A stretch of 64,000 nt of DNA from Nitrospirales bacterium. Lineage in GTDB: Bacteria; Nitrospirota; Nitrospiria; Nitrospirales; UBA8639. A model generated the notes under the pieces. That model was not told the DNA's origin. It was given only the letters and a program-made list of their open reading frames with translations, and searched no databases. Made by a program: the position numbers and the translations under genes. The DNA is taken from assembly GCA_029261355.1 (NCBI GenBank), contig JAJDBM010000010.1, positions 124,001 to 188,000 on the forward strand. Reading direction: 5' to 3'. The first letter of the stretch is position 1. Every line of letters begins with the position of its first letter. This document shows positions 1-64,000 of this stretch, in pieces.

Positions 1-1
1 A

Positions 2-751
2 ATGTTAGTCAGTGCCTCGGGAGCGTTCGCGCAAGGTAGTCCAAGTTCACGAGTTGATGGCACTATCACAAACAAAGCTCAGGTGGAAAGCTCAAAGAAC
101 ACAGCGATAGGTAGTAGCAAGACGAGTGCTGACGCGAATCAAGGTTCTGTGCAAATTTCAGATTCAAAGGTTGAGCGCAGTGGAAGCGTCAATAACGAAG
201 CCAGCATCAAAGGATCACACAATACTGCTACGGCGGGCAGAGGCAGCGCGGATGCGAATATGGGATCCGTGCAAGTGGAAGATTCCACAGTCGGTGGTCG
301 GATTTCAAATAATGCTAAAAAAATAGACCGATCGACAAATTTTGCGGATGGAACAAAGGGCACGGCGAATGCCAATATGGGATCCGTGCAATTGGAGGAT
401 TCAACGGTGGAAAAAGGCGGCACAGTGACGAATGAAGCCACCATCAAAAATTCAACCAACACCGCCATAGGCAGCTATCGTAATCGTGCTGACGCCAATA
501 TGGGGTCAGTGCAATTGAAGGATTCTATTGTGAGTGGCGATATTCACAACAAGGCCAACATTGATAAATCTCATAACACCTCCATGCCTGGTTATGGCAC
601 TGCAGATGCCAACATGGGATCCGTTCAGGTGCAAGACTCTGAAGTCAAAGGACATATCAGCAACGATGGAACCGTCAAAGATTCCACGAACCTTTCTGAT
701 GGGACCCGTGGCACCGCTGACGCCAATGTGGGATCTGTTCAGGTTGACTAA
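2..751 (+). CDS. Exported repeat protein with six A[DN]AN-x-GSVQ repeats (5' end outside window)
   Basis: The frame is open from the window edge and begins inside what looks like the end of a signal peptide (SASGAFA-Q), so the true start probably lies upstream. The mature part consists of six imperfect repeats of 38-41 residues. Each ends in A[DN]AN[MQV]GSVQ (starting near residues 43, 83, 122, 163, 201 and 239), followed by a xDSxV strand and a turn rich in N, G, S and T. Units 1-3 resemble units 4-6 in order, so a three-unit block seems to have been duplicated. The chain stops right after the last motif. Such regular N/Q/S/G-rich strand-turn repeats suggest a secreted beta-structured or fibre protein. 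The CsgG-like gene downstream supports a link to that export route, but no sequence match to curlin repeats is claimed. Confidence 0.75.
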   Translation: MLVSASGAFAQGSPSSRVDGTITNKAQVESSKNTAIGSSKTSADANQGSVQISDSKVERSGSVNNEASIKGSHNTATAGRGSADANMGSVQVEDSTVGGRISNNAKKIDRSTNFADGTKGTANANMGSVQLEDSTVEKGGTVTNEATIKNSTNTAIGSYRNRADANMGSVQLKDSIVSGDIHNKANIDKSHNTSMPGYGTADANMGSVQVQDSEVKGHISNDGTVKDSTNLSDGTRGTADANVGSVQVD

Positions 752-775
752 TACGGACGAATAAGGGCACCAAGC

Positions 776-813
776 GATCCGCCTGAGCAGGACAGTCCTG
801 GCTCAGGCGGATC
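776..813 (+). terminator. Large hairpin between repeat protein and next gene
   Basis: A 13-bp perfect inverted repeat (GATCCGCCTGAGC at 776-788 and its complement at 801-813) encloses a second stem, AGGAC/GTCCT at 789-799. Together they form a nearly continuous 18-bp stem. No U-tract follows, so it could be a partial terminator or an mRNA-stabilising element that makes the upstream repeat protein more abundant than the downstream genes. Confidence 0.6.
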
Positions 814-862
814 ACCATACACAATCCTTTATCAATTGACATACCTACCTGGAGACAAAACG

Positions 863-1186
863 ATGAACAAATTATTGGGAATGGGTTTATGTGTGGGGCT
901 CATGATATTTATGGGAGGCTTGAGTGAGCCGACATTGGCTGGTGAATTGGATGATGGGATTTCAACGTATAGAGACGATCCTATCAAGAATGATGATCAA
1001 GCCCTCAAGCCGGACACGAATTTAAATTTCATCATACAAGATGCGATTGCGGCTTCGAAGAGTGGAAGGAATGATAAGGATTCAAAAAACTTTAATGACG
1101 GAAGTGGTGAGAATAATCAAAATAGTATCATCGTCGGCCCTGGAACGCAGACCGGGGATGTGATTAATGTGATAATCGAGAAATAA
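863..1186 (+). CDS. Small exported protein, unknown
   Basis: The start ATG at 863 has GGAG at 851-854. The 107-residue product begins with a signal peptide (MNKLLGMGLCVGLMIFMGG, ending at about TLAG). A short acidic, Asn-rich mature chain follows, with repeated NDD/DxxN segments and a C-terminal strand-like end (VGPGTQTGDVINVIIEK). It resembles small accessory subunits encoded beside CsgG-type pores, but no family was recognised. It lies between the repeat protein and the CsgG-like gene on the same strand, so a role in the same export or assembly pathway is inferred. Confidence 0.65.
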   Translation: MNKLLGMGLCVGLMIFMGGLSEPTLAGELDDGISTYRDDPIKNDDQALKPDTNLNFIIQDAIAASKSGRNDKDSKNFNDGSGENNQNSIIVGPGTQTGDVINVIIEK

Positions 1187-1242
1187 GCACGGTTCATCAC
1201 GTGCAACGAAGGTTCAATCCAAAGGAAAAACAACGAAGGAAT

Positions 1243-2772
1243 ATGGACACCATGGACTCAATATGCAGGTTACGCAATCATCCTCTCTATAAACCGCAAA
1301 GACTATTTCTTCATGCCACAATAGTCATAGTCCTTTCCTGGTCCTTGGTATCGTGTCAGTCCATGGACCCTCGCAATGTGGATGTGACGCTTCCCGAAAC
1401 CCTGCCGACTGAAAAGGTGACCTCTTATAGTCAGGCTCTTACTGACTTAGGTTTGATGACAGAAATCTATAATACTGATCTTCTTAACATTCAAAGTAAT
1501 CCTATTGGCGATGACACTGGGGCCTCACGTTCGACTGGCAGCGAAATTCCTCAAGATATTACAGAAATGATCAAGACCTCCTTAAATTCTATTGGTGGAA
1601 ACGTCGTCTTTATTCCCTATGACCCGGCGTTTGTTCAAAACCAAACTTTAACTGGGTATTCCACCTTTGAAAATAAAACCATCCCTGACCTTGTCCTCAG
1701 CGGAGGGATCACGGAATTCGATCGAGGACTGGAGACTCGAGGCAAAAATACGGATGCTAGTGTTGACGTAGAAGTCAATGCTATGCCGGATTTCCTGCCT
1801 TCTAAAAATGTTGGATTTCGGTATGGGGATGAAGGGAAAACTGGACTTGCCAGAATCACGCTCGACTTTAACCTGTTGGATTTTCGAACCTTAGCTGGAA
1901 TCGCCAAAATTAATGCTGTGAATACGATGGAGGTCAATAAAGCTGTAGGGGGGAACGAATTAGGTATTAGCTTGTTTGGGCAAAGCTTTGGCCTGAAAGG
2001 GACAATCAAGAAAGTTCAAGGTCGGCATGCGGCAGTCCGCCTTCTTGTCGAGTTGAGTATGATCCAAATCGTTGGGAAATACCTGGCTGTTCCGTATTGG
2101 CGATTGCTCGGAGACGATGCTCTTCCTGACACCATCGTGACTGAAGCCATTGCCCGTTATTATCAGTCTCTCTCTCAGCCACAGGTGAATGACGTTATTC
2201 AGCAGTGGCTGTATGTTTCAGGTTATGAGGTGCCGTTGAACGACAAGCTTGACCCTCAAACGAGGAAGGCCTTAACCAATATTGATTCAACGTTTGGCCC
2301 ATCCACAACGAAAATAAGTGTGGACGCTTTTACTAAAGTGTATGTCAATATCCCGCTTTCTTATGAAACAGCCCAAAGGCGTAAAGAGCTGAAAAAAATT
2401 CTTGCGTCATTGGTGTCACCGACCGCAGCAGAAACCGTTCCCATTGTACCAGAGCCAACCCCTCAGCAAGTTGACGCCATTTTTACTACTCCGCTTGAAT
2501 CCCAACCCGAAAACGTGGCCGACATAGTTACCCCTGTACCAGCGGCATCAAAACTGCCGAATGTACCCAAAGAGGTTCAAGCTGAGCAGACTCTTGAAGA
2601 GTCACAAAATGTTCAATTGGCTACGGAGTCGAATCCTGAGCCCAGTGGCTCACCAACTCAAAAGGTTGAATCTCGCCCAGGCGTTGCGCAACAGAAGAGT
2701 TATGACCAGAAAGCAAAAAGTTCTATTACTCGAAGTGGAATTGGCAGATTTTTGAACCCGGAAGACTGGTAA
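1243..2772 (+). CDS. CsgG-like outer-membrane lipoprotein with C-terminal extension
   Basis: The likely start is ATG 1243 or 1252, behind GAAGGA at 1235-1240; a GTG at 1201 is possible but has no ribosome site. The N-terminus has a hydrophobic segment ending in the lipobox LVSC. Residues of roughly 100-310 follow the CsgG pattern: DLVLSGGITEFDRG, an R-x-TLDF strand, a long beta hairpin, VRLLVELSMIQIVGKY and a VTEAIARYY helix. CsgG forms the nonameric outer-membrane pore for curli subunits. A segment near residues 320-370 (VNDVIQQWLYVSG...LDPQTRKAL) looks like a peptidoglycan-binding helical module, and the last 120 residues are a Pro/Glu/Gln-rich tail. The tail makes it longer than E. coli CsgG (277 aa). 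Neighbouring small exported proteins fit a secretion cluster. Confidence 0.75.
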   Translation: MDTMDSICRLRNHPLYKPQRLFLHATIVIVLSWSLVSCQSMDPRNVDVTLPETLPTEKVTSYSQALTDLGLMTEIYNTDLLNIQSNPIGDDTGASRSTGSEIPQDITEMIKTSLNSIGGNVVFIPYDPAFVQNQTLTGYSTFENKTIPDLVLSGGITEFDRGLETRGKNTDASVDVEVNAMPDFLPSKNVGFRYGDEGKTGLARITLDFNLLDFRTLAGIAKINAVNTMEVNKAVGGNELGISLFGQSFGLKGTIKKVQGRHAAVRLLVELSMIQIVGKYLAVPYWRLLGDDALPDTIVTEAIARYYQSLSQPQVNDVIQQWLYVSGYEVPLNDKLDPQTRKALTNIDSTFGPSTTKISVDAFTKVYVNIPLSYETAQRRKELKKILASLVSPTAAETVPIVPEPTPQQVDAIFTTPLESQPENVADIVTPVPAASKLPNVPKEVQAEQTLEESQNVQLATESNPEPSGSPTQKVESRPGVAQQKSYDQKAKSSITRSGIGRFLNPEDW

Positions 2773-2778
2773 TTCATT

Positions 2779-3117
2779 ATGAATATCAAGACACCTTTCA
2801 AAAAATACATGATGAGCATTCTTTCTCTAACAATTGGGCTGAGTTTCGCAGGTCTATCCTTGGGATCGGCTGGGAACAAAGAAATCGTAGAGGACTCAAT
2901 CCAGGAATTGGATACATTGAATAAGCAAGCGGTGCAACAACTTCCGGAACTCCCTCAATCAGGGACTGTTGATTTAAAGGCTGGAGTGACCTATCAAGAT
3001 GGGGCACCAACTTTTGATATTTTCAAAGAACATATAATTCCTGACAAAACAGAGGACATTCACTTAGACCAGGGATATTCCATTCAATCGGAAACACAGA
3101 GAAGGACACAACCATGA
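2779..3117 (+). CDS. Small exported protein, unknown
   Basis: The product has 112 residues and begins with a signal peptide (MMSILSLTIGLSFAGLSLGSAG). The mature region is acidic and Gln/Pro-rich, without cysteines or a recognised domain. The gene starts 6 bp after the CsgG-like stop codon, and its last codons overlap the next start (ATGA, 3114-3117). Translational coupling and shared expression with both neighbours are therefore likely. A role as a periplasmic accessory factor of the CsgG-like pore is inferred from position only. Confidence 0.7.
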   Translation: MNIKTPFKKYMMSILSLTIGLSFAGLSLGSAGNKEIVEDSIQELDTLNKQAVQQLPELPQSGTVDLKAGVTYQDGAPTFDIFKEHIIPDKTEDIHLDQGYSIQSETQRRTQP

Positions 3118-3845
3118 ATCTCAAGCATGTATATGCGTTTATTATTTTCCTGGTTATCACGGGGGTTTTTGCCACCCTTGCCATAGCTGGGAATAAAAAG
3201 ATTATGACAACCAGGGCTGCCCAGGTTCTAGCAGAACGGGCATTGATCGAGTCGGTCTATGGTCTGAAGGTCCGATCTTCAGAAGAAGTTCAGGATTTGG
3301 TGGCCGCCAATTTTACAGGGAAAACTGAAACAAAGACTTCGGCGACTATCGGCGGGATTAAAATTGAGGAAGTCGTATACGATACCAAGAAAGATGTTGC
3401 GAAAGCCACAGCATCATTAGAGTTGGATCAAATTACGAATATAGACGGACAAATCGTGGATTTAAAAAATAAAGTATTCCGACGAGTCGCATTTGCGACT
3501 TCCACCCCTTCACAAGCTGGTCCACTCCAAGCTCTACGAGCTGCTGAAATTGATGGGTATAAACAGTTGGTCAAACGGGTTGTCGGGTTTACCTTAGAAA
3601 GCCAAACGACGGTCGAAAATTATATTTTAACTTCTGACCTTGTAAAAGCCAAAGTCCTTGCGACGATCTACCTTGCGGAGGTCACAGAGTTTGGATGGGA
3701 AGAATCAGGAAATGCGTTTGTCAAAATGGTGCTCAACGTGAAGGAAGCCGGAGACCTTCTCGGTCAAACGATTGTCGGGGAAGATGACATGATTGAAATA
3801 ACCGGTGCGGGTGCTCAAATTGATGATTTCAGAGAAAAATCATAA
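3114..3845 (+). CDS. LPP20/FlgT-like exported protein
   Basis: The 243-residue product has a signal peptide (AFIIFLVITGVFATLAIAG) and then two related segments with the pattern ARxxAxxxAxxxLxxxVxGxxxxSxxxV: RAAQVLAERALIESVYGLKV and RAAEIDGYKQLVKRVVGF. Each is followed by a strand pair (KTSATIGGIKIEEVVYDTKK; KAKVLATIYLAEVTEFGW). This is the arrangement of LPP20/FlgT N-terminal domains, which are envelope proteins often encoded near CsgG-like or flagellar outer-ring genes. No lipobox cysteine is visible. The gene overlaps its upstream neighbour by 4 bp. Confidence 0.65.
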   Translation: MNLKHVYAFIIFLVITGVFATLAIAGNKKIMTTRAAQVLAERALIESVYGLKVRSSEEVQDLVAANFTGKTETKTSATIGGIKIEEVVYDTKKDVAKATASLELDQITNIDGQIVDLKNKVFRRVAFATSTPSQAGPLQALRAAEIDGYKQLVKRVVGFTLESQTTVENYILTSDLVKAKVLATIYLAEVTEFGWEESGNAFVKMVLNVKEAGDLLGQTIVGEDDMIEITGAGAQIDDFREKS

Positions 3846-3873
3846 TAATCGGCACAAAAGGATGAGGCGTGAC

Positions 3874-4221
3874 ATGACAGACTCACAACATAAAATTAAA
3901 GTCAAATTTCTACTTCTCGGCTTCATGGTAGGTTTTGGGTTGTTTCTTTTGTTAGGAGCAAAGTCACAAGATGACGTTGTTCTTTTAGCTGCGGATCGGT
4001 ATCGAGTGTCCGCGTGGGGTGATCCCCATTCTCATGGAGCCTTTATTATTGATTCCCTTACTGGTAGCACCAAATTGGCCTACGAACATTACTACAGTAC
4101 TCCTGAAAAAGAGGTGACTCCTGAGGGAGGAACTAGGAGAAGACTAGAAGGAACAAGTGAGGGTGAGGTTCCCGGCACTCCACGCAATCATCTAGGTCTT
4201 CCGTTTAGTCAGGTTCCATAG
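3874..4221 (+). CDS. Membrane-anchored small protein, unknown
   Basis: ATG 3874 is preferred because GAGG at 3864-3867 sits 6 nt upstream; earlier in-frame starts overlap the previous gene and lack a site. The 115-residue product has one N-terminal membrane segment (FLLLGFMVGFGLFLLLGA). A short exported domain follows (YRVSAWGDPHSHGAFIIDSLTG) and then a Gly/Glu/Pro-rich tail. The domain segment, with W-GD near the start and a following DSLTG-T strand, resembles one short beta unit. No family was recognised. It is the fifth gene in the + strand series that includes the CsgG-like pore. Confidence 0.55.
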   Translation: MTDSQHKIKVKFLLLGFMVGFGLFLLLGAKSQDDVVLLAADRYRVSAWGDPHSHGAFIIDSLTGSTKLAYEHYYSTPEKEVTPEGGTRRRLEGTSEGEVPGTPRNHLGLPFSQVP

Positions 4222-4382
4222 TCTTTCCCTACTGACGAATAGATAGCAATATAGTGACTTGGCGATAAGATGACTGCAGTAATTATCACGGAATCCCCAG
4301 GAAATAAGAGATTGTCATTAATGTAATCGAAGCGGTTGGTCTATTCTATTATTTCATGAAATTTTTCTTAAGAGGTTCGGAG

Positions 4383-5129
4383 GTGACACAGTTACAATTT
4401 CTGTCGGCTTGTCAAGTTATTGGGGTTTCCCTTTGTCTTTTGCTTATGCATTTACCCAATGTGTCTGCCGAAGTTTCTATCATTCAATCGTCAATGCTTG
4501 ATGTGTCGCAAGAAAAAGAGACGACGCACGATTCCTCTCTTTCCAATTGTATCAAGGGTAATGGGAATGCTGTGACTCAGACACGGCCACTCGCAGACTT
4601 TTCTGATATCAAGATTGATGGAGTGTTCACGGTTATTATTGAATTACAGCAAGAGAAAACTCTCACTGTTATGGGTGACGAAAATCTCCTGCCTCACTTT
4701 CTGACAAAGGTTGAAGACCACATATTACATGTGAGCGAACAAGGTTCAATCTGTCCTCAGATTTTCCCTGAAATTCGAGTAACCAGCGACTCATTGGCCA
4801 AGCTATCAGCTGATGGAGCAGTAGATATTCATATCTCTCATTTGAATAATAAAACCTTTGTTGCTCATTTAGATGGGGCCAGTCATCTCAACCTGTTCGG
4901 TACAAGTAAAAAGTTTACTAGCATATTGGCAGGATCGAATACGCTACTGGCAGGGGAATTTGAGAGCCAGGAAGCGACCATCACTATTGATGGCGCAGGG
5001 GAGGCCGTATTGAATGTCTCTAGAAAGTTGATTGCGGAAATCAATGGTGTTGGGGATATTGTGTATACTGGGAATCCTTCAATTGTTGAACGACACATTA
5101 ATGGGGCCGGTGATGTGGAATCTCAGTAA
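4383..5129 (+). CDS. DUF2807-like (head GIN domain) exported protein
   Basis: GTG 4383 has AGAGG at 4371-4375, 7 nt upstream, and is preferred over ATG 4356, which has no site. After a signal peptide (GVSLCLLLMHLPNVSAEV) the chain carries the DUF2807 pattern: a strand start FSDIKIDGVFTVIIEL, then HFLTKVEDHILHVSEQG, IRVTSDSLAKLSADGAVDIHI and short beta rungs GASHLNLFG, GAGEAVLNV and GVGDIVYTG, ending in INGAGDVESQ. This family forms right-handed beta-helical exported domains, annotated as a putative autotransporter adhesin head. Its place after the CsgG-like cluster hints at a surface role, although a 160-bp gap and its own ribosome site suggest a separate transcript. Confidence 0.75.
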   Translation: MTQLQFLSACQVIGVSLCLLLMHLPNVSAEVSIIQSSMLDVSQEKETTHDSSLSNCIKGNGNAVTQTRPLADFSDIKIDGVFTVIIELQQEKTLTVMGDENLLPHFLTKVEDHILHVSEQGSICPQIFPEIRVTSDSLAKLSADGAVDIHISHLNNKTFVAHLDGASHLNLFGTSKKFTSILAGSNTLLAGEFESQEATITIDGAGEAVLNVSRKLIAEINGVGDIVYTGNPSIVERHINGAGDVESQ

Positions 5130-5554
5130 ACTCTCATATCGCGCTTGTTCCTTCACTGGGTCGTTGTCACTAATCGCCGTCGGCGCAATCTCTGATGGCC
5201 AAGACAAGAACTTCATATTGTGAAGATCCTCTGATGGCCTTCATCAAATTTCGGTAATCCTAGATGAAGCGCATTTAAGTAGCGGTATTGGTTCCTCTGG
5301 TTGTAATCATCTATTCGTAAGTATAGAAAAGTGGCTCATAGGGGACAGCCAACGCGATGGAGTTCCCGAATGATTTGGGTATATGAGAGGCCCATGTTTG
5401 ACGACTGAAGTCTGGCGTGACATAGACGCATGGAATTTCTTGAACAGTCAAAGGTGGTGATTGTATATTGACGAACAATCATTAGGGAAAACGAAACCAG
5501 AACCGGAACATCATTCACAACTATACTTTTATACTTAATGAATGGGTCACAGTA
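5130..5554. other. Gene-free stretch before the DUF4384 gene
   Basis: No convincing gene is seen. A minus-strand frame crossing 5336-5563 overlaps the next gene's start and has no ribosome site. The stretch is A+T-rich near 5440-5550 and probably holds the promoter of the following gene. Confidence 0.4.
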
Positions 5555-6448
5555 ATGAATCAATCTCTAGATCAGTTTGCCAGTAAAATTCTTATTTCCC
5601 TTTTCCTATTTATTATGCCGCATCCGGTATTTGGGGGTGAGTTGGTTCCAGTGGAAGGTCAGCATTGCTATCAATATGGGGATGATGAGACGGTGAGCAT
5701 GGCGAAAAAAAAGTCGCTAGCGCTTGCCCGTGAAGTTGCTGTGAGCAATTATAAGGTGTGGGTAGAAAGCAATACGACCGTGAAAAATTTTATTTTAGAA
5801 AAAGATTGGGTAGAAACGATTGCTGTGGGAATGCTTCTGAACGAAACTCGTCTCGTCACAAAGAAGGTGCAGGAAATTTGTACGACGGTGAATGCGAAGA
5901 TTAATCCGCATGAAGTGGATGCTCTCATTGCTGAACGAAGAAAACAGAGTGCAATTAAACAACTCGTAACGACTCAGACGTCTGAATTTACATTTGGATT
6001 GAAAGTTTGGCTTGATAAACCTGATGGGCAATATGTTGAAGGTGATTATTTAGTGATCAATGTCCAATCTGAGCAGGATGTGTATTTAAAGCTTGACTAC
6101 TTCCAGGCTGATTGCAAGGTGGTCCATTTAGTTCCGAATCTTTTTCGTGAGCAGGCATTTATAAGGAAAGGTGAAATGTATACATTTGGAACTGAAAATT
6201 CTTTAGAACGTTTCAGAATTAAAAGTCCATTCGGAGAAGAAGTGATTAAGGCCATAGCAAGCAAAGAACCCTTTCCTGCCTCTCAAATTTCCAGTGAAAC
6301 AATCAGTAATTGCGAGCCTTATGTCAAAATACTTGAACAGGGGAAAACCCGAGGAATTTCGTTAGAACAAAACCTGGCAAATACAGAAGCATCCTTATTT
6401 TCCTCTAGTCTAAAAAAAATAGAACATCAGAACGTGATTAGGAAATAG
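5555..6448 (+). CDS. FlgT-like N-terminal plus DUF4384 domain exported protein
   Basis: The 297-residue product has a signal peptide (LISLFLFIMPHPVFGG). Residues 35-130 repeat the A-rich helix pattern seen in the LPP20/FlgT-like protein encoded at 3114 (KKKSLALAREVAVSNYKVWV). Residues of about 145-255 fit DUF4384: FGLKVWLDKPDGQYVEGDYLVINVQSEQDVYLKLDYF, HLVPNLF and FRIKSPFGEEVIKAIASKEPF. In DUF4384 proteins the last segment marks the end of a sandwich domain found in envelope sensors and secretion-linked proteins. Four cysteines are spread through the chain. With the CsgG-like and LPP20-like genes, this completes a set often seen together in envelope export loci (inference). Confidence 0.75.
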   Translation: MNQSLDQFASKILISLFLFIMPHPVFGGELVPVEGQHCYQYGDDETVSMAKKKSLALAREVAVSNYKVWVESNTTVKNFILEKDWVETIAVGMLLNETRLVTKKVQEICTTVNAKINPHEVDALIAERRKQSAIKQLVTTQTSEFTFGLKVWLDKPDGQYVEGDYLVINVQSEQDVYLKLDYFQADCKVVHLVPNLFREQAFIRKGEMYTFGTENSLERFRIKSPFGEEVIKAIASKEPFPASQISSETISNCEPYVKILEQGKTRGISLEQNLANTEASLFSSSLKKIEHQNVIRK

Positions 6449-6622
6449 AGAGTTGTGGGTGAAACTATTATTGATCCTTCTTTAGGGGGAGCATGATTTC
6501 TTATTTCATCAATTTTGAGCTGCGGACAGTTAGGAGGAAATAATCTTCAACAATAATTTCCACTTATTCGTGACACTCTTTATGAAAGAGATCCTTCTTG
6601 TCTTTTTTCCTGTTACTGATTC

Positions 6623-6940
6623 CTACCTGAAATAGATACCGAGAAATTGAATCGGCAATATTCTTGCGGATTTTTTCTGTGGTGAATCTGTCATGCCTGT
6701 TTTGAAGTATCTTTGTATTTCCTTTTTGCTCAAAAAATTACGGCTTACCAGTAATGACTCGTTGAGTTGCTGTAATAGCACGTCCACGACGGAGTCTCCG
6801 TTTCCGCAGTATTTCAATAGTGTTACTGTCAGGAGAGAAGTTGGGTTTTTGTCAGTGGACGTTTTTAGTGGAGTTGTTTCTTTTTCTGAATTGTGAAAGT
6901 GAACATTAGTTTCTACATGATTAGACATTGATGGGTCCAT
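6623..6940 (-). CDS. Small cytoplasmic protein, unknown
   Basis: The 105-residue frame is preceded by a textbook ribosome site (AGGAGGT at 6952-6946, 5 nt from the ATG), which is the main reason to accept it. The product has no signal peptide and no membrane span. It is Ser/Thr/Lys-rich at the N-terminus and carries one helical segment (DSVVDVLLQQLNESLLVSRNFLSKKEIQRYF) that could pair in an oligomer. No homologue was recognised. It is the only minus-strand gene in this stretch and has gene-free DNA on both sides. Confidence 0.5.
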   Translation of the reverse strand: MDPSMSNHVETNVHFHNSEKETTPLKTSTDKNPTSLLTVTLLKYCGNGDSVVDVLLQQLNESLLVSRNFLSKKEIQRYFKTGMTDSPQKKSARILPIQFLGIYFR

Positions 6941-7470
6941 TGGGAACCTCCTATAGCTTCAATTGTGAATCAAGTATGAATCTGTTCTTTGCCTGAAACA
7001 TTTGTGTGTGCTTGTTTGTCATTGCAAAATTAAAGCAATATTGTTGCCAGTCATGCGGATTTTGTGAATGAGGAATGGGAGGTACGATAGGCAATTCGAA
7101 TTTCAACAACTTGTGAATGTATATTGAAATGCATAGAGAGGGAGAGCAGCAAATTCAAGTTCTCTCATTTGTATATAGAAAAGGCTCTATGTATCTTTAG
7201 CGATATAATTTGTCTCTATTGAGATTCGTTCCCACTGTCGAAAATGCTACAGAACCAGGTCCTCTCTTCTTTCACGTCATTGTCGCTAACTCCTTGATCT
7301 GCCTTTAAAATTCGTGAGTCTCGTGAACCATGCATTCTGTGCGGGCATGTTTTGTGCTTTTGATTAGTTTTGCATGCAAAAGAAGTAGATCTACTGAACA
7401 GAATTTTTTAACAACAATGTGATCATTCAACCTTTGATAGGTGGATGAACGGTATGAAAGGAGTTGGGTT
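6941..7470. other. Divergent intergenic region
   Basis: No gene is supported in these 530 bp. They separate the minus-strand small gene ending at 6940 from the + strand gene starting at 7471. The stretch is A+T-rich and presumably contains two divergent promoters. No clear operator or repeat was seen. Confidence 0.4.
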
Positions 7471-7995
7471 ATGAAAGCAACGTCAAATCCGGTGACAACA
7501 CTCGTCTATTCCATGTTAGGAGTTATGATGTTCGTGGGGGTGGTCGGGAGCGGAACGGCACATGCTGAGACCAAGACGAGCACTTATCCTGGTACTATGT
7601 GTCAGCCTTATAATCCTACCGCTGCAACGAATGTCCGATATACCACATCCGGCGTGTACAACAGTAGTACAACTCAGACTTCAACGGTGAAATGTCCGAT
7701 TCCCTATACCTTATCAGGTGGAAAGTTGAGCTATGTGATTGTGGACGTTAAAGATAAAAGTAATTCAGCCACGATTTCTTGTACGGCGTATGTTCGAGGT
7801 CTAGATGGGAAGTATGTCACGAGTAAGTCAGGCAACAGTGATCAATTTTTTGGCGGAAATAGCGATGTGTTTATTTCAGGCATTAGTTACTCTGGTGGTG
7901 GAGGTATTTACAATTTGTCTTGTAGCTTACCCAAGAAGCTTTCAGATGTGACATTTTTTTCTGTTGTGTCATATTCAGTGTATGAGACTAAATAA
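7471..7995 (+). CDS. Exported cysteine-containing protein, unknown
   Basis: ATG 7471 follows AAAGGAG at 7457-7463 with ideal spacing. The 174-residue product has a signal peptide ending in AHA-ET. The mature chain is Ser/Thr/Tyr/Gly-rich with four cysteines (in TMCQPYNP, VKCPIPY, ISCTAYV, LSCSLPK), probably two disulfides, and a beta-rich pattern (LSYVIVDVKDKS, SATISCTAYV). This looks like a small secreted beta-sandwich; no family was recognised. A strong hairpin follows the stop codon, so the gene is probably monocistronic. Confidence 0.65.
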   Translation: MKATSNPVTTLVYSMLGVMMFVGVVGSGTAHAETKTSTYPGTMCQPYNPTAATNVRYTTSGVYNSSTTQTSTVKCPIPYTLSGGKLSYVIVDVKDKSNSATISCTAYVRGLDGKYVTSKSGNSDQFFGGNSDVFISGISYSGGGGIYNLSCSLPKKLSDVTFFSVVSYSVYETK

Positions 7996-8010
7996 AGAGG
8001 CTTTATTCGA

Positions 8011-8046
8011 CATCCTCTCGCCATCATCATCGGTGCCGAGAGGATG
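8011..8046 (+). terminator. Hairpin after the exported cysteine protein
   Basis: CATCCTCTCG (8011-8020) and its perfect complement CGAGAGGATG (8037-8046) flank a 16-nt loop, 15 bp after the stop codon. The right arm contains an ATG (8044) that opens a longer frame for the next gene. Being inside a terminator, that ATG is unlikely to be the real start. Confidence 0.65.
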
Positions 8047-8163
8047 CCCGAGTTGAGGCGCATGATGGGAACTTCAACGGTGAGGGTATTAATGATGTCA
8101 ACATGTATGGTTTTGTGTGAAACAAATTCTTATTTCGTCTTGAGCGGCAAGAATACTAAAGCC

Positions 8164-8709
8164 ATGAAGAATACGGTTTCCATGTGGGCGCTGGTCGCGA
8201 TGTTGTTTTTCGCTGGAGATGGCCATGCAGACGTAACCGTAAATGGACAAGATGTCACAGCACATCTTGCGGATGCTTCTCTTGCGAAGGTCATGAGGCA
8301 GATTGGTCAGAAGGCGGGTATTCAAATTGATATATTACATAAAGCAGACTATCACAATGCTGTGATATCTGACGTCTTTGAAAATATGCCTCTTGAACAA
8401 GGCCTTGACCGTCTTTTGAATGGATGGAATTATGGACTAAGCAAAGATCCCAAAACGGGCCTAGTACGAAGGCTCATGATCGTTTCACGTCGATCAAGCG
8501 TAGGGGAGATGAGTCTCAACCCCGCTCCTATTCAGATAGTCGTGACTATTCATGAAGAACATGATTCAGGTCAAATGTTTGAGGAAGAGGGCGTCCCTGA
8601 TTTAGTTGATGAGGATTCGTATCAGACAGATGAAGACCTTCTTAACGATGCCCCTCCTGAAGTGCGTGAGTTGATAGCGCGTATGCAGGGGGGAGCTGGA
8701 ACTGAGTGA
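8164..8709 (+). CDS. Exported protein with STN (secretin/TonB short N-terminal)-like domain
   Basis: ATG 8164 gives a clean signal peptide (MKNTVSMWALVAMLFFAGDGHA); an earlier in-frame ATG lies inside the upstream terminator. Mature residues of about 25-105 follow the STN pattern: VTVNGQDVTAHLADASLAKVMRQIGQ, a short strand IQIDILH, FENMPLEQGLDRLLNGWNYGL and RLMIVSR. STN domains occur at the N-terminus of secretins and FecA-type TonB receptors, where they bind periplasmic partners. Here the domain is followed only by an acidic tail of about 70 residues, so the protein is a free periplasmic STN unit rather than a secretin. Confidence 0.65.
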   Translation: MKNTVSMWALVAMLFFAGDGHADVTVNGQDVTAHLADASLAKVMRQIGQKAGIQIDILHKADYHNAVISDVFENMPLEQGLDRLLNGWNYGLSKDPKTGLVRRLMIVSRRSSVGEMSLNPAPIQIVVTIHEEHDSGQMFEEEGVPDLVDEDSYQTDEDLLNDAPPEVRELIARMQGGAGTE

Positions 8710-8738
8710 GGTGCAAGTGGTGAGTTTTTCTGATTAGA

Positions 8739-9125
8739 TTATTCATGGTTAACTGAGCTTTGAATCTTAATGATTGGCGCTGTATTCGCTGGCGAATACG
8801 TTGAAGGTTTTATCCATTTCCCGTCCTCGCGTTTATGCCCTCCCACTTTGCTCATATTTGAGCGATGCACTTCCGTAAAAACAGGCTCCATATCGATCCC
8901 GCACGAGACGGCTGTGCCATACACGACATAGAGAAGGTCGGCGAGTTCCTTCGCGATGTTTGGAAGGTCTTTGTTTTTCATGGCTTCTTGGAGCTCATCG
9001 AATTCTTCTTGAATCAGGCGAGTTCTTAGCGTTTGGGTTGGTTCGTCTGGGACATTTGGTTGAGACGCAACGTGTATATCAAATTCTTGATGAAACTCTA
9101 AGACCATTTCTTGTGCGTTGTTCAA
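8739..9125 (-). CDS. MazG-like/all-alpha NTP pyrophosphohydrolase
   Basis: The 128-residue product has the metal-binding signature of all-alpha NTP pyrophosphatases: EEFDELQEA, then the second pair in ELADLLYVVYGTA and the helix VFTEVHRSNMSK. The last helix is typical of phosphoribosyl-ATP-pyrophosphohydrolase-like members. Such enzymes hydrolyse nucleoside triphosphates to monophosphates and pyrophosphate, as housecleaning or in nucleotide metabolism. The best start is TTG 9125, with GAGGAG nine nt upstream. It lies downstream of the glycerate kinase gene on the same strand. Confidence 0.8.
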   Translation of the reverse strand: MNNAQEMVLEFHQEFDIHVASQPNVPDEPTQTLRTRLIQEEFDELQEAMKNKDLPNIAKELADLLYVVYGTAVSCGIDMEPVFTEVHRSNMSKVGGHKREDGKWIKPSTYSPANTAPIIKIQSSVNHE

Positions 9126-9217
9126 TTCCTTTTTCTCCTCGTCGGTCGATTATGAAGTGCTCACCCTCACCTAGTCTTTTCTTCAAAGGAGAGAGAGGAC
9201 TTGGAGTGGGTGATCGA

Positions 9218-10558
9218 TCAAAGAATTAATAACAAATAAATGTCGTTGACATTGGTGCCGGTTGGCCCAGTCTTGATCTGACCACCAGCCTTCTTGAAAA
9301 ACGTATAGCTGTTATGTGATTTCAGAAAATTCTCGGCTTGTAAATTCTTTTCTTTGGCCCGGACGATTGTTTCCCCATCAACGATGGCTCCTGCCGCATC
9401 GGTTGGCCCATCAGATCCATCTGTCCCAAATCCTGCCATGATCATCTTGGGGAGTCCAGCTATGCTTATCGCCACTGATAAGGCACATTCCTGTGCTCGA
9501 CCGCCTTGGCCCTTGTTGCCTGTAATCGTCACGGTCGGTTCACCGCCCCAGATAAGCAAGGCAGGTCGGCGAATCGTTTTTGAGGTCCTTGCCATATCTC
9601 GGGCAAGTGTTGCAATGGTGTTTCCAACTTGTTCCGCTTCGCCTTGTAGAAAAGTTGATTGAACTGATGAATGTAGTCCCAATTGACTGGCTTTCTTCTT
9701 AATATGTTGGACGGCTAGCTGGCTATTCCCAATAATGACATGCTGAACATGTTTGAAGCGAGGGTTGTCTGGCTTGGGCGTTTCTGAAACAACTCCTGTT
9801 ATTCCCTTCCTGAGATGATGCTTTACTGGTAACGGTAGGCGATTCCAGAGGTGATATTTCTCCAGAATATCACGAGCTTGAAGGAAGGTACTTGGATCGG
9901 CGACGGTTATTCCTGATCCAATCGTTGCCAGATCATCACCGAATACATCAGAGAGTAACAAGGTGATAATGGTCGCCGACGTCGAGACGGTCAGTTGTCC
10001 CCCTTTGATGGTCGACAGATGTTTGCGCACAACATTTACTTCCTGAATTGCTGCACCACTGTTGAGTAATAACTGTGTCGTTTGTTGTTTGTCCTTGAGC
10101 GTCAATCCATGCACTGGAGCGGTCAGAAGGCTCGATGCACCTCCCGAGATGAGTGCAATGAGTAAATCCTTATTGGTGAGAGACTGCACGAATTGCTGCA
10201 CTATTTTGCCCGCGTATCGGCTTCGAGAGTCTGGAGTTGGGTGGCCAGCTTGGCACATCTCAATACGTTTGAGAGGACGTGTAGGAAGATCCTTGACGAC
10301 AATCAACCCACGGTCGAATCTATTGCCCAATACCTGTTGTACGGCTTTGGCCATTTTCTCTGATGCTTTCCCAGCACCTACCAAGACAATGCGTTCATAT
10401 TGATTGAGTTGATATCGGCGTCTCCCAACCACGAATGTTTGATTTTCTATTTTACATGTTCGTTGAATCCCTGTTCCCGGGTCAGCTGCTTCGAGTCCTG
10501 CGTTCAGGAGTTGTCTCATGATTGTCTTGGCATGTCTGTTGTGGAAATCAATCGTCAT
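9218..10558 (-). CDS. Glycerate 2-kinase (GckA/MOFRL family)
   Basis: The 446-residue length and sequence fit the DUF4147-MOFRL glycerate kinases, which phosphorylate D-glycerate at C2 to give 2-phosphoglycerate. Visible motifs are VLVGAGKASEKMA near residue 60, GHPTPD near 106, LIALISGGASSLL near 135, the SDVFGDDLATIGSG segment, LIWGGEPTV with GKGGR-like KGQGGRAQE, and the C-terminal MOFRL elements GTDGSDGPTDAAGA and GPTGTNVNDI. The gene is divergent from the uracil-DNA glycosylase gene, with about 60 bp between them. No glyoxylate or serine-pathway gene is visible beside it. Confidence 0.92.
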   Translation of the reverse strand: MTIDFHNRHAKTIMRQLLNAGLEAADPGTGIQRTCKIENQTFVVGRRRYQLNQYERIVLVGAGKASEKMAKAVQQVLGNRFDRGLIVVKDLPTRPLKRIEMCQAGHPTPDSRSRYAGKIVQQFVQSLTNKDLLIALISGGASSLLTAPVHGLTLKDKQQTTQLLLNSGAAIQEVNVVRKHLSTIKGGQLTVSTSATIITLLLSDVFGDDLATIGSGITVADPSTFLQARDILEKYHLWNRLPLPVKHHLRKGITGVVSETPKPDNPRFKHVQHVIIGNSQLAVQHIKKKASQLGLHSSVQSTFLQGEAEQVGNTIATLARDMARTSKTIRRPALLIWGGEPTVTITGNKGQGGRAQECALSVAISIAGLPKMIMAGFGTDGSDGPTDAAGAIVDGETIVRAKEKNLQAENFLKSHNSYTFFKKAGGQIKTGPTGTNVNDIYLLLIL

Positions 10559-10617
10559 GGTTCAATGCGATGGTTGTTGTGGGAGTCGTTCATTCACCTG
10601 TGCTACTATTCTCTGCC

Positions 10618-11313
10618 ATGCGTTCTCTCAATCTTTTACATCAAACGGTGTCCGATTGCACGTTGTGCCCAAGACTGACGAAGTACCGTCGTGAGGTTGC
10701 ACGAGTTAAGGTCAAACGATTTCAAGATTGGGACTATTGGGGACGTCCAATTCCAGGATTTGGTAACGCGAACGCGAGGATCTTTGTTGTGGGACTTGCC
10801 CCGGCAGCGCATGGTGGCAATCGAACGGGAAGAGTCTTTACTGGTGATCGAAGTGGAGATTGGCTGTATGATGCATTACATCATTTTGGTTTTGCGAACC
10901 AGCCAGATTCGATTCATGCGAGGGATGGAATGAAACTCAAGGATTGCTATATTGCGGCGGCCGTACGTTGTGCCCCACCGGCAAACAAACCACTCAAGGA
11001 AGAGTTCGAGGCCTGCCGACCGTATTTGCTGCAAGAATTCCGTTTATTGAAAAAAGTCCGTGTAGTGATGGCACTCGGCAAAATTGCGTTTGATGAATAC
11101 CTTAAAGTTTGCCAAGGCCTTGGCTACACTGTCCCATCACCAAGGCCTAAATTCAGTCATGGCGTCATCTATCCTCTTCCATGGGATGTGACGCTGATTG
11201 GGTCGTATCACCCAAGTCAGCAAAATACGTTTACAGGTAAGTTGACGCAGCCAATGTTTTACAAGGTGTTTCAGCATGCGCGGGAAATTCTTGACGAAGT
11301 GCATGAAGCGTGA
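10618..11313 (+). CDS. Uracil-DNA glycosylase, family 5 (UDGb)
   Basis: The start ATG 10618 is chosen because the conserved cysteine-containing helix begins ten residues later; longer frames add an unrelated tail. The 231-residue enzyme has the UDGb motif GLAPAAHGGNRTGR. In family 5 the catalytic Asp/Asn of motif A is replaced by Ala, as seen here. The C-terminal motif is GSYHPSQQNTFTGKLT. Four cysteines for a [4Fe-4S] cluster are plausible in CTLC, CYIAAAVRC and EACRPYL. It removes uracil and deaminated purines from DNA in base-excision repair. Confidence 0.92.
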   Translation: MRSLNLLHQTVSDCTLCPRLTKYRREVARVKVKRFQDWDYWGRPIPGFGNANARIFVVGLAPAAHGGNRTGRVFTGDRSGDWLYDALHHFGFANQPDSIHARDGMKLKDCYIAAAVRCAPPANKPLKEEFEACRPYLLQEFRLLKKVRVVMALGKIAFDEYLKVCQGLGYTVPSPRPKFSHGVIYPLPWDVTLIGSYHPSQQNTFTGKLTQPMFYKVFQHAREILDEVHEA

Positions 11314-11487
11314 ATGGGACATGAAAGACGAGGGAATGCTGTCCTATTTCTTCCTTCATTTGACGGATCCTCTTCTGGGGGCTAGAATTTTAGAAAGCTC
11401 TAAGTACTGAGTACGTCGGTTATCGGGTGATAGGTATGGAAATGAGAGTCTTTATTGATGTTGTCGTGTTGTAGGGGAGGGTCCCTG

Positions 11488-11799
11488 GTGGTTGGACGAT
11501 TGATTGGTATTTTCGTGTTTGGATTTATGTTAGCGGCATGTGGAGGCAATCCTTATCTCGACGCTTCGCTGGACCCAGCAAAGTTTGAAGGAAAGGATAA
11601 GGCCTGGTTTGAAGACAATTGGGGGAAACCGAGTGGGAAGTCTCAACGATTTTTTGGGGGAGAGACCTGGATGTATCACCGAATTGCAGGTGGTGCAAAA
11701 CACTTTCCATTTTTCAATTTTTCTCCAAATTCTTGTGAAATAACATTAGATTTTGACGAAGAAGAGAAGTTGGACTCTTACGACTATTCAGATTGTTAA
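11488..11799 (+). CDS. Small BamE/SmpA-like lipoprotein
   Basis: GTG 11488 is preferred because GGGGAGGG at 11474-11481 precedes it and it gives a compact signal (VGRLIGIFVFGFMLAAC) with lipobox LAAC. The mature chain of about 85 residues has the BamE-like order: helix AKFEGKDKAWFEDNWGKPSG, then a strand FFGGETWMYHR and ITLDFDEEEKLDSYDYSDC. BamE-type domains bind outer-membrane assembly partners. The closing aromatic/acidic strand and terminal Cys are specific to this member. The assignment rests on pattern, not alignment. Confidence 0.65.
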   Translation: MVGRLIGIFVFGFMLAACGGNPYLDASLDPAKFEGKDKAWFEDNWGKPSGKSQRFFGGETWMYHRIAGGAKHFPFFNFSPNSCEITLDFDEEEKLDSYDYSDC

Positions 11800-11900
11800 A
11801 AAAGAAAAAAAGTGTTTTCTTCCAAGTGCTGAATTCCGTTATGATTCATCGTATCAATTGAAACGACGAAGGTGAGGTATTTGAGAATTCCTCCTACCAG

Positions 11901-12656
11901 GTGTTTAGAGTGACTGGCACGATTCACAAAGTTTCCCAGCCTCAGCAACTCTTTGAGATTGCCGCAAAGAATTTTTGTCAGATTACCGAAGATGCTCTTT
12001 CACGCACTCGTCGCATGACTGTTGCGCTAGCTGGAGGATCAACCCCCAAAGCCCTGTATACTCTTCTTGCAACTGATCCCTATCGAACCATGGTGGATTG
12101 GTCCAAAATCCATGTTTTTTGGGGCGATGAGCGACATGTTCCGCCTGACCATCAAGACAGTAATTATCGAATGGCGCACGAGTCGTTACTTTCGCAAGTC
12201 CCCATAGTTGCGAGTCACGTCTACCGTATTCAAGGTGAATGGCCTCATGCGTCAGAGGCAGCTCAAGACTATGAAGATACTCTACGAAAGGTCTTCTCTC
12301 TAACATCAGGCGCTCTGCCATGCTTTGATCTTATTCTGTTGGGGATGGGGCCAGATGGTCATACGGCTTCCTTGTTTCCTGGTACAGATGTCGTACATGA
12401 ATCATTGAAATGGGTCGCGGCGCCTTGGGTTGAGAAATTTCAGACTCATCGTGTCACACTGACCCCAGTGGTGTTGAACCAAGCCCGACATGTAATGTTT
12501 ATGGTAAGTGGGGAAGATAAGGCGGCGGCGTTACATGAAGTGTTGGAGGGACATTCCCAGGCAGATCTCTATCCTTCTCAGGTTGTCAATCCTGAAGCTG
12601 GTGAACTCCTCTGGTTAGTCGATGACAAGGCAGCCAGTCTGCTACAGAATACATGA
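11901..12656 (+). CDS. pgl: 6-phosphogluconolactonase
   Basis: The product (up to 251 residues) matches the DevB-type lactonase of the oxidative pentose phosphate pathway, which hydrolyses 6-phosphogluconolactone. Key motifs are ALAGGSTPKALY, the FWGDERHVPPDHQDSNY loop, LILLGMGPDGHTASLFPGT (catalytic His region) and the RVTLTP strand. Start codons are GTG 11901 or GTG 11910; neither has a strong ribosome site. No zwf or gnd gene is adjacent in the window. Confidence 0.92.
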   Translation: MFRVTGTIHKVSQPQQLFEIAAKNFCQITEDALSRTRRMTVALAGGSTPKALYTLLATDPYRTMVDWSKIHVFWGDERHVPPDHQDSNYRMAHESLLSQVPIVASHVYRIQGEWPHASEAAQDYEDTLRKVFSLTSGALPCFDLILLGMGPDGHTASLFPGTDVVHESLKWVAAPWVEKFQTHRVTLTPVVLNQARHVMFMVSGEDKAAALHEVLEGHSQADLYPSQVVNPEAGELLWLVDDKAASLLQNT

Positions 12657-12683
12657 GCCCAAATCTTATGAAAGCGTGCAGAT

Positions 12684-13082
12684 ATGATGAAGGTAATTCC
12701 TGCGCCATCCACGTTCATTCAAGCCTTACATAAAGCATCTGTCACATGCAGTACCTCAGGTTGTTCGGGCGTGGTAACCGTCGTTGATCTCTCAGCCCGT
12801 TATGATCGAGTGAAGACGTTTAGCTTTTGTTGTGATCAGTGTGATTGGAAACAAACGATACCTGGTGAATTACAAGTTGATCCACCCTGGGATGAAGCTG
12901 AATTGATTGAGATTACAGAAGAACATTTGCTGCATCTTGAGCCTGTCTGTCCCCATGACCATGCTCCGGTCCATTTCCATTCTCTTCCCAACCCACGACG
13001 TCAAGCCCGCTATCAAATTTCCTGCCATTACTGTGGCCGACAAGCTGAACTCGAGTGGCCACCCGCCGAAGCAAAATGGTAA
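12684..13082 (+). CDS. Cysteine/histidine-rich small protein, possible zinc ribbon
   Basis: The 132-residue product has no signal peptide. Its cysteines occur in pairs and clusters (CSTSGC near residue 22; CCDQC near 50; CPHDH with more histidines near 89-97; CHYC near 114), followed by a hydrophobic strand. This arrangement suggests two zinc-binding sites, but no named ribbon family fits. It lies 28 bp after the lactonase gene on the same strand, so joint expression is possible. Confidence 0.55.
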   Translation: MMKVIPAPSTFIQALHKASVTCSTSGCSGVVTVVDLSARYDRVKTFSFCCDQCDWKQTIPGELQVDPPWDEAELIEITEEHLLHLEPVCPHDHAPVHFHSLPNPRRQARYQISCHYCGRQAELEWPPAEAKW

Positions 13083-13379
13083 CGTCGGTACTTGTAATCC
13101 CAACGGAAAAATGAGTCGGACGTCAACGTATAATGTCTAGCAAGTTTATAGATGCCTATGGCACTATCGTGGCGAAGTCTGATTATAATTGACATGCCAA
13201 AAGCCTAAAAACTTTGATGTAGATTGTCAGTTAAGTGCATGTGAACGATAAACTATCGTAGTTAAGGCTACCGATCATTTCAATATTGATATTGTGCGGT
13301 CATGGAAGGTCATAATCTATTTGGCTATTGATGGTTCCTATTTTACGCCTTTCATCACAGGTATGAATATTTGTAATAC

Positions 13380-14138
13380 ATGAAGAAAATTAAAAAAAAG
13401 AAAGCCAATCAATCAAAGACGTTGCCAGCGTATGTCATTGGCTTGACGCATGCTGATCCCCCACCACCTGGATTTTTGGTGGCTTGGTTTGATCAACAAT
13501 ATGGTGGACCTTTGACGATTAAATTTTTAACTTCAACGGGGAGTACGCATTTTGAGGCAAGCCATACCCAATGGCGTGGGGTGGTCAATATAGAACTTGA
13601 CTCTCAGGCGGGCCAATCATGGAGTGAGAAACTTCATTGGGATCATACTTCAAGCATCGAGGTATCAATCGGTTCTCACAGTGGGCAATCTAAGCTAGAT
13701 GTGGTGTTACATGTGGCCCGCCTTGCACGTGGGCTTACGTTGTTGACTGATGGCACGGCCTATGATGTGGCGGCCAGCAGCTATCTGAATCCTTCAGATT
13801 GGCAAGACCAGACTCTCATGACTTTTCATTTGGATGAACATATACAAATTGAGCAACGAGAGAAGCTAGAGACAGGGCAGGTCTGGTTCTATACACGGGG
13901 GTTGAGCAAGTTTGGGCTTGATGAACTTGAATGTCTTCGCCCTACAGGGCTTTCAGAGACCGTCGTGAAAGAGGTACTGGAGGAAACTTCTGAATGGGTC
14001 GTGAATCGTGGAACTGTTCCGAAGATTGGTGAAAAAATGGAATTAACCAATGTGGGGCATGTTGTACGTGTCTCACGTCATCGAACCGATCAAGCATTTG
14101 GAAAGCCAGTGGCGTTTCGTGAAATACAGTGGGAATGA
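13380..14138 (+). CDS. Conserved cytoplasmic protein, DUF4261-like C-terminal half
   Basis: The 252-residue product starts with a Lys-rich tail (MKKIKKKKANQ). Its N-terminal half reads like a phosphoesterase-free alpha/beta domain (YVIGLTHADPPPP, WSEKLHWDHTSSIEVSIGS). The second half has ARGLTLLTDGTAYDVAASSYLNPSDW, a strand EHIQIEQREKLETGQVWFYTRGLSKFGLDELECL, and VNRGTVPKIGEKM. This second half looks like DUF4261-type proteins, whose function is unknown. The assignment is by pattern only. Confidence 0.6.
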   Translation: MKKIKKKKANQSKTLPAYVIGLTHADPPPPGFLVAWFDQQYGGPLTIKFLTSTGSTHFEASHTQWRGVVNIELDSQAGQSWSEKLHWDHTSSIEVSIGSHSGQSKLDVVLHVARLARGLTLLTDGTAYDVAASSYLNPSDWQDQTLMTFHLDEHIQIEQREKLETGQVWFYTRGLSKFGLDELECLRPTGLSETVVKEVLEETSEWVVNRGTVPKIGEKMELTNVGHVVRVSRHRTDQAFGKPVAFREIQWE

Positions 14139-14157
14139 TTTAATCGATACGCAAATT

Positions 14158-15096
14158 CTAGGTCTTTGATGGGGTAGTGCCGGGGTTTTTATTAATCACG
14201 TTCATGGCGAGTGCGATCATCGAACCGACGTCTGAAACACTCGCAGGGAGTACCAGGGTATTGCTGGTATGAGCGAGTTTGCCGAACTCTCCAATATACT
14301 GTTCTGCGACACGAAGCTGAACGGCTTCGAACCCACCGGGAACTTGATTTGCCTCGGCGACTTTTCGAATTCCTTCTGCTGTGGCGTTGGCAATGGCTAA
14401 TATCGCTTGGGCCTGTCCTTCGGCTTCATTAATCTGCTGTTGCTGTCGCGCCTCTGAAGCCTTGATGACCTGTTGCTTCTGGCCTTCGGCACTATTAATT
14501 GCAGCATCTCGCTCACCTTCAGATGTCAACACAACTGCACGCTTTTCCCGTTCCGCACGCATTTGTTTTTCCATCGCATTGACAACATCTTTCGGTGGAT
14601 TAATATTTCGAATTTCATAGCGTAAGACTTTCACTCCCCATGAGGCTGAAGCCTTGTCCAATTCATTGACTAATTGAATATTAATGTTTGTTCGTTCTTC
14701 AAACGTTCGATCAAGATCGATCTTTCCAATTTCACTGCGAAGAGTTGTTTGAGCAAGTTGGGAAATCGCAAATCGGTAATCAGTAATGCCGTATGAGGCG
14801 CGTTCTGCATCCAACACTTTCGTGTAGAGCACCCCATCAACGCCCACTTGGACATTATCATTGGTAATACAGATTTGTTCTGGCACATCCATGGCCACTT
14901 CTTTGAGTGTATGTCGATAGCGAATGACATCCAGAAAAGGTATAAGGATATGAAAGCCGGCCCCCATCGTCGCCGAGTATTTTCCTAACCGTTCAACGAC
15001 ATAGGCGCTTTGTTGCGGTACCACGACAGCGGTCTTAGCTAAAATAATCACGACCAAAATGGCTAAGAAAATAGCAACGGTTAATTCACCCGACAT
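14158..15096 (-). CDS. qmcA: SPFH/Band 7 membrane protein, QmcA/paraslipin type
   Basis: The 312-residue protein has a single N-terminal membrane segment (VAIFLAILVVIILAKTAVVV) and then the SPFH domain: VPQQSAYVVERLGKYSATMGAGFHILIPF, DVPEQICITNDNVQVGVDGVLYTKVLD and LRYEIRNINPPKDVVNAMEKQMRAEREKRA. A long Ala/Glu/Gln-rich coiled coil follows. Paraslipins such as QmcA form large oligomeric membrane domains. AAGGAGGA precedes the ATG. The gene overlaps the end of the upstream nfeD-like gene by 11 bp, the usual partner arrangement (SPFH with NfeD). Confidence 0.92.
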   Translation of the reverse strand: MSGELTVAIFLAILVVIILAKTAVVVPQQSAYVVERLGKYSATMGAGFHILIPFLDVIRYRHTLKEVAMDVPEQICITNDNVQVGVDGVLYTKVLDAERASYGITDYRFAISQLAQTTLRSEIGKIDLDRTFEERTNINIQLVNELDKASASWGVKVLRYEIRNINPPKDVVNAMEKQMRAEREKRAVVLTSEGERDAAINSAEGQKQQVIKASEARQQQQINEAEGQAQAILAIANATAEGIRKVAEANQVPGGFEAVQLRVAEQYIGEFGKLAHTSNTLVLPASVSDVGSMIALAMNVINKNPGTTPSKT

Positions 15097-15559
15097 GCGG
15101 TTCCTCCTTTACGTGGGATTCGGCTTTGATCCAGAGTGTCAATGCATCGACTCGAATGACCTGAGTGCGTTGCCCTTTCCGAAGCAAGCTGTCGTCTGCA
15201 TTGCAGGCAGTCCATGTGGATCCATGTAGCTCGGCTTTGCCAGCGGCTTGGCTAGGAATATCTTCGAGGACCGTGGCGATTTCCCCCAATAGGGAGTCCA
15301 CGTTCGTCTTGTCTTGTTCTTTGGGCGTGATATTTCTTTGGAGTATTCGCTTGAGTGCTAATAAGGAGACGACTCCTAGTATGGCAAATAGGACCCATTG
15401 GCTCCAAGCCGCTTCAGCGAGGCCCAGCCAGACGACCACACTAACCAGAAGTGCTGCAGTGCCAAAAAATAAAAAATAAAAGTTGCCGAGCCCACCCAGA
15501 GTGATAATTTCGACGCCGATAAATGCGAATCCGAGTAAGGCCCAATACCACCAGATCAT
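15086..15559 (-). CDS. NfeD family membrane protein
   Basis: ATG 15559 has GGGAGAA six nt upstream and is preferred to the one 21 bp earlier. The 157-residue short-form NfeD has three or four membrane spans (WWYWALLGFAFIGVEII, NFYFLFFGTAALLVSVVVWLG, WVLFAILGVVSLLALK). A C-terminal OB-fold follows (LLGEIATVLEDIPSQAAGKAEL, GSTWTACNADDSLLRKGQRTQVIRVDALTLWI). NfeD proteins associate with SPFH partners; here the downstream QmcA-like gene overlaps by 11 bp. Confidence 0.9.
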   Translation of the reverse strand: MIWWYWALLGFAFIGVEIITLGGLGNFYFLFFGTAALLVSVVVWLGLAEAAWSQWVLFAILGVVSLLALKRILQRNITPKEQDKTNVDSLLGEIATVLEDIPSQAAGKAELHGSTWTACNADDSLLRKGQRTQVIRVDALTLWIKAESHVKEEPHVG

Positions 15560-16131
15560 GACAATTCTCCCATAAGACAATATTCCCTCCTTCTATCATA
15601 GAGGAAATTCGATAATTGGGATAGGTCTATTCGGCAGAATTGTCTCAAGAGTTAAGGCTGGTTGTTCCTAACATAGAGGGGATTGGTCCATTGTTCATAT
15701 CCATAGTTGTATGGATGGAAGACGTTCGTTGGTCACGATTCGAATAAATGGGGTTTTTAGTTTACCGTGGTCGACCTCACTATCCAACTCAGAAAATTCA
15801 TAGTTAGGGGACTCTTTGAAAATTGATTTTCCCTGATCTCTCCCGAGCATGCAGAAATACCACTGGATAAGGTCAAGGACTCGGGTGTCGTTACTCGTTC
15901 CGGGATTATCCATACGGGAGGTAGAATGATGTGTGATATACGATTGACCTATTGAGCGTCTAGGCTATGATCAGGCTATCCTTGTGCGTCCTTTATGGTC
16001 AAGATGAACCATTAGCAACTCCGTCGTGTGCCAAAGAGGATGACTTGTTTGCTCTCATGCTTTCTTGCCCTGTTAGGCCGAGGGTGGGATTGGGAGTAGG
16101 CGACAGAAATTAGAATGGCAGGAGAAATTTT
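15560..16131. other. Gene-poor stretch between nfeD and semiSWEET
   Basis: About 570 bp separate the divergent genes. A minus-strand frame of 72 codons at 15695-15913 exists but has no ribosome site and no recognisable motif, so it is not called. Promoters for both flanking genes are expected. Confidence 0.35.
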
Positions 16132-16389
16132 GTGAATTGGACAACCATACTAGGACTCATTGCAGGTACACTCACGACCATTGCCTTTATCCCTCAAGTG
16201 ATCAAGACTTGGAAGACAAAGTCTGCGGACGATGTCTCTCTGGGAATGTTCCTGACACTGTGCTCAGGAATCGTTCTGTGGATCGTCTATGGAATTTCTA
16301 TTCACGATATTCCACTCATTGTTGCTAATGGAGTGACGTTCATTCTTGCGTTTATAATTCTCTGCATGAAAATACGCTACAAATCGTAA
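16132..16389 (+). CDS. SemiSWEET sugar transporter
   Basis: GTG 16132 lies behind AGGAGA (16120-16125). The 85-residue product has three membrane spans and the PQ-loop signature FIPQVIKTWKTKSADDVSLGMF, with ILWIVYGISIHDIPLIVANG in the following helices. SemiSWEETs are three-helix transporters that dimerise to move sugars (or in some cases other small solutes) down the gradient. Length and motif both match. It is not in an evident operon. Confidence 0.92.
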   Translation: MNWTTILGLIAGTLTTIAFIPQVIKTWKTKSADDVSLGMFLTLCSGIVLWIVYGISIHDIPLIVANGVTFILAFIILCMKIRYKS

Positions 16390-16551
16390 ATAACCGATCC
16401 AATATTCCCCATTGAAATCTATTAACTGATAGAATTCAGATGCTTCCAACTAAGTATGCTTGGACGCGATACCTGTAATTCTACGAGTTCCTGATATTCA
16501 TTTGATGTTGGCAATCCTAATCCAACTGATCTATGTATGATAGGTGTCTAA

Positions 16552-17277
16552 GTGGCCGATAAAGATCAACTTCATCTCATCAAGCAGGGAGTCGACATTT
16601 GGAATAATTGGCGACGGCAGAATCCGTCGATTCGTATTGATTTGAGTGGGGCTGATCTCTCGAGCTTGACATTGTCAGGAATCGATATGACTGGAGCCAA
16701 CCTTCAAGATGTCAACTTTGACGAAGCCTGTCTTATTGATGCGATGCTGACAGGTGCGAACCTATCTGAATCGAGTCTGGTGGAAGCGAATCTCACAGGT
16801 GCTAATTTGAATAATGCCAATGTGAGTGATGCCGATCTCCTGAAGAGCTGTTTGGTTCGAGCCGATTTCACGCGAGCCCATCTTGCGAAAACTGATCTGA
16901 GTGGAGCTGATCTCACCGACGCGATCCTAGCCGAATCGAATATGCATTTAGTCAACTTGTCTGATGCAACGATGGTGCGGGCCAATCTTGAAAATTGCAA
17001 GGTGCGAGAAGCCAGGTTAGTGAAGGCGAATCTTGCTGCAGCGAATCTGCGCTATGCCGATTTGGCACAATCCGACATGACGCAATCGAGTCTTGAAGGC
17101 GTCAATCTTGAAAAGACCTCATTGATTCAGGTTGATTTGCAAGGCGCCAATCTTCACGGGGTGAAAAATATTTCCGCTGCACAAATTTCGAAAGTACGAT
17201 CCTTGTCTCATGCTCAGCTTGATCCAATCATCAATGAACCTCTCCAAAAGACCCATCCTCAACTCTTTCAGAAGTAA
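16552..17277 (+). CDS. Pentapeptide-repeat protein
   Basis: The 241-residue protein is almost entirely pentapeptide repeats of the form A[DN]LxX from about residue 27 to 210 (for example GADLSSLTLSGIDMTGANLQ and GANLNNANVSDADLLKSC), roughly 35-38 five-residue units that should fold as a right-handed quadrilateral beta-helix. An N-terminal helix (IKQGVDIWNNWRRQNP) precedes it. Such proteins occasionally mimic DNA and protect gyrase, but most have unknown roles, and no such role is claimed here. GTG 16552 is the start, with a short AGG-type site upstream. Confidence 0.85.
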   Translation: MADKDQLHLIKQGVDIWNNWRRQNPSIRIDLSGADLSSLTLSGIDMTGANLQDVNFDEACLIDAMLTGANLSESSLVEANLTGANLNNANVSDADLLKSCLVRADFTRAHLAKTDLSGADLTDAILAESNMHLVNLSDATMVRANLENCKVREARLVKANLAAANLRYADLAQSDMTQSSLEGVNLEKTSLIQVDLQGANLHGVKNISAAQISKVRSLSHAQLDPIINEPLQKTHPQLFQK

Positions 17278-17456
17278 GACTCAAAGATTGTTCCCCTTCG
17301 CATGGGATTTTCTGTGTACTAAGGTGGATCTGACAAAGCCGTCGGGGAGGACCTGATGTAAAATGGAAAGGCTCTTGGATCTTCGAAATTGAATTGATGG
17401 AAAATAATATTGTGGTAGAGGAAATTGTACAGTCGTGCGAGCAATGGGGCTATCTT

Positions 17457-17819
17457 TTACTGAGGTTTGGTCAATTCTTGGATGCGGTCTTGTAATTGCT
17501 GAATCTCATTTTTTTTCTGATTAATTTCCATTGATAGAGTACTGGTTTCCACTTCGGTTTGTTCGAGTTGGTCGCGTAATGTTTGCATGTCTGGATGAAA
17601 ACGGTCGAGTTGGGCTTGCGTCTCTTGTAATGTTTTTATCACCTGCTCTCGAGCATCCTTGGCCATCTGTAGTTCTTTTTCCAAGGTGGAGCTAACCGTC
17701 TTGTGGTCATTTTTCATTTCAACAATCCTCTCTTTGAGTGTGACGTTCTCTCTCGCCATGTGCTGATAGGCGGTTTCGACTTCCTGTAAATACGGTTGGA
17801 TGCTTTTGGTCTCAATCAT
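17457..17819 (-). CDS. Small coiled-coil protein
   Basis: The 120-residue product is predicted from its sequence to be one long heptad-repeat helix: an N-terminal IQPYLQEVETAYQHM segment, a Lys/Glu-rich rod with leucines at heptad positions and a C-terminal LQDRIQELTKPQ. There is no signal peptide and no cysteine. The ribosome site is weak. No name is justified. Confidence 0.6.
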   Translation of the reverse strand: MIETKSIQPYLQEVETAYQHMARENVTLKERIVEMKNDHKTVSSTLEKELQMAKDAREQVIKTLQETQAQLDRFHPDMQTLRDQLEQTEVETSTLSMEINQKKNEIQQLQDRIQELTKPQ

Positions 17820-18496
17820 GATACGGCATTTCTCATTCGTGCTGAGGAATTTGTAAAATCTTCAAAGTTCTGTATTGTTATTCTTACTCTTCCTGCATTT
17901 CCTCTTCATCGCCCATACCGATACGCAGGTTTCTCTTTTCTTCGGCAGAATTGACTCAAAGATTTACCAATTTTTGAGCATTAACTTCCTTTCAATTGGG
18001 ACAATAGGGAGTATTAAGAAGAACTTTAGATCAAAGTCTAGATTCGTTGGCTTAGAATCTTCAGTGCGGGCTGAGAACAGTTAGTCTGGTAGTTGGGGAA
18101 TTACCTCACGCAAGCGCTGTTCCTCAACCCTACGCCTAGTTTATCTTCTATTTTGAACTGGTGCTTATGGATGGAATGATTGCTGTGGTGCGGCACTGGG
18201 TGACGGTTCTAGGGATGGACGTTTCACGCAACCTTCAGTGGCTATAATCGGGAGCATCATGACTGCGAGGAGCGAGGTATTGAGCAGAAGGTTCCTTATG
18301 AGTAGCTGCGCATCGAGTGGAAAGTTTTGAAGGAAGATAGACATGGAGTAGTCCTCCAGCTTGAGATATGAAACTTCTTATTTCTGACTTAGTGTAGCAA
18401 CTTTTGGTTTTCTAGTGAAGTAGGGCCGGTCAAGATCTATGAGAGTTAAAGAGGATATGAGAAGTACTGAATGTATGTGATGACGGATGTTTACGA
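17820..18496. other. Gene-free stretch
   Basis: No convincing gene lies in these roughly 680 bp. A hydrophobic frame at 17875-18084 lacks a ribosome site and a sensible composition. No repeat or RNA gene was recognised. Confidence 0.4.
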
Positions 18497-18523
18497 GTCT
18501 TCCTCTCATAGAGAAAGGAAGAC
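18497..18523 (-). terminator. Hairpin downstream of the PEP-CTERM gene
   Basis: GTCTTCC-TCTC at 18497-18507 pairs with GAGAAAGGAAGAC at 18511-18523 around a 3-nt loop. It lies 40 bp after the stop of the minus-strand PEP-CTERM gene. Confidence 0.55.
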
Positions 18524-18563
18524 CCGTCTGAAATTCGAAGAAGTATGACTGTGTCTTTCGAGT

Positions 18564-19355
18564 TTAGGTGCGTCGTCTTTTGTTCCAGCGCCAAGAAGCC
18601 AGTCCAATGAGACCTGAACCAAATAAGAGAATGGCCGACGGTTCAGGTGTAGATTGTAGTGATGTCGATACTTGGTCGACGAGAAGTCCTGATGATGCCC
18701 CATCTAATCCACTATTGACGACGCCGAACCCCACGGTATAGTCCCCATTATTTGGAAGAACAATGGAAATATTTCTAAATCCCGTCTCCATATTGAAGGA
18801 TGTAGAAGAAGTGAGGAACGGGTTCGTCGCAAAGTTCTGACTTCCAAGCTGGTTTGGATAGTCGAGAGTGTCGCTCAAGGTTGATCCAAAAAGTAATCCA
18901 GGACCGATGAGCGTGAGAAAAGACGAGTCTCGGGAAGCATCTGGATCAGCCCCTCCGCCCCAAAGGCCATCATTTGTTAAGAAGTTCCACTGAAAGGACA
19001 AGACTTCACCCGCAAAAGCCGAAAAGGTTTGTTTTAGACTTGATCCATCCATCGGCTGAAAGAAAGCAGGGACGGGATTGATGCTCGTGACAAATCCGTT
19101 TGGAATTCCCAGAAATGTTTCGATGGCGTCTGTTGTCGCTGTGCCCAAGCTTGTGCCATCTCCTGTATCGAGAAATGCCTGATAATTTCCACCTTGGGGT
19201 CCACTTCCAAAACCTGCGGTTTGTACATTGGCTAACCCGAGTGATTGCCAATTCGTAAAATTTCCTGTTTCAAACCCACCATTACCTAAAGAAAGAGCAA
19301 ATGCCGGAGAAGCACAAAAGCTCATAAGAATGAGTAAGCCAATAAATTGTTTCAT
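18564..19355 (-). CDS. PEP-CTERM sorting-signal exported protein
   Basis: ATG 19355 has AGAGGAG upstream and gives a proper signal peptide (MKQFIGLLILMSFCASPAFA). The 263-residue chain begins GNGGFETGNFTNWQSLG, typical of extracellular proteins with a discoidin/laminin-type beta-sandwich. It ends with the PEP-CTERM signal: TPEPSAILLFGSGLIGLAS followed by WRWNKRRRT. PEP-CTERM tails direct proteins to an exosortase-dependent surface or extracellular polysaccharide-linked location. No exosortase is in this window. A hairpin terminator follows the gene. Confidence 0.85.
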   Translation of the reverse strand: MKQFIGLLILMSFCASPAFALSLGNGGFETGNFTNWQSLGLANVQTAGFGSGPQGGNYQAFLDTGDGTSLGTATTDAIETFLGIPNGFVTSINPVPAFFQPMDGSSLKQTFSAFAGEVLSFQWNFLTNDGLWGGGADPDASRDSSFLTLIGPGLLFGSTLSDTLDYPNQLGSQNFATNPFLTSSTSFNMETGFRNISIVLPNNGDYTVGFGVVNSGLDGASSGLLVDQVSTSLQSTPEPSAILLFGSGLIGLASWRWNKRRRT

Positions 19356-19686
19356 GATTTTCTCCTCTTTGAGTATGAATTCATAGAACACACAAAACCC
19401 TTGTATCGTTTCTATGGAAATGCAAATGTAAGACCGTAAAAGGTTTCTCGAATGTATGAATCGTATGAAGGCGATTCTTCAGGGAATTTTGAGAGTGAAA
19501 AGAGAAATGATGAACTTACGAAGTAGCAGAGACGAGTATTCGAGTATCTAAATAGATACGACGAATATCATTTTGGGTAGCGTTAAAGAATTTATGTGCC
19601 CAAACGTTGATTCGAGGGCGATGAGTGCCTTTCCCATAGAAGGTCGTGCGGTGAAAGTATTTGAGACCGGGGACTGATTAACATTG

Positions 19687-20343
19687 TTAGTTTGTAGGTG
19701 AGAGACATTGCTCAATCAGGGCTGGCAGGTGCTCTTGCTGCCCAAACGATATATCTTGTACATCGCCTTGTCGATCAAATACGATTGCTGATGGTGTACC
19801 TTGTAAGGCGAAGCGCTCAAAGGTTTCGGCCTTCATGGTTTTCTGTCGCAGGTAAATGCTGACTTGGTTGAGGACGGTGTGTTTTTTATCCTCAGGTAAC
19901 GATTCAAAGTTGGGTACTGACTTCTTGGTCACATCCAATACTTTTTCCTGAGTAATGGGTTCGGTCTCAGCTACCACGCGATCCATTCCAACTGTGAAGG
20001 GCAATCTCCAGTCAAGCTTACCATCTGTTAGCAATCCCTGATGGGTTAAGGCCTTGAGGGTTTCCCCGATGACTTCGCCAGTTTCCACAAGTTTTTTCAA
20101 GTTGTCTAATGTATTTTTGTCATAGTCTTCAAATGCCGTGGCAAACCCAATGATGACCAAGCCGTCGTCAGAATACTGTTGGTGTAATTGAATGGCTTTC
20201 GGTAATGCATGAAGAAAACATCCAGGACAGTTCACCTGAAACACCTCGACGAGAATAACTGATCCGACAAACTCCTCAATGTCTCCTGGACCATTTTGCA
20301 CCCAGGTCTCGACTGAAATATCTGACAATCTATAGTTTCTCAT
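19687..20343 (-). CDS. Thioredoxin-fold (redoxin/TlpA-like) protein
   Basis: The 218-residue protein contains a redoxin fold with the active-site motif CPGC (VEVFQVNCPGCFLHALPKAI), followed by DGLVIIGFATAFEDYD. Near the C-terminus it has the cis-Pro region GTPSAIVFDRQGDV. About 100 residues are inserted between these parts. No signal peptide is visible from ATG 20343; a longer start at 20382 adds only 13 residues. A role as a thiol-disulfide exchange or peroxiredoxin-like protein is inferred. The C-x-x-C spacing favours a TlpA/thioredoxin type. Confidence 0.75.
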   Translation of the reverse strand: MRNYRLSDISVETWVQNGPGDIEEFVGSVILVEVFQVNCPGCFLHALPKAIQLHQQYSDDGLVIIGFATAFEDYDKNTLDNLKKLVETGEVIGETLKALTHQGLLTDGKLDWRLPFTVGMDRVVAETEPITQEKVLDVTKKSVPNFESLPEDKKHTVLNQVSIYLRQKTMKAETFERFALQGTPSAIVFDRQGDVQDISFGQQEHLPALIEQCLSPTN

Positions 20344-20494
20344 GGCATTTCTATGCAGGTCGTGGCATGAACTTATCCGCATTCTAGCAGATTGCTGAAC
20401 AGTGGGACGAATTTGTCAATATTTGGAATGAACGTCTCTGGTCTCTTTCTGGAAATCTTACTTGTAGGATTTAACGGGTGTGTATAAAAACATG

Positions 20495-20520
20495 GGCCTA
20501 CAGTGAGAGGTCTGTAGGCC
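20495..20520 (-). terminator. Rho-independent terminator of the glycosidase-like gene
   Basis: GGCCTACA at 20495-20502 pairs with TGTAGGCC at 20513-20520. On the minus strand the stem is followed by ATGTTTTTATA, a U-rich tract. It sits about 50 bp after the stop of the gene starting at 22353. Confidence 0.7.
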
Positions 20521-20568
20521 GTACGGAGATAATGTCGAAATGCTCTGAATTTTCGAATAGATGCGTTG

Positions 20569-22353
20569 TTACCGGACCGTCACCCCTAGCGGTGGTTGAG
20601 GCGGAGTTACATCAAATATTTTTTTCACGAATAAGACCCAATCAGAGGAGGATGGCGAGTTTAGTGAAACGACCATATTCCCAGGGGTTGTTTGTTTTCC
20701 TTGGAAGCTCCCGGTTTTTGGATTAAGCCACTTCACTTGAAAATTTCCGATGGTGGAGGAAAGATCTAGTTTGACGGTGCCGCCCTTTGGGGCATAGACG
20801 ACATACTGTTTTCCAGTCTCTGCTAAGCAATAGGCTTCTGTCCCTCCCTGTACGAATTCATTATGAGAACGCATTTTCCAGTATTCCGTTTCACTCAATG
20901 CCTTTCCGGCAATGGCAAGATACTCATCTCCTACAGTATCTGCACCGAGTTGATAGGTTTTAAATTGTGATTGAGATAACGGTTTTAATGGCACCCAATT
21001 ACGACCGAGTGAAATATAGGAGTTCTGACTGACATTTTCTGGCTTGAAATCAGCCCATACCGTATGCATGCCAGCGGTGAGGCTTCCCCAAATCATTCGT
21101 AAGGGTTTGTCGCCTCGTTCTTGTCCCTCCCATAATGACTCAGTGCCTATCACCGGGTAGCCTCTTTTCATCAATTCTAAGGCGAACTGATTGTTGGGAC
21201 CGGCCTCCTGGTAGGGAAGGCCCTTCGGGCCCTTATCGCTCACTTGTACCGTATTCAATTTTCTTTTTGAAGAAATGTTCATCTCTGATAACCACCGGCG
21301 ATCAGGGTCGTTGAAACGTTGTTCTTCGATATCTTGGGCAGTAATAAATCGGTCAAACGGTGTAATTGATGCGAGATACTCTCCAAATGCGATCACTTCC
21401 GATCGATTCTTTATTTCATAGACTTCTCCGGGGTATAAACTCCAGTTTGCAACATTCCAAAATGCCGCTTGGCGCGCCACAAAATATTTGATCACTCGTA
21501 GGTTATGGTGGGAATTATAAGGCTGATATCGTTCAGGAAAATAGGCTAATTCTGTTGGGGGGTATAAAGTTCCTAGGCCACTTTGTCCGCCCCAAAAACC
21601 ATTGGGTGTGTTGGTTGGGGAGATATAAATCCCAGCATCCCCAGCAGCTTGAATCATATCATCCCATTCTTTCCACCGCTTGATCAAAAAGTGGTCATAA
21701 TTGACTTTCCTATTGGACCCACTTGCTGATCCTCCGGGACTTCCGGTTTGTTTGATAAACGGTGTTGGATTTTCCCAACCATCTCCCCAAAATACATCAT
21801 TGAACGTTGGAGTGACGATGGTGTTATAGCCTTTTTGCTGTGCCCATGCGATCCCGTCCTTCCAATCAGCTGGTGTGAGATACATCCATAAATAGGCCAT
21901 GATAGGAAGGAATGGTTGGTTGTGTGAATCGGTAAACCACCGGTAATTGTTTTCATGCTTTTTCCATGGTCCAGGTTTCGCTCCGGATGATATACATTCA
22001 AACGTTCCAGTTGTTGACTGGCTGCCATCACTAAAGTTCAATGAATAGCTCCATGTGCCAAGTTCATTCGGCATGAATCGTTGTTTCCAAACGTTTCCTT
22101 GTTGCCCTCCTTTCCCATCACCGTCGTAAAATCCAAAAAATTTCATAACGCGACCGGTCGGGGATGTAAAGACAGCATTAAGCTCTACGTCGAAAAACGG
22201 ATTGGAGTACTCGTGAGCATTTGTGAGTGACTGTTCAAATAACCCAAATAACGGAACTTGACTCGTTGAGGCATTCACGTTGGCTGAACTGAGTAGGATT
22301 ATCAAAAACGTCACCCAGACGTGGACGCGTATTCGTTGTAGAAAAGTATGCAT
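20569..22353 (-). CDS. Exported DUF5060/glycoside hydrolase-like protein
   Basis: The ATG follows AGGAG. The 594-residue product has a signal peptide (VWVTFLIILLSSANVNAS). The DUF5060-type beta-sandwich covers about residues 33-120 (FFDVELNAVFTSPTGRVMKFFGFYDGDG, WKQRFMPNELGTWSYSLNFSDG). A TIM-barrel domain follows, related to DUF4038/apiosidase-like glycosidases (FLPIMAYLWMY, GYNTIVTPTF, YISPTNTPNGFWGG, GTESLWEGQERGDKPLRMIWGSLTAG). A C-terminal beta-sandwich (GTVKLDLSSTIGNFQVKWLNP) ends in DVTPPQPPLGVTVR. That end looks like the beginning of a fibronectin-type linker, suggesting loss of a further module. Such enzymes act on plant or microbial polysaccharides; the substrate is unknown. Confidence 0.8.
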   Translation of the reverse strand: MHTFLQRIRVHVWVTFLIILLSSANVNASTSQVPLFGLFEQSLTNAHEYSNPFFDVELNAVFTSPTGRVMKFFGFYDGDGKGGQQGNVWKQRFMPNELGTWSYSLNFSDGSQSTTGTFECISSGAKPGPWKKHENNYRWFTDSHNQPFLPIMAYLWMYLTPADWKDGIAWAQQKGYNTIVTPTFNDVFWGDGWENPTPFIKQTGSPGGSASGSNRKVNYDHFLIKRWKEWDDMIQAAGDAGIYISPTNTPNGFWGGQSGLGTLYPPTELAYFPERYQPYNSHHNLRVIKYFVARQAAFWNVANWSLYPGEVYEIKNRSEVIAFGEYLASITPFDRFITAQDIEEQRFNDPDRRWLSEMNISSKRKLNTVQVSDKGPKGLPYQEAGPNNQFALELMKRGYPVIGTESLWEGQERGDKPLRMIWGSLTAGMHTVWADFKPENVSQNSYISLGRNWVPLKPLSQSQFKTYQLGADTVGDEYLAIAGKALSETEYWKMRSHNEFVQGGTEAYCLAETGKQYVVYAPKGGTVKLDLSSTIGNFQVKWLNPKTGSFQGKQTTPGNMVVSLNSPSSSDWVLFVKKIFDVTPPQPPLGVTVR

Positions 22354-22932
22354 GTTTGTCTTCTCCTGAATGGATTTACTTTATGATTGTATCGGTATCG
22401 CTCACTCTCTTCTTAATCTAGGAGAGCAAAGAACGTACCCTGTACAAGACAATGAGGTTCTCATACTTGCAATACAACCCTCTCCATTGAAGAGCATAGT
22501 CGGAGTTTCTATTTTTAAGGGCTCTTCTACAAACCGTCCTTTTCCGTGATTGCGGGCCAACCTACGTGAGCAAATACATTCTGCATGCGCCTATACATTG
22601 TAATTTTTCGCGCGTGGATTTCTTGCCCTCAAGAAAAAATACTGGGTTTTAGAGGTGCCTTAAATGATTCTATTGACCTAATCACTCTTAGGAATGGGTG
22701 TGTAATCAAGAATAAAAAGAATCTCACTGTCTCGTTTCATCAATTCATGGGTTGAGAAATGTTCGATGCAGTGAACACAGAATCGAGTTGTCTATTGAGG
22801 GAACCTGTGGGTTGGCCTGGAGGGAATAACAGTTAAGGTTTTTTTGTGCATGCGGCGTCGCCATGGTAATAGAGAGGCGATAATGGTCATGACGACGTCG
22901 GTGGTAGAATGCGAAGAAGGAGGGGGGCGGTC
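22354..22932. other. Upstream region of the glycosidase-like gene
   Basis: These 579 bp carry no supported gene. They separate the minus-strand glycosidase-like gene from the tusA-dsrE2 pair and must hold the glycosidase promoter. No repeat or RNA motif was identified. Confidence 0.4.
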
Positions 22933-23181
22933 TTATCCCCCAGCTTTTTTAACGTAGGCTTTGTAGACGTGGACTGAGTTTTCATCAGCCTCTTCTAGCC
23001 CAACCCATTCATGCCCAGTTGTTTCACACCAGGCAGGCATATCTTTTTTAATCCCTTCATCATCTGATGCCACTTCCAAGACTTGACCTGGAACAAGTTC
23101 TTTGATTTTTTTGGAGGTCATAATAATGGGCATTGGACAAAAATACCCAAGGGTATCAAGTTTGAAATCTGATTCTATCAT
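22933..23181 (-). CDS. TusA-family sulfurtransferase
   Basis: The 82-residue product has the TusA/SirA fold and the active cysteine motif FCPMPIIMTSKKIKEL, with GQVLEVASDDEGIKKDMPAWCETTGHE downstream. TusA proteins carry persulfide sulfur between donors and acceptors in tRNA thiolation or sulfur oxidation. GAGGA precedes the ATG. It lies 17 bp after the DsrE2-like gene on the same strand. The pairing is typical of sulfur-trafficking sets with DsrE2 and rhodanese, but no rhodanese is present here. Confidence 0.85.
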   Translation of the reverse strand: MIESDFKLDTLGYFCPMPIIMTSKKIKELVPGQVLEVASDDEGIKKDMPAWCETTGHEWVGLEEADENSVHVYKAYVKKAGG

Positions 23182-23198
23182 TGCTGTTTCCTCAAACG

Positions 23199-23729
23199 TT
23201 AAATGAAAAGGTTGACTGAGCCTTTTTTAGCTTCAGCCAGATACGTCGAGACCCCGGCTAATTGGTCGACCCCATCGATAAGCGTATCTTTTGAAATGCC
23301 CATCATACCCAGCGTGGTGGTGCAAGCGATCATTTGTACCCCAAGGTCTTGCGCGGTTTCCAACAATTCAGGAATGCCGGGCATGCGATTATTCTTCATG
23401 ACTTTTTTCATCATCATGGTCCCCAGTCCACCAAAGTGGAAGCGAGACAATGGTAGGTTTTCAGTGCCGCCCTTATTAATCCATCCAAAGGCTTTTCGCA
23501 TCCAGTCCTTCGCCGAACTGGTGGTGTCTTGCTTTCTGATGATGTTTAATCCCCAGAAGGTAAAAAACATGGTCACTTTCATGTCCATGGCCGCAGCGCC
23601 TGTGGCAATAATGAAGGCAGCCATGGCTTTGTCCAGATCGCCGCTGAGGCAGACGATGGTCACGCTGTCTGGTTTTTTCTCTTTTAACTCAGCAAGGGCT
23701 GCGGTTGGCTCAATTTGCGTGGCATTCAT
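23199..23729 (-). CDS. DsrE2-like DsrE/DsrF family protein
   Basis: The 176-residue product has the DsrE2/peroxiredoxin-family fold with a hydrophobic first helix (SVTIVCLSGDLDKAMAAFIIATGAAAMDMKVTMFFTFWG). It also has a conserved MKNNRMPGIPELLETAQDLGVQMIACTTTLGMMG segment, in which the Cys near residue 138 is the probable persulfide site. A GAGGTAGGTG site precedes the start. DsrE2 proteins work with TusA in sulfur transfer. The downstream TusA gene is 17 bp away, supporting a two-gene operon. A second cysteine (IVCLSG) lies near the N-terminus. Confidence 0.82.
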   Translation of the reverse strand: MNATQIEPTAALAELKEKKPDSVTIVCLSGDLDKAMAAFIIATGAAAMDMKVTMFFTFWGLNIIRKQDTTSSAKDWMRKAFGWINKGGTENLPLSRFHFGGLGTMMMKKVMKNNRMPGIPELLETAQDLGVQMIACTTTLGMMGISKDTLIDGVDQLAGVSTYLAEAKKGSVNLFI

Positions 23730-23901
23730 GATTCACCTACCTCTATAAAAGGGGGGGAAATTCTATCGAATGGGAGTCGATCTTCTAATGACAACTATAG
23801 TATGGTGTTTTTTTCGGTGTCAAGAAACGGCTCCTGACTGGCATGGTTGCTCTTTTCAGTCAAGCAGTCAGTAGGAATACCATCGCAGACCTCATAGTAT
23901 C

Positions 23902-24813
23902 ATGATTCAACTTGTAGAATGTGTCCCCAACATTAGCGAAGGTCGAGATCTCAAGGTTATTGATGCCTTAACCAAGGTAGTGCAAGACGTTGAAGGCGTG
24001 GCCATACTTGATCGGCATATTGATTCAGACCATCACCGTAGCGTGTTTACGATTGCTGGCTTTCCAGATGTGACGATCCGAGCTGCGTATGAACTGGTGC
24101 GTTTGGCTCAGGAACTCATTGATCTGTCTCAACATGACGGTGGGCATCCGCGCGTGGGGGCCGTGGATGTGATCCCTTTTATTCCGCTCCATGGTATGAC
24201 CATGGAGGAGTGTAAACGGCTGGCGGAAAAGCTTGGGGCGATGATTGGGCCTCTATTGGAGATTCCAGTGTTTCTTTATGGAGAGGCCTCGGTGCAACGA
24301 CCCAAGTTGCAATTAGAGGCCATTAGAGCTGGTGGTCAGGGTGGCTTATCGAAGCGTTTGGCTTCCGAGGGAGGATGGCACCCGGCCTTTGGGCCAACTC
24401 AGCTGCATCCAACATCTGGAGCGATTGCCATCGGGGCACGGGACTTTTTGATTGCCTATAATGTGGTTTTGGAATCCAATGACCTTATTCTTGCACAGAG
24501 AATTGCCAAAACCATTAGAACGTCTGATGGCGGGCTGCCATCCTTGAAGGCCATGGGCGTGGCATTAACGAGTCGCGAACAGGTTCAAGTTTCTATGAAT
24601 TTAACGAATTATCGAGAAACCTCAATGTATGATGCATATCGGGCCGTTGAGCAAGTGGCCAAACGGTATGGCGTCGGGATTGATGAGAGTGAATTGGTTG
24701 GTCTGGTTCCCCAGGCAGCTATTTCTTCAGAGCATATTGAAACCCTCAAGTTTCGAGCATGGAAACCCGACCAAGTTCTAGAGGCTCGCTTAGCTCAGGT
24801 AGGGTTTGCGTAA
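23902..24813 (+). CDS. ftcD: Glutamate formimidoyltransferase (formiminotransferase)
   Basis: The 303-residue product spans both halves of the formiminotransferase domain without a cyclodeaminase domain. Motifs include VECVPNISEGRDL at the N-terminus, DSDHHRSVFTIAG, HDGGHPRVGAVDVIPFIPLHG (active-site loop) and GAIAIGARDFLIAYNV. The enzyme transfers the formimino group of N-formimino-glutamate to tetrahydrofolate. No histidine-degradation genes are visible nearby, so it may serve folate one-carbon metabolism. Confidence 0.93.
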   Translation: MIQLVECVPNISEGRDLKVIDALTKVVQDVEGVAILDRHIDSDHHRSVFTIAGFPDVTIRAAYELVRLAQELIDLSQHDGGHPRVGAVDVIPFIPLHGMTMEECKRLAEKLGAMIGPLLEIPVFLYGEASVQRPKLQLEAIRAGGQGGLSKRLASEGGWHPAFGPTQLHPTSGAIAIGARDFLIAYNVVLESNDLILAQRIAKTIRTSDGGLPSLKAMGVALTSREQVQVSMNLTNYRETSMYDAYRAVEQVAKRYGVGIDESELVGLVPQAAISSEHIETLKFRAWKPDQVLEARLAQVGFA

Positions 24814-24886
24814 TACCTGTATCCTAGCGGGTTGAATGTGAATTTTTGAACGTTCTTTTTCACTCTTTATCGGAATTGGGGGGATT

Positions 24887-25333
24887 ATGGGGACTGTTTC
24901 ATTTGATAAGGAAGGTCGAACAGCATTGCGCGAAAGCAAGTTTGGCCATATGACTGTTGGGGCGCTGATGGAAGAGGATGTTCAATCAGAAGGCACGGAC
25001 GTGAAGTGCGAATTTATTGCCTCAATGATGATGGAGGGGTTTGGGTCTGTGCCGATAGTTGATGATACGAATCGTTTGCTCGGGATTGTTTCTGAGTTTG
25101 ATCTCTTGAATGCCGTTCGCAAGGGAAGGCGACTGGCTGATGTGACGGCAGGAGAAGTTATGACGCCGAACCCTGTTTCTGTGACCAAAGATACAGATAT
25201 CACGACTGTGATTGATGTTCTTCACAACAACCACCTGATTCGTGTCCCGGTCGTTGACTCTACCCGTCGGTTAGTTGGAATTGTTGCTCGACGCGATGTT
25301 CTCCGTGGGTATCTTCAATCCTCGTACGTGTAA
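24887..25333 (+). CDS. CBS-pair protein
   Basis: The 148-residue product consists of two CBS domains (VGALMEEDV...FGSVPIVDDTNRLLGIVSEFDLLNA and AGEVMTPNPVSVTKDTDITTVIDVL...IRVPVVDSTRRLVGIVARRDVLRGYL), with a short N-terminal tail. CBS pairs bind adenine nucleotides and commonly act as small regulators. The ATG follows a GGGGGGA-type site. It begins 73 bp after the formiminotransferase gene. Confidence 0.9.
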   Translation: MGTVSFDKEGRTALRESKFGHMTVGALMEEDVQSEGTDVKCEFIASMMMEGFGSVPIVDDTNRLLGIVSEFDLLNAVRKGRRLADVTAGEVMTPNPVSVTKDTDITTVIDVLHNNHLIRVPVVDSTRRLVGIVARRDVLRGYLQSSYV

Positions 25334-25602
25334 AGCTCAAAGATTCCGTCTACTGTACTTTGTCGAGTATTGCCTTAAATGTGCGGTGTTTCCATAGGCG
25401 AATAGGTGTTGTAGCAAAATCACAAGCCCTATTGTGGTATAATATGGTATAAACGCTTTTTGGCTCTGATTCTTTCTCCCTTTATAGAATGTCCGTCTGC
25501 TGACTTTTCAAATCTCATTAGTTTTTCCACCACCTGCTAGATTTCTTCATTGTAAATTCAGTATTTTCTAGTTTTCCACTATCCATGAGCAGTTGAGTTC
25601 CT

Positions 25603-26448
25603 ATGAAACAATTTGTCCGTAATCTTGTCAGCGCACCTCTGTTTGAGCGTCTCATTATCGGTATTATACTCGTGAATGGCATCATTCTTGGGATGGAGAC
25701 CTCTCCGGATTTGATGAGGCAATATGGCGATCTCTTCTACCTTGCCAATCATCTGATATTAGGGGTCTTTATTCTCGAGGCGGCACTGAAGATGATTGCC
25801 CTTGCCCCTGATATTAGTCGTTATTTTAAAGACGGTTGGAATCTTTTTGATTTTTCGGTCATCATCTTTTCGTTAATACCTGCAACTGGTGAATTTGCCA
25901 TGATCGCGCGACTCGCACGTTTGTTGCGCGTCGTACGACTCATCTCTACGATTCCAGAGTTGCGTCTGATTGTCTCCACGCTTGTTCGCTCAATTCCAAG
26001 CATGCTTCATGTCATGACGTTGATGGGCGTTATTTTTTACATTTACGCTATTACTGGGTATCAACTCTTTCATGAGCATGACCCAACTCATTGGCGATCC
26101 TTGGGCATCTCGCTCTTGACCTTGTTTCGGGTGGTTACCTTAGAAGACTGGACGGATGTGATGTACAAGGCTATGGAGCTTCATCCATTCGCCTGGATGT
26201 ATTTTGTGAGTTTTGTGGTGTTAGGAACGTTTGTGGTGGTCAATCTTTTTATTGCCGTGGTGATCAACAACCTTGATGAAGCCAAAGCTGAACGGCTTGC
26301 CGAACTGCAAGGGCCTGTGACACAAAAAGAAATCCTGAAGGATCTTCGTGACACTCAAACGGCATTGAAGCGATTAGAGGAACGGTTGGAACGAACGTCA
26401 GAGAGCGGTAGTCAGTCCTCAGCACGGTTGGAAAAGGGTTTTAACTAA
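25603..26448 (+). CDS. Bacterial voltage-gated ion channel (BacNav/CavAb-like), filter TLEDWTD
   Basis: The 281-residue six-helix subunit has voltage-sensor spans S1-S4. S4 carries four arginines at three-residue spacing (R103, R106, R109, R112 in IARLARLLRVVR). The pore (S5-P-S6) has filter region LFRVVTLEDWTD (TLEDWTD at residues 179-185) and S6 FVVLGTFVVVNLFIAVVIN. A C-terminal coiled coil covers residues 240-265. NaChBac and NavAb carry TLESW at this place; acidic residues at the second and fourth later positions resemble the engineered Ca2+-selective CavAb (TLDDWSD). Cation selectivity may therefore favour Ca2+. A hairpin follows the stop. Confidence 0.88.
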   Translation: MKQFVRNLVSAPLFERLIIGIILVNGIILGMETSPDLMRQYGDLFYLANHLILGVFILEAALKMIALAPDISRYFKDGWNLFDFSVIIFSLIPATGEFAMIARLARLLRVVRLISTIPELRLIVSTLVRSIPSMLHVMTLMGVIFYIYAITGYQLFHEHDPTHWRSLGISLLTLFRVVTLEDWTDVMYKAMELHPFAWMYFVSFVVLGTFVVVNLFIAVVINNLDEAKAERLAELQGPVTQKEILKDLRDTQTALKRLEERLERTSESGSQSSARLEKGFN

Positions 26449-26466
26449 TTCTGTAACGCGTGAGGC

Positions 26467-26516
26467 GAAAAGCGAAAAGAATGGAGGCCTGTGCAGCTTT
26501 CCAACCTTCGCTTTTC
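26467..26516. terminator. Hairpin between convergent genes
   Basis: GAAAAGCGAA at 26467-26476 pairs with TTCGCTTTTC at 26507-26516 around a 30-nt loop. It lies between the + strand channel gene (stop 26448) and the minus-strand FecR gene (stop 26552), so it could end transcription from both. Confidence 0.5.
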
Positions 26517-26551
26517 ACCAGACGTGTTAGATGTAGCCTACATTTTCTGCT

Positions 26552-27214
26552 TTATTCCTCTCGAATGCCTTCGGTCCAGGCGATGTTCGGGCTGACATTG
26601 ACAGACTTTGGTTTGGTGCATTTCTTCCCTCGGTTTCCATAACTGATTTTCGATGTTTTGATGGGGCATGTTCCAAAGGCTGTCCCAAATTCTACGACTC
26701 CGCTTACGACGGTGAGGGTGGATTGGCCATTTGGCTCAACAAGAAGGTCAAACTCTGTCCCTTTGACCGCGGCTGTCGCGACGGGAGTTTCAATTTCAAG
26801 AGGTTTTGGTCCTCCTTGGGTATCGACCCAAATTTCACCTTGATCGAGACGTAAGATTCGCGTAAAGCCTTGGTCTTTTACCCAACGAGAAAGAATCGTA
26901 AATTCAGTATTCTCATTAAGTGCGACTTGGATGCCATTTGAAAATTCAAGGAGCCCTTGACTGGCCACGTCCGTTTTGATGACGTCGCCTTCATAGAGCA
27001 GCAGATTTCCTTTTCCTTCCAAGCTTTCTTCAATGCCATCAGTTCGCACGATAGTAAAGTCGCCAATTCCATTCAATGCCGACCCTACGGCCTCATCTGC
27101 CGCAAAGCTGAACGATGGGATAGTGAGCAGAAATAGACTCACGGCCAGCAGGTACGTCAGCGCCAGGGAACCGTGATAGTGTTTGAATCGATGGATGCCT
27201 CTACTCGTCTTCAT
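26552..27214 (-). CDS. Exported FecR-domain protein
   Basis: The ATG follows GAGAGGAGGAG. The 220-residue product has a signal peptide (LLAVSLFLLTIPSFSFAAD) and a FecR domain: GEIWVDTQGGPKPLEIETPVATAAVKGTEFDLLVEPNG, followed by TLTVVSGVVEFG. FecR domains sense or scaffold in the envelope and also occur as structural modules in exported proteins. Two cysteines in the tail (TCPI, KCTKP) could form a disulfide. The gene is third in a minus-strand series with the YVTN lipoprotein and WD40-caspase genes, with 60 bp spacing. Confidence 0.85.
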   Translation of the reverse strand: MKTSRGIHRFKHYHGSLALTYLLAVSLFLLTIPSFSFAADEAVGSALNGIGDFTIVRTDGIEESLEGKGNLLLYEGDVIKTDVASQGLLEFSNGIQVALNENTEFTILSRWVKDQGFTRILRLDQGEIWVDTQGGPKPLEIETPVATAAVKGTEFDLLVEPNGQSTLTVVSGVVEFGTAFGTCPIKTSKISYGNRGKKCTKPKSVNVSPNIAWTEGIREE

Positions 27215-27274
27215 AGACTCCTCCTCTCAATATACGATCTAAGGTTTTGAATCATTATTCATGTAAGAATGACC

Positions 27275-28267
27275 CTATTTAGACGCCACGACTCGAATAG
27301 GTTTTCGACCGACAGGAATGGTGGCGAGCACGGTATTGGTTCCGGTGTCCAGAACTTTGAGGTCATTGGATTTAGTATGCCCGATATACAACCGAGTTCC
27401 TACATCATTGGACCAAATACCATTCGGCCCTTGGCCAACATCAATTTGTCCTTTGACTTGTGGGGTCGGGGTATTAGCACTGACCATAATAACTTTGTTA
27501 ATGCCTGCAACGGTGACGTAGGCATTAGGTCCAGCGGTTCCTTTAAATGCAAAAGCAATTTGTTGCGGCGCAGGTCCGACTTCAAGGGTGTGACTAACTT
27601 CATTGGTTTTCGGATCAATCGTATAGATTGAGTTGCTGCCGGTATTCGTTCCCCAAATCTGACCATCAGGTCCAAGTACGAGAAAATGGGGATTTGGTCC
27701 GACAGGGATTCGCTTAATCACTTGATGAGCCATGGTGTCAATGACGTTGACGTGTTTGTCTTTCGTACTCACATAGGCGAATTTTCCGTTACGGGAGAAT
27801 GTGATGCCCATTGGTCCCCCTGGGACCGGAATCGTTCCGAGAATACGGAAAAGGTTGGTGTCAATGATGGAGATAGTATTGTCACTGATATTGGCAACCC
27901 ATGCATGCTTATTGTTGTTGGTCAGAGTTACGACATGGGCGCGTTTCCCCGTATAAATTGAGGCTATCGTTTCCTTCTTGTCGGTGTCGATGACTGACAC
28001 TCGACCAGATGCCAAGTTCGTCGCCCATAACTGTTTTCCGGTTCGTGCGAGAGACAGATCGTGTGTCGCATGATTCAACGTATCGATTTCCCCTAAAGGT
28101 TCAAATGTTGTTCCATCAATGACACTGACTGAATTGGAACTTTCATTCGCAACGTAGACGATTGTCGTTGGTCCTTGGGGAGCAGGGGGCGGTGTTACAC
28201 ACCCAGCTAGCAGGCCCATGACGAGAATGCCTCCTACAAGAGAAAATCGGTTTTGTGCCACCTTCAT
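27275..28267 (-). CDS. YVTN beta-propeller lipoprotein
   Basis: ATG 28267 has AAGGAGG seven nt upstream. The 330-residue product has lipobox GLLAGC. A seven-bladed propeller follows, built of YVTN-like units: YVANESSNSVSVIDGTTFEPLGEI, WVANISDNTISIIDTNLFRILGTIPV, YVSTKDKHVNVIDTMAHQVIKRIPVG and YIGHTKSNDLKVLDTGTNTVLATIPVG. Such proteins are surface or periplasmic; ligand unknown. It lies 45 bp downstream of the WD40-caspase gene on the same strand, so an operon with that protein and the FecR protein is likely. Confidence 0.88.
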   Translation of the reverse strand: MKVAQNRFSLVGGILVMGLLAGCVTPPPAPQGPTTIVYVANESSNSVSVIDGTTFEPLGEIDTLNHATHDLSLARTGKQLWATNLASGRVSVIDTDKKETIASIYTGKRAHVVTLTNNNKHAWVANISDNTISIIDTNLFRILGTIPVPGGPMGITFSRNGKFAYVSTKDKHVNVIDTMAHQVIKRIPVGPNPHFLVLGPDGQIWGTNTGSNSIYTIDPKTNEVSHTLEVGPAPQQIAFAFKGTAGPNAYVTVAGINKVIMVSANTPTPQVKGQIDVGQGPNGIWSNDVGTRLYIGHTKSNDLKVLDTGTNTVLATIPVGRKPIRVVASK

Positions 28268-28312
28268 ACTGCAACCTCCTTCTTGAAAACGCATGAAAAC
28301 GTTTCGCACTGT

Positions 28313-31300
28313 TTAATGAACGCGTCCGAGGATCAACTGACCCTCAACTTCACCTTTTTTTACAGGATGCTGATTTTGCCCAGTGACTGCGGGGACTTGT
28401 GTGGAAACATAGGAATAGGCCTCATCAACAGTAATCACCCCATCTGCATCAAAGTCGGCTTTGCCTTTGAGCCCCTCAAGCAGATAGTAGGTGAACACGC
28501 CGTGTCCCAGGTCATCCCGTTCTTCGCTAACTTCACTTGCCCGACTGGCGGTCAAGACTACTCGTCCTTTCCCTTCTGAGAGTCGGGAAAGAAAATTATC
28601 TGAAACGACGGCTCGCCGAGCAGCCGTTGAAAACGTTCGTCCCGCAGTGGCGCCACTATAGCAGGAATCGGTAATGAAAATGACCCGTTCAGCGGAAATG
28701 CGGTCAAAAATGGTCTCAACTTCCCTCATGGGTAATGCGGTTGTATAGAGATCGTGTGGATCGGCATCGTACGGAATAAGATACTTCTCCAGTCCATCGC
28801 CATCCGGACTTGATGAGTCGGTTTCAGGTGCACCATGACCAGCATAGTAAATAATCACTGTATCGTTGGGTCCGGCTTTTCGTTTTAATTCGGTGCCCAT
28901 AGTCCGTTTGAGATTAGTCAGGGTGGCCTGATCATTCATCAGCGTTGTCACCTGTTCCTTGGGGATCCTAACGTTGTTGAGCAGATAGTCTTGAAATGCC
29001 AGGGCATCCTTGTCCGCATACTTCAATGGCCGAACTGATTGATACTGTGAAATGCCGATCACGACGGCCCAGATTTTCCCCGTATCAAGAATTCGCATCA
29101 CATTCAATGTTCGAGTAGCGGAGACCTGTTCACCATCAAAGGCGGTGATACTAATGGTGTTGGTTCCTTCACGAAGTTGGACTGACTCTGAAAACTCAAA
29201 GGTTGTTTTCCTGATTGTATCCCCAGGAACGACCGCGATCCCACGGCCTTGTCGTCTGACTTGGAGTTCTTGATTTACTCGCACTTCGATTCGGGCGATT
29301 CCATTTTCGCTTGCTGCGGCACCGATTAATTGAATGCGGTCCAGTTTGACTTCTTGGTCTTCAAAGGGCGAGGCCAACGCGATAGCCGGAGGGGCTATCT
29401 TGGCTTGTACGGTTTCCATTTCAGAGAGTTGTTGTTTCAGTTTGTGCATCTCTTCTTGATGTTCTGTCAGCGCTTTCTCTGCTTGCTCTCGTTGAGCTTG
29501 TTCGGACTCGAGTTTTTCTTCCAGCAAGAAACGTTCGCTCGTTTGCGAAGTCGCTATGGCATCAAGCTTTGCCTGCAGCGTCTCCATTTCACGTTCGCGC
29601 TGGTGCAAGGTGGTGTTGATCTGTTCACGTTCAATGCGTTCGCGCTCAAGTTCTTCTTGGGTCGTTGACAGTTTGGCTTCCTTGGCTTGTGCGAGTTGCG
29701 TGAGTTTTGATTTGAGCATCTGCATGTCTTGTTCACGCTGCTGTAACGACTGTTCGATCTTGGCACGCGCACTTTCGGCCTGTTGCAGCTGCTCATTCAG
29801 GGTAATAAATTGCGCGGTTCGAGCGGCTTCCAACCCTTTAATTCTGGGAATGGGCATTTGCCCTTTCACACTGGTTAACGTGATGCTTGCTTGCTTTTTA
29901 GAAATCCACCCTGTTTCGTTCTCAGAGAGTTGAATGCGATACCAGTCTCCTAATTCACCTGTGGCTGATAGTGTCTGATCTTTCTGGACCGTGGCAATGA
30001 CCGATGAGTCTGAACCTGCACCGCTGAGAATGGACGCCTCAGCAATATTCACGGTCACCAACGTGTTGGTGGTGAGGATCTGAGCCGCTGGTTGCGTATC
30101 CACAGCCAGAGTTAAGGTTTCATTGAGAAACACCTGTTCAGACTTTTCTTGAATAAAGAGCTTGAACTGTAATTCAGGACTTTGATAGTCAGGCCAGACC
30201 GTAAAACTAATCCGAGCTTGTTTGGATGTTTTTGACTCAAGAGCTCCAAACCGAATCATCTGTGGCCGGATTTTTAAATGTTGGTCGGGCCCATTATTGA
30301 TTTCAACCCAGGTATTGGTAGCCGTAACAGCCCCCACGTTTCTAAGTGTTAGGAGAAGGTCTACGGCTTCTCCCTTTTGAATCCGACCATCGCCATTCCC
30401 TACTGATCGTCCACTGCCATCGTCGAGTATTTGATAATTATAGGCCAGTCGCGGTGTATGAGAGCCTGCGAGATTAATCACTGCTTCAAGAGGGGCAGGA
30501 ATAAAGCCATTATATTCGGCAAAGGTGACCTGCATAGGGGCGTTTGACGCCGTCAGGTCTGAAGGAATCTCCACATTGAAGATTTCAGTCTGACGTTGGC
30601 CCGGTTCAATCTTCCCGAAGTAGAGGATTTGTCCATCAAAGATAGGATTCTCACTCTGCGTCGTTCCGGTAAATTGATACAAGGGCCCTTTTCCGCTATT
30701 CGTTACTGTCACATGAAGTTCAATAGTTTGCCCTGGCATGGCCTCATGCGGACGAATGACGAGTTCTACCTGAGGGCGTGGAGGGGGAAAGGGGGGGGGG
30801 CCAACTTCATTATTTCGCACATGGACTTTGTGCGCGCTACTTAGGTCGCCGCGTTGAGTCACGTGCGAAGAGGATTGAAGTGGTTGAAGTCGGACCGTGC
30901 GATCTCGCCCACCTGAGGCAATGAATGTCCCATCAAGTGAAATGGCTAGAGCCCAAACTGGTCCTCTATGTTCCGTTAGAATGTGAAGCTCACGTCCACT
31001 TTTCCAGTCCCAGAGTCGAATGGTCCCATCTTTAGAGCTGGAGATAAGGGTGGTCCCATCTGGAGAAAATATGACCGATTGAATTGTGTCGGTATGGCCA
31101 GTTAACACTCCACGTTCATGTCCGGTCGCTAGATCCCACAACCGAATGGTCTTATCGACGCCGCCGCTTGCGAGGAGGTCGCCATTGGGAGAAAACGCCA
31201 CGGTGTGGATGGCGCCTTGATGTCCAGCCAACGTGTCTTGTTGACGTCCACTTGATGTATCCCACAGGTGGACTAGTGCATCACTATTCCCAGTGGCTAA

Positions 31301-31846
31301 GAGACGATTATCAGGAGAATAGGCTACCGAGAAGACTATTCCAAACCCACTCTTCATCACCTTGCGCTGTTTTTTGGCTTGCCAATCCCACAGGTAGACG
31401 CTGCCGCCATCGCCTCCTGCTGCGAGCGTCTGGCCGTCAGGAGAAAAGGTCAATGATCGGATATTGCCAAACCGCGTACTGAGGGTGGCTTGTTCTTCCC
31501 CTGTTTCCAGTTCCCATATTCGCCATGTCCGATCGCGGCCTCCAGAAGCTAAAAAGCGATTATCTGCAGAAAACGCCAAGGTATTCACCGCTCCGGTATG
31601 GCCCTTCAATTCTTGTTGTAAGCGGCCAGTTCGTGGGTTCCAGAGGCGAATGGTTTCGTCTCCACTTCCTGATGCCAGGTGAAGTCCATCTGAAGATGAT
31701 GCTAACGCAAAGACTTCCCCATGATGGCCTGTGAGGGTACGTGATGGTGTCGTTGAATACGAGGAAGGTGTGGCTGCCTCTAGGCTAAGTGCATGCATTA
31801 ATATGCAGAAGAAAATAGAGACTGAAAGTCCTAATGTTTTATGCAT
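28313..31846 (-). CDS. Exported WD40-SH3-coiled coil-caspase-like protein
   Basis: This 1177-residue protein begins with a signal peptide (VSIFFCILMHALSLEAAT). Seven WD40 repeats (about 38-325) follow (for example SPDGTTLISSSKDGTIRLWDWKSG), then a Pro-rich linker near 350, Ig/CARDB-like domains (about 357-590), an SH3-like segment ending in GDWYRIQLSENETGWISKK (about 597-656), a long Glu/Gln-rich coiled coil (about 670-830) and an Ig-like domain. The C-terminal caspase-like (peptidase C14) domain has KIWAVVIGISQYQ (from 924), YYAGHG (His 1004) and ITDSCYSG (Cys 1062), plus an EF-hand-like DFDADGVITVDE. The catalytic dyad is intact. Most WD40-caspase proteins are cytoplasmic, but this one should be exported. 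Confidence 0.92.
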   Translation of the reverse strand: MHKTLGLSVSIFFCILMHALSLEAATPSSYSTTPSRTLTGHHGEVFALASSSDGLHLASGSGDETIRLWNPRTGRLQQELKGHTGAVNTLAFSADNRFLASGGRDRTWRIWELETGEEQATLSTRFGNIRSLTFSPDGQTLAAGGDGGSVYLWDWQAKKQRKVMKSGFGIVFSVAYSPDNRLLATGNSDALVHLWDTSSGRQQDTLAGHQGAIHTVAFSPNGDLLASGGVDKTIRLWDLATGHERGVLTGHTDTIQSVIFSPDGTTLISSSKDGTIRLWDWKSGRELHILTEHRGPVWALAISLDGTFIASGGRDRTVRLQPLQSSSHVTQRGDLSSAHKVHVRNNEVGPPPFPPPRPQVELVIRPHEAMPGQTIELHVTVTNSGKGPLYQFTGTTQSENPIFDGQILYFGKIEPGQRQTEIFNVEIPSDLTASNAPMQVTFAEYNGFIPAPLEAVINLAGSHTPRLAYNYQILDDGSGRSVGNGDGRIQKGEAVDLLLTLRNVGAVTATNTWVEINNGPDQHLKIRPQMIRFGALESKTSKQARISFTVWPDYQSPELQFKLFIQEKSEQVFLNETLTLAVDTQPAAQILTTNTLVTVNIAEASILSGAGSDSSVIATVQKDQTLSATGELGDWYRIQLSENETGWISKKQASITLTSVKGQMPIPRIKGLEAARTAQFITLNEQLQQAESARAKIEQSLQQREQDMQMLKSKLTQLAQAKEAKLSTTQEELERERIEREQINTTLHQREREMETLQAKLDAIATSQTSERFLLEEKLESEQAQREQAEKALTEHQEEMHKLKQQLSEMETVQAKIAPPAIALASPFEDQEVKLDRIQLIGAAASENGIARIEVRVNQELQVRRQGRGIAVVPGDTIRKTTFEFSESVQLREGTNTISITAFDGEQVSATRTLNVMRILDTGKIWAVVIGISQYQSVRPLKYADKDALAFQDYLLNNVRIPKEQVTTLMNDQATLTNLKRTMGTELKRKAGPNDTVIIYYAGHGAPETDSSSPDGDGLEKYLIPYDADPHDLYTTALPMREVETIFDRISAERVIFITDSCYSGATAGRTFSTAARRAVVSDNFLSRLSEGKGRVVLTASRASEVSEERDDLGHGVFTYYLLEGLKGKADFDADGVITVDEAYSYVSTQVPAVTGQNQHPVKKGEVEGQLILGRVH
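30791..30800. repeat. G10/C10 homopolymer in the WD40-caspase gene
   Basis: Ten consecutive G on the + strand are C10 on the coding strand and encode the prolines of the GPPPFPPP linker near residue 350, between the propeller and the rest of the protein. Slippage of one base would shift the frame before the caspase part. Confidence 0.8.
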
Positions 31847-32352
31847 GGTAGAGGCAAGTTTTTTTCAATACAGACAACATTATTGAGAATAGTGAATGGA
31901 GATGCTTACGTTCACCGCATGTTCTATAGGTCGTGTTGTGGAGGCGATTGGTTCAAGGTTATTTCGCATGTATCTTATTCGTGAACCATACGCGTGAAGG
32001 GCATTTGTCCAATTGCATCAAATTATATGAAGAATCATACTGAAGTCACCGTGAATGCGCTATGGCCTGTCGGTCAGGAATAGAAGAGCTGATCTTTGAG
32101 TGATTTCATTGTTAGGGTGAAATTTATGGTAATTATACTTAATATGATGAGGTCGCTATCGGCCCTAAGAATGGGAGAGCGACGACGTGGTGGGGGGGCT
32201 GATAGGCTCTGTAAGAGCAATGGCCAATAAGGCATCATACCCTTGCGCGTATTCATTTTGACGTTTTTGTTAAAGCTGGAGGAAAGAATATGGTCGGTCT
32301 TCTCATGTCCAACATTTTTCCCTGAATAAAGAATATGGATCACGTTGCCGGG
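31847..32352. other. Intergenic region before the WD40-caspase gene
   Basis: No supported gene lies in these roughly 500 bp. A minus-strand frame at 32074-32343 has no ribosome site and no recognisable domain. The promoter of the WD40-caspase gene probably lies here. Confidence 0.4.
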
Positions 32353-33126
32353 TTACCAAACATTTCCGGCTCCAGGGGTATAAGAGGATGAGACGATACT
32401 GTTGGTGATCACGGTGTCTGATTGAACAACGCCACTGAACTTGGCCATCCCTGAGTTGATTTTTACTATTCCACTTGAGACTTCAACTGTACTGGCATTG
32501 AGCTTGATTTTTGTTGGACTGTTGATGGTGACGGTCCCAGAACTATTCACCTGAATGATTGATTCGAGTTTTACTAGTCTGGTTTGAAGTGCGTGTATCG
32601 TTGTTTCCAGATTACTGACTCGGTGGGTTAGTTTTTGTATGGTGATATTTTTCGAGCTTGGTTGTGTGTGTTTCTTGCTCGACTGACGTGACGCGGTTTT
32701 TCGTGTTGTTGAGGATTTCGCAATTCTCGATCGTGTCACAGCTCGAGATCGGATGCCATTCACTGTGCCACTACTTTCAAATCCTTCACCTCCTGGCATC
32801 AACAATCGAATAGACTGTTGATTGCTCTCGACCGTCAGATTGACAACAGGTCGAACCATGTTCTCATCGTGGTGAATGATTGTTGCTGCTAGCAGCAGTG
32901 CGTCTCTACGTTCTTTTGGAATTAATCGAATCCACGGATGAGCGGCTTCGATTTGATAGGTGCCAGGTTCAATAAGGACGTCGCTACCATCCGCGGTGAG
33001 AAAGTAGGCAGCTTTCTCAAGTGTTGCAAACGCATCTGGGTTCGCAGTCGATGCCTGGATTGGAGCAGCTATCATTGCAATGAGGACGGCTATACAGAAT
33101 ATTCTCGTTGCTTGTTGGTTGTGCAT
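32353..33126 (-). CDS. Array paralogue 1: N-domain plus trimeric spike-like beta-helix
   Basis: GAGGAG precedes the ATG. The 257-residue product has a signal peptide (IAVLIAMIAAPIQAS). The array's shared domain covers about residues 34-130 (FLTADGSDVLIEPGTYQIEA, WIRLIPKERRDALLLA, LLMPGGEGFESSGTVNGIRSRA). A basic Ser/Thr-rich linker leads to a coiled coil (160-191). The C-terminal beta module has eight-residue periodicity (TVTINSPT KIKLNAST VEVSSGIV KINSGMAK) and ends FSGVVQSDTVITNSIV then SSSYTPGAGNVW, the tip sequence seen in phage-type spike proteins. It should trimerise into a needle. This is the last gene of the six-gene array in transcription order. Confidence 0.78.
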   Translation of the reverse strand: MHNQQATRIFCIAVLIAMIAAPIQASTANPDAFATLEKAAYFLTADGSDVLIEPGTYQIEAAHPWIRLIPKERRDALLLAATIIHHDENMVRPVVNLTVESNQQSIRLLMPGGEGFESSGTVNGIRSRAVTRSRIAKSSTTRKTASRQSSKKHTQPSSKNITIQKLTHRVSNLETTIHALQTRLVKLESIIQVNSSGTVTINSPTKIKLNASTVEVSSGIVKINSGMAKFSGVVQSDTVITNSIVSSSYTPGAGNVW

Positions 33127-33251
33127 TGCTCCTCTTTCTGGCTCTTAAGCAGTGCAGAGCCTCATATCCCTTTACCTTTGTCTTATTCAACGTTTTTTAA
33201 ATAGGTATCGCAAAAAATACTAGACAAAATGGGTGTGCTGACTTATTGCCG

Positions 33252-35429
33252 TTATTTCCGTACAAATTGTGATGATGACACTTTGTCGTTGAATCGACGT
33301 CTATTGAAATCAACAATTTCTTCAATTTTACCAGTCCCAATCAGGTCCAAGATTTTTCCTTTGTACGAGTCATGTTCATAGAGTCGATAGGCATGGCCGC
33401 GTGGAATCATGTAACGGGCAGAGGAAGCTTTATCCCCAAATCCTCGCCGGCCTTCGACATTGATCTTCTTGTAATTCTTGATAGGTCCTGATGTTCCTGT
33501 AACCTTGAGACGTCGATCTTTGAATGTGTGGTCGTCAAATAATTCAACCCATGCTTGATTCAGGTGCGTGATGGTTTCTGGTGAGAAACGCGAGGATGAG
33601 ACTTTATCGTTCCACGCACGAGAGCCTAAATGAGGTATGGCGTTCACCGTACCTGTGCCATTGAGTGCTAATTTCCGGCCTTTGAAATTCTTATCTTCAA
33701 ACAGGAGGTATTGCCAGCCGCGCGGAATGGCCCATTTGATCGATGAGGTTTTGTCTTCAAACCCTTCGACGCGATCGTAGTTTTTGTAGTTTCTGAGTTG
33801 GCGATCGATATAGTCGATGATCACGCTTCGGTCCCCATAGCTGTGGTCATCGTAGAGCTCGATCCAGGCCTGATTGAGCTTCGTGAGTCGTGGGCTGTAG
33901 GATGTTGGGACGGATCGGAATTCGTTAAGTCGTACGAGTCCATGATGGCGCCAATGTTCAATGCCATAAATCGATAAGCCCTGTGTGGGGTGAACGTACG
34001 TGCCGGCTCCCGCATCGAAGTCACACATATCCCGACAATACACATGTCGATTGGCGACTTTGGTAATCACGGTTTGTGCGGATGTTGTCTGTGATTGCCC
34101 AGATTGACTGGCTGGAAGGACTTCAATTTTGAACAAATCTGCCCAGTCTTGTCCGCCTCGTACCACACCTCCGATCTTGATGTTTTTGTGGAGACCCACA
34201 AAAAATAGCTGGCCATCACATTGACGGATGAGATTGATGTTTTGGTAATTTCCAAATTCCTGATCCATGCCCTGTAATTCTCGTTCGTGCCATGAATCTA
34301 CAAGTTCAAATGTATTGGTACTGATATTGCCATTTCGGGAAAGATAGATATCGAGGACGTTCGAATCGGCACGTCCGACGATCAATAGAAAGCGTCCATC
34401 TTGACGTTTTTCAAGAGCGGTTGCGCCGGCACTTGGTGGATCGTTGAATCCTCCTGCTGGTTGAGTCCGTGCAATCCTGTACAATTCCCGTGGATTCTTT
34501 GGATTTTCAATCGAATAGAACACCACTTCTGATTGACCATGACCTTCGACCCCTACCGCGAGTACCTTTCCCGCTACTTGTAATCCTCCAGCATGGCTGA
34601 GACGTTGACTCACCTGAATAACCTTGACTGTACGGTCATTGGCGGGAGGAACATTTGAAGAAATTCGATTCGATCGAAACTTCCCAGATGTGGGTCTTGA
34701 GCCCAATTCCACAATCAAGACTTCCCCCGCTTGAGACGAACTGCCTGTCACGGCTAAGTAATTTCCGAATCGTTGAACTCCCTGATAATGAGAATGGCTG
34801 GCTTGACCGTAGGAGCCGGGTGTTTGGGTATGGTGAAACCCCAGTTTGTCTCCGTGCGTGCGAATTTTGAGGAATTCTGCTCGAACATTTCGTAAGCAGG
34901 CGTTCGTGGCCGACAGAGTCGATTGTCGAGGAACTCGAATCTGTAGAGGCTGTTTCTTCCCGGCCAAATGTTTTGGCTGGATTTTTGCTTTTTGAATCGA
35001 CGTTTTGAGCTGTGTGGCATTCAAAAAATGAGGAGTGCCTCTGGCTCGTATCCCGGTCACGGTTCCTACCGATTCAAACTGTTGACCATTAGGTAGAAGC
35101 AACACCAGATGATAGGTGTCATGATCATTCTTTGATGTCAAAAATGAGACTGGCTGTTCGATTAATTCTTCATGTTTCGAGGCATGGGCTTCTAGTAATA
35201 AGGCATCTCGTCGTTCACCTGAAATCAATCGAAGCCATTTCTCGGCAGCCTCAACCGAGTAAGTTCCCGGTTCAACCACGAGGTCACTGGCATCAGGTGC
35301 GAGGAAATGTATTGGAGTTGTGAGTTCAACAATCGTGAGCGAATTGCTTCTTTCAGCCTGTGACGGTTGCCAGAAACCTAACAGGAAAAGCGGTAAGAGC
35401 ACTGCCAGGAGAATGTGAGTTTTTTGCAT
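33252..35429 (-). CDS. Array paralogue 2: N-domain, LVIVD-like propeller and beta/gamma-crystallins
   Basis: GGAG precedes the ATG. The 725-residue product has a signal peptide. The shared N-domain lies at about 33-142 (FLAPDASDLVVEPGTYSVEAAEKW, LLLPNGQQFESVGTVTGIRARG). A beta-propeller-like region with LVIVD-type units covers about 190-450 (NYLAVTGSSSQAGEVLIVELG, LLIVGRADSNVLDIYLSRNG). Two beta/gamma-crystallin domains make up the last 208 residues. Their four Greek-key motifs each carry the Ca2+-binding signature (EDKTSS, NDKVSS, GDKASS, NDKVSS) and a ELYDDHSYGDRS-like strand. Ca2+ should rigidify this surface protein. Cysteines occur in the middle region (CRDMCDF). Confidence 0.82.
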   Translation of the reverse strand: MQKTHILLAVLLPLFLLGFWQPSQAERSNSLTIVELTTPIHFLAPDASDLVVEPGTYSVEAAEKWLRLISGERRDALLLEAHASKHEELIEQPVSFLTSKNDHDTYHLVLLLPNGQQFESVGTVTGIRARGTPHFLNATQLKTSIQKAKIQPKHLAGKKQPLQIRVPRQSTLSATNACLRNVRAEFLKIRTHGDKLGFHHTQTPGSYGQASHSHYQGVQRFGNYLAVTGSSSQAGEVLIVELGSRPTSGKFRSNRISSNVPPANDRTVKVIQVSQRLSHAGGLQVAGKVLAVGVEGHGQSEVVFYSIENPKNPRELYRIARTQPAGGFNDPPSAGATALEKRQDGRFLLIVGRADSNVLDIYLSRNGNISTNTFELVDSWHERELQGMDQEFGNYQNINLIRQCDGQLFFVGLHKNIKIGGVVRGGQDWADLFKIEVLPASQSGQSQTTSAQTVITKVANRHVYCRDMCDFDAGAGTYVHPTQGLSIYGIEHWRHHGLVRLNEFRSVPTSYSPRLTKLNQAWIELYDDHSYGDRSVIIDYIDRQLRNYKNYDRVEGFEDKTSSIKWAIPRGWQYLLFEDKNFKGRKLALNGTGTVNAIPHLGSRAWNDKVSSSRFSPETITHLNQAWVELFDDHTFKDRRLKVTGTSGPIKNYKKINVEGRRGFGDKASSARYMIPRGHAYRLYEHDSYKGKILDLIGTGKIEEIVDFNRRRFNDKVSSSQFVRK

Positions 35430-35500
35430 GATGCGATCTCCACTGTGAACAATGTATGAGGAAAGGGAGGAGGCGTGACCGTTCTTTGTTAGCTCTTCAT

Positions 35501-36451
35501 CTAATTGATAATGGCCTGTGAGGCATCATGGAGTTTCTTCTTAGCCTCTGACAGCGCTTGCTCGGACTGTGTGATTCGTGAGGCTAAATTTTGAATCTCA
35601 ACGTTTGATTGTTTGTTGGCATTGAGTAATGTCTTCAATTCGTGTTGTAGACGTTCTTTGGTTTGTTTCGGCAGATTTTTGTCTTTGAGCTTTTGGACGA
35701 TTTGCTGTTGTTTTCTGTTGGCGACTCTGATTTTTTTAAGAAGATACCGCTTGTCCTGGTTTGTTTTTTCAATCGATTGCTGCATGACTTTCATGGTTAC
35801 TTTGAGTGCTGAAACCTTTGCTCCCCTTTCAACCTGTTGTTTCGCATAGAGGGCAGCCTTCCTTCCCATCAATGTCCCTTTTTGTCCTTGTGCCCATCCA
35901 TTTTTAGCGGACTGTTGGGCGAGCTTTTTCGCTTTATTGGCCGTGCCCTTGGTTTTCGAGACGACTTTTTTTGTTTTGGATTTCGTGTTCTTGTAGACCT
36001 GATGGGTGTGTTTCTTAATTGTTTTAAACGCGTTACGTAAGAGTCCACGTGGTCTGATGCCACTGTAGGTTCCTGTGGCTTCGAGGCTTTGGCCATCAGG
36101 AAGCAAGAGAAGAATATGGTGAAGGTTTCTGTCTTCTTTCGTTTCGCCTGGTACTGAAAGGGCCAACACATTCGAAAGTTGCAGTTCATGTGTGCCATGT
36201 TGGGCTTCGATGAGTAGGGCATCGTGCCGTTCATCTGGGATTAACCGAATCCATTCTTCCGCGGCTTCGACGGTAAACGTCTGTGACTCCGTGATAAGGG
36301 GACTGCCGTCGGGAGCAAGGAAGTAAACCGGGGTGTCGAGCTCAATCGTGGTGAGAGGGTCGATGATGGTGGCATGGGACTGAAAACCAGTTGCCACCCA
36401 TATACATATGGCCATAATTGTGATTGTAAAGATGTGTCGAAGTCTCATCAT
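35501..36451 (-). CDS. Array paralogue 3: N-domain plus coiled coil
   Basis: AAAGGA precedes the ATG. The 316-residue product has a signal peptide (IFTITIMAICIWVATGFQSHA). The shared domain covers about 32-140 (DTPVYFLAPDGSPLITESQTFTVEAAEEW, WIRLIPDERHDALLIEA, HHILLLLPDGQSLEATGTYSGIRPRG). A very Lys-rich segment (KKHTHQVYKNTKSKTKKVVSKTK) follows, then a long basic coiled coil to the C-terminus. The basic rod could bind nucleic acid, polyanionic polysaccharide or lipid; this is inference. Its N-domain is the closest to that of the crystallin paralogue. Confidence 0.78.
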   Translation of the reverse strand: MMRLRHIFTITIMAICIWVATGFQSHATIIDPLTTIELDTPVYFLAPDGSPLITESQTFTVEAAEEWIRLIPDERHDALLIEAQHGTHELQLSNVLALSVPGETKEDRNLHHILLLLPDGQSLEATGTYSGIRPRGLLRNAFKTIKKHTHQVYKNTKSKTKKVVSKTKGTANKAKKLAQQSAKNGWAQGQKGTLMGRKAALYAKQQVERGAKVSALKVTMKVMQQSIEKTNQDKRYLLKKIRVANRKQQQIVQKLKDKNLPKQTKERLQHELKTLLNANKQSNVEIQNLASRITQSEQALSEAKKKLHDASQAIIN

Positions 36452-36493
36452 GGATTCCTTTGATTCTTAGGTCGCAATTCATTGAACGACTCA

Positions 36494-36533
36494 GAGTCGC
36501 AGCGTGCCATTTTATTTAATGGACGTGCGAGTC
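36494..36533 (-). terminator. Hairpin after diheme array paralogue 4
   Basis: GAGTCGCAGCGTGCCATT (36494-36511) pairs with AATGGACGTGCGAGTC (36518-36533), with a few mismatches and a six-nt loop, eight bp after the stop codon at 36541. Confidence 0.5.
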
Positions 36534-36540
36534 TCGTGTT

Positions 36541-38016
36541 TTAACGTCTGGGGAAAAATTTTCCTGGTACTGTTCTTCGGGCACGTTGGAAAAATTTTGA
36601 CTTGCTTGGGCATGGTGCTCCGGCAGCCACCCAAGGATCGACTTTACTGAACCAACGGTGAAGTTTATTCTTCAAAGGCACGGCTAGGTCTGGGCGATTA
36701 AAGGGGACCCAGCCGCTACTCACAGCCCACAATATCCTAGGATCATCGTGGAAGTGGTGGGTGAGGTCGACTGCGGAGCCAACGTTGCCATTTTTATCTG
36801 TAAATGGCCCCGTGACTTTCTGGCAGACCCGGCTGGGACTCCACCCTTTCCAGTTAATCCCTTGAACGTGGTCTGGGGAAAACCATTCATTTTGTAAATC
36901 CATAGACGTATGACTCGACCCCGAAGGAATATTATGACAACTCCCGCAAAATTCAGGGTTATGTGGTTTGGCTTCCTCCACATCAGGATAGTTGCCAGCA
37001 CCTAATCGGTCCTCATGCATGGCGACAATAGCTTGCCTGTCTCCAAGCATGTGGCAGGTGGTACAGCGTTCGTGTGAAAAGATCGGGTGAAGAACTGAGG
37101 TGTAATAACTGATGGTGTCAGCATAGATTTTGGTTGTTGGCGATTCCCATCTATTTTTTCCTTTGATCAAGGTTAGTTTGATCGTTTTCGGCCATGTTTT
37201 GGCTCTGGCCTTGGTCAGTTTCACTCTGGTCCGAAGGGTTCCGCCTTTTCCAAAGCTGACTCTGTGTAATGGAGTTTCTTTCCCGTCAATCATGAGTTTG
37301 ATGCAGCAATGTTTTTTCTTAACGATTTCTTGAATGGCGGTAATTTTGTTGGGGATGAGTGAGGGTTGACGCGCCGACTTTTCCCAAAATCCTGCCCATG
37401 CAAAGGTAAAAGTACCAGACCCAATCGTATCATTGATGGGGAGTTGCCATGTATGTTTTGATTTACTTCCGTTGTACGGTCTTCGGCTTCCTTTATAGGT
37501 GACCGACGCCGAAGACAAGATGAGTTGTGTCTGGAGAGCCCGTCGCTGATTTTTAATGTTGAGCTGACGTGTGACTTCTGCCTCAGGCACATGGGGACGT
37601 TTCGCTGCACGAGAATGGACTCCGCTGCGAGACCCCCAGGTCTCCCATCCTTTGCCATTCGGGAGCAATAGTATGATGACCTGATTATTTTTTTTATTGG
37701 TGAGTGTCACGGCCATGGGATGGTCCACTGTTTGCTTGTGGTCTGTGGGTGTTGCTTCGATGAGCAATGTTTCTGCACTCGTCCCTTCTTCCGCAATAAG
37801 GCGAAGGCCGCCTTTTTCGGCATAGACTTCATAGGCTCCAGGGAGGACGACGACATCTTCTCCCGCAGGAGTGAAGAAATGTACGGCTGTGTCAATTCCT
37901 ACCACTGCGGGATCCTGTTCAACCGTCGGAGTGACCTGAGTGGTCGAGCAGGCATACAGTAGTGCCAGAAACCCAAGCGAACTTATGAATAGCTTGAACG
38001 ACCGTAGCATTGGCAT
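36541..38016 (-). CDS. Array paralogue 4: N-domain lipoprotein with diheme c-type module
   Basis: ATG 38016 has AAGGAAGG upstream; an in-frame ATG at 38067 is less likely. The 491-residue lipoprotein (lipobox LLYAC) has the shared N-domain (HFFTPAGEDVVVLPGAYEVYAEKG, LLLPNGKGWETWGSRSGVHSRAAKRP). A middle beta domain follows (SVTYKGSRRPYNGSKSKHTWQLPIND) and then a C-terminal region with two CxxCH heme-c sites (CTTCH near residue 318, CGSCH near 357) and several other histidines (HHFHDDPRILWAVSSG). It is closely related to the next array member (38957), so the pair arose by duplication. Periplasm-facing electron transfer or redox sensing is possible. Confidence 0.82.
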   Translation of the reverse strand: MPMLRSFKLFISSLGFLALLYACSTTQVTPTVEQDPAVVGIDTAVHFFTPAGEDVVVLPGAYEVYAEKGGLRLIAEEGTSAETLLIEATPTDHKQTVDHPMAVTLTNKKNNQVIILLLPNGKGWETWGSRSGVHSRAAKRPHVPEAEVTRQLNIKNQRRALQTQLILSSASVTYKGSRRPYNGSKSKHTWQLPINDTIGSGTFTFAWAGFWEKSARQPSLIPNKITAIQEIVKKKHCCIKLMIDGKETPLHRVSFGKGGTLRTRVKLTKARAKTWPKTIKLTLIKGKNRWESPTTKIYADTISYYTSVLHPIFSHERCTTCHMLGDRQAIVAMHEDRLGAGNYPDVEEAKPHNPEFCGSCHNIPSGSSHTSMDLQNEWFSPDHVQGINWKGWSPSRVCQKVTGPFTDKNGNVGSAVDLTHHFHDDPRILWAVSSGWVPFNRPDLAVPLKNKLHRWFSKVDPWVAAGAPCPSKSKFFQRARRTVPGKFFPRR

Positions 38017-38066
38017 CAGGGTTCCTTCCTTTATAAATGCAGTAGTGTGTTGTTGAGGATGAAGCA

Positions 38067-38288
38067 TTAAGAAATGACTATCATTATTATGGTTAGAGTA
38101 AGAATTAGTTGCTCAATGAGTGTTGGCCGGTGAACGTCATCTGTATGAATCGTGGTTTCTTCTGTAAAAGATCTAGACCCTCCGGTAACCGGCATTCCTT
38201 GGATTCTCTTGTCAATTTCTGGAAATGTCATTGCTTCTCCGATGGTGTTTATACCTAGAATTATCATGATCGAGACTGTTTTGGCCAT
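38067..38288 (-). CDS. Small exported peptide in the array
   Basis: The 73-residue product has a signal-like N-terminus (VSIMIILGINTIGEA), a short polar middle (TFPEIDKRIQGMPVTGGSRSFTEETTIHTDD) and a hydrophobic C-terminus (LIEQLILTLTIIMIVIS). It lies directly before the first diheme paralogue on the same strand, 50 bp away. The ribosome site is poor, so the start is uncertain. No family was recognised. Position beside the array suggests a co-expressed small envelope partner. Confidence 0.45.
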   Translation of the reverse strand: MAKTVSIMIILGINTIGEAMTFPEIDKRIQGMPVTGGSRSFTEETTIHTDDVHRPTLIEQLILTLTIIMIVIS

Positions 38289-38914
38289 TATTTCACACTT
38301 TCATGGGTATGAATCGCAATAATGCTGCCTTTGGTTGAAGGTGCGTCTTGCTCGTTGGCCATGTTGATTGCTTAGTATCTTGTCACTAATTTCTGCATCA
38401 GATTATCTTCTTGTTCATGACTTTTTACTGTATCGACGACTTTATTGATTGATTGGGGTGTTGTGTCGTGCTTGTTGAGAAATGTGTTGTGGCATTGGGA
38501 CGCCTGGTCGAACATTGTCACGAAGAGAGGGATAGAATATATCGGATTGTCATGTTCCTTTTTTAAGCAGGGCGGCGGCGATGCTTGCCCGTAGATTGCT
38601 ATTATACGTGTTTCCTTGTGCCCTTTTTCTATACAGGAGCGAGGGTTTTAGTTTGGGCGAGGCTGGAGCCTGCACGGTCTTTTGTTCGTATGTCGTTAGC
38701 CATGTCCAAAAGGTTCACGTGCGGTGGAGGTCATGAGCCAAGAAACCGGCAGCGTTTCAGCATGAACAAGAAGCTGGAGTTCAGGATTGATCTATTCCCT
38801 CAGAGAGATTGGATTCTGTGAAGTGGTGTTGTCCTGAGTGCGTAGAGGAGGGCAAAGATCTGGTCGAGAGTGTGGTGAAACTCATAATGTATACGTGTAT
38901 CTAACATCTGACTG
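38289..38914. other. Decayed stretch between array members
   Basis: About 630 bp without an acceptable gene. Near 38606-38640 the DNA weakly repeats the sequence around the hairpin at 38915 (TATACGTGT ... CCTTTTTCTATACAGGA), so it may be a degraded copy of a former array unit. A + strand frame here (38585-38821) looks accidental. Confidence 0.35.
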
Positions 38915-38951
38915 GTACGCGCCCTTTTCCATACAGGAAAAGGGCGCGTAC
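38915..38951. repeat. Perfect 16-bp inverted repeat beside diheme paralogue 5
   Basis: GTACGCGCCCTTTTCC (38915-38930) is followed after a 5-nt loop by its exact complement (38936-38951). The hairpin is 5 bp downstream of the stop codon at 38957, so on the minus strand it would act as a strong stem after the gene. It lacks a clear U-tract. Confidence 0.75.
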
Positions 38952-38956
38952 GGTGC

Positions 38957-40408
38957 TCATCGTTGAGGAACAAGATTCCGAGGAAGGGTTCCTCTGTTCC
39001 GATGGGAAAACTTTGAATATGTTGGACAAGGTGTTCCAGCATCCACCCAAGGATCTACTTTATTGAACCAGGCATTGAGATTATCGGGAAGAGGAACGTT
39101 GAGATCATTACCAAATGGAGTCATTCCATCGCTGACTGCCCAGAGAATTCTTGGGTCATCATGAAAGTGATGATCAAACCTGGCATGGTCGAAGGGCGGT
39201 TCGACTACGCCGTCTTTATTTTTAAATGGCCCTGTCACTTTATGACAGACTTGGCTGGCATTCCATCCCTTCCAGTTGATGCCCTGTGAAGCAGACGGAG
39301 AAAACCATTCATTATTGAGGTTTGCGGCGTTATGACACGTTCCACAGAATGTTGGATTATGAGGTTTGGCTTCTGGATTATTTTCATGCGGATAACTGGC
39401 AGCACCGAGACGAGTTTGATGCATCTCCACGATTTTGTCATGGGTTCCAAGGGTATGACAGGTCGTACATCGGTCATGTGAAAAAATTTGATGCAGCACT
39501 GAGGCGTAATAACTGACGGGTGTGGCGTAGATTTTTGTTACGGCTGATTCCCATTTTCTCTGACCTTTTGTGACCATGACTTTGACGGTTTTCGGCCATG
39601 TTTTGGCTCTGGCCTGGGACAATTGTATCGTGGTCTGTAAGGTCCCGCTTTTGCCGAAGCTCATACGGGGTGCAGGGGTTTCTTTGCCGTTAATCAAAAC
39701 TTTGATGCAACATTGTTTTCGTTTAACAAGATTCTGAATATCCCCAATTTTGCTGGGGACGAGTGTTCGATTCCCTGGATATCCTGCCCACGAGAAGGTG
39801 AAGCTCCCAGAATTGTGTGTGTCATTTACGGGTAGTCGCCAGGTGGATTTTGATTTTCTTCCATGGTGGGTTTTCTTTTCCCCTCGGTACTTTACTGAAA
39901 CGGTAGACAAGGTCAGTTGTGGTCGGAGTAAATTTATCTTATTTCTGATGGTAAGATGTTGTTTAATTTGGGAGCTGGCTGTGCGAGGACGCCGTGCAGC
40001 TCGGGAATGAACTCCGCTCTCGGACCCGAGGGCTTCCCATCGTTGACCATCCGGAAGGAGTAAGGTGATGATCTGACGGTCTTCCTCTTCTGATAGCATC
40101 ATTGCTGTTGGATGTGTGACCGATTCTTCATGTTTTGCAGCTTCAGCATCGATCACCGTCGATTCAGAGCCTGTGCCTTCTTCGGCAATGAGCCGTAGCC
40201 CATCTTTTTCAATTTTGACCTCATAGGCTCCTGGTGATACCACGACATCTTCCCCATCAGGCGTGAGGAAATGTACCTGTTTGTCAATTTCCACAGTCGC
40301 GGCTTCCTGATTGCTGGTGTTGGTTGATTGTGGTGTTGAACAGGCAAACAGAAATGCCAGACAGCCGAGTGAACTCATGAGTACTATGAACGATCGTATG
40401 ATGGACAT
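38957..40408 (-). CDS. Array paralogue 5: N-domain lipoprotein with diheme c-type module
   Basis: ATG 40408 has AAGGAAGG upstream and gives the lipobox LFAC. The 483-residue product shows the shared N-domain (VHFLTPDGEDVVVSPGAYEVKIEKDG, LLLPDGQRWEALGSESGVHSRAARRP) and the same middle domain as paralogue 4 (SVKYRGEKKTHHGRKSKSTWRLPVND). Its heme sites are CTTCH near residue 314 and CGTCH near 355. Further conserved elements are GINWKGW, VCHKVTGPF and HHFHDDPRILWAVSDG. Paralogues 4 and 5 align along their whole length. A strong hairpin follows the stop codon. Confidence 0.82.
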   Translation of the reverse strand: MSIIRSFIVLMSSLGCLAFLFACSTPQSTNTSNQEAATVEIDKQVHFLTPDGEDVVVSPGAYEVKIEKDGLRLIAEEGTGSESTVIDAEAAKHEESVTHPTAMMLSEEEDRQIITLLLPDGQRWEALGSESGVHSRAARRPRTASSQIKQHLTIRNKINLLRPQLTLSTVSVKYRGEKKTHHGRKSKSTWRLPVNDTHNSGSFTFSWAGYPGNRTLVPSKIGDIQNLVKRKQCCIKVLINGKETPAPRMSFGKSGTLQTTIQLSQARAKTWPKTVKVMVTKGQRKWESAVTKIYATPVSYYASVLHQIFSHDRCTTCHTLGTHDKIVEMHQTRLGAASYPHENNPEAKPHNPTFCGTCHNAANLNNEWFSPSASQGINWKGWNASQVCHKVTGPFKNKDGVVEPPFDHARFDHHFHDDPRILWAVSDGMTPFGNDLNVPLPDNLNAWFNKVDPWVDAGTPCPTYSKFSHRNRGTLPRNLVPQR

Positions 40409-40473
40409 GAGGAATCCTTCCTTTAGCACGACTTTGGTCTAATGATTGATAATGGGACGTATCGTTCGCGTTT

Positions 40474-40644
40474 TTATTCTTGTCCTGTAAACTTCATGGT
40501 GCTAGTGGTGATATCGACAGCTGGAAAGCCTGGCCCACCGGTAAACTTCATCGTTGATGTTGTCTTCTCGATTGGTTGAAAGGCCACTGCCAGTCCAATT
40601 CCCATTATAAAGAGAAGGGCCACGTAGGTGAGTATTTTTATCAT
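40474..40644 (-). CDS. Exported mini-peptide with duplicated TTSTMKFTG motif
   Basis: ATG 40644 shares one base with the stop of the upstream paralogue (TAATG), which supports translational coupling. The 56-residue product has a signal peptide (ILTYVALLFIMGIGLAVAF) and a mature peptide containing TTSTMKFTG twice, separated by GPGFPAVDI. A longer upstream start would overlap the neighbour by 60 bp and is less likely. The duplication suggests a repeated binding or cleavage unit; function unknown. Confidence 0.6.
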   Translation of the reverse strand: MIKILTYVALLFIMGIGLAVAFQPIEKTTSTMKFTGGPGFPAVDITTSTMKFTGQE

Positions 40645-41507
40645 TAGTTCACCGGTGCCAGTATGTTGCGAATAAAAGGGGTCTCGTTGGCTGCGACAGA
40701 CCAAGCCGGCGCAGAGTTGGCGGCAGGATGCCCATATGACAAGGGCTGTCGAAACCCAATGCCGGGTTTGTGGAATTGCATGCCACAGTGGTAGTAATCG
40801 GCATTTTCAGGTTCTTTCCCTTGCATTGCATTAAACTTGACCACGACCGTTCCGTTAAATTGTTGGGTGGTCAGATTCACGATAGTTTTCCCCTCGCCGA
40901 TGCGTTTGTTTGGTTTGGTTGCATCATTTCCGCTAAAGGTATCACATCGAACTTTGAACTGATTGATGTCGGTACTAAGGTTATTGAGCTGAACAGGCAC
41001 GCGGAATGTAAAATGATATGGGATTGCATGCGGTATACGTTTTCTCTGCTTGAATTGACGCGTAATCACTGCACGAGACACTCGTTTCCCACTGCGTCGT
41101 GCCGCCCTTGATTGGATACCACTATATGATCCCATGGCTTCAAGGGCGGTTCCATCTGGAAAGAGGAGCATGACGATATGTTCATCTTCTTGTTCTGAAA
41201 ATGAGAGCGGCGTTGCCGTTTCTACCGTTTCCTCATGTGTTGTGACGCGAGCATCTAATAGTATAGGTACGTCAGAGCTTCCTCCCGTTAATTGAAGTGT
41301 TCCCTGCGAAGAGCTCATCTCATATGTGCCAGGCTGTACCTGCGTGGTTTCACCAGATGCATTCCCAAAGTGTATCGTACGGTCGAATGGTATCGAGGTC
41401 GATTGTGATTCTGAGGAGTCAGAAATATGCTTCGACGAGCAACTTGTCAAAGCTCCTATACATCCGATTATGCCAACCAACATGATGATAGAGACCTTCT
41501 GCTTCAT
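40644..41507 (-). CDS. Array paralogue 6: N-domain lipoprotein with C-terminal beta domain
   Basis: AGGAG precedes the ATG. The 287-residue lipoprotein (lipobox LTSC) has the shared N-domain in a more diverged form (IHFGNASGETTQVQPGTYEMSSSQGTLQL, HIVMLLFPDGTALEAMGSYSGIQSRAARRSGK). A C-terminal domain follows, rich in strands (YHFTFRVPVQLNNLSTDINQFKVRCDTF, TIVNLTTQQFNGTVVVKFNAM) with two cysteines, suggesting a small beta-sandwich. No CxxCH motif is present. It begins 92 bp downstream of the lectin-like gene and overlaps the mini-peptide gene at its stop. Confidence 0.75.
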   Translation of the reverse strand: MKQKVSIIMLVGIIGCIGALTSCSSKHISDSSESQSTSIPFDRTIHFGNASGETTQVQPGTYEMSSSQGTLQLTGGSSDVPILLDARVTTHEETVETATPLSFSEQEDEHIVMLLFPDGTALEAMGSYSGIQSRAARRSGKRVSRAVITRQFKQRKRIPHAIPYHFTFRVPVQLNNLSTDINQFKVRCDTFSGNDATKPNKRIGEGKTIVNLTTQQFNGTVVVKFNAMQGKEPENADYYHCGMQFHKPGIGFRQPLSYGHPAANSAPAWSVAANETPFIRNILAPVN

Positions 41508-41599
41508 ACTCCGCTCTCCTTCTCTGTCAATCTCGGTGCACTCATAGCATTCTTCTCAGTCCATGTGACCGACTAGTGAATTGGTCGAGCTTTCTCCTT

Positions 41600-42334
41600 T
41601 TATATCGCACTTTGATACCAGCGACGATTGGCGTTGTTTTGACAGTTGTCAGTCATCCTGGCTTGTCCGCTTCTGGTGGCTACGACGCATCCGCGCTCGA
41701 GAGTGCCCGATTCTAATATGTCTCCAGATCCAAAGGGCGGCGTGTCGTTGAAGTTCCATGTTTGACTACGTGGGACTTGCCCTGGGCGTCCGCAGGTACG
41801 TTGGAGAAGGTCTCTCCCAACACGTTCAATGCATTTGCCGGAATTCATGTTCTCCAATTGATATCCACCAGGGTAGGCCCCATCTTTTTTAAACCACCTG
41901 ATGCTTTTCTTTATATTCTTACAGTTTGAAAGTATTATCTTTACATGTTCTCTGGTACTTCCTCCTCTGGGACGCAAGCAGGCCCTGTTTTGCTGCTGCT
42001 TCGAAGTGCCATATGGGCGTTTGACTGTCCGATACGAAATACGCGAAACCTCACTTTTAATTTTGATCGGAATAAAGTTCAGTCCTCGTGTCTTAATATG
42101 GCAAGCCGGTCGTTTATCTTTTTCCACGCAGTCTGATGGGGTGTCACTGTCAACGATTTCGATATCGGGGTCGTTGCCTTCTTCGATTTCTTCTACTTCT
42201 ACGGTGGGGTTCTGTAGGGCTGATTTAGTTTCTGCGGTGGTTGTCGTACAGCCCCAAAGAAACACAAGGGAAGCACAACATGCCACAAGGCATTTCGTGA
42301 AAGTCGAAAGGTTGTCAATCTGGTCTTGCTGCAT
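41600..42334 (-). CDS. Ricin-type beta-trefoil lipoprotein
   Basis: ATG 42334 has AAGGAG upstream. The 244-residue lipoprotein (lipobox LWGC) has an acidic linker (VEVEEIEEGNDPDIEIVDSD). A short region (ISYRTVKRPYGTSKQQQNR) resembles the middle domain of the diheme paralogues. Three trefoil-like units then follow with Cys...Cys...W: ACLRPRGGSTREHVKIILSNCKNIKKSIRWF, KCIERVGRDLLQRTCG...SQTWNF and GCVVATRSGQARMTDNCQNNANRRW. Ricin-type trefoils often bind sugars, so a lectin role is inferred. A decayed second copy lies just upstream. Confidence 0.72.
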   Translation of the reverse strand: MQQDQIDNLSTFTKCLVACCASLVFLWGCTTTTAETKSALQNPTVEVEEIEEGNDPDIEIVDSDTPSDCVEKDKRPACHIKTRGLNFIPIKIKSEVSRISYRTVKRPYGTSKQQQNRACLRPRGGSTREHVKIILSNCKNIKKSIRWFKKDGAYPGGYQLENMNSGKCIERVGRDLLQRTCGRPGQVPRSQTWNFNDTPPFGSGDILESGTLERGCVVATRSGQARMTDNCQNNANRRWYQSAI

Positions 42335-42506
42335 AAAGGTCTCCTTCATAAAAAAAACAATCAATGACGCTCTCAGAGTGGCATGGGAGTAGCTTAAAAT
42401 ATGTGACACATTGAAACGGGTTGCTCAGTCGGTCGTTCCTTCTCGAGTTCATGTAGCAGGTGTTATCCTCCTCCGCAGAAAGTAAGACTCAAAGAACCGG
42501 TGACTC

Positions 42507-42670
42507 TAAACTGCACTCTGGAGCCAGCGGTGGTTGGCATCATTTTGACAATTGGACATTCGAACGGTAGTTGAGCTTGTCGCTCGTCTGAACCCTTCTT
42601 TGGCGGTCCATGACGTGAGTAAATCTCCTGATCCGAATGGAGGGGTATTAAGAAATTTCCAGTGCTGTCT
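42507..42670 (-). pseudogene. Decayed copy of the ricin-type lipoprotein gene 3' end
   Basis: Reading the minus strand from 42670 to the stop at 42507 gives a chain that aligns with the end of the intact lectin-like protein: FLNTPPFGSGDLLTSWT and RMSNCQNDANHRWLQSAV against NDTPPFGSGDILESGT and RMTDNCQNNANRRWYQSAI. The first part of the gene is absent and no start or signal peptide remains. It is a fragment left by duplication and decay. Confidence 0.75.
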
Positions 42671-43270
42671 CTCTCCCTTTTATGTTTTTCCTTGTATATC
42701 CAGTCAAAAGGGCGAGCGAAAGAGAGCAGAGCCCGAGGGGTTGAGCTATCTGTTCATGTTGGTGACATATCCGGTTATGGGTTCCGCTCTGTGATAAATA
42801 TGAACAATGCCTAGGACATTTCCTTGTCGACGAACGACGTGAATTTTGCTCATGGTTTTATGGGTATGTCGAGTTCTTCCTGTCAGAGGTTCATTGCTCC
42901 AGGGGCAATACAGATTTTAGCCATTGATTCCATGTTGTCTTTCATTCTTGGTCTGTGTAGTTTACCCACGGTTTTGATATTTGTGAAGTAGATTACAAAA
43001 TATATGATATAGTAGAAATACGTAACTATTGGAAGCGTGAGCCTTGTTTTGGGTTCAGTACTTAAAGACGTCATCGTTCACTGTCTGTAGGATGTCGGTT
43101 TGCTTTACGATTCTTGGAATTTTCGTGTATTCGAGAGCACATGAACCGATGGGGCAGGCATTCTGACTTACAGGTATGAAGGGAGATTTCTTGGGATTCT
43201 ATGTAGATGGCGAGGTCGGTTCTGTGGCGCGAACTGTTGTTAATTCTTAATCAAGCGGAGGAGCATAAAC
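42671..43270. other. Intergenic region between the array and the spike-like gene
   Basis: No full gene was found. On the minus strand a 36-codon frame at 42746-42853 (MSKIHVVRRQGNVLGIVHIY) resembles the end of a CBS or phosphate-binding unit but is too short to call. Promoters for the divergent array and the spike-like gene are expected here. Confidence 0.35.
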
Positions 43271-43984
43271 ATGAAGGAAGCAACCAAGTGGCAAGCAGTA
43301 TCGAATGCGGTGCTGGTATTGGGTGTGTGTGGGGCATTGTTATTTCCATTGGTAATATCTGGAAAGGCTTCTGCATCTGAAGAGAATGAGCAAGTCGATG
43401 CAAGTGTCGAGGCAGGGCTGGAAGGTGAGATCTCAACCCGTGGACTACAAGGAAAAAGGCAAAAGCCTTCCATGCGAAAGGCTCAGGCATCATCGAAGTC
43501 ATCGAGTGCTGGAACATCACAACAGTTAGCGAAATTGCAGCAGCAAGTGAACGCACTACAGGCACAAGTGAACGCATTGCGGGCAGTTATTCAGGTTGCA
43601 AATGGGACGACCACCCTGCAATCAAAGCATATACGCATTCAAGGAGAGACGGTGATGGTCAAGAGCCTCAAAGGTGGAGTGACCTTTGAATCAAAAAAAG
43701 ATTTCAAGCTTGAATCGAAGCGTCGCATGACAGTGAAAGCCAGTACGCGAGTCGATCTTGAAGCGGGGGTTAACCTCAATGTGAAAGCCGGTGCGCAGGT
43801 CGATCTTGAGGCCGGGGCAAAACTCAATGTGAAGGGTGGTGGTCTGACGAGCATACGAGGTGCAATCATTAAATTGAATAATGGAGGAAAGCCGATCGCA
43901 AGACTTGGAAGTACAACGATGACATCGCCGGTAGGGGGACCAGGGGCTGTCACGAGTGGGAGTCCGACGGTGTTGGTTCCGTGA
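43271..43984 (+). CDS. Free-standing exported spike-like trimeric beta-helix protein
   Basis: GGAGGAG precedes the ATG. The 237-residue product has a signal peptide (LVLGVCGALLFPLVISGKASA). A coiled coil lies at about 83-107 (QQLAKLQQQVNALQAQVNAL). The beta region (112-205) has eight-residue periodicity, as in the T4 gp5/VgrG spike needle (MTVKASTR VDLEAGVN LNVKAGAQ VDLEAGAK LNVKGGGL TSIRGAII). It ends in a Gly/Pro/Thr-rich tip. The same build occurs in array paralogue 1. A spike exported by Sec rather than by a phage-type baseplate is unusual. Confidence 0.78.
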   Translation: MKEATKWQAVSNAVLVLGVCGALLFPLVISGKASASEENEQVDASVEAGLEGEISTRGLQGKRQKPSMRKAQASSKSSSAGTSQQLAKLQQQVNALQAQVNALRAVIQVANGTTTLQSKHIRIQGETVMVKSLKGGVTFESKKDFKLESKRRMTVKASTRVDLEAGVNLNVKAGAQVDLEAGAKLNVKGGGLTSIRGAIIKLNNGGKPIARLGSTTMTSPVGGPGAVTSGSPTVLVP

Positions 43985-44001
43985 GCAATGATGGTGGCTA
44001 T

Positions 44002-45492
44002 TTATCTATTGGCGAGCAACCAGGTAAGAGTGAGAACGTAGCGAGTGGCGTTTTCGAGAATTTCTGCTTGAATGGTTTCTGGTATATCTGAAGGTTGATG
44101 AAACGCGAGGTGCTTTCCGCTACTGACCACTGTCGCGGTAGGAACTTCGGCTTCATAGAATGGGATATGATCGCCGCCAGGAAAATAGCCGTAGAGTTTG
44201 ATCTTGTCTGTAAGATTGGCCAAACTTGCCGCTTGCTCTCCAATTGATTTTGGTAATCGTGTGAGGCCAACAGTCAGTTTTCCATTTCCTACTCCCACAT
44301 GATCGACATTGATCATGGCCACGATCTTGTTGAGAGGGTGACTCGGATTGTTGATATAGAGCTTCGATCCCAAGAGCCCTCGTTCTTCTCCATCAAATGA
44401 CACAAAGACAATGGTTCGTTTTAGTCGAGATTTGTTTTCCGCCATGATACGGGCGATTTCAAGTAAGAGGGCAGTACCTGAGGCATTGTCGTCCGCACCG
44501 GCAAACAGTAATCCAGCTTGTTTTCCAAAATGGTCACGGTGTGCACCAATAAGGATGATCTCTTGATTGAGGATGGGATCCTTCCCGGGGATCATTCCTA
44601 CCACATTGATCAGCTTTCCCGTCGTAGGTGTATTGTTCCATTGCAATGTAGAGACGATGCCTAATTTTTGGGAGAGATTCTTTCCTTCATTGAGTTGTGT
44701 TTGGATTTCTTTCAGTGAAGGCCCTTGTAAAGCAAAGAGCCGTTCTCCAAACGCTCCGTCTATCCACACTCCCGGTAACGGCGGTTCGTCTGGTGTACTC
44801 GAATACATGGCGAGTGGGATACGACCGATCCCTCTCCGAGCTTCATAGCGATTGAGGATGGGGCCGGTTAGTGTGATGAACCCTGCCGCTCCATGCTGGT
44901 GAGCTGTCCGTGCTTTTTCTTCATGCGTGACCCATTGAGAGTAGGTGGTTGGTTTTCCTCGCAAAAACATGACGATGCGATTGCGTACATCAATGCTTTC
45001 GTAATCATTGATTCCTCTTGCTGGATTATCGATGCCATAGCCGACAAACACAACTGGTGCCGTGATATTGACAGATGGAGAATCAAGGATTGGCAAGAAT
45101 TCCGTGCCGAACGCTGGCCTGAGGAGTGTCTGAATTTGACCATTGTGGAACGGAGAAAATTCTAAAACTGTAGGACCATGAAGTTTTGGAGCAGAAAGGG
45201 GTTGTTGTTGAACCCACGTGCGATTCGTTCCTCTGTCCTCTACTTCTCCATTCGGGATTAACCCCAGACTTTCAAAGCGGTGGCTCACAAAATTAGCGGA
45301 TTGTTGTCCTCCGACTGTTCCTGCTTGCCGTCCTTCGAATTGGACATTGCTTAACGATTTAATGTCTTTCATCATGAGTTCGGGGTGGATGTGTTTGTCC
45401 ATCTCATTCAATGTGTCGGAACTGTGGGCCGTGGTGAATGGACAAAGCAGCAAGAAAACAACGAGCTGAAAAATGGGTTGATACTTTTTCAT
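44002..45492 (-). CDS. Exported M28 family metallopeptidase with PA domain
   Basis: The 496-residue product has a signal peptide (FQLVVFLLLCPFTTAHS). A PA-like insertion covers about 130-240 (APVVFVGYGIDNPA, VMFLRGKPTTY). The M28 catalytic core has the zinc ligands and acids IGAHRDHFG, GADDNASGTALLLEIA, FDGEERGLLGS, NVDHVG and a final His in HLAFHQPSD. M28 enzymes are zinc aminopeptidases or carboxypeptidases acting on exported peptides. The gene is divergent from the ArsR gene, with about 90 bp between, so the palindrome near 45584 may also influence it. Confidence 0.9.
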   Translation of the reverse strand: MKKYQPIFQLVVFLLLCPFTTAHSSDTLNEMDKHIHPELMMKDIKSLSNVQFEGRQAGTVGGQQSANFVSHRFESLGLIPNGEVEDRGTNRTWVQQQPLSAPKLHGPTVLEFSPFHNGQIQTLLRPAFGTEFLPILDSPSVNITAPVVFVGYGIDNPARGINDYESIDVRNRIVMFLRGKPTTYSQWVTHEEKARTAHQHGAAGFITLTGPILNRYEARRGIGRIPLAMYSSTPDEPPLPGVWIDGAFGERLFALQGPSLKEIQTQLNEGKNLSQKLGIVSTLQWNNTPTTGKLINVVGMIPGKDPILNQEIILIGAHRDHFGKQAGLLFAGADDNASGTALLLEIARIMAENKSRLKRTIVFVSFDGEERGLLGSKLYINNPSHPLNKIVAMINVDHVGVGNGKLTVGLTRLPKSIGEQAASLANLTDKIKLYGYFPGGDHIPFYEAEVPTATVVSSGKHLAFHQPSDIPETIQAEILENATRYVLTLTWLLANR

Positions 45493-45569
45493 GCCGCACT
45501 ATCTCATATTTAGGACGGATACGGTAAGAATATTTTTTATTGAATCCTTGCGTGAAGGCTTGCCTTTGT

Positions 45570-45597
45570 ATATAGTTAACCATATGGTTAACTATAT
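45570..45597. promoter_or_regulatory. Perfect 28-bp palindrome over the ArsR start codon
   Basis: The half-site ATATAGTTAACCAT at 45570-45583 is followed directly by its exact complement, and the ATG of the ArsR gene is the first triplet of the right half. It is the natural binding site for the ArsR dimer and so a likely autoregulatory operator. Confidence 0.7.
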
Positions 45598-45943
45598 TTC
45601 AGGTCAATTGGATTTAACGTTTTCCGCCTTAGGCGATCCGACTCGACGTGCCATTGTTCAGCGATTGGCCTCTGGCCGTGCAACCGTCAAAGAGCTAGCC
45701 AGTCCCTTTCACATTTCGCTTCCCGCCATTTCAAAGCACTTAAAAGTTCTTGAGCAAGCAGGACTTCTGACCCGAACCAAAGAAGGGCGGACGCATCATT
45801 GTGAGTTGAACCCGATTCCACTTAAAGAAGCCAACGAATGGATCGTGTGGCATCAACAGTTCTGGGAACAACGGCTTGATGCGCTTGAGAAATACTTACA
45901 TTCTTCTGATCAGCCACCTTCATCAAAGGAGACTTCATCATGA
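45584..45943 (+). CDS. ArsR-family transcriptional regulator
   Basis: The 119-residue product starts at the ATG within the palindrome (MVNYISGQLDLTFSALGDPTRRAIV). It has the winged-helix motif (VKELASPFHISLPAISKHLKVLEQAGLLTRTKEGRTHHCEL). It lacks the metal-binding cysteines of classic ArsR sensors, as is usual for members paired with AHSA1-domain proteins. The next gene overlaps its stop by 4 bp. Together they form a regulator-effector pair whose inducer is unknown. Confidence 0.92.
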   Translation: MVNYISGQLDLTFSALGDPTRRAIVQRLASGRATVKELASPFHISLPAISKHLKVLEQAGLLTRTKEGRTHHCELNPIPLKEANEWIVWHQQFWEQRLDALEKYLHSSDQPPSSKETSS

Positions 45944-46410
45944 GTCAGGCAACGACTGATAGCCAAACATTCTTGCAGATTAAACGAATATACCGTGCGT
46001 CACGAGAACAAGTCTTCCGTGCATGGACCAATCCAGAAGCCCTGAAAAAATGGTTTGGCCCAAGTGATGACTTCAAAACACCTGTAGCTGAGGTTGATTT
46101 ACGAGTGGGCGGTACCTATCGAATCCTAATGATCGCTCCCAACGGAGAGAATCACGCAGTTGGTGGGATATACAAAGAGATCAGCTCCCCCAAAAAATTA
46201 GTTTTCACTTGGATGTGGGAAGAGGGGGTGAGCTGTGATGGCGGACCTCCTGAGCCCCCCGTAGAAACACTTGTGACAGTAGAGTTTTTCGAACATGAGA
46301 ATGAGACTGAAGTTGTTTTGACGCATGAGCGGTTCCCGAATGTAGGAAGCCGAGACAAGCACAATGAAGGGTGGGCTGGCTGTTTAGGCCGATTAGCACA
46401 AGGTATCTAA
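45940..46410 (+). CDS. AHSA1 (SRPBCC) domain protein
   Basis: The 156-residue protein begins with the signature IKRIYRASREQVFRAWTNPEALKKWFGP. It then shows the helix-grip pattern VGGTYRILMIAP, GIYKEISSPKKLVFTWMWEEG and VTVEFFEHENETEVVLTHERFP, closing in HNEGWAGCLGRLAQ. SRPBCC proteins bind hydrophobic ligands. Its start overlaps the ArsR gene stop (ATGA), and the pair shares one transcript. A hairpin terminator follows the stop codon. Confidence 0.9.
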   Translation: MSQATTDSQTFLQIKRIYRASREQVFRAWTNPEALKKWFGPSDDFKTPVAEVDLRVGGTYRILMIAPNGENHAVGGIYKEISSPKKLVFTWMWEEGVSCDGGPPEPPVETLVTVEFFEHENETEVVLTHERFPNVGSRDKHNEGWAGCLGRLAQGI

Positions 46411-46428
46411 CTTATTAGTGATCGGCTT

Positions 46429-46453
46429 AGGAGATCGCTTTGAGCGGTCTCCT
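46429..46453 (+). terminator. Hairpin after the ArsR-AHSA1 operon
   Basis: AGGAGATCGCT (46429-46439) pairs with AGCGGTCTCCT (46443-46453) with one mismatch and a 3-nt loop, 19 bp after the stop codon. No strong T-tract follows. Confidence 0.55.
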
Positions 46454-46578
46454 GGTTGAGCCAAGGGAAATATTCTACTACTCGTGTTCGATTCCTCCAG
46501 GGTGCACCATTTCCAAATTACTCCCTTCTATCCCACTAAAAGCGTCAATGGCAGTAGGGTAATTTCTTCGCAAAGACC

Positions 46579-47130
46579 AGTCTGAGGACCGCTTGTTTGT
46601 TTTCCAGGCGGTCAGAATTCCAGAGCTTCTGGTGATTTGCACGAAACGTGATGGACAATTCCACGCATCGCATCATTGGGTTTGAAATCCAACAAGCTGT
46701 GGCCGTAGATGGCAAAACTTTCTGTCGGCTATTTCCGCAGATCATCAAGTGGGGCAAGCTTCCTTATTGCTTGAGTTCCGATAATGATCCCCTCTTTCGG
46801 TTCCATCAGTGGCAGGGAAATCTGCGAATTCTGGGGATTTATGAAGTGAAAACGATTCCGCACGTGCCAGTGTCCCACCTGTTTATTAAACGACTGATTG
46901 GTACCATTCGGAGAGAATATTTAGATCACTTGTTATTCTGGAATGAATCGGATTTAGAACGGAAATTAAACGCCTTCAAGTCATATAATAATGACAGTCG
47001 AATTTATCAGAGTTTGAAAGAGCAAACTCTCGAGGAAGTAGGGGAGCCTCCATCGCCATGGGTAGATTTCAAGTATTTTGTGTGGCAATCACATTGTCAG
47101 GGATTGTTTCAGACTCCAAGGGCAGCATGA
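46579..47130 (+). pseudogene. Decayed DDE (integrase-core) transposase remnant
   Basis: The frame from 46648 contains recognisable integrase-core blocks: HRIIGFEIQQAVAVDG, KLPYCLSSDNDPLFRFHQW, LRILGIYEVKTIPHVP and LIGTIRREYLDHLLFWNESDLERKL. These are the second half of an rve-type transposase with its second D and the E region. The preceding part of the core carries an in-frame TGA (46633-46635), and the first catalytic D segment is altered. The N-terminal helix-turn-helix part is missing. No terminal inverted repeats were found. It marks old insertion activity in this part of the genome. Confidence 0.72.
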
Positions 47131-47206
47131 TGAGGAGTTTGCTAGGCACAGGCGTGGAGAGTACTAATCGAGGAAATCGGCTCAAATCATAAAGGATAGG
47201 AATTTG

Positions 47207-47407
47207 CTAGGGTGTCGATTGTCTCTGTTGCTCATAGGTTTCGTACGATTGCTGATTAAGGCAATCAGCTGGTAGATGATGGGGATTATTGAGACACTGC
47301 TGGGTTTGGTTTTCTTGCATGGCTTCGTATCCACCCTTCTTGACTTCTTCCAAGGAGCAACTACTGAGAAAAAGGAGGAAGATCGCACCTTGGACACGAT
47401 GTCGCAT
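47207..47407 (-). CDS. Small lipoprotein
   Basis: From ATG 47407 the 66-residue product has lipobox LSSC after VQGAIFLLFLSSC. The mature part is EEVKKGGYEAMQENQTQQCLNN then a Cys-containing, Gln-rich end (PADCLNQQSYETYEQQRQ). The Y-x-x-x...QC...C...Y-x-x-Y pattern is typical of small outer-membrane-facing lipoproteins in proteobacteria. Ribosome site and start are uncertain. It may be of foreign or remnant origin given the neighbouring transposase. Confidence 0.5.
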   Translation of the reverse strand: MRHRVQGAIFLLFLSSCSLEEVKKGGYEAMQENQTQQCLNNPHHLPADCLNQQSYETYEQQRQSTP

Positions 47408-47810
47408 GCATGATGGTATATTCGTATTGAGAAACGAGTTCATAAGATATCTCCAGGCCAAAGATATCTTTATGATAATTTATCGTGAAACATATCGCAA
47501 CGCGGAGCATCTACCGAAACGAAGTAAGTTCATCATACTAAATGATGTGTCCTCATAATCCGGGGAAGATCAGTTGCGTTGCTTAAGAAGCGGCAGATGA
47601 CGAAATTTGGCGAGTCATTCAATCAGCAGTTTCAATGGATTACCTACCAAGAAGGGGAGGGTAGTTTGCATAACGAGGTTTGCTGCAATACGGCATTCCA
47701 TTCTTCTACAATATGGAACAAGTGGTTCCAACTTTCTCCTCGAGGGCGCGGCAGGGGGCTCTTGATGTCCTTTTCTTGCTCGCACTACTCTCTGTAAGGT
47801 TTCTCTCGCA
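47408..47810. other. Gene-free stretch between two small exported genes
   Basis: About 400 bp with no acceptable gene; several frames here only mirror neighbours or lack ribosome sites. Confidence 0.35.
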
Positions 47811-48122
47811 TTATCGAATCCAATCTCTTGGGCTAAACAACATGCCCCGTTCAGATAAACTTGGGCGACGCTGAGGGCTATAGCAGTTGTCTTGGACGTG
47901 CCCTTGAGAGTGAGAGTTTCCTTCATAACCCCATACTCCCGTCAACATATTGATCCAATATCGTCCATTTGGAACTGGTCCGCAATGAATGCGTTCTAAG
48001 TATTGTATGGCAGGGAGAGACAGACGTTGTCCGTTCACGACGATATAGCGCTCGGCATGGGTTACTTCAAGAAATGAGAACAGGAAAGCGCTCATGATGA
48101 TGACGACGAATGTGGTTTTCAT
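47811..48122 (-). CDS. Small exported protein with WGYEGN motif
   Basis: GGAGGT precedes the ATG. The 103-residue product has a signal peptide (VVIIMSAFLFSFLEVTHAE) and then the conserved segment VNGQRLSLPAIQYLERIHCGPVPNGRYWINMLTGVWGYEGN. This is recognisable from many Gram-negative small periplasmic or surface proteins of unknown role. Two cysteines (HCGPV, DNCYSP) may form a disulfide. It lies upstream of the gene-free stretch and downstream of the SRPBCC-like gene on the same strand. Confidence 0.75.
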   Translation of the reverse strand: MKTTFVVIIMSAFLFSFLEVTHAERYIVVNGQRLSLPAIQYLERIHCGPVPNGRYWINMLTGVWGYEGNSHSQGHVQDNCYSPQRRPSLSERGMLFSPRDWIR

Positions 48123-48254
48123 GGTACGACCTCCGTGTCAGACTCGATAAGAGAATGTGACGGCTTTACGAGATGAGTCGGAGGTATGGGTCGAAGGGTT
48201 CAAACTCTGAGAAAAGAAGATATACGACGAGTAAATTCGTAGGTGAGCTTGTCG

Positions 48255-48857
48255 TCACGGATTTGTCGGTACGGAGTCGCGTAATCCCACCGTAACTTGT
48301 TCTTGAATTTTGTTGAAATGATCTTCTAAGCCTTTTCTTAATGCCCATTCATAGAGGAAGTCTGGAGTCAAATTCATGATTGATGACTTGGGCTGAAGTA
48401 GGAAGTCCATGACTGCTTGGGTCTGGCCAGGAATTTCAGTTGGTGCCAACTTCCATCGTAGATGGTATTGTACATAATCACCTTCAAGAAGATGCAGTTC
48501 AAATGAAAGAGGAGGCGATTCGATAGACTTTACCCGCAAATGTGTGTCCCAAGGAATGAAGGTATGAGGGATCAGCATATCAGCCATGATGGTGCAATCT
48601 TTGGAGCATGGCGAAAGGTGAATCTGAAAGCCTTCGGGAAACAATGTTGACCAATGTTCATAATCAGTGAGCACGTGATAGACCAGAGATGGAGGAGCTT
48701 GAATCTTTAACTGGGCATGGATGTTGGCAACACCATGTTTCTGTAGTTTAATATCAAGAGCATATGGGTATTCTTCTGTATATGCTCGATCTGGGTTTAA
48801 CAGGCTGAACATGAGGTAAAACAGAAAGAACAAATAGAGAATTGATCGATGATTCAT
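48255..48857 (-). CDS. Exported SRPBCC (polyketide cyclase/Coq10-like) protein
   Basis: The 200-residue product has a hydrophobic N-terminus (ILYLFFLFYLMFSLLNP) as a signal and then a helix-grip domain: ANIHAQLKIQAPPSLVYHVLTDYEHWSTLFPEGFQIHL, CTIMADMLIPHTFIPWDTHLRV and YVQYHLRWKLAP. It ends with a C-terminal helix (LYEWALRKGLEDHFNKIQEQV). Proteins of this type bind hydrophobic ligands such as quinones or polyketides. Export to the periplasm is unusual for the family but clearly supported by the N-terminus. Confidence 0.8.
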   Translation of the reverse strand: MNHRSILYLFFLFYLMFSLLNPDRAYTEEYPYALDIKLQKHGVANIHAQLKIQAPPSLVYHVLTDYEHWSTLFPEGFQIHLSPCSKDCTIMADMLIPHTFIPWDTHLRVKSIESPPLSFELHLLEGDYVQYHLRWKLAPTEIPGQTQAVMDFLLQPKSSIMNLTPDFLYEWALRKGLEDHFNKIQEQVTVGLRDSVPTNP

Positions 48858-49018
48858 ATGTCTACAGGTAGCTTGTGACGGCCAAGGTTTAGGTGAAAAA
48901 AAGGACAGGCCAGCATTGTACCTTGAAAAAGGTAAAGGGTCATGATTATGATTTATCAGCTTAGGAGTTTAACTGAGAAAGTACAATGGAGCGCTCCTTG
49001 AAAAGAGGTTGTGTTCGA

Positions 49019-49672
49019 ATGTTCAATCGAATGGTTACCTTGCACATAAGCCTTGTACCGTTTGAAGAGCTTGGGCGTCATACAGGCCAGTTAACGGACG
49101 GTCGTCATTCGTGCATGGGGTTGGTCTGGTCTTGGTGGGTCGTTTTGGTTTTTTGTAGTCTGTGCGGTGTTTCTCCCATCTTTGCCGAAACCAAATCTAA
49201 CGCTGCAACGCCAGTACCCTATCAGGAAGAACTTGATTTACCTATTCAGCAAGAAGAAATTGTACCGCACCGATATACTCCTTTTGCTCAATATGAAAAG
49301 AGACTTAAAAGTTCCGATAAATGGGAGACTTTAACGCCAGAAGAGCAGCAAGAAGCACTTGCAAAGATTCGGCACTATCAACAGTTGTATCTCCAACAAC
49401 AATCCAAACTTGAACGTGAGTACAAGTCGTTACTCGAGCAAAAGAAGAAAAAGCGTCCTTCTCTGTCGCGCCGTCGCCAAACCGAATCCAAAAACAAATT
49501 TGAGTATGTCTGGAGCAAATGGCAGAAGCTGACTCCGTACCGTGAAAAGATATTGGCCAAAAAATGGAAAATTCCAAATGTTCTTCCTAAGAAGCGTCGT
49601 GCTGTCATCTTGAAAGTCTGGAAAAGGCTCTTACCGGTTACTCGACTACAGTTTCTTCGCGATATCGATTAA
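49019..49672 (+). CDS. Exported DUF3106-like protein
   Basis: ATG 49019 has AGAGG ten nt upstream; an earlier ATG (48986) is possible. A hydrophobic signal segment (WSWWVVLVFCSLCGVSPIFAE) lies about 40 residues in. The mature part is basic and carries two W-x-L-T-P motifs (KWETLTPEEQQEALAKI and KWQKLTPYREKIL), the pattern of DUF3106, separated by a Gln/Lys-rich coiled coil (HYQQLYLQQQSKLEREYKSLLEQ). The family is exported and unknown in role. Neighbours give no firm clue. Confidence 0.65.
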   Translation: MFNRMVTLHISLVPFEELGRHTGQLTDGRHSCMGLVWSWWVVLVFCSLCGVSPIFAETKSNAATPVPYQEELDLPIQQEEIVPHRYTPFAQYEKRLKSSDKWETLTPEEQQEALAKIRHYQQLYLQQQSKLEREYKSLLEQKKKKRPSLSRRRQTESKNKFEYVWSKWQKLTPYREKILAKKWKIPNVLPKKRRAVILKVWKRLLPVTRLQFLRDID

Positions 49673-49844
49673 ACGAGAGTTTCCTTCCGATCAATAAGAC
49701 ATATTCTTGTTTCACATGTTCGTTCATTTTCCATAAATATAGCGAATCCCAATACGTTCCAGTTGAACTATGCTGACTTTCCTCGCGGTATCAAACACGT
49801 CAAGGTATGAACATTCATTGAATCGGCTATAGTCGTGAGTTGGT

Positions 49845-50756
49845 ATGCGGATTGGTATCGATTTAGGAGGGACCAAGATCGAAGCCATTCTCTTAAATGA
49901 GGAAGGGCACGAGTTAGTACGTCGGCGCGTTCTCACTCCTCAAGGTGATTATCATGCCACTCTCGCAGTTGTCTGTGACCTTATTCGAGACCTTGAGCAA
50001 GAATGTGCCGCAACAGCAAGTATTGGGGTCGGGATTCCTGGAGCTATTTCTCCGACTTCGGGCCTTGTGAAAAATGCGAACTCTGTTTGCTTGATTGGTC
50101 ATGCACTGCAAGTTGATCTTCAAGAACGACTTAGTCGCCCCGTTCGTTTAGCGAATGATGCAGATTGTTTTACCATGTCGGAGGCTACGGATGGAGCGGC
50201 CAAAGGAGCCAATTTGGTGTTTGGTGTCATTCTTGGGACTGGTGTGGGTGGTGGAATATGTTGGCACAATCAGTTGCTCGCTGGCCCCAATGCCATCGCG
50301 GGGGAATGGGGGCACAATCCATTGCCTTGGATGGAAGAAAACGAACGTCCTGGAGAAGCCTGTTATTGTGGAAAGTATGGGTGCATTGAAACGTTTCTTT
50401 CCGGTTCTGGTCTTCAGCGAGAATATTTTCAGAGTACGGGGCAGAACTTGTCGCCAGATGCTATCAATCGTGTTGTTTACGAAAATCACGCATTATCAGA
50501 GCAGGCATTTCAACGGTATGAACATCGGCTCGCAAGGAGCTTAGCCTCTGTAATCAATATTCTTGATCCTGAGGTTGTGGTGTTGGGTGGGGGCTTATCG
50601 AATTTTGATCGGTTTTATCAGGAAGTACCAAAAATTTGGGGGAATTGGGTATTTTCTGATCAGGTCACGACGGCATTGGTCCCTGCAAGACATGGAGATT
50701 CTTCTGGTGTACGAGGCGCGGCCTGGCTCTGGCCTCCGTCATTGAGGACATCGTAA
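49845..50756 (+). CDS. ROK family sugar kinase (fructokinase/N-acetylglucosamine kinase type)
   Basis: The 303-residue kinase has the ROK ATP-binding start MRIGIDLGGTKIEAILL, the sugar-contact segment LANDADCFTMSEATDGAAKG, LGTGVGGG, GEWGHNPLPW and the zinc-binding loop CYCGKYGCIETFLSGSG. Near the C-terminus it has the second phosphate-binding element VVVLGGGLSNFD. Length and motifs match fructokinase/GlcNAc kinase-type ROK enzymes; the sugar cannot be told from sequence alone. No operon partner is evident. Confidence 0.9.
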   Translation: MRIGIDLGGTKIEAILLNEEGHELVRRRVLTPQGDYHATLAVVCDLIRDLEQECAATASIGVGIPGAISPTSGLVKNANSVCLIGHALQVDLQERLSRPVRLANDADCFTMSEATDGAAKGANLVFGVILGTGVGGGICWHNQLLAGPNAIAGEWGHNPLPWMEENERPGEACYCGKYGCIETFLSGSGLQREYFQSTGQNLSPDAINRVVYENHALSEQAFQRYEHRLARSLASVINILDPEVVVLGGGLSNFDRFYQEVPKIWGNWVFSDQVTTALVPARHGDSSGVRGAAWLWPPSLRTS

Positions 50757-50767
50757 CCCCCCATTTA

Positions 50768-51124
50768 TTATTTCTTCTGCCACGACCCATTTGGTAACTG
50801 AACATAATGACCAGGCTTAGTTTTTGATATGGCCGTTTTGGCAGCCAAGGCTTCGACGGCTTTGAGGGTTGTTTTATTCCTCTTCGCAATTGCCTGATAT
50901 GTGCTTTTTCGTTTCCCATTTATCTCATTCATGAGCGCTTTCATCTCAGGCGGGGCTAAGGATGTGACAAGTCCAAGATAGCCGGTGCCTGTTTCTCCAA
51001 CAACACCTTGGGCTTTGGCTTCGTCTAACGTTGCCGCGAATGCTGTGCTCCCGGTAGGAAAGCCAATGATGACGAATGCCAGAATGACTATTTGAAGTAT
51101 GGTGGCTTGGAAGGTTCGCTTCAT
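50768..51124 (-). CDS. ydbL: YdbL-like (DUF1318) periplasmic protein
   Basis: ATG 51124 has GGAGAA upstream. The 118-residue product has a signal peptide (ILAFVIIGFPTGSTAFA) and then ATLDEAKAQGVVGETGTGYLGLV, which matches the DUF1318/YdbL pattern, followed by MKALMNEINGKRKSTYQAIAKRNKTTLKAVEALAAKTAI. YdbL is the third member of the YdbH-YnbE-YdbL envelope set, in which it modulates the YdbH-YnbE interaction. It lies 19 bp after the YnbE-like gene on the same strand. Confidence 0.85.
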   Translation of the reverse strand: MKRTFQATILQIVILAFVIIGFPTGSTAFAATLDEAKAQGVVGETGTGYLGLVTSLAPPEMKALMNEINGKRKSTYQAIAKRNKTTLKAVEALAAKTAISKTKPGHYVQLPNGSWQKK

Positions 51125-51143
51125 TTCTTGTTCTCCGTTTTGA

Positions 51144-51362
51144 CTAGAAGAGGTTACTATCTTCAGAAAAGACTTGATCGAGTTCTTTTTCAACCTTGAC
51201 CCGTACTTCATGGTCAATTTTCACATTGAGATTAATGGTAATAGGCTTTTCGGGTGCGGCGACTTCTACTCGTGCGGTTGGAGTACAACCGTTGATAAGA
51301 AATAACCCTGCGGCGAGAACCGAAACTGTGAATACGGGTGAGAACAGGTGGTGTGTATTCAT
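51144..51362 (-). CDS. ynbE: YnbE-like outer-membrane lipoprotein
   Basis: The 72-residue product has lipobox INGC and a short mature chain with the YnbE pattern TPTARVEVAAPEKPITINLNVKIDHEVRVKVEKELDQVF. YnbE is a small lipoprotein that binds the C-terminus of YdbH to complete an intermembrane bridge for phospholipid transport (known in E. coli). Its gene lies between the YdbH-like and YdbL-like genes, the same order as in E. coli. Confidence 0.87.
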   Translation of the reverse strand: MNTHHLFSPVFTVSVLAAGLFLINGCTPTARVEVAAPEKPITINLNVKIDHEVRVKVEKELDQVFSEDSNLF

Positions 51363-51460
51363 AATGGGCTGACCTTATTGAATAATGTGGGTACGTGGGT
51401 CGTGAGCATGGTGGCGTTTCGTTCTTTCCTCATCCCTGTGTGCAGCTTTTTCGTTTGACA

Positions 51461-54280
51461 CTAAAGCCCCTCTAAGATTTTTTCTTCTGAACGTTGGAGT
51501 AGCTCTTCAATTCTGCCTTCGATGTCCTTGGCGACTTGTAGACTCTTCAGTAGGGCTGGGATATTTTCTTCAACATTCAAATTGAAATGAATGCGCTTCC
51601 CGTTGTAGAGATCCGGGTTTTTCCCTTCAAGTTTAGTTGCGAGCAATAACCTTCCCGTGTGGTCGTAATCAGCTCCTATTGAGAGTTTGTCATAGTGGAA
51701 ATTGTTCAGTGCTTGCAAAACAACATTCATCTTGTCGCTCGTTTGCTTCAGCGTTTCGGCGGTCTCTTCTGCCGTTCGATATTGAATGATACCACCTGGA
51801 GCGCGAGCTGCAATGGTCCCATCGTGGACTTCAACCCCATTCTCTGTGAGGGTCACTGGAAATGTTCCGTCGAGTAGGCCAGTGCCATGAAGTCCCTCTT
51901 GTTGTTCGAGTTTGAGAATCTCATTAATATCGAGCGCTTGGGCATGGAGCGTTAATTGTTGCTTCGGTTGCGAAAGGTCGAAGACTAGATCATCACTGAA
52001 AATATTTCCGCCAAACATCTGAGCACTTAATGCGCTGATTTCTGCGCGAGGGATTGTCGTGTTTGGAATGGGATTTAAATGAATACGCATGGAAATATCG
52101 GATATATTCACGCCTGTTTCCAGCTTGTCGAGCATGAGAGTCATTGGGGTTGGCATTGACCATGTCTCTGTTCCAACGATGGTCATCGTGGTACTCAATC
52201 CATCAAAAATCATGTTCTCATAATGGCCTCCAAGGTTGTCGAGGTTCATGCTCGCCTTTGCCTTGGTAAGCGTGAATGGCTCTTCATCTGTATCCTCTGC
52301 GAGAGTCCAAAAGACTTCTGCTGTGCTTGATGCCTGACCGGCGGTGAGATCAAGTGGATATGGCCAAGGTTGTATATTGTCCCGAATATTAAATTCGGAT
52401 GATGCAAATGTGACTGGAGCTAGTTTTAGGTGAATGCTGCCATTTTTGCTCAGAAATTGTTGTTGCACTTTGCCATAGAGAGAGATCTGTTTGTCTGCTG
52501 TTTGTCCAAGCAGGTTGACTCGGAGAATCTGTGGATTTGCTGAAAATTGAAATTTCCAATTGGTTGTGGGCGGAGTGATGTCATTGATGGTGGTGTCGAT
52601 TCCTAACACGACAATTTTCCCAGCGGTTTCCCAAGAAGTTTGAGAGCCCTCTAATTCATCGATGGTGAGGTTGATTCTCTGAATCGTTAACGTCTTATCG
52701 CTCCATGTGATGTGTGGTGTATTGATCTTCAAGAAGAGCGGGCTCAATTCAAATTGGTGTGTTGCCAGTTCGTATTCGCCAGTCAATTTTTTGAGGAAAG
52801 TGAGATCAATTTTGGGGATGTGGAGTGCGTCGATAGGGAGTAAGGCGGTTTGTAGCGATGATTTTGGTGAGATCTCGACTGTCAGTTTTTCATTTCGCAG
52901 AGACAGGTCTCCTGAAAAATCCCATGTGACTTGTTGAACTGGAATGAGAGATTGACGTTGTGTCTCCAAGGTTCCAGACAACAGGAACTGCCCATGTGCC
53001 GCCAGGTCCTGAAGCGAGCGGCCGGTAAGATGATCAAGTGAAAAATTGATGGTGACAGGGAGATTCTTAATTGTATAGTCGCCCTGAATGAGGCCATCAA
53101 CCGTGAGTGATGGAGAGTCATCGGTTAACCGAATGCGGCTTGTTACTGGTTTAGCAATATTGAAAGAGAAACGATGATGATCCATTGGAATGATTGAACG
53201 CACTGATTCCGGTAATACAAGTGGATCAATCTCTAATTGGCTTGATACGTGTGAGCCTTTCGAAAGAACCCACGTGAGTTCGTCATGTGTGGCTGAAAAC
53301 GTGCTGGTCGCTTGTACGACGATGCCTTGAGCATATGGCTTAAGTTCTGTCATGGCAGCCTGAACCTGGAGTGTGCCGTCTATGGTCCCAACTTTTTCTT
53401 GTACGATTGTGTCCACCGAGATTTCGGGAGGAAGTGTGCCACGCCAGTCAGCGGTGATGGTGCCCGTTATCTGTGAAAGGTTACGATCGAGAGGAACGAA
53501 CAGTTCGACGAGTTTGGTGACATTTGGAATATCAATATTGAGAGAACCTTGTACTTGAATGTTTTCCTCTATGCGGGTGGTGTGAGAGGTAAAGTTGATG
53601 ACTGATGTTTGAGGGGAGGTTGGCGAAAGAATCGTAGCTTGTGCCTCTCCAATCGACTTGCCAGAGAGGCTGATGGTATAGGGTGGAATATGATCGCCTT
53701 GAATATTGACCTGACTGCTTATGCTTCCATGTCTTGTCTCTGCTGAGCCATGCACAAGTATGTGTTGCAACGGGTCGGTTCCATTGGAACGCTGGAGCGA
53801 GACTGTCCCTAGAATCAGCTGTTCGAACGGAGGCATGGGAAAGGGGGCAAGTAACTCGTCCACCGTTAGAGTCGGAGTTGGAGTGGAACCGGGTTTGTTC
53901 GTATTCTGGGTGAGAGATGGTTGAGGTGCGTCTGACGATTTGATGACAACTGTTCCTCCTCCAATGACGATTCGTTGTAATTGACCATTGATGAGCTCTG
54001 AAAGCTCATACTCAACCCCAATGTCATTCAATGTGACCTGATACCGTTCTCCAGATATTTCCTTGGTAAAAGCGACGACGTGGATGGGAAGAGACTGTGT
54101 GCTTGGATATCCCAGTCGAATGGTGATGTTTTGAAACCCTTGTTGAGCGAAGCCTTCTGTCACCAACGTGGTGGCAACAACCGGGAAACACCCGTATACT
54201 GCGATCGGTAATAGGGCAAAGCCAAAGAGCCACCATCGTAATGTCCCTCGATATTTTTTGCTGACAGTCTTAGAGGTCAT
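51461..54280 (-). CDS. ydbH: YdbH-like AsmA-superfamily intermembrane lipid-transport protein
   Basis: The 939-residue protein has an N-terminal membrane anchor (WWLFGFALLPIAVYGCFPVV). A very long region of alternating short beta strands, as in AsmA-like grooves, leads to a C-terminal helix (VEENIPALLKSLQVAKDIEGRIEELLQRSEEKILEGL). A conserved late block (LSAQMFGGNIFSDDLVFDLSQP, IAARAPGGIIQYRTAEETAE, NFHYDKLSIGADYDHTGRLLL) matches YdbH. It is a bit longer than E. coli YdbH (879 aa). With YnbE and YdbL it forms an envelope lipid-transport bridge. Confidence 0.85.
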   Translation of the reverse strand: MTSKTVSKKYRGTLRWWLFGFALLPIAVYGCFPVVATTLVTEGFAQQGFQNITIRLGYPSTQSLPIHVVAFTKEISGERYQVTLNDIGVEYELSELINGQLQRIVIGGGTVVIKSSDAPQPSLTQNTNKPGSTPTPTLTVDELLAPFPMPPFEQLILGTVSLQRSNGTDPLQHILVHGSAETRHGSISSQVNIQGDHIPPYTISLSGKSIGEAQATILSPTSPQTSVINFTSHTTRIEENIQVQGSLNIDIPNVTKLVELFVPLDRNLSQITGTITADWRGTLPPEISVDTIVQEKVGTIDGTLQVQAAMTELKPYAQGIVVQATSTFSATHDELTWVLSKGSHVSSQLEIDPLVLPESVRSIIPMDHHRFSFNIAKPVTSRIRLTDDSPSLTVDGLIQGDYTIKNLPVTINFSLDHLTGRSLQDLAAHGQFLLSGTLETQRQSLIPVQQVTWDFSGDLSLRNEKLTVEISPKSSLQTALLPIDALHIPKIDLTFLKKLTGEYELATHQFELSPLFLKINTPHITWSDKTLTIQRINLTIDELEGSQTSWETAGKIVVLGIDTTINDITPPTTNWKFQFSANPQILRVNLLGQTADKQISLYGKVQQQFLSKNGSIHLKLAPVTFASSEFNIRDNIQPWPYPLDLTAGQASSTAEVFWTLAEDTDEEPFTLTKAKASMNLDNLGGHYENMIFDGLSTTMTIVGTETWSMPTPMTLMLDKLETGVNISDISMRIHLNPIPNTTIPRAEISALSAQMFGGNIFSDDLVFDLSQPKQQLTLHAQALDINEILKLEQQEGLHGTGLLDGTFPVTLTENGVEVHDGTIAARAPGGIIQYRTAEETAETLKQTSDKMNVVLQALNNFHYDKLSIGADYDHTGRLLLATKLEGKNPDLYNGKRIHFNLNVEENIPALLKSLQVAKDIEGRIEELLQRSEEKILEGL

Positions 54281-54414
54281 GGCATCTCAGTCATATTCTT
54301 CAATAGAATATTTGTCTTCAGGGCGATTACGTTACTATCCATGTAGGCAATGACGGCATGATTCATCCGGGCGTCAAGATTAAACATAACGCTGATTATT
54401 AGAAAAGGAGCAAT

Positions 54415-56103
54415 ATGGACTCGGAACGTTCCTCAGATTCTACAGATTTTATTCGTATCATGATTGAACAAGATGTGCAGGAGGGGAAACATGGTGGCGT
54501 GGTGCATACGCGTTTTCCTCCAGAACCCAATGGTCATCTCCACATCGGCCATGCCAAATCTATCTGTTTGAACTTTGGTGTGGCAAAGGAGCAGCAAGGA
54601 CTGTGTAACTTACGATTCGATGATACCAATCCTAGCAAAGAAAATGTTGAGTATGTGACGTCAATTCAAGAAGATGTCACCTGGTTAGGGTTTGACTGGG
54701 GAGATCGGTTATTTCATGCTTCTGACTATTTTGAGCGTCTATATCTTTTGGCTGTCAAATTGATTCAAGATGGAAAGGCCTATGTGGACAGTGTCTCTGC
54801 TGATGAGATTCGTGCCAATCGAGGAACATTGACTGAGCCTGGGATAGCAAGTTCGCATCGCAGCCGTTCTATTGAAGAGAATCTTGATCTGTTTGCACGA
54901 ATGCGTGCCGGAGAGTTTGAAGATGGGGCCCATGTTCTTCGGGCGAAAATCGATATGGCGTCACCGAATATGAATTTTCGCGATCCAACATTCTATCGTA
55001 TTCGCCGACTGCCTCATTATCGAGCCGGAAGCAGTTGGAATATTTATCCGACATATGATTTTGCTCACCCGCTCTCGGATTCATTTGAAGGCATCACGCA
55101 TTCGTTATGTACCTTAGAGTTTCAAGACCACCGTCCTCTGTATGAGTGGTTGTTGCATGCTTGTGAGGTTGACTGTCATTCACAGCAAATAGAATTTGCC
55201 CGTCTGAACCTGAGTTATACCGTGATGAGTAAACGAAAGCTGCTTCAGCTTGTCGAAGAAGGCCATGTCGCTGGCTGGGACGATCCACGGTTGCCAACGA
55301 TTAAAGGGTTGCGTCGGCGAGGGTATACCCCAGAGTCGATTCGGAGTTTTTGTGAAGGTATTGGTGTGGCGAAGCGTGACGGCATGATTGAAATGGGAAA
55401 GCTTGAACATGCGATTCGTGAAGACCTGAATGTACGGGCTAATCGAGTGATGGCGGTATTGCGTCCCTTAAAAGTCATAATTGATAATTATCCTGAAGGG
55501 CAGGTCGAGGACATGAATGCCGTGAATAATCCTGGGAATCCTGACGCAGGGTCGCGAACGGTGCCCTTCTCGCGCGAGGTGTATATTGAGCAAGACGATT
55601 TTCAAGAGAACCCGCCAAAAAAGTTTTTCCGTATGACCCCAGGGCAGGAAGTGCGCCTCCGTTATGCCTATATTGTCCGATGTGAGAATGTGGTGAAAGA
55701 TGAACAGACTGGGGAAATCATTGAGGTGCATTGCACTTACGACCCTGAAACACGCAAAGGTCTGCCTCAAGCGGGAAGGAAAGTGAAAGGGACGATTCAT
55801 TGGGTCTCGGCGGCCCATGCCTTGCAAGCTGACGTTCGGCTCTATGCATCACTTTTTACTCAAGCCGATCCAATTGATGACAAAGGCGGAGACGATTTTC
55901 GTGCCTGTCTCAATCCAGAGTCGTTGCAGACTTTGACAATGTGCCAAGTAGAGCCTAGCCTCGTCGATTCCAGGACTGGGACACAGTATCAGTTTGAGCG
56001 ACAAGGATATTTCTGTGTCGATCCTGACTCAAGCTCAGACAAACTGGTGTTTAACCGAACCGTGGCCTTACGTGATTCTTGGGGGAAATTTGAGAAGAAG
56101 TAA
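54415..56103 (+). CDS. glnS: Glutaminyl-tRNA synthetase
   Basis: The ATG follows AAAAGGAG. The 562-residue class I enzyme has the [19 protein letters not shown] (HIGH) motif, [16 protein letters not shown] and the VMSKRKL (KMSKS) motif. Its anticodon-binding beta-barrels occupy the last 200 residues. It charges tRNA-Gln directly. In bacteria this enzyme typically reflects horizontal acquisition from eukaryotes, and genomes that carry it may lack or keep GatCAB. The length matches the family. Confidence 0.95.
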
Positions 56104-56349
56104 TGTCATATTTTTGACCTCGGATGTCAACATTCAATCAGATACGAGGGGTATCTCATTGGATACAGGCAGAAAAGTCTTTCTGAACGCTGCCAAAATT
56201 CCTTTGGGTTCACACAACTCCTTGTTTTAAGAAGGAAACTTTTTTGTGTCACTGTTGCTGAAGGACGATTCCCCCTGTGGCATTGCACTTGCTGCTTCAG
56301 GAGAATAGGAACCATTTGGATCCTCTATATCTTGAGAAAGGCCTTGGCC

Positions 56350-56601
56350 ATGCGAAACTTACTCGTTCAAAAAGAAAACCTCTCGCCTCTCGGACATCAA
56401 TTGGGTCCGCAAGATGACGAGAAGAGTCGCGTTCTTGGAATGGCGCTTGGACTTGACAGAAAACACCGATATGAAAAAATGGTAGAACGTATTTATGGTG
56501 AGTCTGACGCTGCAAATCGCTTACTATTGAAGACCCTCTGTCTGTCAGCAATTGATGATATAACGGATAATCTTTCTGCCAGGTCTTGTACGAAAGATTA
56601 A
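56350..56601 (+). CDS. Possible small protein, unknown
   Basis: From ATG 56350 an 83-residue frame starts MRNLLVQKENLSPLGHQLG and contains a helix-rich, charged region (KSRVLGMALGLDRKHRYEKMVERIYG), without a signal peptide or named motif. The ribosome site is weak (GAAAGG). It is a candidate only; the flanking 250 bp on the left and 350 bp on the right hold no other gene. Confidence 0.3.
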   Translation: MRNLLVQKENLSPLGHQLGPQDDEKSRVLGMALGLDRKHRYEKMVERIYGESDAANRLLLKTLCLSAIDDITDNLSARSCTKD

Positions 56602-56947
56602 CGACATCATAGAGAATCAATCAGGCATCTTTGTGATCACATTGTGTACCGATGGGAAATTTCATTTCAGTATTCCAGTTCTGGACTTCTTTTCAATCTT
56701 ACTAGGAACATTTCTTGGTAAGACTTCAATCAGATTCTTGGGTCTGTCTTCTTGTGCTTTTCGCTTTTTGGCGAAAGGCAAGGAATCTGCTCACGGCTTC
56801 ATCTCCCGCTGATTCGTTTCTTTCTCTCCTAGATTTCTTTTTAAAAGATTACCGATGCAGGTCAGGATTATTTGCCAACTTCCTTGGCAACTTCTCTCTG
56901 GGTGGTATGAGAGGGAAGCGGTCAATGGTCATTCTATGGAAATGGGT

Positions 56948-58768
56948 ATGAACCCTTTTGTTCGTCACAGATGGGTGTTGATTATCATTCTCCTCATGAC
57001 ATTCAACGAGGGGTGTGGCAGGCAAACACGAATTGATGAAGATAAGTCAGCCGTCGTCACTCACGAGGTAACTTCGATCATTCCTCCTGCCATAGGGGCA
57101 AGGGAGGACAATCCATTATCATCTCAATCTGATGATGGCCAAGCAACGATCGAAGATTCACGATCTGTGGAACAGGAAATTTCTGTTTTTCCGAATGTGA
57201 AAAATATTCAGGTTGAGAAGCAAGAACCTTTGATTGAGCCAATGTCAGCACAGAACGAAAGTCTGAGTAAAGAAATCGTTCTTGAGCATGAATCCTTTCA
57301 AGAGGCTCGACCAGTTGTACCTGATGAAACGAATGCGGATTTTGAGAATTTGCAATCCTGGGTAATGAACCTGCCCATACCCTCATCGAATAAGAGGACG
57401 TTAGCAATTGAGCCAGAAGTGAGTTCGGATCAGAATTCCGAATCATCTCAGGTGAATGAAGAGGTCAATGTTCTTCCTGGTCCTGCATCAAAAGCTGATC
57501 CAGAATCGTATAAGGATGAACCGCTACGTCTTTATCGTGTGAATAAACAAGCAACGCGATCTATAGCCTCTGACATCAATGAAGTTTCTCAAGTGCCTTT
57601 TCCTGGGTTCGAGGCAATCGCGATTCCAGTATTCCCAAATGAGCATGAGTTGGAGGAAGAGTCAGGTGAACCTCCAGTGAAGGCCTTAGTCATTGCTCTC
57701 GATGCAGAGTCGAATGTCGTTTCATCTGCTGAAATGGAGCCTGATGAATTACTAGAGACTCAAAAGGACGTATGGTTAGTTCCAGATGACATACAAAGTA
57801 CAGGGTTGGAGGATAAGCCATCGCAGGAGATGGATTTATCATTGCCTGCCCCGGTGTTCTTACCACCACTTCCAAAAGTCTCGTTAGAAAAGATTTCTGA
57901 AGTTTCTCGTGGTCCTGAACGGAAAGAGACTTCTTTCAGTGATCCTGGAATGACTCAAGAGGAAAAAGTTGTTGTGCCTATGAAATTACAAGGGGCATCG
58001 TATTTTTCTGTGCCGAAGGAAGCTTCGAGCAGTGGGGAAGAGGGGGTGGGTAATTCTCGAGAATCCGATGTGATTCCTACGCGGAATAGACGTATCGAGA
58101 ATGACAAGTCAGAAAAAACTCCTGTCATTCAGCCAGCTCTGGTTCCTGAGCATGCGGTGAACGTACAACCTTCCGAAGCAGAGCTTGGGAGGAGTTCTCA
58201 GTCATTATCGGCCATGATTCAGGAGTTAGAGGAAAAGCCTCAACACTTGGTTTATCAAGGTACCTCTCGATCTATCAACGGTCTTATGGTTTGTCAGCAG
58301 GGGCGAGAGCAACTGGCACGTCACCAATATCAAGAAGCGATGGTCTTGTTTTCAGAATCGATTCAAGCTTTTCAAGCTAAGAAAGTACGGGATGATGAAG
58401 TCTACGAATTGCAGGATTGTTATCGACAACGGGCGTATGTCCATCTTCAGCTGAAGGCTCCGAAGCAAGCATTGTCTGATATCACTCATGTTCTCCACGG
58501 GGTACAGTCAGGCAATAGTGACCGAAGTCAGGATGTGTTTTTTCGCGGGCGTCTCTACGCGATCATGTATGACTCTCAGAACGCGATCGATGATTTATCC
58601 CTGGCATTGGAGTTAGGCCTTCAGACAAAAGATCAAGCCTATGCCTATTATCTGCGAGGTCTTTCCCACCTTCGATTACAGCATATTGATCCAGGACTCA
58701 GAGATGTAAGTGAAGGGTGTCGTCAAAATTTCCCTGAAGCCTGTCAATTATTGGAGCAAATTCTGTAA
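56948..58768 (+). CDS. Acidic lipoprotein with C-terminal TPR repeats
   Basis: From ATG 56948 the product has a signal (VLIIILLMTFNEGC) with a cysteine as possible lipid site; starts at 56936 or 56942 are equally possible. The middle 400 residues are unstructured and rich in Glu, Ser, Pro and Val (for example VEQEISVFPNVKNIQVEKQE). The last 130 residues contain three TPR-like helix pairs (GREQLARHQYQEAMVLFSES, YRQRAYVHLQLKAPKQALSD, AYYLRGLSHLRLQHIDPGLRD). It may be a surface scaffold. No close neighbour in the same operon is visible. Confidence 0.72.
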   Translation: MNPFVRHRWVLIIILLMTFNEGCGRQTRIDEDKSAVVTHEVTSIIPPAIGAREDNPLSSQSDDGQATIEDSRSVEQEISVFPNVKNIQVEKQEPLIEPMSAQNESLSKEIVLEHESFQEARPVVPDETNADFENLQSWVMNLPIPSSNKRTLAIEPEVSSDQNSESSQVNEEVNVLPGPASKADPESYKDEPLRLYRVNKQATRSIASDINEVSQVPFPGFEAIAIPVFPNEHELEEESGEPPVKALVIALDAESNVVSSAEMEPDELLETQKDVWLVPDDIQSTGLEDKPSQEMDLSLPAPVFLPPLPKVSLEKISEVSRGPERKETSFSDPGMTQEEKVVVPMKLQGASYFSVPKEASSSGEEGVGNSRESDVIPTRNRRIENDKSEKTPVIQPALVPEHAVNVQPSEAELGRSSQSLSAMIQELEEKPQHLVYQGTSRSINGLMVCQQGREQLARHQYQEAMVLFSESIQAFQAKKVRDDEVYELQDCYRQRAYVHLQLKAPKQALSDITHVLHGVQSGNSDRSQDVFFRGRLYAIMYDSQNAIDDLSLALELGLQTKDQAYAYYLRGLSHLRLQHIDPGLRDVSEGCRQNFPEACQLLEQIL

Positions 58769-59220
58769 CGTATTCATTTTCGAAGAAAACGTCTGTGGCG
58801 ATCATGGGTAAAATATGCTTTCTAGGTGGGAATTTTCTGTAATGAGGTTGGATCAAGGCCATCTACCAATAGTCGGTGTAAGCAGTGAGCTTTTTTGTTT
58901 TTTACGAGACATTCCTTCCGTTCGTATGAATGGGTCGTTGAGTGTCGCTCGTTGTTTTCTTATAAAATCATGGGTTAGGAGTTTCTTTGATATGACAATC
59001 TCTTTATGGTTATAGAAAGGCAAACTTCTCCTATGTTGGGCACAAATTATGCTGTATTTTTTACTAATATGAAAGGAATATATTTCTATTATTTCCTGTG
59101 TACAAAACCCTGCCTATGTGTTTACAATTACAGATAAGATAGTGAGATTGCTTGGTTTAAGCCATGAACGACTTCTACCGAATAGACCAAGTAAGATGAT
59201 GAGATCGAAAGGCTTACACA
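58769..59220. other. Gene-free stretch
   Basis: About 450 bp, A+T-rich in the second half, without a supported gene. A 66-codon frame at 58815 lacks a ribosome site. Promoter elements for the following miniprotein may lie near 59130-59200. Confidence 0.35.
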
Positions 59221-59349
59221 ATGCTTAGTAAAATTACATTTGTCATGGTGATGATGTTCTTAGCATGTTTTGTGGTTATGCTTTCATGGTTTGGTTGGTT
59301 GACGGGATATTCCTGGTCTCGTCGAAAAGATAACCTTCATCACACCTAA
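59221..59349 (+). CDS. Single-span membrane miniprotein
   Basis: The 42-residue frame (MLSKITFVMVMMFLACFVVM, then a LSWFGWLTGYSW turn and a basic RRKDNLHH tail) reads as one N-terminal membrane helix followed by a positively charged cytoplasmic end. A GAAAGG site lies nine nt upstream. It is too short for most gene finders. Similar miniproteins serve as subunits of membrane complexes, but no partner is visible in this window, so the role is open. Confidence 0.5.
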   Translation: MLSKITFVMVMMFLACFVVMLSWFGWLTGYSWSRRKDNLHHT

Positions 59350-59719
59350 GATCTTGAATCTAACTCAACTTCTTCCTCGTCATGCTTGGAAATAGAGGTT
59401 CTCTGTCGTGTATTTAGGTTTTCTTCTTTTCGCTCCCCTTTAACTCCTCTGTGTGTTTCTTTGGTCCAACTCCTTTTCTCGGTTTGGTTCTTTTGCTTTC
59501 TTCTCAAACATTTCTAACTCCATTAGGAATGTGCTGGTTGATTCTTAATTTATGTGAGAAATGGTGTGTGAAGAAATGCGTCTAACTCGCAAAAAATTTG
59601 GTGCGAGTGCAGTAAAATATAGAGATCAACAACATCATACAAATGTAAAGAATATGAAGAAATATCCGATATAGATAGTAGGACTGTGCAATGCTGAATC
59701 TATATTTCCAGCCAATACT
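59350..59719. other. Gene-free stretch before the BrxC/BrxD-like ATPase gene
   Basis: About 370 bp, A+T-rich and without a gene. The promoter of the downstream ATPase gene presumably lies in the last 120 bp. Confidence 0.35.
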
Positions 59720-59749
59720 GTGGTGGAGGAAGGGTATGACGTATCGCTT

Positions 59750-62254
59750 ATGAGTAATCTTATTGACGCATTAAACCGATTGCAAACACTGCGGTCTGAT
59801 GATGATACCTCGGAATTAGATTCATTGCAGAGTACGACGGATGATTTCCCAGAGGTCAGCATGTCGGAGGAAAGCGACATGCCGCTCACGAGTCCTGTCG
59901 ACACTCACGAGTTGACTCAGACCGAACAAAGTCCTGAGTCTTTTGTGGCTCTTCCTAGCACGGCTTGGTTAGAGATTGTGCGGAAGGAGTATTTGCAAAG
60001 TTATGTGCGTGACGGTGGCGGTGCCGTAAAGTTTGTGGTGTTGCCTGATGCCGAGAGTCAAGGCTCACTCACCAATTCATTAGGCGAAGATGCTCGTCAG
60101 GATAATTTTGTGTTTACGAAGGTGGATGCGCGGTATACCAAAGTCCATATGGTGGATCGCTTGTTTCATAAAATTGCGAAACAGTTAGATTGGGATGAAT
60201 TGGCCTATCACTATGTTGTGCGATTGCTTATGGAGCATAGTTATCAAATACCTGCTGAACGAAAAGAATTCACGCTGCATCACGTGGCTGCGCTCAATGA
60301 ACGAAAGGAACCGCTGTTGCGACGTGATCTGCAAACTTGGCTAGAAGAGACGATTGAAGGTGATGCGAATCTTTGTCGAGAATTTCGGATGGCGGTCATC
60401 AGGTTATGTTTGGCACAACTTGAAAGTGGAGAATCGGATCGTGTGTTGGGTAATGCGGTGAAAGATTGGCTGTGTGGAGACCTTCGATTGATTTCAGGAG
60501 TCAAAAAAGCTCTCATTTTTCAAAAAGTTGCTCGACATAACGCACGGTATTTACTTTCGTCTTTGACGCATTGGCTCAGACTCGCTGGGAAAAGTGGGCT
60601 CATCGTGACATTGGATATTTCACGATATCTGGAACCTAAACGTCCGACAGAGCCGGATCGAACATTTTATTATAGTTCCACGTCCGTTCTGGATTTATAC
60701 GATATGCTCCGTCAATTTATTGATACGGCTCATGAGTTAGAAGGATTTATGATGGTGGTACTCACGCCACCAGAATTTTTGACTGATGCCAGGCGTGGAG
60801 TTGATAGATATGAAGCGTTGAAGCACCGTATCTGTGATGATGTGCGCGACAAACGTCGTCAAAATCCCCTAGTGCCACTTGTTCGATTATCGCCTTCATC
60901 TTCTTCTGGACAATCGTGTGAGAGGGGGGATTCGGTGGCAACAGAAACGGACGAGGAAGCATTAATGGCCCGACGTGTCATCGAAGGCTTACGTGCAGGT
61001 GTGCCAAATGGGTATGTAGTGAAATCCTTGGGGTGTCCACAAGGGGAGATTGAGTGGCGTTTTCGTCGATTATTGGAAGGGACTCAGCAAAATATATCGA
61101 CCGGAGATTGTTCTAAGGGGCTTATTGTGGAAGGGAGTTTTGGGAGTGGAAAGTCCCATGTCTTGGAATATCTTCAAACGGTGGCATTGGAAGCCAACTA
61201 TATTTGTAGTCGTGTCGTGATAAGTAAAGAGACACCTCTGTATCATCCCGTTCGAATGTTTCATGCTGCCATTGAATCGGCAGTCATTCCGAATAAAAAG
61301 GGAGAGGTGCTCGAAGAGATTGCGAGTCAATGTGATGCGTGGGATCCTAAGTATAAAAGCTTTGCGACATGGGTGAATAGTCAAGACAGCGGAATGGATC
61401 CACGTTTTGCCGCAAGCCTCTTTCTTCATGAACGCATGGGGAGCGACCAAGAGCTGGGCTATCGGATGGCACGTTTTTGGACTGGAGACCCATTGGGAGT
61501 AGGTGAATTAAAAAAGTACTTAAAAGAATGTGGCATTGCCGGGAAATATAGCTTTGGGAAAATTTCACAGATGGAGTTAGCCACTCAACGATTTCAGTTT
61601 GCCTCTCGATTGATGCAAGCGGCTGGATATGCTGGGTGGATGATTCTCATTGATGAAGTTGAGGTTATTGGTCGCTATTCGATTAATCAGCGGACAAAAT
61701 CGTATGCCGAGCTTGCCCGTTTGGTGGGAGGCCAGGATACGATCAGTTACCCAGGTGTCGGAGTGGTGGTGGCATTGACTGATGATTTCCAGACAGAGGT
61801 GCTTGAAGGCAAAGGTGATATGGTGAATATTCCCAAACGTCTCCAGGCGGATTCCTCAGAAATCAATGTGCGACTTTCCGAGCAAGCTGAAATGGGGATG
61901 AAATTAGTTGAATCTCGAAGGATTCCAATTGAAGAGCCAAGCGAAGCATTGATACAACAAACGTATGAAACGATCCGTTCGCTTCATGTCAAAGCTCATC
62001 ATTGGCGGGATTGGGATCATTCTGCCATTATGCCCACGCTGGAGGTTATTCCAGGGACACGTATGCGAGAGTACGTCAAGAGCTGGATTACCGCGTTGGA
62101 TTTAAAGCGTTTGTCCCCGGAGGAAGACGTCGACATTGAAGTGGAGAAAGTTAAACCGCATTATGAAGAAGATCGTGCTCTTGTAGCAGTGACGTCAGAG
62201 TCGACATCTTATTCAGAGAGTGACCTACCTGACGATCTGTTAGACGGTGAGTAA
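59750..62254 (+). CDS. DUF2791/BrxC-BrxD-like double-ATPase protein
   Basis: The start is ATG 59750 (GTG 59720 is possible; numbering here is from 59720, 844 residues). An N-terminal half (about 80-390) resembles an ATPase without Walker A, with a Walker B-like strand GLIVTLDISRYLEP. The second half has Walker A GSFGSGKSH (472-480) and Walker B MILIDEVEVIGRY (641-653), then VGVVVALTDDF. This second half matches the BrxC/BrxD/DUF2791 class of P-loop proteins found in BREX and related anti-phage loci. No BREX methylase or PglZ gene is visible in the window. The next gene is a membrane protein, so the defence link is only a hint. Confidence 0.8.
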   Translation: MSNLIDALNRLQTLRSDDDTSELDSLQSTTDDFPEVSMSEESDMPLTSPVDTHELTQTEQSPESFVALPSTAWLEIVRKEYLQSYVRDGGGAVKFVVLPDAESQGSLTNSLGEDARQDNFVFTKVDARYTKVHMVDRLFHKIAKQLDWDELAYHYVVRLLMEHSYQIPAERKEFTLHHVAALNERKEPLLRRDLQTWLEETIEGDANLCREFRMAVIRLCLAQLESGESDRVLGNAVKDWLCGDLRLISGVKKALIFQKVARHNARYLLSSLTHWLRLAGKSGLIVTLDISRYLEPKRPTEPDRTFYYSSTSVLDLYDMLRQFIDTAHELEGFMMVVLTPPEFLTDARRGVDRYEALKHRICDDVRDKRRQNPLVPLVRLSPSSSSGQSCERGDSVATETDEEALMARRVIEGLRAGVPNGYVVKSLGCPQGEIEWRFRRLLEGTQQNISTGDCSKGLIVEGSFGSGKSHVLEYLQTVALEANYICSRVVISKETPLYHPVRMFHAAIESAVIPNKKGEVLEEIASQCDAWDPKYKSFATWVNSQDSGMDPRFAASLFLHERMGSDQELGYRMARFWTGDPLGVGELKKYLKECGIAGKYSFGKISQMELATQRFQFASRLMQAAGYAGWMILIDEVEVIGRYSINQRTKSYAELARLVGGQDTISYPGVGVVVALTDDFQTEVLEGKGDMVNIPKRLQADSSEINVRLSEQAEMGMKLVESRRIPIEEPSEALIQQTYETIRSLHVKAHHWRDWDHSAIMPTLEVIPGTRMREYVKSWITALDLKRLSPEEDVDIEVEKVKPHYEEDRALVAVTSESTSYSESDLPDDLLDGE

Positions 62255-62563
62255 CGGTTTTTCGCATTCTGATTTCGGTCTCGGATGATTCGCGGAGACC
62301 AAGGGGTTAGTGGTATTCTGCACCCAGGAACCATGAATGCGGAACGGTGTCAGAGGGTCGAGACCCCACTTCGTCAATATCACAATCCGAGTGTTTCCTA
62401 AGCATTGCATTAACGTTTTCTGTTTTTTTTGAAGGACTGTGTCTGTGCGGGACATTCCCGTCACAGTGACGATTCCGCTATCTGCAGCCTACCTGTTGGT
62501 ATTCCTTTCAACGGTAAGAAGTTCTGCGCTGGTGTATCCAGGGAAAGATGTGTTGTGTAATTG

Positions 62564-63889
62564 ATGAGTAAGGTCTCCGAGGTACAGACTCCAATGAGTC
62601 TCCGGAAAGTTTTTGAGCTTTGGTGGCCATTGGCGGGAAGTTGGGTGCTCATGGGCATTGAGCTTCCTATTGTGAGTGCAGTCATGGCTCGTCTTGCTGA
62701 CCCAGAAATACATTTGGCTGCCTATGGAGGGGTCGTCTTTCCCCTGGCGCTCATTATTGAATCCCCCGTCATCATGCTGTTAGTCGCCTCGACCGCGTTA
62801 TCTAAAGATTGGACGTCGTATGTGTTTCTTCGACGATTCATGAGTCAACTAGCTTGCGCCCTCACCGTGCTTCATGTGTTGGTCGCATTTACACCGCTTT
62901 ATGATGTGATTGTAGTGGATATCATTGGTGTGCCCGAAGGGATTCGAGAGCCTGCACGAATCGGATTGATGTTGATGACTCCGTGGACGGCGGCCATTGC
63001 GGTTCGTCGTTTTCAACAAGGCGTGCTCATTCGATATGGCCGAACCCAATTGATTGGAGTTGGAACGGCTCTGCGTTTGATCGTGAATATGACGATTTTA
63101 GGAGTTGGGCTATACTGGGAATCAGCTCCAGGGATTGTTGTGGCAACGGTTGCCGTGTCCATCGGCGTGTTGACTGAGGCGATCTTTGTGAATATCCAGG
63201 TACAGCCATTATTGGCACGTATGCGGGCTGATCCTCACGATTCAGAAGTCCCATTGACGATGGAGAGGCTTCTTAAGTTTTATATTCCACTTGCGATGAC
63301 TTCGTTGTTGGCCTTATTGGCTTTGCCGATTGGCAGTGCGGCCTTGAGCCGAATGCCTCGTGCGCTTGATTCTTTGGCCGTCTGGCCGGTCATGGCCGGT
63401 TTATCGTTTACGCTCCGCAGTCTTGGGTTGGCATTTCAAGAAGTGGTGGTCACATTGATTGATCAACCTGGTGCGATCCTCATTCTTCGTCGCTTTGCTC
63501 TCAGACTTGCGCTGATCACTAGCAGCCTTCTTTGTATTATTGCAGCCTCGCCACTTGGCCGAATGTGGTTTGGCGACATTGCAGGTCTCTCTCCAGAACT
63601 GACTGAGCTAGGGGCTAGTGCCATTTGGTTAGCAATTTTTCTTCCAGGGTTAAGTGCAATTGAAAGCTTTTATCAAGGAAGATTGGTCCAGAGACATCAG
63701 ACGAAAAGCATAACCGAAGCTGTGGCCATTGCCCTTGTCGCGAGTGCGTCCATTTTGGTTGTTGGTACCTATTATGGACAAATCACCGGGCTCTACGTCA
63801 GTGTGTTGGGTGTGAGCGTTGGATTAATTTGCCAAACATTGTGGTTATTCTACCGCAGCACATCTTCTCCACTTCCACTATCGAGTTGA
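62564..63889 (+). CDS. MATE/ANKH-like multi-span membrane protein
   Basis: From ATG 62564 the 441-residue product has about 11-12 membrane spans in two repeats that start FELWWPLAGSWVLMGIELPIVSAVMARLADPEIHLAAYGG and MERLLKFYIPLAMTSLLALLALPIG. This fits the multidrug/oligosaccharide-flippase (MOP) superfamily, and the WWPL...AAYGG pattern is reminiscent of ANKH-type phosphate or pyrophosphate exporters. It follows the BrxC/BrxD-like gene after about 310 bp. Any functional link with that gene is unproven. Confidence 0.72.
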   Translation: MSKVSEVQTPMSLRKVFELWWPLAGSWVLMGIELPIVSAVMARLADPEIHLAAYGGVVFPLALIIESPVIMLLVASTALSKDWTSYVFLRRFMSQLACALTVLHVLVAFTPLYDVIVVDIIGVPEGIREPARIGLMLMTPWTAAIAVRRFQQGVLIRYGRTQLIGVGTALRLIVNMTILGVGLYWESAPGIVVATVAVSIGVLTEAIFVNIQVQPLLARMRADPHDSEVPLTMERLLKFYIPLAMTSLLALLALPIGSAALSRMPRALDSLAVWPVMAGLSFTLRSLGLAFQEVVVTLIDQPGAILILRRFALRLALITSSLLCIIAASPLGRMWFGDIAGLSPELTELGASAIWLAIFLPGLSAIESFYQGRLVQRHQTKSITEAVAIALVASASILVVGTYYGQITGLYVSVLGVSVGLICQTLWLFYRSTSSPLPLSS

Positions 63890-64000
63890 TACATTTTGCG
63901 ACACTTTATTTTGGCATCGCCATTCTGGCTCTGGGTCCATGTAATCGGTCGCAATGTAGGAATATAGGTCACTTTTTAGGGATGTGAATGTTTTTCCCTT

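What the first reader, a model, noticed from the sequence alone, without database searches (positions are those of the whole stretch)
32353..41507. Tandem array of six exported paralogues with one shared N-terminal domain and six different C-termini
Six co-oriented genes (32353, 33252, 35501, 36541, 38957, 40644) encode exported or lipid-anchored proteins. They share a domain of about 100 residues whose consensus runs HFLxPDGxDVxVxPGTYxVEA ... LRLI ... LLIEAxxxxHEE ... LLLPDGQxLExxGSxSGIRSRA. Behind it the modules differ: phage-type spike, Ca-binding beta/gamma-crystallin with propeller, basic coiled coil, diheme c (twice) and a beta domain. I know no named family for the N-domain. Such a one-N-domain, many-effector design is typical of modular surface or toxin-like systems, and it is my first candidate for a novel system.
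Basis: partly seen in the sequence, partly recalled or inferred. Interest (0 to 1): 0.85.

Follow-up and report, generated by a model that had tools for sequence, protein, structure and literature searches.

The report
New N-terminal domain on surface proteins
A nitrite-oxidising bacterium carries six neighbouring genes whose exported proteins share one undescribed front domain, which ends at what looks like an arginine cutting site, followed by quite different working parts; this points to an unstudied way of sorting or activating surface proteins in the Nitrospirales.

Summary
Six co-oriented genes (window 32353-41507, minus strand) share a real ~100-residue domain behind a signal peptide or lipobox, followed by unrelated C-termini. 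The domain has no Pfam, NCBIfam or solved-structure relative. In the sampled phylum it occurs only in Nitrospirales (38 of 236 genomes of the order), mostly in tandem arrays, with roughly 25 or more different C-terminal modules (cytochrome, spike, lectin, lipase, PI-PLC, amidase, beta-helix and others). Two array-mates share an 87% identical domain but unrelated C-termini, so modules are exchanged.

New here: the domain ends in S-G-[IV]-x-[SP]-R-[GA], whose Arg is its most informative end residue. The same kind of site recurs in exported neighbours without the domain (17 of 70 families; 0-2 for scrambled motifs). An exported caspase type (C14-DUF4384), found almost only in genomes with the domain, carries a matching site in its own p20/p10 linker. 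I read the domain as a cleavable sorting or pro-domain. Cleavage is inferred, not shown.

In related genomes the arrays sit beside T6SS/phage-tail parts that carry export signals (VgrG, Hcp, gp19 tube, spikes), often without a detectable sheath. Only the spikes occur in the window's own genome.

The parts
32353..33126 (-). Exported N-domain protein; C-terminus coiled coil + short beta-helix spike
   Evidence: orthologous C-terminus in G001, G067, G070
32737..33033 (-). N-domain of 32353
32743..32745 (-). Arg codon of candidate processing site GIRSR|AV
33252..35429 (-). Exported N-domain protein; C-terminal beta/gamma-crystallin-like repeats (below Pfam cut-off)
35037..35336 (-). N-domain of 33252 (modelled, pLDDT 86, all-beta)
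35040..35042 (-). Arg codon of candidate processing site GIRAR|GT
35501..36451 (-). Exported N-domain protein; C-terminus basic coiled coil
36044..36352 (-). N-domain of 35501
36047..36049 (-). Arg codon of candidate processing site GIRPR|GL
36541..38067 (-). Lipoprotein-type N-domain protein; diheme cytochrome c C-terminus (CxxCH at residues 335, 374)
37603..37908 (-). N-domain of 36541
37609..37611 (-). Arg codon of candidate processing site GVHSR|AA
38957..40429 (-). Lipoprotein-type N-domain protein; diheme cytochrome c C-terminus (CxxCH at residues 321, 362), duplicate of 36541
39995..40300 (-). N-domain of 38957
40001..40003 (-). Arg codon of candidate processing site GVHSR|AA
40644..41507 (-). 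Lipoprotein-type N-domain protein; C-terminal domain without database match (ortholog in G001)
41100..41399 (-). N-domain of 40644
41106..41108 (-). Arg codon of candidate processing site GIQSR|AA
41600..42409 (-). Seventh co-oriented lipoprotein-like gene, no N-domain, weak ricin-type lectin match, candidate site IKTR|GL (Arg codon 42086-42088)
43271..43984 (+). Sec-signal protein: coiled coil + spike beta-helix, no N-domain, candidate site GEISTR|GL (Arg codon 43439-43441)
   Evidence: (PHROG baseplate 1.6e-5)
28313..31846 (-). Neighbour: signal peptide + WD40 propeller + caspase-like domain with GHG and DSC dyad motifs; the same gene flanks arrays in G001, G011, G071

Best explanation
The N-domain is a Nitrospirales-specific, exported sorting or pro-domain. 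Each protein crosses the inner membrane by its signal peptide. The all-beta N-domain (shown: conserved, folds alone in the model) then marks or holds the passenger in the envelope. An Arg-specific protease in the envelope cuts at the conserved [IV]-x-[SPT]-R|[GA] linker just behind the domain and releases or activates the C-terminal module (inferred). The best candidate protease is the exported C14-DUF4384 orthocaspase, whose own p20/p10 linker carries the same site (inferred). The C-terminal modules are exchangeable working parts: adhesins, lectins, spikes, cytochromes and hydrolases (shown as architecture; activities not tested).
For: Domain real and lineage-restricted in the sample. About 25 or more unrelated C-terminal types from 97 proteins, and two array-mates with 87% identical N-domains but unrelated C-termini. 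The site Arg has the highest information of the domain end (3.67 bits; basic in 91 of 102; 8 of the 11 exceptions are the DUF928 branch), while conservation collapses two residues later, in a stretch of lower model confidence after the last strand. The same motif occurs in 17 of 70 exported cluster families without the N-domain versus 0-2 for permuted motifs, and in 1 of 74 control exported proteins; a broadened form gave 17 of 121 versus 1 of 58 in further genomes. Caspases of the C14-DUF4384 type have an intact H-C dyad and VRTRAIVP/VKTRAVIP/EVHTRG-type linker sites; 23 of the 25 genomes seen with this type have the N-domain. Non-metazoan C14 proteases characterised so far cut after Arg/Lys and the one tested orthocaspase autoprocesses (PMC5756287).
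Against: No cleavage was observed. The Arg could be structural or part of a binding motif. The strict motif alone was weakly enriched in held-out genomes (7 proteins; 5 of 60 families versus 1 of 72 controls), and the broadened motif was chosen after looking at some of those sequences. C14 proteases as a whole occur in 196 of 236 genomes. The P1' residue varies in held-out members (D, T, H, E). About a dozen N-domain genomes show no C14-DUF4384 gene. Outer-membrane translocation is untested, and the genome-association p-values ignore phylogeny.
Confidence: 0.45

Rival explanations
1. The N-domain is a docking adaptor (PAAR- or MIX-like in role) that attaches effectors to an exported, sheath-less tail-like tube and spike made of the Sec/Tat-exported VgrG, Hcp, gp19 and spike proteins found beside the arrays in relatives.
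For: Exported VgrG (Phage_GPD 9e-64), Tat-signal gp19 tubes (7e-19), gp5-type spikes (1.5e-10) and Sec-signal Hcp (1e-20, 9e-24) lie in the arrays. Strong Tat-gp19 in 14 genomes, 13 with the N-domain; exported-type VgrG in 8, 7 with it. The N-domain is itself fused to a spike (32353).
Against: Most N-domain genomes (about 25 of 38) lack a strong exported gp19 or VgrG match, including G000 and G001. Many passengers (cytochromes, DUF928) have no obvious use on a spike. No direct contact evidence.
Confidence: 0.2
2. The N-domain is an ordinary uncleaved beta-domain for anchoring or cell-surface binding (glycan, peptidoglycan or a membrane protein), and the RG motif is a linear binding motif or structural edge.
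For: All-beta model; weak matches of a minority of members to beta-sandwich families (BACON_2 best 3.3e-5 in 8 of 102, Glyco_hydro_5_C); duplicated domains in some proteins; lectin-like passengers.
Against: The motif recurs in exported proteins without the domain and in caspase linkers; no confident fold match.
Confidence: 0.22
3. Polymorphic-toxin-like system: the N-domain is a trafficking domain and the C-termini are toxins against other bacteria.
For: N-terminal shared domain with exchangeable C-termini, a few hydrolase tips (lipase_3, PI-PLC, amidase).
Against: No nuclease, deaminase, ADP-ribosyltransferase or similar toxin tips among the modules scanned, and no small immunity-like genes between array members; most passengers are lectins, cytochromes, beta-helices or coiled coils.
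Confidence: 0.07

Closest known systems
Type IX secretion CTD cargo and PorU sortase (Bacteroidota; PMC8545088, PMC4560394)
   Same: Signal peptide plus one shared small domain on many unrelated surface passengers; the shared domain is cleaved by a cysteine protease (PorU is in clan CD together with caspases, from general knowledge).
   Different: There the domain is C-terminal; here it is N-terminal and showed no match to a named T9SS family. The protease candidate is C14, not C25. T9SS components were not searched for.
Orthocaspases / C14 with DUF4384 (cyanobacteria; PMC6426788, PMC7475262)
   Same: p20 His-Cys dyad, described Arg/Lys specificity, DUF4384 partner domain.
   Different: Here the enzyme has a signal peptide, is tied to one genomic system and shares a site motif with its neighbours.
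T6SS / phage tail VgrG, Hcp, gp19, gp5
   Same: Pfam matches to hub, OB, tube and spike domains in relatives.
   Different: The proteins carry Sec or Tat signals, tubes are tandem gp19, and several of these genomes have no detected sheath. The window's own genome has only an ordinary cytoplasmic VgrG and VipB.
Polymorphic toxin systems (PMC3482391)
   Same: One N-terminal trafficking region, many C-terminal modules, module exchange.
   Different: No toxin or immunity pairs found.
DUF928 proteins
   Same: One N-domain subfamily carries DUF928 as its C-terminus (4.6e-26).
   Different: That branch lacks the Arg site and was seen once per genome.

Membership tests
Any Pfam / NCBIfam family for the N-domain | Consistent match over the curated cut-off | tested here: not met
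   102 members scanned: best Pfam BACON_2 3.3e-5 in only 8 members, NCBIfam nothing consistent; the window member scanned had none
BACON domain | Consistent profile match across the family | tested here: inconclusive
   8 of 102 members, weak; no confident fold match
Type IX secretion cargo | Shared domain at the C-terminus | tested here: not met
   Domain directly follows the signal peptide in the window genes and in nearly all of 97 proteins
Type IX secretion cargo | Por/Spr translocon and PorU sortase in the genome | not tested
   not searched
Type IX secretion cargo | Diverse passengers behind a signal peptide with one shared domain | tested here: met
T6SS | Contractile sheath VipB/TssC with the VgrG/Hcp genes | tested here: not met
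   VipB in 1 of 15 genomes (G000, on another contig near its ordinary VgrG); none in the 14 others, some of them incomplete
eCIS / phage tail | Phage_sheath_1 sheath in the same cluster | tested here: not met
   match in 6 of 15 genomes, each on a contig or region away from the array; none in G011, G086, G120, G159, G186, G216, G218, G222
T6SS/phage tail components | Hub, tube and spike domains | tested here: met
   PF05954, PF04717, PF05638, PF06841, PF22178 in related clusters, with export signals
Orthocaspase (C14) | p20 domain with His-Cys dyad | tested here: met
   PF00656 1.4e-27; SGHG and DSCHSG
Orthocaspase (C14) | Cleavage after Arg/Lys | not testable with these tools
   inferred from the family (PMC5756287) and the linker motif
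Polymorphic toxin system | Toxin tips with adjacent immunity genes | tested here: not met
   None among 20 C-terminal representatives scanned with Pfam; no small partner genes inside the window array

The most novel reading that the evidence does not exclude
Nitrospirales have an undescribed envelope system in which an exported caspase-type protease processes a whole class of surface proteins at a shared Arg site. Many of these proteins are made as N-domain pro-proteins, and in some lineages the cargo includes an exported, sheath-less tube and spike built from T6SS/phage-tail proteins.
Probability: 0.3. Interest if true: 0.9.

Novelty: new variant of a known kind. Interest (0 to 1): 0.72.

Why it matters
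Nitrospirales carry out much of the world's nitrite oxidation, yet how they build their cell surface is little studied. A shared, possibly cleavable N-domain would let one annotate many unknown surface proteins at once. An exported caspase with a defined set of envelope substrates would give bacterial orthocaspases a concrete job. Tail-tube and spike proteins with export signals, in genomes without a detected sheath, contradict the usual view that these proteins assemble only in the cytoplasm.

Tried and rejected
Known-family explanation of the N-domain: Pfam, NCBIfam, PDB sequences and Foldseek/VIA gave nothing confident; an unlisted family is not excluded. Plasmid or phage origin: one family member found no match in either collection. 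Exported tail genes in the window's own genome: gp19 not found, and its only VgrG has no signal peptide. Simple presence of C14 as evidence: rejected, because it is nearly universal in the order. Structure of the diheme protein 38957: pLDDT 53 with only 5 sequences, not used. Conserved post-site helix: not supported by column information. Genome-contig pattern scan reached only 7 close loci, because two alignments were too diverse. Metagenome collection and other phyla were not searched for the domain by profile.

Full report
Observation. Six minus-strand ORFs at the stated coordinates encode exported proteins with a shared N-domain. Trimmed to the domain, they align over ~100 residues with 12 invariant columns. 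A profile of the six finds them at E 1e-40 or better and three further genes in the same genome. The two cytochromes are a duplicate pair (59% / 56% identical); the other C-termini are unrelated.

Distribution. The window genome (G000, 4.63 Mb, 74 contigs) belongs to the Nitrospirales, judged by its close relatives: named contigs with the domain are Nitrospirota MAGs such as RBC_NOB5, SZUA-312 and Nitrospira CR1.3. The domain is in 17 of 49 genomes of the family, 38 of 236 of the order (10 of 37 genera) and, in an even sample of 396 genomes of the phylum, only within this order. Copies per genome reach 16. In G000, G001, G011 and G059, 33 of 39 N-domain genes have another within 5 kb (counted by hand). 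No plasmid or phage record matched. Other phyla were not searched by profile.

Modules. From 97 extracted proteins the C-termini fall into 40 BLAST groups, a few of them truncated or empty. Pfam names some: PI-PLC-X, Lipase_3, Amidase_2, Peptidase_S74, PAN_4, FG-GAP, Beta_helix, DUF928, a DUF6519 fragment. G071:C410:375 and 3081 have 87% identical N-domains but unrelated C-termini, which shows module exchange.

Fold. With 102 sequences AlphaFold2 gives an all-beta domain, mean pLDDT 86. Foldseek finds nothing below E 0.03 in the PDB or 0.02 in viral models, and VIA Z is at most 4.2. Pfam and NCBIfam name nothing consistent. A weak match does not prove a new fold.

The Arg site. Among the last 45 positions of alignment A6, column information peaks at Arg104 (3.67 bits; Arg or Lys in 91 of 102). 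The exceptions are the eight DUF928 members and three others. Two residues further on, conservation is gone. The same motif was then seen in exported neighbours without the domain, for example GEVGSRGMP, DGIESRGLN and, in the window, GEISTRGLQ (43271) and IKTRGLNF (41600). Strict motif: 31 occurrences in 152 exported cluster proteins against 1-3 for permuted motifs; 1 in 74 control exported proteins of G000; 17 of 70 independent families. In held-out genomes the strict motif was weaker (7 proteins). A broadened motif gave 17 of 121 versus 1 of 58 and 0-2 for permutations, but it was chosen after seeing some of these sequences.

The protease candidate. Caspase-like C14 genes lie beside arrays in seven genomes. 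One type (signal peptide, C14, DUF4384) has an intact His-Cys dyad and, about 30-40 residues behind the catalytic Cys, a site of the same kind: VRTRAIVP (G000, G001), VKTRAVIP (G059), EVHTRGNI (G186), EIQTRGAV (G117). The other C14 types read here lack it. Of 25 genomes seen with this type, 23 have the N-domain (hypergeometric 8e-20 without phylogenetic correction). C14 as a whole is nearly universal (196 of 236), so only the subtype is informative. Reviews state that non-metazoan C14 enzymes cut after Arg/Lys and that the one tested orthocaspase autoprocesses (PMC5756287).

Exported tail parts. In relatives the arrays contain VgrG-like hubs with Sec signals, tandem gp19 tubes with Tat signals, gp5-type and DUF2345-like spikes with Sec signals, and in G222 two Hcp proteins with Sec signals. 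Strong Tat-gp19 occurs in 14 genomes, 13 with the N-domain. VipB was found only in G000, and a phage-type sheath in 6 of 15 genomes, away from the arrays. In G000 no exported VgrG or gp19 was found. Export signals were judged by a simple hydropathy rule and by eye, not by a trained predictor.

Interpretation. Shown: a new domain family, modular design, lineage restriction within the sample, array habit, an extreme Arg at the domain edge, and a matching motif in neighbours and in a linked caspase type. Inferred: cleavage, the identity of the protease, surface delivery. The closest working analogy is T9SS cargo with a cleaved CTD (PMC8545088, PMC4560394), but the position is opposite and membership is not claimed. 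The adaptor-to-exported-spike reading stays open for the lineages that have the tail genes.

No paper in the library linked Nitrospira with orthocaspases, and none of the titles and abstracts returned for Nitrospira with VgrG or contractile injection, or for VgrG with signal peptide and tail tube, describes this system. That says only that this open-access library did not show it.

Noticed in passing
L180:2490-4394, L180:519-1070, L180:4612-5133, L090:3773-5455, L090:12769-13962: VgrG, Hcp and gp19 tail-tube proteins with Sec or Tat signals in Nitrospirales clusters, mostly without a detected sheath gene in the genome.
   Followed up: partly
G000:C24:296327-305206 (L113, L234): The window's genome has an ordinary cytoplasmic VgrG near VipB, i.e. 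a probable canonical T6SS, unlike the 14 relatives tested.
   Followed up: partly
L043:9100-10263: DUF928 proteins in Nitrospirales carry the N-domain at their front but lack the Arg site; one per genome in 8 genomes.
   Followed up: partly
L044:2173-6016 and orthologs in L049, L053, L056, L085: Conserved block of DUF4384 lipoproteins, zf-HC2 anti-sigma factor and ECF sigma factor beside the C14-DUF4384 caspase and N-domain genes; may regulate them.
   Followed up: no
L090:1567-2283, L086:5349-6116, L182:14960-15670: A CxxCxxCC (YkgJ-like) metal-cluster protein gene near the exported VgrG or tube genes in several genomes.
   Followed up: no
L293:10552-11889, L280:13280-14677, L291:8350-10908, L284:15456-17309: In some Nitrospira the domain sits in the middle or rear of larger exported proteins, with an RG[VIL]E-type site before it.
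   Followed up: partly
L051, L186, L282-L291 (e.g. IMSRGIEGGEE, VLSRGVEGEAV): Many exported Nitrospirales proteins carry an [IV]xSRG[VIL]E[GE] motif, often near the C-terminus in an acidic tail.
   Followed up: partly
window 38068-38956: Gap inside the array without a likely gene; both ends seem to carry a CCCTTTTCC-type inverted repeat.
   Followed up: no
window 2-751: Repeat protein of ADANMGSVQLEDS-type repeats, probably exported, unidentified.
   Followed up: no
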